Assembly: GCA_001801885.1 (NCBI GenBank)
Contig: MGYU01000105.1
Span: forward strand, 261-32,496
DNA length: 32,236 nt
Direction: 5' to 3'
From: Gammaproteobacteria bacterium RIFCSPLOWO2_12_47_11
GTDB taxonomy: Bacteria > Pseudomonadota > Gammaproteobacteria > Eutrophobiales > Eutrophobiaceae
Below, in pieces: positions 1 to 32,236 of the stretch. Numbering within the stretch: position 1 is the first letter of the stretch; every line of letters starts with the position of its first letter. The translations under genes and the position numbers were made by a program. A model generated the notes under the pieces. The model did no database searches. It was not told the DNA's origin and worked only from the letters and a program-made list of their open reading frames with translations.

Positions 1-320
<320 letters not shown>

Positions 321-395
321 ATAACACTCAAAGAGTTTGATGATGGTCACTGACAGTGTGTGATATACCATTATTTTTTACAGTTTTCCGAATTC

Positions 396-492
396 GGAAT
401 CAAAGGGGTCAGACTCGAGTTGATTTGCTGACCCCGGGGTCGAACCAGAAGAATTGATCATGAATCAATCGAATCTGACCCCTGTTGATTCC
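396..492. repeat. Inverted-repeat mini-element in the 23S-5S spacer
   Basis: Two imperfect arms of about 30 bp face each other. The left arm is 396-425, with core AGGGGTCAGACTCGA; the right arm is 463-492, whose reverse complement has core AGGGGTCAGATTCGA. Both begin GGAATCAA from the outside and end TTGATT or TGATT. Between them lie a perfect 12-bp palindrome (GACCCCGGGGTC, 430-441) and a short hairpin (454-468). A GGGGTCAGA core followed by TCGA and TTGATT is, from memory, typical of REP-like or MITE-like elements linked to Y1 (RAYT) transposases; that link is inference. No transposase is encoded here. The element would form a long stem in the pre-rRNA. Confidence 0.75.
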
Positions 493-500
493 AGCCAGTT

Positions 501-620
501 TGCCTGGCAGCCATAGCGAGTGTGAACCACCCGATCCCATCTCGAACTCGGAAGTGAAACCGCTTAGCGCCGATGATAGTATAGGGCTGTCCCTATGCAA
601 AAGTAGGACACTGCCAGGCT
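501..620 (+). rRNA. rrf: 5S ribosomal RNA
   Basis: The ~120 nt sequence starts TGCCTGGCAG and ends CTGCCAGGCT, which pair as the closing helix. Internal signatures match bacterial 5S: CGAACTCGGAAGTGAAAC, then AGCGCCGATGATAGTA. It lies about 180 nt after the 23S 3' end on the same strand and is followed by an intrinsic terminator, as expected for the last gene of an rRNA operon. Confidence 0.97.
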
Positions 621-630
621 TTTATTCCAA

Positions 631-665
631 ACCCCTGATGAATGATCGTCGGGGGTTTTTCTTTT
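631..665 (+). terminator. Intrinsic terminator of the rRNA operon
   Basis: An 8-bp stem, ACCCCTGA (631-638) with TCGGGGGT (649-656) including one G-U pair, encloses a 10-nt loop. It is followed by a T-rich run interrupted by one C (656-665). It sits 11 nt after the 5S end and separates the rRNA operon from the convergent EAL gene. Confidence 0.88.
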
Positions 666-703
666 AGTTGAAATAATTTTTTATAATAGAAACCATTGAT
701 ATT

Positions 704-2047
704 TTATTGATAAACCCATTCTTTTAGTTTTTCGTTACTCATTGGTCGTGCAATGTAATATCCTTGGGCATATTCACAATCCAAATCAGAAAGCATTTTT
801 AGTGTTTCCAGATTTTCTACTCCCTCAGCAGTTACAAACAAATCAAAACTATGAGCAAGTCCTATCATAGCTTGAGTGATAATTGCATCCTCTTTGTCTG
901 TAACCAGGTTAAATATAAATGATTTATCAATTTTAAGTTCTTTTACAGGCAGCTTTTTTAAATATGAAAATGATGAATAACCAGTGCCAAAATCATCAAT
1001 TGAAATAGATATGCCGATATTTGTTAATTGTTTAAGAATAGTGAGGCTTAATTCTGGATTCAGCATTATGGCACTTTCGGTGACTTCGAATATTAGTTTA
1101 TCAGGTCTGGTATCCCATACATTTATTGCGCGCCTTATCATTTCGACAATATCGCTATTTAGCAGATTTACGGCAGATAAATTTATTGATAATGAGAAAT
1201 TATTATTGTCACCACATTCTCTGGATTCGCATAAGGCCATGTTGATTATTTTCAGCGTTAGAGCATCAATCAAGTCGGCATTTTCTGCAATTGATATAAA
1301 ATAATCTGGAGGTATCAATCCATACGTGGGGCTTTCCCAGCGGGCGAGGCATTCAACACCGGTAATTTTATTGGTTTTTATATGCAACTTTGGTTGATAA
1401 TTTAAATAAATTGTATTTTCATCGATAGCAGATTTAAGCTCAGTCTCAAGTATAATATTTGATTTTGTTTCACTTTGTTGATCAGTAGGCCAAATTGAAT
1501 ACGGACATTTATCTTTTATTGCCTTATCCAGAGCAAAAAAAGCTTTTTTGAGAAGTTCTTCGGCTGAATTTGCGTGATCAGGATACATAGCAATGCCCAT
1601 ACGTAATTTTGCAGTTATATAATCCTGATCTACTGAAAGAGGTTGTTTGAATAATTTGTAAAGTTTATTTGCCGCAAGAATGATATGGCCTTCATTTATT
1701 ATTTTTGAATAATAAATCAAAAACTCATTTTCACTTATTTTATAAATAATATCTCCCGGGAGAAGGCCCTGGCGAATACGAGACAAACAATTGATCAAGA
1801 AAGAGTCACCTTTGGTAAATCCAAAAGTGGAGTTTATTTCCTTCAGTGCGAGTATTTTAAGAATAATAATGCCTGTTGGAACATTTTTTTCATTATTATT
1901 TTCAATAATTTTTCCCAGGGTATAAATAGCAACATTTCTTACCATTGAACTGTGCTCTACCTCTTCCTCAGGGTTGGCGAGAAATCCTTTAATTAAATCA
2001 TCAGCCATATTTTTGTCCTGAAAATAAACATCCTCACACTGTGTCAT
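704..2047 (-). CDS. Degenerate GGDEF / EAL domain protein, likely c-di-GMP phosphodiesterase
   Basis: The 447-residue protein has two domains. A diguanylate-cyclase-like domain spans about 40-185, where the GGDEF signature reads SENEF (105-109), so cyclase activity is unlikely; it may be regulatory. An EAL domain spans about 200-445. Its signature reads ECL (232-234), keeping the metal-binding Glu. The other catalytic positions appear intact: N289, FEVTES (320-325), DDFGTGYS (351-358), LKIDKSF (371-377), AEGVE (407-411) and QGYY (428-431). It is therefore probably an active hydrolase of cyclic di-GMP. There is no signal peptide or membrane segment. Its ATG overlaps the stop of the upstream HD-GYP gene (ATGA), so the two are translationally coupled. 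Base composition is clearly AT-rich compared with genes further along. Confidence 0.9.
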   Translation of the reverse strand: MTQCEDVYFQDKNMADDLIKGFLANPEEEVEHSSMVRNVAIYTLGKIIENNNEKNVPTGIIILKILALKEINSTFGFTKGDSFLINCLSRIRQGLLPGDIIYKISENEFLIYYSKIINEGHIILAANKLYKLFKQPLSVDQDYITAKLRMGIAMYPDHANSAEELLKKAFFALDKAIKDKCPYSIWPTDQQSETKSNIILETELKSAIDENTIYLNYQPKLHIKTNKITGVECLARWESPTYGLIPPDYFISIAENADLIDALTLKIINMALCESRECGDNNNFSLSINLSAVNLLNSDIVEMIRRAINVWDTRPDKLIFEVTESAIMLNPELSLTILKQLTNIGISISIDDFGTGYSSFSYLKKLPVKELKIDKSFIFNLVTDKEDAIITQAMIGLAHSFDLFVTAEGVENLETLKMLSDLDCEYAQGYYIARPMSNEKLKEWVYQ

Positions 2048-3216
2048 AGATAGAATTCAGCAGGGTTTATACCATAAGCTCCTGGTTCAAGTGTCTTTAT
2101 AATTTCAAGTTGCTTCTCATTTTTCCCATGACCTGCTGTAAGTAAATTAATAATTGGAAAATAATTGTTAAATTCCTTTTTCCTGTTTAATATAAGCATT
2201 ATTCTTGGTTTTAAACGGCTTATCATATTTTGTTGTAATACTACAGCAACTTCCCCGGTGTTTAATTCTACCAGCGCCCCTGTTGGATAAATGCCGAGAC
2301 ATTGAATAAACATCTCAACCAGATCAGCCTGAAAATCAATATCACGCAGGCTATATAGTTCTTTTATAGCATGCTCGTGGGAACATTGCTTATGATATAT
2401 CCGTAGGCTGGTTAAAGCATCATAAGTGTCGACTATACCTGCTATTCTTGCGAAGAGAGGTATTTCACTTCCTTTTTTCCCTGCCGGATAACCAGTTCCA
2501 TTAAAACGTTCATGATGATTTAGAGCAACATCTATTACAGACTGTTGTATACCATGGGTATTTTTCAGTATTTCAATGCTGTCATTAACGTGGTTTTTAA
2601 TAAGTGATATTTCTTCATCAGTGAGTGGGCCTGTCTTTACCAAAAGCTCATTGGGATATTTAATTTTACCAATATCAAAAAACATGCATCCAAGTGCAAG
2701 TTCCTGCAATTGTTCTTTTCGAAGGCCCATTTGTTTGCCCATAATAATTCCGAAAATGGAAGAACTCAGACAATGTGTGTAGGTATAATTATCTTTTGTT
2801 TTAAGTTTGGTCAAAAGTAAATAAGCATCGTTATTTCTTAATCCACCATCTACCAACAGATGCAAATCTTTTTGAATGGTTTCTATATTGAGTTTTCCAC
2901 CGGATTTTAATTTATCTATTATGTTATTAAATTCTTCAGTCAGACGGTTATAGGTTGCCTTGGCTTTTGGTAGCTCTTCTTCAACTTTAATACTGATACC
3001 ACTTTCAATATTTTCTGTTAAATAAGCTTCTGCAGGAGCCCCCCGTTCTACGTCAATAAACACATAGGTACAATATTCTTTTAATTTGTCTATATCACCT
3101 TGGGTTTTAATCAAAAAGCCCTGAAAAAGAAAGTCAGTATCGACCCATGGTCGATCGAGATTTGATATGTACATCCCTGGCTTGAGATAATCTACACTGA
3201 CTTTTTTTTCTATCAT
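2044..3216 (-). CDS. HD-GYP domain protein with N-terminal DUF3391-like region; HD histidine missing
   Basis: The 390-residue protein begins with a region (about 3-100) that looks like DUF3391, the usual N-terminal partner of HD-GYP domains. The HD-GYP core is about 145-335. The GYP part is recognisable as HHERFNGTGYP (234-244), and H148 lies in the expected first-ligand region. The HD pair itself reads FFDIGK (179-184) where families have HDIGK, so the metal-binding His is replaced by Phe180. Hydrolysis of cyclic di-GMP may be impaired and the protein could act as a sensor or binding partner. It is the first gene of a two-gene operon, overlapping the EAL gene by 4 nt. No strong Shine-Dalgarno sequence precedes the ATG. 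Confidence 0.88.
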   Translation of the reverse strand: MIEKKVSVDYLKPGMYISNLDRPWVDTDFLFQGFLIKTQGDIDKLKEYCTYVFIDVERGAPAEAYLTENIESGISIKVEEELPKAKATYNRLTEEFNNIIDKLKSGGKLNIETIQKDLHLLVDGGLRNNDAYLLLTKLKTKDNYTYTHCLSSSIFGIIMGKQMGLRKEQLQELALGCMFFDIGKIKYPNELLVKTGPLTDEEISLIKNHVNDSIEILKNTHGIQQSVIDVALNHHERFNGTGYPAGKKGSEIPLFARIAGIVDTYDALTSLRIYHKQCSHEHAIKELYSLRDIDFQADLVEMFIQCLGIYPTGALVELNTGEVAVVLQQNMISRLKPRIMLILNRKKEFNNYFPIINLLTAGHGKNEKQLEIIKTLEPGAYGINPAEFYL

Positions 3217-3469
3217 TATTGATGTATATATTAATTAGAATGCATGTGTAACCTGTGAATATGGGTAAAAACATTGATATTCATGAAATTATAGGGAATT
3301 AATTGTAAATTAATCAGATTATTAATACGTTAACGCAAATATATTATTAATATCATATATTTATATGTTATTTGTCAACATAATTTATGGATATTTTTAT
3401 ATATAGAGAATAGGTTTTACAGTTGGTAGTATGGCAATAATCATTGGGTATGATAGAAATGCGTGTTTA
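3217..3469. other. AT-rich intergenic stretch between HD-GYP gene and gloB
   Basis: About 250 nt of strongly AT-rich DNA. It must hold the minus-strand promoter of the HD-GYP/EAL pair. A perfect TATAAT lies on the minus strand at 3288-3293, but no good -35 box is at the right distance, so I do not call a promoter. No terminator hairpin for gloB and no small gene were seen. Confidence 0.4.
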
Positions 3470-4252
3470 TTAAAACGCGTTTTTAAGATTGCGGATTTTG
3501 GTAAATACATCAAGATCACTGGATTTTTCCATATTAATGGTTCTGCGAATATCACGGCTATGAAGACGTAGAAAAGGATTGGTTTTTTTCTCCAGTACAA
3601 GTGTAGTAGGAATCGTTGGTTCCCCGGCAGCACGTATTTTTTCAACTTCCCTTGCCCGTATATACAGATCACGGTTATGAGGTTCTACAGTCAACGCGAA
3701 GCGCGCATTGGCTTGGGTGTATTCATGCGCACAATACAGTCTGGTTTCATCCGGCCATTTCATAATTTTATTTAAAGAATGCCACATCTGTTCCGGTGTA
3801 CCTTCAAACAAACGCCCACAGCCCATTGCAAATAAAGTGTCGCCCACAAAGGCAATATGTTCACTTTCAAAATGATAAACAATATGGCCTGAAGTATGAC
3901 CCGGAGTGTCATATACTCTGGCATTAAAGCGACCGAACTGGAAAATATCCCCTTCGTGCAGCTCAATATCAATCCCTGGTATCATTGACGCTTCCGCAAG
4001 TGGTCCGGCAATCAGGCAACCGGTGTTTTGCTTCAACTCCAGATTGCCACCCGCATGATCCCAGTGATGGTGTGTATTCAGGATATGGGTCAATTTCCAG
4101 TTTTTTATGGCCAGTGCTTTTTCTATAGCATTAACATCCGGGGTATCTACTGTGGCTGTCAGGTCCTTTTCAGTGTCGTGCAACAGAAAGCCATAATTAT
4201 CCGTAAGACACGGAAACATATAGGTTTCAAGAGAATTCGCATGAATGGTCAT
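3470..4252 (-). CDS. gloB: Hydroxyacylglutathione hydrolase (glyoxalase II)
   Basis: This 260-residue metallo-beta-lactamase-fold enzyme hydrolyses S-D-lactoylglutathione to D-lactate and glutathione, the second step of methylglyoxal detoxification. The dinuclear metal motif THHHWDH is at 60-66. Further ligands are in TPGHTSGH and in FVGDTLFAMGCGR, and YCAHEYTQ gives the last His. The C-terminal part (from about 165) is the glyoxalase-II helical domain that binds glutathione, with the typical KKTNPFLR element. Length fits the family (about 250-260). It stands alone, divergent from the metallopeptidase gene. It has no signal peptide, so it is cytoplasmic. Confidence 0.96.
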   Translation of the reverse strand: MTIHANSLETYMFPCLTDNYGFLLHDTEKDLTATVDTPDVNAIEKALAIKNWKLTHILNTHHHWDHAGGNLELKQNTGCLIAGPLAEASMIPGIDIELHEGDIFQFGRFNARVYDTPGHTSGHIVYHFESEHIAFVGDTLFAMGCGRLFEGTPEQMWHSLNKIMKWPDETRLYCAHEYTQANARFALTVEPHNRDLYIRAREVEKIRAAGEPTIPTTLVLEKKTNPFLRLHSRDIRRTINMEKSSDLDVFTKIRNLKNAF

Positions 4253-4428
4253 GTTATATTTATCGATATTTATGAGGCCACACGGGCATATATGTACAAT
4301 ATAATTTTAACTATAGAACAAGGTTTCATGATGATCCCGAGTATTAATTTGTATGCGTATTATATTCGTCATTAATGATTTAATCCCACCGGGAAATATA
4401 GCAAATTATCTGTTAATCTTGACGGGTA

Positions 4429-5466
4429 ATGGCCCGCAATAAATCAAAAAAATATTCATGGTCAACGCTTGGAGATGAAGCCTTGCTGAACCTCAGGTTC
4501 TGTGATTTGAGGTTGAAGATCATAAAGGGTACACCACTTGAGGAACGAATATCCCAGCTTTATGAGGAATTACATAGGCGCCATCTGAAGTTTCGTCCCC
4601 ATTGCTGGCTATCGGAAGAGTGGTTCTCTCCTGACGGGGTCCCGGGTATTGCGATTCCGTTCTATCTGGCACATCCACGTCTCGCTAAACTGGAATTCAA
4701 GCAGATGTTTGATGTAGAAGGAGGCAATGCCCGCTGGTGTATGCAATTGTTACGGCATGAAGCAGGCCATGCTATTGATACTGCCTACAGATTGCATCGG
4801 AGAAAACGCTGGCGAAAGGTATTTGGTTCGTACACCAAACCCTATCCTTCCTATTACACACCCAATCCAAAAAGCAAAAATTATGTTTTTCATCTGGATT
4901 GGTGGTATGCACAGAGTCATCCGGCTGAAGATTTTGCTGAGACCTTTGCAGTATGGCTGCAGCCAGGGTCCAACTGGCACAAGGCATACCCGGGTTGGTC
5001 AGTAATAAAAAAACTTGAGTATATGGATGAGCTTATGAGCTCAATCAGAAATCTGTCTCCAGCGGTCAGGCTGCGCGAGAAAGTAGAACCACTATCGGCA
5101 AATAAAAAAACATTGCGCGAATATTATGAAGAAAAACGTGCCTTTTACGGGATCAATATCCCCGAGGTATATGACGGTGAGTTAATGAGACTGTTCCCTG
5201 GTAAGCCGTTAAACTCTGCTAAAAGGCAATCTGCCGCAGCCTTTCTCCGTCAAATAAGGCCGGAAATTTCACAGCTATGTGCTCGAAGTGTTGGTGAATC
5301 ACCCTACGTTATTGCGCAGATCCTGCAGGATATGACAATTCGCTGTCGGGAAATGAAACTCTATGTGACCCGGGCTAAAGAAGAAGTAAAGATAGAAGTT
5401 GCTATATTCGTCTCTCTGCAAACACTGGATTATATACATAAATATCGCCACACATTGCCAGTATGA
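4429..5466 (+). CDS. Putative zinc-binding metallopeptidase (zincin)
   Basis: This 345-residue cytoplasmic-looking protein has a zincin active site HEAGH at 110-114 and a downstream acidic motif HPAEDFAETFAVWL (164-177) that should give the third zinc ligand. The residues between (about 128-160) are aromatic and proline-rich, as I recall for the uncharacterised family of putative zinc-binding metallopeptidases. There is no signal peptide or membrane segment. The last codons overlap the ATP-grasp gene by 4 nt (ATGA), which implies coupled synthesis and a joint task. No good Shine-Dalgarno sequence precedes the ATG. The substrate is unknown. The coupling to a peptide-ligase-like enzyme suggests a peptide or peptide-like metabolite, but that is inference. 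Confidence 0.85.
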   Translation: MARNKSKKYSWSTLGDEALLNLRFCDLRLKIIKGTPLEERISQLYEELHRRHLKFRPHCWLSEEWFSPDGVPGIAIPFYLAHPRLAKLEFKQMFDVEGGNARWCMQLLRHEAGHAIDTAYRLHRRKRWRKVFGSYTKPYPSYYTPNPKSKNYVFHLDWWYAQSHPAEDFAETFAVWLQPGSNWHKAYPGWSVIKKLEYMDELMSSIRNLSPAVRLREKVEPLSANKKTLREYYEEKRAFYGINIPEVYDGELMRLFPGKPLNSAKRQSAAAFLRQIRPEISQLCARSVGESPYVIAQILQDMTIRCREMKLYVTRAKEEVKIEVAIFVSLQTLDYIHKYRHTLPV

Positions 5467-6491
5467 AGAAGCTTCGCGTAGTTGTTCTTATGCATGAAGA
5501 TCTGGTTCCTCCTGAATCGATGGATGGTTATTCAGATAAAGAAATTACAGAATGGAAAACAGAATTTGATGTAGTAACCGCGCTGCAAGATATTGGCCAT
5601 GATGTAAAATCATTAGGCGTTCACGATGATCTGGGTGTGATCAGGGAAAATATTACCGAATGGAAACCCCACATTACCTTTAATCTACTGGAAGAGTTTC
5701 ATGGTTTATCGTTATATGATTACCATGTTGCAAGCTATCTGGAACTGATGAAACAGAGCTATACTGGCTGTAATCCGAGAGGACTGATGTTGGCTCATGA
5801 CAAGGCGTTGAGCAAAAAACTACTCTATTTCCATCGTATCAATGTACCCAGGTTTCTGGTCATTCCAATCGGTAAAGTACCTGCGGTGCCAGTACGGCTT
5901 AAATTTCCGTTGTTTGTAAAATCATTGTGTGAAGATGGTTCTTACGGGATTGCCCAGGCCTCGGTTGTTTATAATGAAGAAAAATTCAGGGAACGTGTGT
6001 CCTATCTACATGAGCAGCTTGCGACCCCGGTAATTGTTGAGGAATACATTGAAGGACGTGAACTGTATATTTCAGTCACCGGTAATAAGCGTTTGCAAAC
6101 TTTTCCTGTCATAGAATTAAAATTCGGCAAGAAGCGGGATGATACCCTTATGATTGCAACGTCCAAGGTGAAATGGGATCCGGATTACCAAAAGAGGCAT
6201 AAGATTGATACGACAGTTGCCGAAGATTTGACAGCAGATCTCCGGCAAAAAATTGCTAAATTATCCAAGCGTATTTATCGAATACTCGGCCTCACGGGTT
6301 ATGCGCGAATCGATTTACGCCTGAAGGATAATGATGAAATCTATGTGCTGGAGGCGAACCCCAATCCCGATATTGGTTATGGCAGTGAGATATCCTGTGC
6401 AACTGAGGCAGTCGGGATTGAATATGGAGAGTTATTACAACGTATAATCAACTATGGATTGCGTTATGATCCTGAATCGAGGCTGGCCTGA
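5463..6491 (+). CDS. ATP-grasp ligase related to D-alanine-D-alanine ligase
   Basis: This 342-residue protein has the ATP-grasp layout: an N-terminal alpha/beta region (1-100), a central lid (FVKSLCEDGSYGIA, 151-164; IVEEYIEGREL, 191-201) and a C-terminal metal/ATP site (ARIDLRL, 281-287; VLEANPNPDIG, 295-305). The Ddl resemblance lies in the N-terminal SYTGCNP (99-105), the NPNPD-type end and the overall order. It is unlikely to be the cell-wall Ddl itself, because its partner is a metallopeptidase rather than mur/fts genes and the substrate-binding N-terminus differs. It should form an amide bond using ATP. It overlaps the metallopeptidase by 4 nt and shows no Shine-Dalgarno of its own, so it is probably translated by coupling. 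Confidence 0.87.
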   Translation: MKKLRVVVLMHEDLVPPESMDGYSDKEITEWKTEFDVVTALQDIGHDVKSLGVHDDLGVIRENITEWKPHITFNLLEEFHGLSLYDYHVASYLELMKQSYTGCNPRGLMLAHDKALSKKLLYFHRINVPRFLVIPIGKVPAVPVRLKFPLFVKSLCEDGSYGIAQASVVYNEEKFRERVSYLHEQLATPVIVEEYIEGRELYISVTGNKRLQTFPVIELKFGKKRDDTLMIATSKVKWDPDYQKRHKIDTTVAEDLTADLRQKIAKLSKRIYRILGLTGYARIDLRLKDNDEIYVLEANPNPDIGYGSEISCATEAVGIEYGELLQRIINYGLRYDPESRLA

Positions 6492-6515
6492 GATGCGGTT
6501 ATCCTGGTTTGCTTG

Positions 6516-6524
6516 TGGTATAAT
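6516..6524 (+). promoter_or_regulatory. Extended -10 promoter for the FmdB-like gene
   Basis: The stretch reads TGG followed by a perfect TATAAT (6519-6524), an extended -10 (TGn-TATAAT). The -35 region is poor, as is common for extended -10 promoters. It lies 25 nt after the ATP-grasp stop codon and predicts a start near 6531, leaving a leader of about 84 nt before the ATG at 6615. The leader contains a weak AT-rich hairpin (TCAAAA/TTTTGA). Confidence 0.6.
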
Positions 6525-6614
6525 TATTGAATGGTACTCAAAAGTAATTTTTGATAGTGTATAGACTTTATTGTTATTTATTAATCAAACAATGTCTGAA
6601 CAAATATAAACTTT

Positions 6615-6953
6615 ATGCCTGCATACGATTATTTTTGTGAGGCCAATGGACAAACAGTCGAAGTTGTCCATACGGTCAATGCTTCATTAAAAACCTGGGG
6701 TGAAGTTTGTTATGTTGCCCGGATTCCACTGGGGGACACTGACCCGTTAGCGCCCGTGAGGAAGGTAATTTCCGTTCCGGCCATCGCAATCACTACCTCT
6801 GATTCAAAACTCAAGGAGGTCGGATTTACCAAGCTGGTCAAGCGGGATAAAGGTGTTTATGAAAACGTGACCGCGCTCGATCATGAAAAGCGATATATGA
6901 AAGCAGGTGATCCCTCTTCCGTGCCTGACTTCAAAAGCAAGATTGGAGATTAA
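6615..6953 (+). CDS. FmdB-like small protein with degenerate zinc ribbon
   Basis: The 112-residue protein begins MPAYDYFCEANGQTVEVVH, the layout of FmdB-family regulatory zinc ribbons (MPxYxYxCxxCG). The second cysteine of the first knuckle is Asn here (C8, N11). The second knuckle keeps only one cysteine (TWGEVCYVA). The segment before KVISVPAIAI matches the family's VxKLISAPA region. Two cysteines are too few for the usual four-Cys zinc site, so it either does not bind zinc or uses other ligands. The C-terminal half (about 65-112) is polar and unrecognised. It converges with the hydrolase gene 19 nt downstream. Role unknown. Confidence 0.7.
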   Translation: MPAYDYFCEANGQTVEVVHTVNASLKTWGEVCYVARIPLGDTDPLAPVRKVISVPAIAITTSDSKLKEVGFTKLVKRDKGVYENVTALDHEKRYMKAGDPSSVPDFKSKIGD

Positions 6954-6972
6954 TGCCAGAGTATGGCGGGTA

Positions 6973-7914
6973 CTAATCCCATTCCAGTTCTACGAATGCC
7001 CTTGACACATTAGTCCTGTGTTGTTGTTCGAATAACAGCCATTTATCCTTCTCACCCTGGCCAACAGTCTCGATGGCTTCTTCCATGAACTGGCCATTGG
7101 CAATCGCCTGCTTTGTTTCATCGAATAGATCAGTCAGATATTCCTGCTGGGCTGCCATAGCGTCTTGCCAGTTACTTGCCGGGGCGCCATGGCCGGGAAT
7201 AATAGTGGAGACTTCGAGTGTTTTAAATATTTCCATAACAGCCAGCCAGCCTTTCAGGCTGCCGTCAATTACCGGAATACGTTCACGAAACAGCAGGTCT
7301 CCGGTCCACAGGGTGCCAGTCGATTCATCCAGTATGGTCAGATCGGTATAGGTATGTGATTTTTGATAAGCTGTTAATAACAGTGTCCTGTTACCTAGAT
7401 CAATTGACAATGTATCGGAAACGGTTTTAGTGGGTCCGATGATTGAATCCTCTGACGGTGATGCACCCAGATCATCTCTGAATTCTTCAAGAAAGAATCC
7501 CATGTTTAGCTCTATGGCATCTGTTAGTTTTACGTGACCAACAAATTCAGGCTGATCCTCAACAAATACCAGGTTGCCAAGTACATGATCAAAATGGATG
7601 TGGGTATTGATCACGTAACATACCGGTTTGCCGGTGAACATCCGGATGGCGTCAAGCAGTTGTTGTCCGGTCGATATTGATCCGCCAGTATCAATCACGG
7701 CAACACAGCGATTACCAGCAATGAAACCTATATTGGCAATATCATCATGACCTGGCTCGCCAAAACCGGCATGTATGCCTCGATGCAGGTAATTACCCGG
7801 TGCAATTTCAACCAGGTTAAATGCTGATTCACTTCCTGCATCCGCAGACAACAGAAAACCGTAAATGCAGATTGAATAAAATATGCTGGGGAAAATCTTG
7901 CCGGTTTTCTTCAT
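6973..7914 (-). CDS. Exported metallo-beta-lactamase-fold hydrolase (quinoprotein-relay / SoxH-like type)
   Basis: Taking the ATG at 7914 gives 313 residues starting MKKTGKIFPSIFYSICIYGF, a good Sec signal peptide ending near SADAGS. An in-frame TTG at 7947 would add 11 residues and spoil it. The metal site THIHFDH is present, with later ligands in SHTYTD, WTGDLLF and PGHGAP. The stretches ANIGFIAGNRCVAVIDTGGS and DGSLKGWLAVM resemble the periplasmic MBL hydrolases annotated as quinoprotein relay system zinc metallohydrolase 2 or SoxH-like. No PQQ-dependent dehydrogenase or sox gene lies in this window, so the role is open. It follows the TetR gene on the same strand with about 86 nt between them and is probably under the same operator. 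Confidence 0.82.
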   Translation of the reverse strand: MKKTGKIFPSIFYSICIYGFLLSADAGSESAFNLVEIAPGNYLHRGIHAGFGEPGHDDIANIGFIAGNRCVAVIDTGGSISTGQQLLDAIRMFTGKPVCYVINTHIHFDHVLGNLVFVEDQPEFVGHVKLTDAIELNMGFFLEEFRDDLGASPSEDSIIGPTKTVSDTLSIDLGNRTLLLTAYQKSHTYTDLTILDESTGTLWTGDLLFRERIPVIDGSLKGWLAVMEIFKTLEVSTIIPGHGAPASNWQDAMAAQQEYLTDLFDETKQAIANGQFMEEAIETVGQGEKDKWLLFEQQHRTNVSRAFVELEWD

Positions 7915-8000
7915 TAATTGTAACGGTGAAATTATATTGTTATTCAATCAGGCATCTTCTGAATAATATATTAATCAAGACACATGGATTTTGCATACGT

Positions 8001-8579
8001 TCAAGTTTCCTTGACCACAGAAATTACCCGGTTCATTATGGATTTGAATCGTTCCGTATCTGCAAATGTTCTGGCAGACAACATGGCGCCCTCCAAACTG
8101 GCGAATATAAACCGGGCAATGTTTTCCGGTTGATTACTGATAACTATTTCACCAGACTGTTGGCCAGCGCGGAGAGTCACCGTCAACCATGCTTCGCATT
8201 CAGTGAAGAACGATCGCACTTCTTCCTGTATTTCTTCGGGCATGGTTGTGATGTCACTGGCGAACATTCCGCATAAGCACATCCTGTTGTCTGATTCCAG
8301 GGTATTGAGGAAGAGCTGTGTAAAGCTTTTAAGCTTATCCATTGTGGAATTAGACATTGTATCTATCTGATTTAATTCATTGATGAAATTTTGACGGTAG
8401 TGCTGTATTAATGACTTGCCCAGATCCGATTTGGCAGGAAAGTAATAATGAATGCTGGCGCTCTTGATACCGAGTTTCCGGGCAATGTCATGAAAACTGA
8501 AGGCGTTATACCCTCGGGATTGTACCAACTCCTGGGCAACGGCCATGATCCTTTGCATAGAATCGGTGCTCATCCTCAT
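8001..8579 (-). CDS. TetR/AcrR-family transcriptional repressor
   Basis: The N-terminal HTH is typical: SRGYNAFSFHDIARKLGIKS followed by ASIHYYFPAKSDL. The C-terminal ligand domain carries an unusual Cys pair in RMCLCGMFASD, seen in some TetR regulators of reactive small molecules. An ATG at 8579 gives 192 residues. An in-frame TTG at 8597 would sit only about 19 nt from the predicted transcription start, so the ATG is preferred; another ATG is at 8573. No clear Shine-Dalgarno sequence is present. The gene lies directly downstream of a perfect 11-bp inverted repeat overlapping its own promoter, so autorepression is very likely. The metallo-hydrolase gene downstream is the obvious second target. 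Confidence 0.93.
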   Translation of the reverse strand: MRMSTDSMQRIMAVAQELVQSRGYNAFSFHDIARKLGIKSASIHYYFPAKSDLGKSLIQHYRQNFINELNQIDTMSNSTMDKLKSFTQLFLNTLESDNRMCLCGMFASDITTMPEEIQEEVRSFFTECEAWLTVTLRAGQQSGEIVISNQPENIARFIFASLEGAMLSARTFADTERFKSIMNRVISVVKET

Positions 8580-8600
8580 ATTTTTAGTTTGGCCCAATAA

Positions 8601-8626
8601 TAATCTATCTATTAGTAGATAGATTA
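8601..8626. promoter_or_regulatory. TetR operator: perfect 11-bp inverted repeat
   Basis: TAATCTATCTA (8601-8611) and TAGATAGATTA (8616-8626) are exact reverse complements with a 4-nt spacer TTAG. The site lies directly before the TetR gene and overlaps the -10 box and the predicted transcription start of its minus-strand promoter. Size, symmetry and location are those of a TetR-family operator. Confidence 0.85.
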
Positions 8627-8651
8627 TAGGAAATATCCCTGTGCTTTACAA
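8623..8651 (-). promoter_or_regulatory. sigma-70 promoter of the tetR-hydrolase operon
   Basis: Read on the minus strand, TTGTAA (8651-8646) and a perfect TATAAT (8628-8623) are separated by 17 nt. The predicted start is near 8616, in the middle of the operator. A bound repressor would block RNA polymerase directly. Confidence 0.75.
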
Positions 8652-8895
8652 AAAAACGTATATCACTTTGAAATTAAAGTAATAAATATCATGATTGGAC
8701 CATGCTTTAAGTACCTTGATTGATGGAGATTGATGGGCTAGTTTATTTATTGAAGGGCCCAATGAATAAACACTCAAGATTAAAATCACATCAAGGCACA
8801 ACCTCTGCGAGGACTCGCTACGTCCCGATAAGAGGGTATCTCTTATATCTTTCTACAACAGCACATTTATGTATTCCTTAACACAAGGGGGATCT
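8627..8895. other. Divergent intergenic region between tetR and the YdcH-like gene
   Basis: About 270 nt without a gene. It holds the tetR promoter, a tandem GATTGATGG (8718-8726 and 8728-8736), an imperfect palindrome centred on GGGCCC (8742-8770), a short palindrome GCGAG/CTCGC (8807-8818) and a 7-bp hairpin ATAAGAG/CTCTTAT with a 5-nt loop (8828-8846). The hairpin would lie in the leader of the downstream plus-strand gene. I could not assign a plus-strand promoter with confidence. Confidence 0.4.
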
Positions 8896-9120
8896 ATGTT
8901 TGAACATGATCAGCATATTGTTAACTCTTTATTGTCGGAAAATAATGACTTCAAGCGTCTCTATGATAAACATGACATGTTGAAGCAACGTGTTAATGAA
9001 GTGAATGCGGGGGTGGTCCCCATGGATGATTTTTCGCTTGAAAAAATCAAGAAAGAAAAACTGATGCTCAAAGACCGAATGGCTCATATGATAGAGGATT
9101 ACCGGCAAACACATACGTGA
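8896..9120 (+). CDS. Small YdcH/DUF465-family protein
   Basis: The start at 8896 is set by a strong Shine-Dalgarno (AGGGGG, 8886-8891) and gives 74 residues beginning MFEHDQHIV; an in-frame ATG 27 nt upstream has no such site. The protein is highly charged and helical: DFKRLYDKHDMLKQRVNEVN, then LEKIKKEKLMLKDRMAHMI. This two-helix pattern is that of the YdcH (DUF465) family of small cytosolic proteins of unknown role. It is a single gene closed by a strong terminator. Confidence 0.9.
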   Translation: MFEHDQHIVNSLLSENNDFKRLYDKHDMLKQRVNEVNAGVVPMDDFSLEKIKKEKLMLKDRMAHMIEDYRQTHT

Positions 9121-9140
9121 ACTGTGGTATCTGAAACAAC

Positions 9141-9175
9141 AACCCCGCACAGTCGAGAATTGTGCGGGGTTTTTA
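9141..9175 (+). terminator. Intrinsic terminator between YdcH-like gene and transporter
   Basis: An 11-bp perfect stem AACCCCGCACA (9141-9151) with TGTGCGGGGTT (9161-9171), a 9-nt loop and a run of five T (9170-9174). It sits 20 nt after the YdcH stop. The opposite strand also has a T-rich flank, so it may serve the convergent transporter gene too. Confidence 0.92.
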
Positions 9176-9200
9176 TTGACAGGTTGTAACAGGAAAATTT

Positions 9201-9983
9201 CTAGAACACCAACCGGATTCCAATCAGGAACAACATGGAGGCCAGTGCCGGACGAATCACTTGTTCGGGCAGGCGAGTGGCGCAATGACTGCCCAGATAA
9301 ATGCCGGGTAATGAGCCTGCCAGTAACATGGCGAGTATGGTGAAATCAATTGTACCGATATGCATGTGGCCCAGGCCAGCGACAGCAGTGAGTGGTACTG
9401 CGTGTGCGATATCGGTGCCGATAATCTTGATCGATGGCAAACGTGGATAGAGAAAAAACAGGATAGCCGCCCCCAAAGCGCCAGCGCCTACCGAGGACAG
9501 TGTGACCAGTACGCCCAGTACAACTCCGGCAATGATTGTCATTGGCGTCTGTAATTGTCTGTGTAATGCACGGATGGCATCGAAACGTTCATTTTGCCCC
9601 AGTCTCTGTAACTGATCCTTGAACAGCAGTACGACAGAAGTCAGGATTAATGCAACGCTGAGTGAAGAGGTAATCAGTTTGTCGTAATTGATTCCGGCCT
9701 GTTCCAGATATTTGAGCACAAATACTGCGAGTAAGGCGGATGGTATACTACCTAGTGACAGCAGCCTGACTATATGCCACTCAATTGTGCCCTTTTTATT
9801 ATGTACGAGTATTCCGCCGCTCTTGGTTATTGCGGCGTAGAGCAGGTCTGTGCCCACAGCAACAGCCGGTTTGATGGCAAAGAACAATACCAGAATAGGT
9901 GTCATCAGCGAGCCGCCCCCTACACCGGTCATGCCGACGATGAAGCCGACAATAAAACCTGCGATGGTATAGCCAAATTCCAT
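9201..9983 (-). CDS. TauE/SafE-family membrane transporter (sulfite/sulfonate-type anion exporter)
   Basis: The 260-residue protein is hydrophobic with about eight membrane segments. It opens with the typical TauE/SafE start: a first helix, then GMTGVGGGSLMTPILVLFF (18-36) and VGTDLLYAA. The second half repeats this pattern (TLSSVGAGALGAAILFFLYP, then IIGTDIAHAVPL), showing the internal duplication of the family. Members move sulfite, sulfoacetate or other organosulfur anions across the inner membrane. It is divergent from cysB, with a 131-nt shared promoter region. That placement, and cysH nearby, supports a sulfur-related substrate, but the exact ion cannot be read from sequence. Confidence 0.9.
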   Translation of the reverse strand: MEFGYTIAGFIVGFIVGMTGVGGGSLMTPILVLFFAIKPAVAVGTDLLYAAITKSGGILVHNKKGTIEWHIVRLLSLGSIPSALLAVFVLKYLEQAGINYDKLITSSLSVALILTSVVLLFKDQLQRLGQNERFDAIRALHRQLQTPMTIIAGVVLGVLVTLSSVGAGALGAAILFFLYPRLPSIKIIGTDIAHAVPLTAVAGLGHMHIGTIDFTILAMLLAGSLPGIYLGSHCATRLPEQVIRPALASMLFLIGIRLVF

Positions 9984-10071
9984 ATCTTGATTCCAGTTAA
10001 TTTTGAAGCATGAAGGGACAAAAAACGGCTTGTAATATAGCGGGCCTTTTCTATACTGAAAAGTAATTATT

Positions 10072-11089
<1,018 letters not shown>

Positions 11090-11100
11090 TTAGTATTTTG

Positions 11101-11152
11101 TAGATGATAGATGGGGATTAAAAGCAAACTACCCTATTCCATCTGCCATCTA
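11101..11152. repeat. Inverted repeat between cysB and the thioredoxin-like gene
   Basis: TAGATGATAGATGG (11101-11114) and CCATCTGCCATCTA (11139-11152) pair except for a central 2-nt mismatch. The loop is 24 nt. It lies between convergent genes but has no T-run on either strand, so an intrinsic terminator is not well supported. Confidence 0.45.
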
Positions 11153-11164
11153 CCACCTACTAAA

Positions 11165-11500
11165 TTAAATGTAATCAATATCCGGATTGTCATCCATGAT
11201 GTCTTTGGCAGCGTCTTGTTCAGAGGGCTCAACCTCAAGGACTTCTTTTAGGAACTTCATATAGATGGTGAAAATGCGCGGCGTCTTACCGTTTTCCTCA
11301 ACTATAAAAAATGGGGCGCGATCAACATTATGTTGTGCAGCAAGACGCATACCCTCGGTCTCCGGATCACGTTCATCTGCAATAATGATCCGGTTTATTT
11401 TGCCAATGAGACCGGCAACTTCCAGCCTTTTTTCAATCTCGGCGCATTTACGGCAAGGTGAACCATCTGCCTTGATCTTTTTGATCATGGAGATGTACAT
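11165..11500 (-). CDS. Thioredoxin/glutaredoxin-like protein with CRKC motif
   Basis: The 111-residue protein starts MYISMIKKIKADGSPCRKCAEIEKRL: a short first strand, then a CxxC redox motif (C16, C19) at the start of a helix. The later stretch VDRAPFFIVEENGK resembles the cis-Pro strand of thioredoxin folds (V-x-x-A-P). The acidic C-terminal tail (about 95-111) is not part of the fold. It starts 9 nt after the cysH stop, so the two are almost certainly one transcript. APS reductases take electrons from thioredoxin-type proteins, so this may be a dedicated reductant for CysH. That pairing is inferred from position. Confidence 0.8.
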   Translation of the reverse strand: MYISMIKKIKADGSPCRKCAEIEKRLEVAGLIGKINRIIIADERDPETEGMRLAAQHNVDRAPFFIVEENGKTPRIFTIYMKFLKEVLEVEPSEQDAAKDIMDDNPDIDYI

Positions 11501-11509
11501 ACTGAAAGA

Positions 11510-12262
11510 TCAACCTGTTTTCTTGTTCAGATTACCAGCATGCAGACCACACTCTTTCATGGTGGCTTCTTCCCACCACCAGCGGCCCTCGCGTTCGTGC
11601 TGACCGGGCAGCACGGGTTTGGTGCATGGCTCGCAACCAATACTGATATAACCCCGGGTGTGCAGTTCGTTATAGGGGACATCATTCGCCCGTATGTACT
11701 GCCAGACTTGTGCCGAGGTCCAGAAGGACAGGGGATTGAATTTAATCAATGTATGAGTATTGGTGGAAAAAGCGCCGTCTTTTTCTACTACAGGCACGTC
11801 AGCCCGGGTTCCAGGGCTTTGATCTTTGCGCTGGCCGGTGATCCAGGCATCCAGTGTATTCAGCTTGTTACGCAGCGGCATCACTTTTCTGATCCCGCAA
11901 CACTCCTTATGGCCATCGGTATAAAAACTGAACAGGCCCTTTTCCATTACAAATTTTTCCAGCGCCATATTGTCAGGAGAGAGTAACTCAATATTGATCT
12001 TATAATGATTTCTGACCTGTTCAATAAAACGATAGGTTTCCGAGTGGAGCCTGCCTGTATCCAGTGAAAATACATTAACCTTCGGATTGATCTTCGCAGC
12101 CATATCGACCAGGATGACATCCTCTGCGCCGCTGAAGGATATAGCAATGTTATCAAAGCTATCGAGTGCCAGTTTTATGATCTCTGCTGGTTCTTTGTGC
12201 ATATATTCCGGGGCCAGCCGCGCCGTATTAAAATCTTTAACAGTCATTTTTATATTCGCCAT
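11510..12262 (-). CDS. cysH: Assimilatory adenylylsulfate (APS) reductase
   Basis: From the ATG at 12262 the protein has 250 residues ([11 protein letters not shown]); an in-frame TTG at 12313 looks unused, and another ATG lies at 12247. The nucleotide-binding loop ISFSGAEDV is at 41-49. The Cys pair ECCG (120-123) and CEPC (210-213) form the [4Fe-4S] site that marks the APS-using type, as opposed to PAPS reductases. The catalytic Cys is in KECGLH (236-241). The enzyme reduces adenylylsulfate to sulfite and AMP with thioredoxin. It is the first gene of a pair with the thioredoxin-like protein. No ATP sulfurylase or sulfite reductase gene is in this window. Confidence 0.95.
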
Positions 12263-12436
12263 TAAATTAGGTATGAGAAAAGGAGGGGATTCTAACAGAA
12301 TCACATATTCCAATAAACACTAACTGGTTATACTGATATCACGAATTGAAATATATACACCTTTTACGGCGGAGTTAATCGCAACTTGCTGTTATTAGGC
12401 TTGTTTTCTGTTTGCGACGATCTTTTTTTAACCTGT

Positions 12437-13321
12437 TCAGGTGGTATGTTGAGCCAGCAAGGATGGATGCAAAAAAGTCCCGTGCGAAGACATATCTGTC
12501 AATTGAATTTTGTTGTCTCCAATATTTTCGATAAGTAGATGCAGCCTTGAGATATCACGCAGTGACGAGTCGATTTTCACTGTGCTGGCAGCGTCCCGTC
12601 CAATGACATTTCTGCCCTTGATTAATGGGTGATGGTTACCCGACTGATCAATAAACTCAATACCATTTTTATTGGAAAGTATGCACCTGTGTTTTGACAG
12701 CCTGATTTCTATATTCTTGCCTGCCGGGAGTTGTAGAGAAATCACCTCGCCCTTGGGCATACGTTCAAACTCACCATTCTTGTCATCCTTGACGGGTTCA
12801 AACAACGTATTTTCGAGTATATAGGTACCACTCAATTTATCTGCATGTTCCTCGCCGTCTTCGGCGGCCCGGGTAGCGCCGTTGGCATGGGACTGTTTTT
12901 CAGAATACAGATATTTGATGATCTCCTGCCGGGAAGCCAGGTATTGCATATATTTGACCAGGGCTATGCGCCGGAACGGATTAAGATCATCTCCCCCCTC
13001 ATTCAGGGCTGCGATAATACCTCTCCAGCCATGGTCTTGTGAAAATATGCTTGGATCCATCTCCCGCAAGGCCTGATTGATGCTGTTCGGGTTTTCAATG
13101 GAACGTGAGAGTATGTTGACGAAACGTTTTTCAATGTCCTTTATGGTGACAGCTTCATTCTTGAGTTTTTTTGTTGACAGCTTTACCATCTCAGATATTT
13201 TCTTGGACGGCACGGAGGTCCTGCCATTCAGACAAAATTCAAAATCAGGGATGGAGCAAAACCGGAGCGTCTTATCTCCAACGTTAAGTTCAACAGGTTT
13301 TGAGAAAAATTTATTCAACAT
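12437..13321 (-). CDS. FHA-domain protein with unknown N-terminal region
   Basis: The 294-residue protein has no signal peptide or membrane segment. The C-terminal FHA domain spans about 215-290, with the phosphothreonine-binding marks GRD (241-243), ISRLHL (257-262) and SSHGTF (278-283). The first 140 residues are basic and mostly helical (KISEMVKLSTKKLKNEAVTI; NPFRRIALVKYMQYLASRQE); I do not recognise them. A charged linker lies at about 142-165. It reads a phosphothreonine partner, but no Ser/Thr kinase is in this window. A second FHA protein lies 3 kb away on the other strand. The downstream cysH gene is separated by about 170 nt. Confidence 0.82.
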   Translation of the reverse strand: MLNKFFSKPVELNVGDKTLRFCSIPDFEFCLNGRTSVPSKKISEMVKLSTKKLKNEAVTIKDIEKRFVNILSRSIENPNSINQALREMDPSIFSQDHGWRGIIAALNEGGDDLNPFRRIALVKYMQYLASRQEIIKYLYSEKQSHANGATRAAEDGEEHADKLSGTYILENTLFEPVKDDKNGEFERMPKGEVISLQLPAGKNIEIRLSKHRCILSNKNGIEFIDQSGNHHPLIKGRNVIGRDAASTVKIDSSLRDISRLHLLIENIGDNKIQLTDMSSHGTFLHPSLLAQHTT

Positions 13322-13480
13322 GGTGTTTTCTGCTTGATCCTTAAGTAAGTATCAGACTATATGTGATTGATATATCAATACAAAGTCCAGTAATAAAAGG
13401 TTGATAGAGTTCTCAATTAAGTAAATATCCGGTTGTCACTTTTTTACATATTAATTTCAGATTAAAGCATATTTTCATGG

Positions 13481-14185
13481 CTAATAATAGCTTGTCCATG
13501 GTACAGCGCCCCTCAATTTTACCCACTTTGCCGAGACTATCTGGATGAGTTCGTGCCATATATTCTCGGGGACAGGATTGAAAACTGTTTCTGTGCTGGC
13601 ATGCCAGAGATACCAGTCACCGCGAATCAATTCTGATTCGAGTTGGCCTGGCGCCCAACCGGCAAAACCAGAAAACAATCTAAAATTCTCCGGTTTAATA
13701 TCATCCAGTACCAGTTGATTGAACTGCGCAAGCGTGTTAATCAGATAAATACCATTTGTGACTTGTTTTGCGGTTGCCAGTGACGTTTCTGACTTAATCA
13801 GCAAATTGATGTTGTTTACAGCAACCGGACCGCCAATATAGAGATGATCAAGGATCGGGATCATTTTCTGAAGCTCTGGCAAGGCTTCGGCCACAGGGAT
13901 TTTTGTACGCCTGTTGATGACCAGTCCGGCGGTCCCTTTGCTATCAAATTCAGTAATCAATATTACTGTCTTTTCGAAATTTGGATCATTCAGTTTCTTG
14001 CCTGCAATCAGTAATACACCCTCTGCCAAACCGGGATTATGCATGGGATGACCGCTCGGGACAGTGTCCTGATCAGCCGCATTGATGGAGTGAGTGAGAG
14101 CGCACAACAGCGTAAAACCCAGCAGGCCTGTACCGGACATGGATCTGGCGATAATCAGGAGCTTGCCTTTCAGCCAGGTCAACAT
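13481..14185 (-). CDS. YqgE/AlgH-family protein with an export signal
   Basis: The 234-residue protein has a YqgE/AlgH domain from about 48: LLIAGKKLNDPNFEKTVILI, GTAGLVINRRTKIPVAEALP, YIGGPV and FAGWAPGQLESELIRGDWYLW are the family's conserved blocks. Family members are about 185 residues and cytoplasmic. Here the N-terminus adds a basic start and a hydrophobic segment ending LCALTHSINAADQ, a plausible signal peptide cleaved after SINA. The usual LIAMP block reads LIAGK, so it is a divergent member. Its ATG lies inside the end of the lipoprotein aminopeptidase gene (7-nt overlap), so the two are coupled and may act together in the periplasm. Confidence 0.85.
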   Translation of the reverse strand: MLTWLKGKLLIIARSMSGTGLLGFTLLCALTHSINAADQDTVPSGHPMHNPGLAEGVLLIAGKKLNDPNFEKTVILITEFDSKGTAGLVINRRTKIPVAEALPELQKMIPILDHLYIGGPVAVNNINLLIKSETSLATAKQVTNGIYLINTLAQFNQLVLDDIKPENFRLFSGFAGWAPGQLESELIRGDWYLWHASTETVFNPVPENIWHELIQIVSAKWVKLRGAVPWTSYY

Positions 14186-15240
14186 GTGAAGTGGATATTG
14201 CCTGACAGTAAAATATTCCTGCGTTGCTCTTGTGTGCAGTAATGAAGTTGCTTTACCAGATGATAGAAAGTTTCCAGATTATCATCAACAGCCAGCAGTA
14301 TTTTTTTGAAATCTGCAAGGTATTTACGATAGGTTACGACGGCCATCAGTTTGGCATTATTGAGATCCGTGGCAAACCATGCATCATAGCGGGCATGTCT
14401 ATTCCAGCCGGAGTTGATTTGTTTATATTCGTTGATCATCTTTTCCAGAATGACTGATTTATTCAAACGTTTTTCCGGATCAGGTATATCGGATTTGTAA
14501 AGACTATCAAGTTGATTTCTGTAACGTAATACCAGATCCACAAATACATCTTCCAGTGCCTGATTTTTCTCAAACTGCTCATAAGATAATGGACTGTTAT
14601 TTTTGGCCAGCCACCGGCGCATGCCTGCATCGGCAACGGTATCGGCAAATGCTTCATTAATCTCGGTATCATTCTTAATATATATCTTCTGATGGGCAAG
14701 TTCATGAAATATTACCTTGGCAAGATAAGCGTCACCACGGTGCAGCATCGTACTCAGGACCGGATCAGCAAACCAGCCCAGGGTTGAGTAAGCACTGACA
14801 CCACCGACAAAAACATCGTATCCCTGGTTTTCAAGTTCACGTGCCAGTGTATATGCAGCATCTTCAGAAAAATAACCCCGGTAATTCAGACAGCCAACAA
14901 TCAGGTAGCACCATTGCTGGCTTTGCAGCGAGAGCTCTGGTGTAGAAAAGACATTCCAGACGACGAAGTCACGTTCTAAATCAACATAATCAAGGTAACT
15001 GTTATTGTCGGGCAGGCCGAGTTCGTTAATTGCAAAACCCCTGATCTGTCCGACCAATGCCAATTGAGCGAGAGTGTCAGGAGGCAGATCATTGTTTTTT
15101 ATCAGCGTATCTATCGGCTGGCGATTCTGCAGGACATCAAGCTGCCCATTGACCGATTGCGCATAATAGCTGAGCGAACCACAGCCACTGACAGTGCATA
15201 CTAAAAATATCATGATGTTTAAAGCAGGGTATCTGGCCAT
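14179..15240 (-). CDS. Predicted zinc aminopeptidase, lipoprotein (COG4324-like)
   Basis: This 353-residue protein starts with a lipoprotein signal: MARYPALNIMIFLVCTVSGC, lipobox VSGC with Cys20 as the lipidated residue. The zincin motif HELAHQ is at 179-184, with a likely third ligand in NEAFAD (195-200). The stretches VGQIRGFAINELGLPDNNSY and FVGGVSAYSTLGWFADP match my memory of the predicted-aminopeptidase family (Pfam Aminopep, formerly a DUF). It should be anchored in the envelope facing the periplasm. It overlaps the exported YqgE/AlgH gene and is divergent from the sulfurtransferase gene. The substrate is unknown. Confidence 0.87.
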   Translation of the reverse strand: MARYPALNIMIFLVCTVSGCGSLSYYAQSVNGQLDVLQNRQPIDTLIKNNDLPPDTLAQLALVGQIRGFAINELGLPDNNSYLDYVDLERDFVVWNVFSTPELSLQSQQWCYLIVGCLNYRGYFSEDAAYTLARELENQGYDVFVGGVSAYSTLGWFADPVLSTMLHRGDAYLAKVIFHELAHQKIYIKNDTEINEAFADTVADAGMRRWLAKNNSPLSYEQFEKNQALEDVFVDLVLRYRNQLDSLYKSDIPDPEKRLNKSVILEKMINEYKQINSGWNRHARYDAWFATDLNNAKLMAVVTYRKYLADFKKILLAVDDNLETFYHLVKQLHYCTQEQRRNILLSGNIHFTC

Positions 15241-15279
15241 AATATTATCTGGGCATGTCGCATATCCGTACCGGGATTA

Positions 15280-15288
15280 TGCTATAAA
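15280..15288 (+). promoter_or_regulatory. Candidate extended -10 for the sulfurtransferase gene
   Basis: TGC directly precedes TATAAA (15283-15288), an extended -10 pattern in the divergent gap between the aminopeptidase and the sulfurtransferase. The implied start near 15295 gives a leader of about 48 nt. The -35 is weak. Confidence 0.4.
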
Positions 15289-15342
15289 TCACAATGCGGC
15301 AGTATTAACATTACCAGGTAAATACAACACTTATAAGCGATA

Positions 15343-16203
15343 ATGTATACGTCTGTCATTGATGTCACTGAAGTTAACGAAAATATTAATCACCCGGACT
15401 GGGTGATAGTTGATTGCCGTTATGATTTGGCAGATAAAACGTTTGGCAAGAATGCTTATCTTGCTTCACATATCCCGGGTGCAGTATATGCTGATTTGCA
15501 TGACGACCTGAGTGGACCACCCGTCACTGATCATGGACGTCATCCTTTACCGACTGTTGGACAACTCAACAATCTGTTCAAACGTCTGGGTATCAGTAAT
15601 GACACACAGGTCGTTGTCTATGATCATGTCTATGGTTCTTTCGCAGCCAGGCTATGGTGGTTATTACGTTATATGGGACATGAAGCAGCCGTCGTCATTG
15701 ATGGGGGCTGGCAGGCCTGGCTGGATGCGGGTTTATCTGTTCAGTCAGGTGCACAAACGAACAAGCCAGGGGATTTTCAGGGTAGGGTCAGAACTGAATG
15801 GCTGGTAACTGCGGATCAGGTACCTGCAGCCGTATTATTGATCGATTCGCGGGATCCGGTTCGCTATCGGGGTGAGTCAGAACCGCTGGATCCTGCAGCC
15901 GGGCATATCCCGGGCGCAATAAATCGTTTCTGGAAAGATAACCTTGGTCCCAAGGGGTTTTTCAAGGACGGCAAGCAGTTGCACAAAGAATTCAAGGGGT
16001 TTCTGGCCGGTGTCACAGCCTCTGATGCGGTATTTTATTGTGGTTCCGGGGTGACAGCCTGCCATAATCTCCTGGGTGCCGTCCATGCCGGATTGCCCGC
16101 GCCGAAATTGTATGCGGGGTCATGGAGTGACTGGACCTCAGTGCCCGATCGGCCGGTTGCCATCGGAAATGAACCCGGCAGTTTCACTGGCTTGTCCGGA
16201 TAA
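15343..16203 (+). CDS. sseA: 3-mercaptopyruvate / thiosulfate sulfurtransferase, two rhodanese domains
   Basis: The 286-residue protein has an inactive N-terminal rhodanese domain (about 5-135, with the DCRYDLAD and HIPGAVYADL marks) and a catalytic C-terminal domain (about 150-280). The active loop CGSGVTA holds Cys233 (233-239). The CG(S/T)GVTA loop is that of mercaptopyruvate sulfurtransferases rather than the CRKGVT type of thiosulfate rhodaneses. It transfers sulfur from 3-mercaptopyruvate to acceptors such as thiols or cyanide. It lacks a signal peptide, so it is cytoplasmic. The symbol is given by similarity to E. coli SseA. Confidence 0.9.
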   Translation: MYTSVIDVTEVNENINHPDWVIVDCRYDLADKTFGKNAYLASHIPGAVYADLHDDLSGPPVTDHGRHPLPTVGQLNNLFKRLGISNDTQVVVYDHVYGSFAARLWWLLRYMGHEAAVVIDGGWQAWLDAGLSVQSGAQTNKPGDFQGRVRTEWLVTADQVPAAVLLIDSRDPVRYRGESEPLDPAAGHIPGAINRFWKDNLGPKGFFKDGKQLHKEFKGFLAGVTASDAVFYCGSGVTACHNLLGAVHAGLPAPKLYAGSWSDWTSVPDRPVAIGNEPGSFTGLSG

Positions 16204-16282
16204 GTTCATTAATAAATTCAGATAATAAATATAACGTGTTATCTTTATACCTCGATTAGGGGATACGTCTATACCAGTAAAA

Positions 16283-18052
16283 ATGAACATGATTTACCGG
16301 CTACTCTATTTCTGCTTTCTGATATCAGCGCTGGTCATATTGCCTGCATGGGCCGAGGATGAAGATCTGCTGAATGATCCTGCACTCCAGGCTGTTGAAG
16401 CTTTAGGTGCAAAAATACCAGCCCCTGCAGAGGAGGCTGAATCAGAGATAATCACAGACGATCCCGGACTTGCCCCCGGGCTATCTCCAACAGGGGACGT
16501 GTCTATTGAAACCCCCGAGCCGGCCCCGGCAGCCCCGGTAGAAAAAGATGTGGTATTGGTGCTGGATAATTCCGGCAGCATGAAAAAGAATGACCCGCAG
16601 TTCCTGGCCAGTAATGCAGTTCATGAATTCCTCAGCAGTCTGGATGATGCCAGCCGTGTCGCCGTATTAATATTTGATCAAAGCGTGCGTGTTGCCGTGC
16701 CGCTTACCCAGATGAGTGATGAAACACGTCCCACCATACTGAAAAGTATTGAAAAGCTTGATTATAAAGGCCTGTATACAGACAGCCCTGCGGCCATCGA
16801 AAGGGCAATCTATGATCTCAAGAACAATGGCAGAGTAGATGCTAAAAAACTGATTGTCTTCATGACAGACGGTATAGTGGATACAGGGAACGTAAACCGG
16901 GATGTGGAAAAATCCAGATGGTTACAACAGGATCTGGCGGCAGGGGCTGCCGAATCAGGAATACAGATTTTCAGTATTGCCTTTACCGATGAGGCTGATT
17001 TTCAGTTAATTCAGGCCCTCGCGCAGAGAACCGATGGTGAATATTACCGGGCACTGAAACCTGAAGATCTGCAAAATGTCTTTGCGCAGGTCCACACAAT
17101 CATCAATAAAATACCTGAACCGGAGCCTGAGATTATTACTCCGGCCCCGGCCCCGGCCCCGGTTGAGATGCCGGTACAGGTTGCACCCCCACCGCCGGTG
17201 ATCATAGAAGTCCCTGTCCCGGCGCAAGGCATGGACGAAGAAGAACAATTAAGGTCGATGATGATCATGGTTGCGCTCGGTGTTTTGATCATTGCCGTGA
17301 TCATCATGGTGGTGATGTTGCTAAGAGGCAGCCGCAGGAAAGGAGGAGCAGATGATGAATATGCACAGGAGGCCTATTTGAATGACATTAACGGCTACAC
17401 CTCACAGACTTCATACAAGCTGGGCAGTAAACCGACCATGCTTGGACGTGTTGCCGGCACGGATACTGAACACCTTAACTACATTGTCATTCCGCAGACC
17501 ACCATAGGCCGGCGTCATGCGCTGATTGAATATAAGGATTTTGCCTACTGGATCATTGACCAGGGCAGCATAAACGGAACATTTGTAAATGATAAGATGA
17601 TTACCAGCGAAACTCGCCTAAAACATGGCGACAGGGTAAGACTGCACAAGCTTGAATTTGAATTTTTAATGCCGGAAATGGTGGATGCGGGCATGACCAT
17701 GGTTTCGAAGACAGTAATGGCGACTAGTCCGGCAGCGGGGTCAGAAGCGCCAACAATAGCGCGTGGTGATATCGCTGCTGCAAGTGAAGATATGGACATG
17801 GACTACCCAGAGCCGGAATTTGATTTAACAGGCGGGCTGGATTCTGCAGTAAGTCCTGACGAAGAGGATACGGTAATCAAGGGTTCTCCCTCCGGCGGAC
17901 ACAATGATCATGGACCTGAAGATGCGACGTTAATGCTGGATTCCGACGGTGATGAAATGGATGGCGATGATGCTACCATACGTCCGGATTTGGATGACGA
18001 CGACAGTGATTTGACTGTTGATAATATCGAGGAAAAAGATAAAAAGAAGTGA
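16283..18052 (+). CDS. Membrane protein with periplasmic VWA and cytoplasmic FHA domains
   Basis: The 589-residue protein starts with a signal-like segment ending PAWA (about 21-24). An acidic Pro/Ala-rich linker leads to a VWA domain (about 87-275) with the MIDAS motif DNSGSM (95-100) and MTDG (194-197). A Pro-rich linker (278-315) precedes one membrane helix (about 326-347) followed by RGSRRKGG, which puts the rest in the cytoplasm. An FHA domain follows (about 383-463; GRRHA, 409-413; SINGTFVN, 429-436). The tail (500-589) is very acidic, with repeated threonines in Asp-rich context (T530, T549, T565, T578). The layout suggests a link between outside binding or assembly and phosphothreonine signalling inside. 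The start ATG lacks a clear Shine-Dalgarno. Confidence 0.88.
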   Translation: MNMIYRLLYFCFLISALVILPAWAEDEDLLNDPALQAVEALGAKIPAPAEEAESEIITDDPGLAPGLSPTGDVSIETPEPAPAAPVEKDVVLVLDNSGSMKKNDPQFLASNAVHEFLSSLDDASRVAVLIFDQSVRVAVPLTQMSDETRPTILKSIEKLDYKGLYTDSPAAIERAIYDLKNNGRVDAKKLIVFMTDGIVDTGNVNRDVEKSRWLQQDLAAGAAESGIQIFSIAFTDEADFQLIQALAQRTDGEYYRALKPEDLQNVFAQVHTIINKIPEPEPEIITPAPAPAPVEMPVQVAPPPPVIIEVPVPAQGMDEEEQLRSMMIMVALGVLIIAVIIMVVMLLRGSRRKGGADDEYAQEAYLNDINGYTSQTSYKLGSKPTMLGRVAGTDTEHLNYIVIPQTTIGRRHALIEYKDFAYWIIDQGSINGTFVNDKMITSETRLKHGDRVRLHKLEFEFLMPEMVDAGMTMVSKTVMATSPAAGSEAPTIARGDIAAASEDMDMDYPEPEFDLTGGLDSAVSPDEEDTVIKGSPSGGHNDHGPEDATLMLDSDGDEMDGDDATIRPDLDDDDSDLTVDNIEEKDKKK

Positions 18053-18210
18053 TTACAACAGGTAATTAATCAGGGCCTGTTTCATCCCCCGCAGTTATTT
18101 CCTTTCTTCTCAAGAATCCGGCTGATCAAATTGAAATTGACGACGGTAATAGAAAACGCTGTTTTAATATTCATGTGAAAGATCATTGTGGTAACTGATT
18201 GCACTTATAT

Positions 18211-19188
18211 ATGAATTTCAAAAGTAAATTGTTGTACCTGCTTGCAGATGGGAGGTTTCATTCCGGTGAAGAACTTGGTGCATATCTTTCTATATCACGT
18301 ACTGCTGTCTGGAAAAGAATAAAATCACTGCGGCAATCCGGCCTGGTTATATACTCGGTAAAAGGTAAGGGTTATCGCATAACGCAGACACTGGAGTTTC
18401 TTGAACGGGAAAAAATATTTTCATATATTGATGCTGATATAAATCCATTGATTAGACAGTTCACTCTCCATACAAAAGTTGATTCCACTAATCAGTATTT
18501 GTTGAACATGATCGAACATCATGATTTTCATGGGCACGTTACTCTGGCAGAGTATCAGACTGAGGGCAGGGGGCGGCGGGGCAATGCATGGAAATCACCC
18601 TTTGCAGCTGGTATCAACCTGTCTCTGGGGTGGCATTTTGACCCGGCTCCGGAACCCCTCGCATTGGTATCATTAGGTGCCGGTGTGGCAGTTATGCGTA
18701 CCCTCGGGAGATTCGGCATAACAGGTGCAGGACTGAAGTGGCCAAATGATGTAATTTGGCAAAATCGCAAACTGGGTGGCACACTGGTCGAGATGCGTGC
18801 AGAATCAGCAGGACCTTGCAAGATGGTTATCGGAATAGGCATAAATTATTCATTTCCTGCAGAGTCAAATTACAGTACAGGTATAGATCAACCCTGGGTG
18901 GATATTGCAACAATACAGCAACCGGCAGTGTTACGTAATAAATTCACAGCAATTTTGATCTCGGAAATATTACGCCTGATGAATAATTATGCCGGAAGGG
19001 ATGATTGCGGAATTATTGATGAATGGCGCCGTTATGATTGCATGAAAGGAAAATTTACTAAAATTGTCCTGCCTGATCGAACTGTGAATGGATTGATACT
19101 GGGTATTGATGATAATGGTGATCTCTTGATGTCAGTCAATGACAGAGTGGAAAAATTCAACTCTGGTGAAATCAGCCTGAGGCTTTAG
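18211..19188 (+). CDS. birA: Bifunctional biotin-protein ligase / biotin operon repressor
   Basis: From the ATG at 18211 the protein has 325 residues; an in-frame TTG at 18199 is less likely. The N-terminal winged HTH (about 5-60; GEELGAYLSISRTAVWKRIK, VKGKGYRI) makes it a DNA-binding repressor. The ligase domain has the biotinyl-AMP loop GRGRRG (119-124) and the KWPNDV block (176-181), with a C-terminal SH3-like domain (about 275-325). It adenylates biotin, transfers it to the carboxylase carrier protein, and represses biotin genes. It is followed after 2 nt by coaX, so birA-coaX-SPOR form one tight operon. Confidence 0.96.
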   Translation: MNFKSKLLYLLADGRFHSGEELGAYLSISRTAVWKRIKSLRQSGLVIYSVKGKGYRITQTLEFLEREKIFSYIDADINPLIRQFTLHTKVDSTNQYLLNMIEHHDFHGHVTLAEYQTEGRGRRGNAWKSPFAAGINLSLGWHFDPAPEPLALVSLGAGVAVMRTLGRFGITGAGLKWPNDVIWQNRKLGGTLVEMRAESAGPCKMVIGIGINYSFPAESNYSTGIDQPWVDIATIQQPAVLRNKFTAILISEILRLMNNYAGRDDCGIIDEWRRYDCMKGKFTKIVLPDRTVNGLILGIDDNGDLLMSVNDRVEKFNSGEISLRL

Positions 19189-19190
19189 TC

Positions 19191-19937
19191 ATGAATTTGC
19201 TGGTTGATATAGGTAATAGCCGGATTAAATACATACAACAGGACAGTCATGGCTTGTCAAATTACCAGGGTGATTTTTACGAAAAATCTGATTTTGCCGG
19301 TAGTCTTGATCGCTTGTGGGATAAATTGCCGATGCCTGATCAGATCTGGATCGCAAATGTGGCGGGTAGTGAAGTCGCAGACCAACTTGTGAGATGGATT
19401 GATAAAAAGTGGCATATAAGACCAGAGTTTGCTGTGGTGACAAAGGCAGCGTTAGGCGTAATCAATGCCTATACAGAAGTTACCAGGCTGGGCATTGATC
19501 GATGGCTGGCTATTATTGCTACATGGAATAAATACGGTTCAGCAGCCTGTATTGTCGATTGTGGTACAGCAGTGACGATCGACGGGCTGAATCATCACGG
19601 CCAGCACCTGGGTGGACTGATCACCCCGGGTGTTGCGATGATGCAGCAGTCCCTGTATAAAACCGTTTCCGCGATACCTTATATAAAGGATATGAAGGCA
19701 ACAACAGGTTTGGCCTGCAACACAGAGCAGGCGGTGGTAACAGGTTGCACTATTGCTATTGTTTCGTTGATTGAACATGTCTTGCAGGATATGCAACGTG
19801 TATGTGAAGGAGAATTGAAATGTGTAATAACAGGCGGTGACTCGGAAACAATCATGCGTCTGCTTGCAGGACAATTTGTATATGAACCTTACCTGGTACT
19901 GGAAGGACTGGCCCTGCATGCCGGTAGCAACCCATGA
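19191..19937 (+). CDS. coaX: Type III pantothenate kinase
   Basis: The 248-residue protein has the ASKHA-fold blocks of CoaX: the phosphate loop LLVDIGNSRIK (3-13), LGIDRWLA, VDCGTAVTIDGL and LGGLITPGVAMMQQSL, then VITGGDSE near the C-terminus. It phosphorylates pantothenate as the first step of coenzyme A synthesis and is cytoplasmic. It begins 2 nt after birA and its TGA overlaps the ATG of the SPOR gene. The birA-coaX pairing is common in gammaproteobacteria that lack the CoaA type. Confidence 0.96.
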   Translation: MNLLVDIGNSRIKYIQQDSHGLSNYQGDFYEKSDFAGSLDRLWDKLPMPDQIWIANVAGSEVADQLVRWIDKKWHIRPEFAVVTKAALGVINAYTEVTRLGIDRWLAIIATWNKYGSAACIVDCGTAVTIDGLNHHGQHLGGLITPGVAMMQQSLYKTVSAIPYIKDMKATTGLACNTEQAVVTGCTIAIVSLIEHVLQDMQRVCEGELKCVITGGDSETIMRLLAGQFVYEPYLVLEGLALHAGSNP

Positions 19938-20776
19938 AATGGATATTCATCTTATTATTTTCAATCAACTTGATCTATTTTGGCTGGGAACTCGATCACC
20001 AGACCCGGATTAATCTGGGGAACAGCAAGGAAGCGCTGATGGTGCCATCAGGCGTAAAGCAACTGGTATTGATACGTGAATTACCATCTCCTCCGCCAGC
20101 GCGGCCTATGCAGGAAGAGGTGGGGGAAAAGATTCCGGATGATGAGAATATCCTCAGTGAAGACGAAGTATCGTCTCTTGCAGGCGTGAAGACGGAAGAT
20201 ATCAAGATTGAGGAGGATATTGATGATGCACTGGTCAAACAGCTTCCCGATATCAGTGCTCCGGGGATCCCGGACGATGTGCAGCAAGAGCGAATCATGT
20301 GTTTTTCCTATGGCCCATTCACAGACAATCGCCAGGCAGAGGACCTCACGGCCTGGTTTCTGGATCACCGGGTAGCAATACAGCAGCGTTCCGAAACCGG
20401 ACAGGAAAACCAGTTATTCTGGATTTATCTCAAGCCCCAGGCTTCCCGTGACAACGCCATACAGGCCATTGAAGATCTGAAAAACAAAGGCATAACAGAT
20501 TACCGGCTGATCGAAACCGGAGATCTGCGTAATGCTATATCACTGGGTCTGTTTTCAACCCAGGCATCGGTCAACCGGCGTCTGAACGAACTGAAAAACA
20601 AGGGCTATAAACCGGTGGTCATACCTTATCGTGATGCAAAGGCCATTTACTGGCTGGACATCAAACTGACTGATCAGCAGGATGTGTTAACCAAGATGTT
20701 CACGGAGTATCCGGCCAGATACAACTCGGTACCCGTAAAATGCGGTGAAATTGCCTTACCGCAGGTTAACCCCTAG
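19934..20776 (+). CDS. SPOR-domain membrane protein
   Basis: The 280-residue protein has a short N-terminal membrane anchor (WIFILLFSINLIYFGWEL), then a long acidic/proline-rich linker (about 50-115) and a C-terminal SPOR domain (about 195-262) with the typical ISLGLFSTQASVNRRLNELK block. SPOR domains bind denuded peptidoglycan glycans at division sites, so the domain should face the periplasm. It overlaps coaX by 4 nt (ATGA). A SPOR gene after coaX and before a tRNA-Thr cluster is, from memory, also seen in Pseudomonas-type genomes. The specific partner is unknown. Confidence 0.88.
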   Translation: MKWIFILLFSINLIYFGWELDHQTRINLGNSKEALMVPSGVKQLVLIRELPSPPPARPMQEEVGEKIPDDENILSEDEVSSLAGVKTEDIKIEEDIDDALVKQLPDISAPGIPDDVQQERIMCFSYGPFTDNRQAEDLTAWFLDHRVAIQQRSETGQENQLFWIYLKPQASRDNAIQAIEDLKNKGITDYRLIETGDLRNAISLGLFSTQASVNRRLNELKNKGYKPVVIPYRDAKAIYWLDIKLTDQQDVLTKMFTEYPARYNSVPVKCGEIALPQVNP

Positions 20777-20779
20777 AAT
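20751..20779 (+). promoter_or_regulatory. tRNA promoter overlapping the SPOR gene's end
   Basis: TTGCCT (20751-20756) and TAGAAT (20774-20779) are spaced by exactly 17 nt. The stop codon TAG of the SPOR gene is the first half of the -10 box. The following bases ACGGCGCC form a GC-rich discriminator, the mark of promoters under stringent control, fitting a stable RNA. The start would be near 20786, about 35 nt before the tRNA. Confidence 0.72.
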
Positions 20780-20820
20780 ACGGCGCCAATCATAGTCTGA
20801 GGGATCCGGATCCAACCCTT

Positions 20821-20894
20821 GCCCTGATAGTTAAATGGTATAACGGTTGATTTGTAATCATCAGTTGGGGGTTCGATTCCCTCTCGGGGCACCA
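20821..20894 (+). tRNA. tRNA-Thr (anticodon TGT), CCA encoded
   Basis: The cloverleaf is complete: acceptor GCCCTGA/TCGGGGC (one G-U), D stem GTTA/TAAC with loop AATGGTA, anticodon stem GTTGA/TCATC around TTTGTAA (anticodon TGT), variable loop AGTT, T stem GGGGG/CCCTC with loop TTCGATT, then ACCA. The anticodon stem has one U-U mismatch (second pair) and the D arm is short, so it differs from the usual gammaproteobacterial tRNA-Thr(UGU). The loop is normal for the anticodon. The Thr identity rests on the anticodon. No further tRNAs follow, although tRNA-Tyr, Gly and Thr often do at this locus in relatives. Confidence 0.85.
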
Positions 20895-20955
20895 TTTGCA
20901 TTAAGGATTATGGTTTATGTATAGTTCGTGATGTATATTTTCCATGGATAAATAA

Positions 20956-22026
20956 ATGGGCGATCAACAGATAATGAGAAAAACCCGCAATCTTGCTGCA
21001 TTACTGGTTGTTATATTCCTGCCATTCTTTCAGCCGGTTTTGGCACAGATGGATGTGAAACAGATCCAGAACCTGGTCGCAGAAGGTAAACTTGATCAGG
21101 CATTGTCAGAAACTGAAGCTATTATCGCGAAAGACCCGGACAATATTCAGGCACTCTTCATGAAGGGCTTGATCCATACCAAGGCGAACCAGCTGAAGAA
21201 GGCTGAAGAAACTTTCCTGTTGCTGAGTAAAAAAAATCCGGAATTACCAGAGCCCTACAATAATCTGGCTGTTATATATGCATCGCAGGGTGAATTTGAA
21301 AAGGCCAAAGAAGCTTTGCAAAAGGCCATCAATACCCATCCCAGTTATGCGACTGCGCATGAAAATATTGGTGATATCTATGCGAAGATGGCAAGTCAGG
21401 CCTATAATCAGGCCCTGGAACTTGATAACAGCAATATCGCTGCACGTGAAAAGCTGTCTCTGATTAATGAACTGTTTTCGGTGTCTGTCGGCACGAGTCC
21501 TGCAACTGCAGCCGTTACCCAGGTTAAAACCCCGGAGATAATTGAAACAAAACCACCGGCACCCACTCCGGCACCTCCATCAGCTGTGCCGGAACCCGTG
21601 GTTGTGGCGCCCAGTGTTGCAGCAGTAGAGCCTGAACCGGTACCTGAAACAAGGCCGGCACCTGAACCCGGAAAGCTTCAGCCTCATCAACTCACGCCGA
21701 TAATAATGAATAATGTCAATAATTGGGCAAGGGCATGGTCCAGTAAAGATGTAGATGGTTATTTGTCCTTTTATGCTCCCGATTACTCCCCACCGGAGTT
21801 AACGAGATCTGCATGGATAACTCAACGCAAGACACGAATATCAAGCCCGAAGTCCATTAAAGTTGATGTCTATGACCTACAGGTTATCATGCATGGTGAC
21901 GAACATGCCCAGGCGGCATTCTTGCAAAAATATGCCTCTGATACTTATAGTGACAGCGTGAACAAGGCATTGTTGTTTCGCAAGTTGAATGATCGCTGGT
22001 TGATAGTGCAGGAGAAGAGTGAATAA
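20956..22026 (+). CDS. Periplasmic TPR protein with Cds6/NTF2-like C-terminal domain
   Basis: The 356-residue protein has a signal peptide ending PVLA (30). Helical TPR-type repeats span about 33-168 (AEGKLDQALSETEAIIAKDP; NNLAVIYASQGEFEKAKEAL). A Pro/Ala/Glu-rich linker (about 180-240) follows. The C-terminal domain (about 248-356; WARAWSSKDVDGYLSFYAPDY) is the NTF2-like or Cds6-type domain often found at the end of L,D-transpeptidases. The next gene has a related domain. The ATG at 20956 was taken; a second ATG at 20974 gives a cleaner signal peptide. The gene lies 61 nt after the tRNA and may be co-transcribed with it. Confidence 0.85.
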   Translation: MGDQQIMRKTRNLAALLVVIFLPFFQPVLAQMDVKQIQNLVAEGKLDQALSETEAIIAKDPDNIQALFMKGLIHTKANQLKKAEETFLLLSKKNPELPEPYNNLAVIYASQGEFEKAKEALQKAINTHPSYATAHENIGDIYAKMASQAYNQALELDNSNIAAREKLSLINELFSVSVGTSPATAAVTQVKTPEIIETKPPAPTPAPPSAVPEPVVVAPSVAAVEPEPVPETRPAPEPGKLQPHQLTPIIMNNVNNWARAWSSKDVDGYLSFYAPDYSPPELTRSAWITQRKTRISSPKSIKVDVYDLQVIMHGDEHAQAAFLQKYASDTYSDSVNKALLFRKLNDRWLIVQEKSE

Positions 22027-22051
22027 CAGGTTCATATAGCAGACACAAGTT

Positions 22052-23257
22052 ATGTATAAAATTACTGCAATCATCGCAATCATCACATTGGGTATCTGGC
22101 CTGTGCACGCGTCAGGACAGGAACTGGTGGCAAATGCTGTGCCTGTGCATGGCATAGATCAACATGAAAGTTTGCTGATAAACGCTCTGGAGAACATTAA
22201 GGTCAATAATATCCGTGATGCCTTGACCGATATAGAACACCTTGTCAAGGTGGAACCCAACTTCAAACTGGCGCAACTGATTTATGCCGATCTGTTGTTG
22301 GCCCGTAGCCGTCCAATCACCGATTTCGGGAATTTTTCTGCATTACCTTATGGTTATATTTCTTCGCTGAAGGAAGAGGCCCGTGCCCGCTGGCAACATC
22401 ATCTTGCCCCGCCCAATAACGGAATGATCCCGGATTTTCTGGTGCAACTGAGTGAAGAACAGAAATATGTCATCACTGTAGACATGAGTGCATCAAGGCT
22501 TTATTTGTTCCAGAACCGCAAGGGAGTGCCGCATCTGCTTAATGATTTTTATATCTCCATTGGCAAAAATGGTTTTGGCAAGTTTGAAGAGGGCGATCAG
22601 AAAACCCCTGTCGGTGTGTATTTTGTCAGTGGTTATCTAGAGCCAGAGGAGTTACCTGATTTTTACGGGGCTGGTGCCTTTCCGTTAGATTATCCGAATA
22701 TCTGGGACAGGCGGTTTAACCGCACCGGATACGGGATCTGGTTGCATGGCACGCCCTTCAATACCTATAGCCGCCCACCACGGGACAGCAATGGTTGTGT
22801 AACCATGAGTAATCAGGACCTGGAAACACTCGAATCCTATATCACTGTAGGACAAACGCCGGTCCTGTTGACCAAAGAGATCAACTGGATCACCATGGAT
22901 ACCTGGCAGGCCCGGCAGGCCGATTACATGAAGTTTGTTGAGCAATGGCGCAGGGATTGGGAGAGCATGGATGTTGAATTGTATCTGGCACATTATGACA
23001 GCGGCTATTCGGGTCTGGGCAAGGATTATAACAGCTGGGTTGAATACAAACGCCGTGTGACTCCCTCCAAGAGTTTTATCAAGATTAATCTCACTGACAC
23101 CAGCATGTTTCTCTATCCGGGTGAACCGGGATTACTGGTAGTAACCTTTGAACAGGATTACCGGAGTGATAATTTCCAGAGAAAATTTACCAAGCGTCAA
23201 TATTGGCGCAAGAGTGAAGATGGAAAATGGAAAATAGTTTATGAAGGTTCAGTTTGA
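22052..23257 (+). CDS. L,D-transpeptidase (YkuD) with Cds6/NTF2-like C-terminal domain
   Basis: The 401-residue protein has a signal peptide ending PVHA (20), a helical region (about 35-130), a YkuD catalytic domain (about 137-274) and an NTF2-like domain (about 285-401). The YkuD active site is intact: GIWLHGTP (228-235, H232) and SNGCVTMSN (246-254, catalytic Cys249). Such enzymes form or cut L,D bonds in peptidoglycan, or act on the bond to the Braun lipoprotein as in the DpaA/LdtF group, which has this domain order. It starts 25 nt after the TPR gene in the same direction, and their C-terminal domains share a W-x(3)-W-x-S-x-D-V-type pattern, so they are probable partners. Confidence 0.9.
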   Translation: MYKITAIIAIITLGIWPVHASGQELVANAVPVHGIDQHESLLINALENIKVNNIRDALTDIEHLVKVEPNFKLAQLIYADLLLARSRPITDFGNFSALPYGYISSLKEEARARWQHHLAPPNNGMIPDFLVQLSEEQKYVITVDMSASRLYLFQNRKGVPHLLNDFYISIGKNGFGKFEEGDQKTPVGVYFVSGYLEPEELPDFYGAGAFPLDYPNIWDRRFNRTGYGIWLHGTPFNTYSRPPRDSNGCVTMSNQDLETLESYITVGQTPVLLTKEINWITMDTWQARQADYMKFVEQWRRDWESMDVELYLAHYDSGYSGLGKDYNSWVEYKRRVTPSKSFIKINLTDTSMFLYPGEPGLLVVTFEQDYRSDNFQRKFTKRQYWRKSEDGKWKIVYEGSV

Positions 23258-23278
23258 AAATATCTGAAAGCGTCAGGG

Positions 23279-24133
23279 TTATTCCTGTGTGACCTTCTGG
23301 ACCGGCAGATGCTTGCCCAACCATTTAATCAAATCCAGCCATATATCATTAATCTCGCCGGGTTTGGGCATGATACCGGCATAGGGTAATTCTACTGTCA
23401 CGACCGGGATCTGTTTGTGTACTCCGGCATATCGGCCCAGCGAACCGGGATAGGTGCCCAGCAAACTGAGATATAGCCTGCCGAGTTTGTAAGGACCGTC
23501 TTCCGGCCCGTCATAATCAACTACACCATGTGGTGCATGTACGGAGACGATCACATCCGGATTAAATTTGTTGATCTCATCTATCAGCCATTGTGTCTCC
23601 GGCTCACTCAGGGCACCTTTTCCGGGATAGCGGCGTGGGTCACGGTTGGTTTTTACAATCCAGTACTCCTCCATCTCTTCTTCCCAGTTCGGGGTAGGGA
23701 AATTACGGTTGAGATCAACACCATTGGCATTGGTTCGCTGTGACTCCTCCTGGAGCAGCCCATCCGGATTGACGAGCGGAGCGATCTGCCAGTGAAACAG
23801 GCCGGAATGATGTTCATCCAGTGTTTTCATCCATTTGAATACGATACTCACCGATGAATACTCATCGCCATGTATTCCGCCAATCAAAAAAACCCGGCCA
23901 AGGGGTTTACGGCGTTCCAGCAGGGGTGGATATTCCTTGAAGAGTATGGGCGCATTTTTTACCGAGCTTCCATTACTCAGTTGAAGTTTTTTGTCGAGAC
24001 ATTCCTTATAACCGACACTGGCCAGTTTGGCCGAGATCCGTTTGCATTCATGCTCGATGAGTTCCTGGTCTGCAAACACAGTTGCAGACGTGAGTGATCC
24101 GCATAAAAGGATTGACAAATATCTCGTGTACAT
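23279..24133 (-). CDS. Exported M14-family zinc peptidase, murein peptide amidase-like
   Basis: The 284-residue protein starts with a signal peptide ([21 protein letters not shown]). M14 metal and catalytic marks are GGIHGDE (85-91; H88, E91), NPDG (122-125), RTNANGVDLNRNFP (133-146), SVHAPHG (197-203; H199) and TVELPYAG (246-253; E248 as general base). This order matches murein peptide amidase A and succinylglutamate-desuccinylase-like M14 members. A muropeptide bond is the likely target, supported by the convergent L,D-transpeptidase 21 nt away. E. coli MpaA is cytoplasmic; here the signal peptide places it in the periplasm. It overlaps the end of ubiA by 1 base (TGATG), so it is the last gene of the minus-strand run. 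Confidence 0.87.
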   Translation of the reverse strand: MYTRYLSILLCGSLTSATVFADQELIEHECKRISAKLASVGYKECLDKKLQLSNGSSVKNAPILFKEYPPLLERRKPLGRVFLIGGIHGDEYSSVSIVFKWMKTLDEHHSGLFHWQIAPLVNPDGLLQEESQRTNANGVDLNRNFPTPNWEEEMEEYWIVKTNRDPRRYPGKGALSEPETQWLIDEINKFNPDVIVSVHAPHGVVDYDGPEDGPYKLGRLYLSLLGTYPGSLGRYAGVHKQIPVVTVELPYAGIMPKPGEINDIWLDLIKWLGKHLPVQKVTQE

Positions 24134-25188
24134 CAGTTTATCTGGTTGTAGTTTAAAAATATGCCGGCAAAAACTGCCGCACCAAACAAGTTATTATTCA
24201 AAAATGCCCTGAAGCAATGCTCAGGTATTCTATCTTTGATCAGGTATTGTTGATAGAGTGAAAAACACCCGGCCACCGCCAGCCCGGCATAATAAAACCA
24301 GTTTGCTTCCAGTCTGCCGCCCATCAGCGCCAGTGCCAACAGAACGAGAACCTGTATGACACCTATAATCGTCCGGTCAGCGTCTTCAAACAGGATGGCA
24401 GTAGATTTAATCCCCATCCTGATATCGTCTAACCGGTCCACCATGGCATACATGGTGTCATAGACAACGGCCCACAATACAGTCGCCATCAGTAATATCC
24501 AGGCTACAGCCGGGAGCGAACCGGTCTGTGCTGCAAAGGCCATTGGTACCGCCCAGCCGAAGGCAAGGCCCAGAAAAAATTGCGGTATATAGGTGTAGCG
24601 TTTGGTAAAGGGATAGAGGATAGCGAGTGCTGCACCTGCCAATGATAATTTTATGGCTAAAGGATCCAGACGTAGCACCAGCAGAAAGGCACAAGAGATT
24701 AATACAAATGCAACAAAAAGTGCCTCCCTGACGCTGACCTTGCCTGCCGGGATAGGGCGATCCCGGGTCCTGGCAACATGCAGATCAATATTCCGGTCTG
24801 CGAGGTCATTGATCACACAACCGGCCGATCGCATGATAATTACACCCAGGATAAAAATGATCAATATGGCAATGTCCGGCACACCCTCTGCTGCAATCCA
24901 CAGCGCCCACAACGTTGGCCAGAGTAACAGGAAAATGCCGATGGGTTTATCAAGACGCACCAGCCGTGCATATTGCGAGAGACGTTCCCGCATAAAAGGC
25001 CAATGGGTCCGGAGGAATATCAGGGTCTTGTGCAAGTACTTTTGCGCAAGACACAAACCAGCACCACACAACCTTATAAAGTTACGCCAGCCAGTCTGTA
25101 ATAATTTCAGGACGATCTGTAGCAGTTCCAGGCCATGGCCCGCCCATTTTTTTACAAGCGCGATTAATTGTTTCTGGCGTTCATGCAT
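24133..25188 (-). CDS. ubiA: 4-hydroxybenzoate polyprenyltransferase
   Basis: This 351-residue polytopic membrane enzyme attaches the polyprenyl tail to 4-hydroxybenzoate in ubiquinone synthesis. The first Asp-rich motif is [19 protein letters not shown] (127-145) and the second is [13 protein letters not shown] (in NDxxDxxxD / DxxxD style). About eight membrane segments begin near 82. The N-terminus carries about 65 residues before the point ([19 protein letters not shown]) where family members usually start. The extension is basic with hydrophobic patches. The ATG at 25188 lies inside the end of ubiC (25-nt overlap); an internal ATG at 24993 would give a normal-length protein. Which start is used is uncertain. 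Confidence 0.93.
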
Positions 25189-25721
25189 TTGATGACATCG
25201 GCTAGAAAGATCTCCACAACCAGGAGTGGTTTGTTTTTAATATAAAACATGGAACGTCTGCCCCATAATTCTGTTTCCTCAATATCCAGATTTTTTACAG
25301 CGAGAAGGAATAATCTGTCTTCCGGCAAAATCTTTGCAATTTCAATCCGGCCACGCCGGGCCTTGCGTTCTGAAAATAGGTAATCCCCCAGCGATCGTCG
25401 TCCCCAATGGGCCAGTCTGCGTTCTGCGCCGGTAAATGTGCTGGCGGGAATAATACTTCTCCCATACACCCACGGCAGATTGTTACATTTCAGATAGATT
25501 TCGCGTACCAGTGCGTATGCCCCGGCATGTAAACACAGGGCTTTAGCTTCATTAAATAATGGCCGCTGCCATGATTGTCCGGTCAATTCCAGACAGAGTT
25601 CTCCCGGACAATAGGATTCAAGTTGCTGTGTCAGTGATCCACTCTCGAGTAGTAGCTTGCGGAGTGATGACGGCAATGTCCTGGGATTGATATGCCCGGC
25701 CGGGCGCCAGCGTAAGCTCAA
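25164..25721 (-). CDS. ubiC: Chorismate pyruvate-lyase
   Basis: The enzyme converts chorismate to 4-hydroxybenzoate and pyruvate, the first ubiquinone-specific step. Conserved blocks are [29 protein letters not shown] and [27 protein letters not shown] start at 25721 gives 185 residues and is preceded by AAGGTG, a good Shine-Dalgarno that also contains the end of recG. A further in-frame TTG at 25742 has none. It overlaps ubiA downstream and nearly abuts recG, so all three are one transcript. Confidence 0.94.
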
Positions 25722-25722
25722 G

Positions 25723-27819
25723 TTACACCTTGCTGTAATCAATGTCTTTTCCGAGCCATCTGTCGACCAGTGGCTGGATGAGTTCCGGATATTGCTGCAT
25801 CAGTATATCCGCTGCCTTGTGTATGTCCGGGAGTAATCCGGCATCACGGATCAGATCGGCAATGCGTAATTCAGGGAGACCAGTCTGGCGCGTCCCCATC
25901 ATCTCTCCCGGCCCACGCAGTTCCAGGTCTTTTTTTGCAATTTCAAAACCATCATTGGTATTTCTCAGGGTTTCCAGTCTGATTTTAGCGGTTTCGCCCA
26001 GTGGAGGCTGATATAAAAGAACACAATCACTTTTTATACTACCACGTCCGATACGTCCACGGAGTTGATGTAATTGAAACAACCCGAGCCGCTCGGCATT
26101 TTCAATGATCATCAAGCTTGCATTTGGCACGTCCACGCCGACCTCTATCACGGTCGTGGCAACCAGTAACTGGATCTCCCCGGACCTGAAGGCGGACATA
26201 ATGGAATCTTTTTCCGCCGGCTTCAATCGTCCATGGATGAGCCCGACATTGATACCGTGAAGTTTTTCAGCAAGGTACAGGCTGGTATCCGTTGCTGCTT
26301 CACATTGCAGTACTTCAGACTCTTCTATCAGTGTACAGACCCAGTATACCTGCCTGCCTTCTGCGCAGGCACGCGCTATTCTTTCGATTACCTCGTCACG
26401 TTTTACAGTGGAAATAACGACCGTGTTTACAGGCAGGCGGTTGGGAGGCAGTTCATCAATGACGGAGAGGTCAAGATCGGCATAAATGGTCATGGCCAGT
26501 GTGCGAGGGATGGGGGTTGCCGTCATAATAAGTTGATGGGGGAAAATATCATCCACCATGCCCTTATCAAGTAAGGCGAGGCGCTGATGTACACCGAAGC
26601 GATGCTGTTCATCGATTATTATTAATCGTAACCTGGAAAACACCACATCCTGCTGAAACAGTGCATGGGTGCCAATGACGATGCAGGGGTTATTCCTTGC
26701 CAGAATGTCCAGGTGTTTATTACGTTCTGATTTCCCCAGCTTTCCTGTTAACAAAATGATGCTGACATCCATCGGCTGTAACCAATGTTTCAGGGTCTTA
26801 TAGTGTTGTTCTGCCAGTAGCTCGGTCGGTGCCATGATAGCAGCCTGATAACCACTCTCTATGGTTTTGATAGCTGCCAGTGCTGCAATGACCGTTTTTC
26901 CCGATCCAACATCACCTTGCAACAGTCTCAGCATCGGTCTGGTGTCCTGCATGTCTTGCTTGATTTCTTCAGCACAGCGCTGTTGCGCTGCAGTCAGCCT
27001 GAAAGGCAGTGCTTTCAGAAAGGATGCTGACTGGATGCCATCACCACCGAGAGGTGTAGCAATATGAGCCCGCACTTGCTTGCGCAGGCGTTGCAGTCCC
27101 AGGTATTGGGCCAGCAATTCCTCAAAAGCAAGACGTTGCTGCGCCGGATGTATACCGTCCATCAATTGTTGCGTTATTGCATCTGCTGGTGGCCGGTGTA
27201 CATAGGCGATGGCCTTGCCCAATTCAGGTAATTCAAATTTTTCCAGAATGGCATCAGGTAATAATTCAGTCAGTTCGTCCTGGGAATGCTCCAGCACGGC
27301 CAGCGCCTGGGTTGTCAGTTTCCGCAAAGTTGGTTGTTGTAATCCTTCTGTTGCCGGATAAACCGGGGTGAGCGTTTCATCGACAGGCAATTCCTGATCA
27401 GAAGCCAGCACCTGATATTCCGGGTGTACCATCTCCAGGGTCTGTGCACCATAACGTGCCTGCCCGTAGCAACGCAGCTTCATACCACGCTGCAGGCGTT
27501 CCTGTTGTGCCCGGGAAAAATAAAAAAAGCGCAAGGTCAATACGCCGGTACCATCACTGATGCGGCACAATAAAGAGCGGCGTTTACCATATCTAACCTG
27601 GGCGAATTCGATGTTCCCTTCTACCTGCATACTGAAACCGGATCTGAGTGCGCCAATAGGACACAACCGTGTCCGGTCGACATAACGCAATGGCATGTGA
27701 AACAGGAGATCCTTGATCGCATAAATACCGAGCCGGTTGAGTTTTTGCGCGATCTGTCCTCCAACACCGTGTAACATTGATACTGGCGCAGCCAGCGTCA
27801 GGGAAGGGGTCTTTTTCAA
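25723..27819 (-). CDS. recG: ATP-dependent DNA helicase RecG
   Basis: This 698-residue protein remodels stalled forks and Holliday junctions. A wedge/OB region (about 60-135) is followed by the helicase core: Walker A GDVGSGKT (302-309), box APTELLAEQH, DEQH (403-406), TATPIPRT, and the C-terminal motifs LIHGRLKP, VATTVIEVGVDVPNA and QLRGRIGRG. Length matches E. coli RecG (693). The start is a TTG at 27819; the first ATG (27777) would remove the N-terminal region that homologues have, so TTG is preferred. It sits 26 nt after ridA. Confidence 0.96.
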   Translation of the reverse strand: MKKTPSLTLAAPVSMLHGVGGQIAQKLNRLGIYAIKDLLFHMPLRYVDRTRLCPIGALRSGFSMQVEGNIEFAQVRYGKRRSLLCRISDGTGVLTLRFFYFSRAQQERLQRGMKLRCYGQARYGAQTLEMVHPEYQVLASDQELPVDETLTPVYPATEGLQQPTLRKLTTQALAVLEHSQDELTELLPDAILEKFELPELGKAIAYVHRPPADAITQQLMDGIHPAQQRLAFEELLAQYLGLQRLRKQVRAHIATPLGGDGIQSASFLKALPFRLTAAQQRCAEEIKQDMQDTRPMLRLLQGDVGSGKTVIAALAAIKTIESGYQAAIMAPTELLAEQHYKTLKHWLQPMDVSIILLTGKLGKSERNKHLDILARNNPCIVIGTHALFQQDVVFSRLRLIIIDEQHRFGVHQRLALLDKGMVDDIFPHQLIMTATPIPRTLAMTIYADLDLSVIDELPPNRLPVNTVVISTVKRDEVIERIARACAEGRQVYWVCTLIEESEVLQCEAATDTSLYLAEKLHGINVGLIHGRLKPAEKDSIMSAFRSGEIQLLVATTVIEVGVDVPNASLMIIENAERLGLFQLHQLRGRIGRGSIKSDCVLLYQPPLGETAKIRLETLRNTNDGFEIAKKDLELRGPGEMMGTRQTGLPELRIADLIRDAGLLPDIHKAADILMQQYPELIQPLVDRWLGKDIDYSKV

Positions 27820-27845
27820 TGGAATTCGGACAGGTGTTGTGTGCC

Positions 27846-28229
27846 TTATCCCATCACCATGACCGCATCCATTTCTACTTGCGCACCTTTGGGCAAAGAG
27901 GCCACACCGACGGCGGCCCTGGCAGGATACGGCTCCTTGAAATAATTGGCCATGATCTCGTTTATCAGCGGGAAGTGGGTCAGATCAGTGAGATAGATGT
28001 TCAGTTTGGCGATATCAGCCAGAGAACCGCCGGCGGCAGTTGCGACAGCACCGAGGTTATCAAACACCTGTGTGATCTGGGCACGCATATCGCCTTCTAT
28101 CAGTTCCATCTTTGACGGGACTAGAGGGATTTGTCCTGATAGATAAACGGTTCGCCCGATCTTTACTGCCTGCGAATAAGTACCGATGGCCTTTGGTGCA
28201 TTTTGTGTGCTGATGATTTCACGACTCAT
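27846..28229 (-). CDS. ridA: RidA-family enamine/imine deaminase
   Basis: The 127-residue protein has the Rid marks: [42 protein letters not shown] and [23 protein letters not shown] with the substrate Arg. RidA hydrolyses reactive 2-aminoacrylate-type enamines made by PLP enzymes. It is a small trimeric cytoplasmic protein. Its place between spoT and recG is a common gammaproteobacterial arrangement. Confidence 0.95.
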
Positions 28230-28322
28230 AATGAATTCCTTTATTCAGTTAAGATATATTTTTGTAAAATTTATAAAAAAGTTCCTGGAAAGTACTTTTT
28301 ATTTGCAACTTTTAACTGTTTA

Positions 28323-30440
28323 TCATCGGCTGATCTGGGAAACGTGTTTTATATTCCTGATACGGCGCATGACATGTGCAAGGTGCTGCCTGTCACGTAC
28401 CTCAATAATAAATTCCAGGGTTGTATAGCGATCATCCTTGTCCTTGATATCAACGTTAATGATATTGGCCTCCTGGTCTGAAATGGCAGAGGCAACTGTC
28501 GCCAGCACACCGCGTTGGTTGGTGGCATTCATGCGGATATGTGCCGGGAATTCACGGCCTATGTGCTGGTCCCATTCAACATTAAACCATTTATCAGGCT
28601 GGTTTTTAAATTCGGCGATGTTTTTACAGGATTGATTATGGATCACAATTCCGCGCTCAGCCGAGGCAAACCCGATGATAGGATCGCCCGGTATGGGATA
28701 ACAGCATTTCGGGAAATTAACCACCATCCCTTCCGTACCTTTAATCACAAACGGTTTTGAATGCCCGTTGTTAATTTTTGCTGCATCATCAATCTTTTTT
28801 CCCGTAGCTGTTAGTTTGCGCGCAATCAACGGGGCAATGCGATTACCAAGGCCAATCTCCAGGAACAAGGCATTTTCATTTTCCAGTTTGTATTCCTTCA
28901 ACACCGTCTGGATCTGTCCGGCCGTCAATTGATCATATTGAACATTCAATATTTCCAGCTGTCTGTTCAACAGGCGTTTACCGAGTGTTATAGCTTCACT
29001 CTGCTGCAAGTTCTTCAGGTAATGCCGGATACTGGAACGTGCCTTGGCGGTCACAACAAAATTCAGCCAGGCCGGATTGGGTTGTGCGCCAGGTGATTTG
29101 ATGATCTCGACTGTCTGTCCGGAGAAGAGTTGCGTGCTGAGTGGCGCCAGCCGCCGGTTGATACGCACACCGGAACAGGAGTTGCCGACATTACTATGGA
29201 TGGCATAGGCAAAATCCACGGCAGTGGCGCCGCGCGGCAATTCGATAATTTTTCCCTTGGGTGTAAATGCATAAACGGCATCCGGAAACAAGTCAACTTT
29301 TACGTTCTCCAGAAACTCCTGTGAATTGCCGGCTGTCTGCTGCAATTCCATAATACTGTGCAGCCATTCACGGGCACGTTTATGCGCGCTGCTGCGCTCA
29401 CCGGTGTTACCGGTTTTATAGAGCCAGTGTGCAGCGATACCTGATTCCGCTACATCGTTCATTTCTTGAGCGCGAATCTGGACTTCTATAGGTACGCCAT
29501 AAGGCCCGAACAGAATAGTGTGCAGTGACTGGTAACCATTAGCTTTGGGGATGGCGATATAGTCCTTGAATTTACCCGGCACGGGTTTGTATAAATTATG
29601 TACGGTGCCAACCACCCGATAACAGGTATTGACTGAATCGACAATAATGCGGAAGGCATAGACATCATAAACTTCGTTAAAAGACAGGCCATTGTTTTTC
29701 ATTTTCTGATAGATACCGTACAGATGTTTTTCACGGCCTATGATCTGGGCCGGGATCTTTTCCTGCCGCAAGCGGCGGCGTAGTGCATTCCTGATCTTGT
29801 TAATGATTTCCTTGCGATGTCCGCGTGCTTTTCGCACCTGCTCGGTAAGGATGCGATGACGCATCGGGTAGAGTGCAGAGAAACCCAGTTCTTCAAGCTC
29901 CAGGCGGATGTTATTCAATCCCAGACGCTGGGCGATGGGGACATAGATCTCCAGGGTTTCGCGGGCTATGCGGCGACGCTTGTCCGGGCGTAAAGCGCCC
30001 AGTGTACGCATATTGTGCAGACGGTCCGCCAGCTTGACCAGGATCACACGGATATCATTGCTCATGGCCATCAGCATCTTGCGGAAATTCTGTGCCTGCG
30101 CCTCTTCAAAACTGTCAAAGTTGATCTGTGTCAGTTTACTGACGCCATCGACCAGTTCTGCCACGCTTTTGCCAAATTGACGGCTCAATTCCTGCTTTAC
30201 GGTTGGAGTATCCTCGATCACATCATGCAGCAGTGCTGCAATCAGGGTCTGGTGGTCCATATGCATGTCGGCGAGGATTTGTGCAACTTTCAGCGGGTGA
30301 TAAATATAAGGTTCACCGCTGACCCGGTGCTGGCCATCATGAGCACGGGCGCCAAAAGAATAGGCCTGTTCGATCTTTTCGACCTGATCAGGTGCCAGAT
30401 AAGTACTGACTTTTCTGACTAATTCATTTAGCTGTTGCAT
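28323..30440 (-). CDS. spoT: Bifunctional (p)ppGpp synthetase/hydrolase SpoT
   Basis: The 705-residue protein has the full Rel/Spo layout. The HD hydrolase domain is about 20-180 with HPLKVAQ and LLHDVIEDT (HD at 72-73), intact. The synthetase domain is about 230-350 (VYAFRIIVDS; FKDYIAIPKANGYQSLHT; VEVQIR-type block). The TGS domain starts near 390 (VYAFTPKGKIIELP) and the C-terminal ACT domain reads MNATNQRGVLATVASAISD. The intact HD site and length near 700 identify SpoT rather than RelA. It makes and destroys the alarmone in response to carbon, fatty-acid and iron stress. It lies downstream of rpoZ with a 133-nt gap holding a hairpin. Confidence 0.96.
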   Translation of the reverse strand: MQQLNELVRKVSTYLAPDQVEKIEQAYSFGARAHDGQHRVSGEPYIYHPLKVAQILADMHMDHQTLIAALLHDVIEDTPTVKQELSRQFGKSVAELVDGVSKLTQINFDSFEEAQAQNFRKMLMAMSNDIRVILVKLADRLHNMRTLGALRPDKRRRIARETLEIYVPIAQRLGLNNIRLELEELGFSALYPMRHRILTEQVRKARGHRKEIINKIRNALRRRLRQEKIPAQIIGREKHLYGIYQKMKNNGLSFNEVYDVYAFRIIVDSVNTCYRVVGTVHNLYKPVPGKFKDYIAIPKANGYQSLHTILFGPYGVPIEVQIRAQEMNDVAESGIAAHWLYKTGNTGERSSAHKRAREWLHSIMELQQTAGNSQEFLENVKVDLFPDAVYAFTPKGKIIELPRGATAVDFAYAIHSNVGNSCSGVRINRRLAPLSTQLFSGQTVEIIKSPGAQPNPAWLNFVVTAKARSSIRHYLKNLQQSEAITLGKRLLNRQLEILNVQYDQLTAGQIQTVLKEYKLENENALFLEIGLGNRIAPLIARKLTATGKKIDDAAKINNGHSKPFVIKGTEGMVVNFPKCCYPIPGDPIIGFASAERGIVIHNQSCKNIAEFKNQPDKWFNVEWDQHIGREFPAHIRMNATNQRGVLATVASAISDQEANIINVDIKDKDDRYTTLEFIIEVRDRQHLAHVMRRIRNIKHVSQISR

Positions 30441-30530
30441 GACAATAGTATATGCAAGGATGTGATATGCACTATACCATTAGAAGAGGGGTTATGTTTT
30501 GCGCCGGGTGTGACGCTGGAGTCGCTGAAT

Positions 30531-30555
30531 TCCCCCGCGTTTTCAGGACGGGGGA
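30531..30555. other. GC-rich hairpin between rpoZ and spoT
   Basis: TCCCCCG (30531-30537) pairs perfectly with CGGGGGA (30549-30555) around an 11-nt loop. No T-run follows on either strand, so it is not a standard intrinsic terminator. It could pause polymerase or protect RNA between rpoZ and spoT. Confidence 0.4.
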
Positions 30556-30573
30556 TACAAAACAGGTTCCGGG

Positions 30574-30837
30574 TTACTCCGGCATACGGAAACTGAGTTC
30601 GCTTTCCTCATCGGGATTATCAAAAGTATTGTTTTTGCCGATTTCGTCGATGTTGGATATGGTAATCAGTCCTTCTGCAATTTCCCGCAAGGCAAGTACG
30701 GTTGGCTTGTCCCTGTTTTCCTTTACCAGCGGGTCCGCACCAAAGGCAATATGCCGTGCACGCTTGGCCGCCAGTATGACCAGGTCATAGCGGTTATCTA
30801 CATTTTCAAGGCAATCTTCAACGGTTAATCTGGCCAT
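30574..30837 (-). CDS. rpoZ: RNA polymerase omega subunit
   Basis: The 87-residue protein begins [20 protein letters not shown], with [16 protein letters not shown] and the [13 protein letters not shown] block, all diagnostic of omega. It aids beta' folding and, with SpoT-made ppGpp, takes part in stringent control. The acidic C-terminal tail ([15 protein letters not shown]) is normal in length. It lies between gmk and spoT in the usual order. Confidence 0.97.
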
Positions 30838-30884
30838 CAGTAAACCTCATCTTTCAATCATGAATTGGCGAATAGTGCGGCAGT

Positions 30885-31517
30885 TTACTGAATTTTTCCA
30901 CCTTCCGCCATCAGGCGTGCTGCAAATTCATGCCGGTCAGGGGCCACATACGGTTCGCCACGGCGTTTGGCTTCAATTATAGCCTTAAGCTCAGCCTGGG
31001 CAGACGTGAATGTGTCATTGATGATCAGATACTCAAATTCATTGTAATGGGAGAGTTCATCAAGCGCTTCCCGCATCCGGCGCTGGATCGTTGCCTCATT
31101 ATCCTGCCCGCGTCCACGCAAGCGTTCTTCCAGTGTGGCAAAGTCCGGTGGCAATATGAAAATACTTACAGTCTTGTCCGGCATCAGGGCCCGCATGTCC
31201 CGTGCACCCTGCCAGTCGATCTCCAGGATGACGTCTTTACCTGCTTGCAGTTGCTGTTCGACCCATAGCCGTGGTGTGCCATAGCGATAATCAAAAACAT
31301 GCTTGTATTCAAGAAACTGATCATTGGCCACCATCTTGTCAAAAGTCTTATCATCGACAAAATAATAATCTACACTTTCCTGCTCGCCCGGCCGTTTTGC
31401 ACGGGTAGTACAGGAGATCGATACCAGCAGATTGGGGATGCTTGCACACAGTGCCCGTACCAGTGTGGTTTTGCCTGTGCCAGAAGGTGCTGCGATGATA
31501 AATAAAGTGCCGGCCAT
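30885..31517 (-). CDS. gmk: Guanylate kinase
   Basis: This 210-residue enzyme phosphorylates GMP to GDP. The P-loop is APSGTGKTT (9-17). GMP-binding residues follow in SCTTRAKRPGEQESVDYYFVD, with EYKHVFDYRYGTP and DVILEIDWQGARD further on. Length and start match E. coli Gmk. It shares its direction and order with yicC upstream and rpoZ downstream. Confidence 0.97.
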   Translation of the reverse strand: MAGTLFIIAAPSGTGKTTLVRALCASIPNLLVSISCTTRAKRPGEQESVDYYFVDDKTFDKMVANDQFLEYKHVFDYRYGTPRLWVEQQLQAGKDVILEIDWQGARDMRALMPDKTVSIFILPPDFATLEERLRGRGQDNEATIQRRMREALDELSHYNEFEYLIINDTFTSAQAELKAIIEAKRRGEPYVAPDRHEFAARLMAEGGKIQ

Positions 31518-31541
31518 GTATTGATCAACCCGGTGTCCGGA

Positions 31542-32236
31542 TCATTCGATATTCTGGATCTGTTCGCGCATCTGCTCGATCAGTACCTTGAGGTTCACCG
31601 AGGCATTGCTGCAATCGTAATGAGCAGATTTGGAACCCAGTGTGTTGGTCTCACGGTTCAGTTCCTGCATCAGGAAATCCAGGTGGCGTCCGACCGGTTC
31701 AGGACTGTCCAGCACACGCCTGACTTCCCTGATATGCGTTTCCAGCCGGTCCATTTCCTCGGCGACATCATATTTCTGTGACAGCAGTAATATTTCCTGT
31801 TCCAGACGTTCCCTGTCCAGTTCAACCTGAAGTTCCTGCGCCCGCAACAGCATTTTTTCACGCAGACTGGTCAGTATGTCCGGGATATTGTTTTTAATAT
31901 CGGAAACGATAGCGGCAGCAGCGTCACATCTTTCCAGGATGATCCCCTTCAGTTTTTCACCTTCACGCTGGCGTGTCTCCAGCACCACGTCCAGCGTTTT
32001 ATCCAGTTGTTGTAACAGTGGTCCACCGATGATCTCCGGGTCTGGTGTTTCACGATTGATAACGCCGGGCCAACGCAGAATATCGAGTGTATTAATGGGA
32101 GCGGCATCAGGAATACACGCCTTGATTTCATTGGCGGAAGCAAGCAACGCTTTGACCAGATCGTTATTTACCATCAAAGCGGTATCGCCGGAAATTGCAG
32201 GTTCGTAACGTAATGTGCAATCCACCTTGCCACGGC
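31542..32236 (-). CDS. yicC: YicC-family endoribonuclease (partial, N-terminus beyond window)
   Basis: The reading frame runs off the window edge; the visible part (about 231 codons) covers the C-terminal four fifths of a family of about 287 residues. The first visible codons read RGKVDCTLRYEP, the YicC N-terminal block. Later blocks are DILRWPGVI, REREGEKL-like QREGEKLKGII, PVGRHLDFLMQELNRETNTLGSKS and a C-terminal EQMREQIQNIE. YicC proteins are RNases linked to small-RNA turnover. It precedes gmk by 24 nt. Confidence 0.94.
   Translation of the reverse strand, partial: RGKVDCTLRYEPAISGDTALMVNNDLVKALLASANEIKACIPDAAPINTLDILRWPGVINRETPDPEIIGGPLLQQLDKTLDVVLETRQREGEKLKGIILERCDAAAAIVSDIKNNIPDILTSLREKMLLRAQELQVELDRERLEQEILLLSQKYDVAEEMDRLETHIREVRRVLDSPEPVGRHLDFLMQELNRETNTLGSKSAHYDCSNASVNLKVLIEQMREQIQNIE

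Follow-up and report, generated by a model that had tools for sequence, protein, structure and literature searches.

The window, i.e. the whole 32,236-nucleotide stretch of DNA analysed, carries two overlapping genes on its forward strand. The first (4429..5466, + strand, ATG start) encodes a zincin peptidase of 345 amino acids that we assign, as a divergent member, to Peptidase_Mx, and the second (5463..6491, + strand, ATG start) encodes a putative amide ligase of 342 amino acids from the Ddl clade of the ATP-grasp enzymes. The stop codon of the former and the start codon of the latter share the 4 nt ATGA (5463..5466, + strand), suggesting translational coupling. The original prediction of a HEAGH zincin and a Ddl-like ATP-grasp enzyme encoded with a 4-nt overlap was confirmed, with both open reading frames at the positions given. 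The peptidase occurs as a single copy in the source genome (2.35 Mb, 92% complete), and a search of this genome with the ligase returned only the ligase itself and the canonical Ddl. Two genes for metallo-β-lactamase-fold proteins, one of them glyoxalase II-like, flank the pair on the opposite strand (3470-4252 and 6973-7947) and are syntenic in two related loci (L007 and L010).

The peptidase scores 32.6 bits against the Pfam model PF15887 (Peptidase_Mx; cut-off 27), which also matches all 86 of its relatives (E ≤ 0.01). Residues 109-115 read RHEAGHA, and in the zinc-binding and catalytic motif HEAGH (residues 110-114; 4756..4770, + strand) H110, E111, G113, and H114 are invariant among the 86 relatives. 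E171 in the segment SHPxEDFAETFA (4939..4941, + strand) is likewise invariant among them, its equivalent in canonical Peptidase_Mx is an invariant Glu, and it is likely the third zinc ligand. Because H110, E111, H114, and E171 are invariant in all 86 relatives, the peptidase is probably active. A profile comparison with the zinc-ribbon Peptidase_Mx proteins (E = 9.4e-12, 97.4% probability, ~90 columns) aligned the core RHExGH ... FG ... YAxSHPxEDFAExFA with the canonical family. The N-terminal zinc ribbon of canonical Peptidase_Mx (PF10005), found e.g. in L307 and L308, gave no match in the window peptidase, which possesses N- and C-terminal regions of its own beyond the Peptidase_Mx core; judged by sequence, the missing ribbon marks it as a separate branch of Peptidase_Mx. 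Its AlphaFold model is confident (pLDDT 86.8), and a fold search retrieved weak gluzincin-type matches (E of 0.03 or worse), among them 4l7a, itself a putative zinc metallo-peptidase, which are informative on the fold class only. Searching solved structures with the peptidase sequence returned nothing credible. No N-terminal signal or hydrophobic segment was seen by eye, and on this basis the peptidase is taken to be putatively cytoplasmic.

The ligase matches the Pfam model Dala_Dala_lig_C with 96.7 bits, as opposed to 19.8 bits for RimK, and its best score among the NCBIfam Ddl/Van models listed (124.9) is far below the cut-off of 243. Its AlphaFold model has a pLDDT of 90.2, and Ddl enzymes were the best Foldseek matches (E = 2.5e-24). 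The ATP/Mg residues K114, E193, R282, D284, E297, and N299 are invariant in the ligase and its 77 relatives and align with those of the Ddl from the same genome; E297 and N299 lie in the E-A-N stretch of the Mg/ATP site (6351..6359, + strand; n = 78). For the remainder of the active site, we take the GEDG, SHSL, and omega-loop positions to have the roles generally known for Ddl enzymes. In the ligase family the GEDG loop is lost, and the omega loop is replaced by a family-specific segment, IAT..K.KWD..YQ (6153..6191, + strand), in which I231, A232, T233, K237, and Q243 are invariant (n = 78) and which differs from the Ddl of the same genome. The SHSL segment is also replaced: at the position contacting the D-Ala carboxylate in Ddl, the window ligase has S308-E309 (6384..6389, + strand), the family has E and D (each in 68 of 78 sequences), and the Ddl of the genome has S and L. 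R199 and R286 are further residues particular to the family (n = 78). Given the replaced D-Ala-site residues, the invariant segment of its own, and these two arginines, the ligase has likely changed its substrate relative to Ddl. The same genome contains a canonical ddl (L089) in an ftsA-ftsQ-ddl-murB-murC cluster, which, together with the replaced D-Ala-binding residues, rules out a housekeeping Ddl identity for the ligase. The plain Ddl role that had been named as the case against the original prediction was thus not encountered.

A scan of named genomes provided 350 relatives of the peptidase, the best 80 of which were combined with 5 from a phylum scan. These 85 loci (48-68% identity) belong to Planctomycetota, Acidobacteriota, Nitrospirota, Pseudomonadota, and one Myxococcota MAG. 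The ligase gene lies directly 3' of the peptidase gene on the same strand in 84 of them, and the 85th (L061) stops at a contig edge; L056, L066, and L068 have a broken or incomplete ligase frame. In a larger and partly redundant set (at least 350 bits), 200 of 208 loci are paired, 118 of these 200 with the exact -4 overlap and 185 with a gap of at most 60 nt. The evolutionary distances of peptidases and ligases are correlated (r = 0.90, versus 0.09 or less after shuffling). Since the peptidase tree groups largely by phylum, the pair is mostly a long-standing resident of its lineages, with a patchy presence. The original prediction placed similar pairs in other proteobacteria; Pseudomonadota loci do exist, but this range was too narrow, as the closest loci found are mostly from Planctomycetota, Acidobacteriota, and Nitrospirota.

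Both families were also sought in the same genomes, with a presence threshold of ~330-350 bits. In Planctomycetota, 45 genomes contain both, none only the peptidase, 5 only the ligase, and 196 neither (p = 5e-44); the corresponding numbers in Acidobacteriota are 27, 2, 2, and 168 (p = 9e-29), both p values being from a Fisher test that ignores shared ancestry. The ligase was found without a detected peptidase in G373, G506, G803, and G851, and in G754 and G857 the only ligase match is a weaker one (~272 bits). When 33 genomes were picked for split genes, divergent genes, or a partner not yet found, the ligase was present in all 33, as a fragment only in G863. Where the two genes are separated in Acidobacteriota, they are convergent (G901) or lie 4 kb (G740) or 18 kb (G860 and G877) apart. 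Such co-occurrence without linkage would be difficult to account for unless the two proteins shared a function. Homologues do co-occur, and the fixed adjacency and the co-occurrence strongly support what had been predicted, namely that peptidase and ligase function as a pair with no assigned role. The pair is present in 10 of 37 genomes of the family to which the window belongs, in ~21 of 118 Nitrospirota genomes, in 57 of 199 genomes of one family of large-genome Pseudomonadota, and, with divergent copies included, in ~58 of 246 Planctomycetota genomes.

A divergent peptidase subclade (~160-310 bits) was observed in Planctomycetota (L130-L146) and Acidobacteriota (L288-L297). Its peptidase genes are mostly unlinked from the ligase gene or convergent with it, and the genomes often have extra Ddl-like ligases, so peptidase and ligase may be less strictly partnered in this subclade. 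Several Acidobacteriota genomes with a divergent peptidase have tandem ligases.

The original prediction had proposed looking for a third conserved gene, such as a second ATP-grasp enzyme, a precursor peptide, or a transporter. Clustering of all open reading frames within 8 kb revealed none shared across phyla besides the pair and antisense artefacts, and neither a transporter nor a further maturation enzyme is conserved across phyla within this distance. No small precursor frame is shared across phyla within 800 nt; matches there were at the lineage level and mostly parts of neighbouring genes. Conservation of the neighbourhood reflects lineage synteny only, e.g. in Nitrospira, in Pyrinomonadaceae, and in the relatives of the window. 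One candidate partner in the window, a 112-amino-acid protein (6615-6953) whose start weakly matches an FmdB-like zinc ribbon, is kept in close relatives only (72-73% identity), together with the whole neighbourhood; as this entire neighbourhood is syntenic in the closest relatives, the gene does not count as evidence, and it was rejected. Mobile or viral carriage was rejected as well (no peptidase match in viral contigs or plasmids, and no PHROGs match), as was an anti-phage defence system (PADLOC models match neither protein).

Zinc-ribbon Peptidase_Mx genes also have amide ligases as neighbours. In 6 of 14 such loci (L300, L301, L307, L308, L312, and L313), representing about three independent lineages, they adjoin two genes, one for a circularly permuted ATP-grasp-Alpha-E protein (CP-ATP-grasp-Alpha-E) and the other for a transglutaminase-DUF2126 protein, which is a putative amidoligase; the arrangement is head-to-head in L307. 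These loci resemble the Anbu operons, for which protein tagging has been proposed (PMC6376114), in having ATP-grasp, Alpha-E, and transglutaminase genes. The pair has in common with them a related peptidase adjoining ATP-grasp or amidoligase genes, but it has no zinc ribbon, Alpha-E, transglutaminase, or DUF2126, and its ligase is not circularly permuted. Going by these gene neighbourhoods, the Peptidase_Mx superfamily is tied to amide-ligase systems twice, through two ATP-grasp types, and this double association favours an action of the peptidase on the ligase product. It also suggests a general role for an uncharacterised peptidase superfamily.

We propose, with a probability of about 0.5, that the two enzymes form a self-contained module in which one amide-linked product is both made and trimmed. 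ATP-grasp enzymes form amide bonds via an acyl phosphate; accordingly to this chemistry, the ligase would activate a carboxylate with ATP and then join it to an amine. The product would not be D-Ala-D-Ala and would more likely be a peptide or protein to which an amino acid or short peptide has been attached. Cleavage of this product or its immediate precursor by the zinc peptidase would remove or resize what the ligase has added, so that the pair would control how much of the modification is present or how long it is. In this scheme we infer a substrate common to both enzymes, their opposing action (from the enzyme classes only), and a peptide or protein as the product. That the pair makes, trims, or recycles a peptide or modifies a protein end, as originally suggested, is possible, and the sequence is compatible with more than one substrate. 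A tentative and rather doubtful extension is a reversible peptide tagging conserved in Planctomycetota, Acidobacteriota, Nitrospirota, and part of the Pseudomonadota: a single residue or a short chain would be attached by the ligase to the end of a protein or peptide, and the zincin inherited along with the ligase would take this addition off again.

The nearest functional parallel to the make-and-trim module is RimK/RimB, a co-transcribed ATP-grasp amino-acid ligase and reversing peptidase that form a two-gene core with a patchy distribution (PMC11957791, PMC7343187); RimB removes the glutamates added by RimK and stimulates RimK (PMC11957791). The two-gene core, the combination of an ATP-grasp ligase with a peptidase, and the patchy distribution are found here too, with reversal of the product presumed by analogy. 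However, RimB is a retropepsin-like aspartic protease whereas the peptidase of the pair is an HExxH zincin, and RimK belongs to the RimK clade whereas the ligase belongs to the Ddl clade, such that neither protein is a family member. The pair may still work like RimK/RimB, with unrelated enzymes in both positions. In Pseudomonas, the RloA/RloB/RloC operon likewise encodes a protease together with an ATP-grasp partner (PMC12239564). It differs in having a secreted protease and, in addition, a membrane protein resembling transglutaminases; neither feature is conserved with the pair.

Instead of opposing each other, the enzymes could act in sequence, the peptidase cutting a host protein or peptide and the ligase capping or cyclising the fragment, in a graspetide-like manner with the precursor encoded elsewhere. 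The position of the peptidase as the first gene of the operon fits this order, and such a route has been proposed for graspetide branches 7 and 8, in which ATP-grasp genes are found with peptidases and without a precursor (PMC8939145). These branches share with the pair the peptidase, the ATP-grasp enzyme, and the precursor-less locus, and are set apart, by description only, through a different ATP-grasp clade. We consider the sequential route unlikely, given the absence of a precursor-like small frame near the pair, the lack of a conserved transporter or other maturation enzyme, and a ligase that is Ddl-like in both sequence and fold.

The usual substrates of Ddl-clade enzymes are two free amino acids, which they join, and ligases occur alongside degrading peptidases in pathways such as those of NAGGN and cyanophycin. 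The ligase might accordingly produce a free di- or tripeptide, serving as an osmolyte, store, or signal, that the peptidase degrades, with no protein target involved. This is unlikely: the peptidase, a large gluzincin extended at both its N and C termini, is not of a known dipeptidase type, and no enzyme making an amino acid is conserved next to the pair.

The Ddl/Van fold of the ligase and the shared logic of a ligase with a zinc peptidase also bring to mind VanA/VanX, i.e. a cell-wall system in which an alternative D-Ala-D-X ligase is accompanied by a peptidase removing D-Ala-D-Ala. The likeness to Ddl and VanA extends to the fold and the ATP/Mg residues, but the GEDG loop and the substrate residues at the D-Ala site are not retained, the scores are far below the Van and other Ddl cut-offs listed in NCBIfam, and the partner is an HExxH Peptidase_Mx and not of the VanX/VanY type. 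With a canonical ddl already in the ftsQ-murB cluster and no vanH-, vanS-, or vanR-like genes conserved near the pair, such a system is very improbable. Chance neighbours, or a housekeeping Ddl beside an unrelated protease, would account for adjacency alone and can practically be dismissed in view of the co-occurrence tables, the fixed order in 84 of 85 loci, the ligase in 33 of 33 genomes, and the non-Ddl residues.

No published description of the pair was found in the literature searched; the 2009 amidoligase survey lay outside it, and a prior mention is possible. By analogy, the pair would be a further, seemingly undescribed variant among the known ligase-peptidase pairs. Systems that pair a ligase with a peptidase, RimK/RimB among them, tune ribosomes and stress tolerance, and the present pair would represent a separate solution that draws on different enzyme families. 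Identity between phyla is ~50%, and well-studied groups (Nitrospira, Rhodopirellula) are among those that carry the pair.

Another association of ATP-grasp genes was noticed in Planctomycetota (L181-L189 and L193-L195), where a gene for a lysine 2,3-aminomutase-like radical SAM protein adjoins two tandem Ddl-like ATP-grasp genes (e.g. positions 6584-10496 of L188). One of the tandem genes in L188 is fused to a GNAT acetyltransferase domain. These loci possibly encode a pathway for peptides containing β-amino acids.
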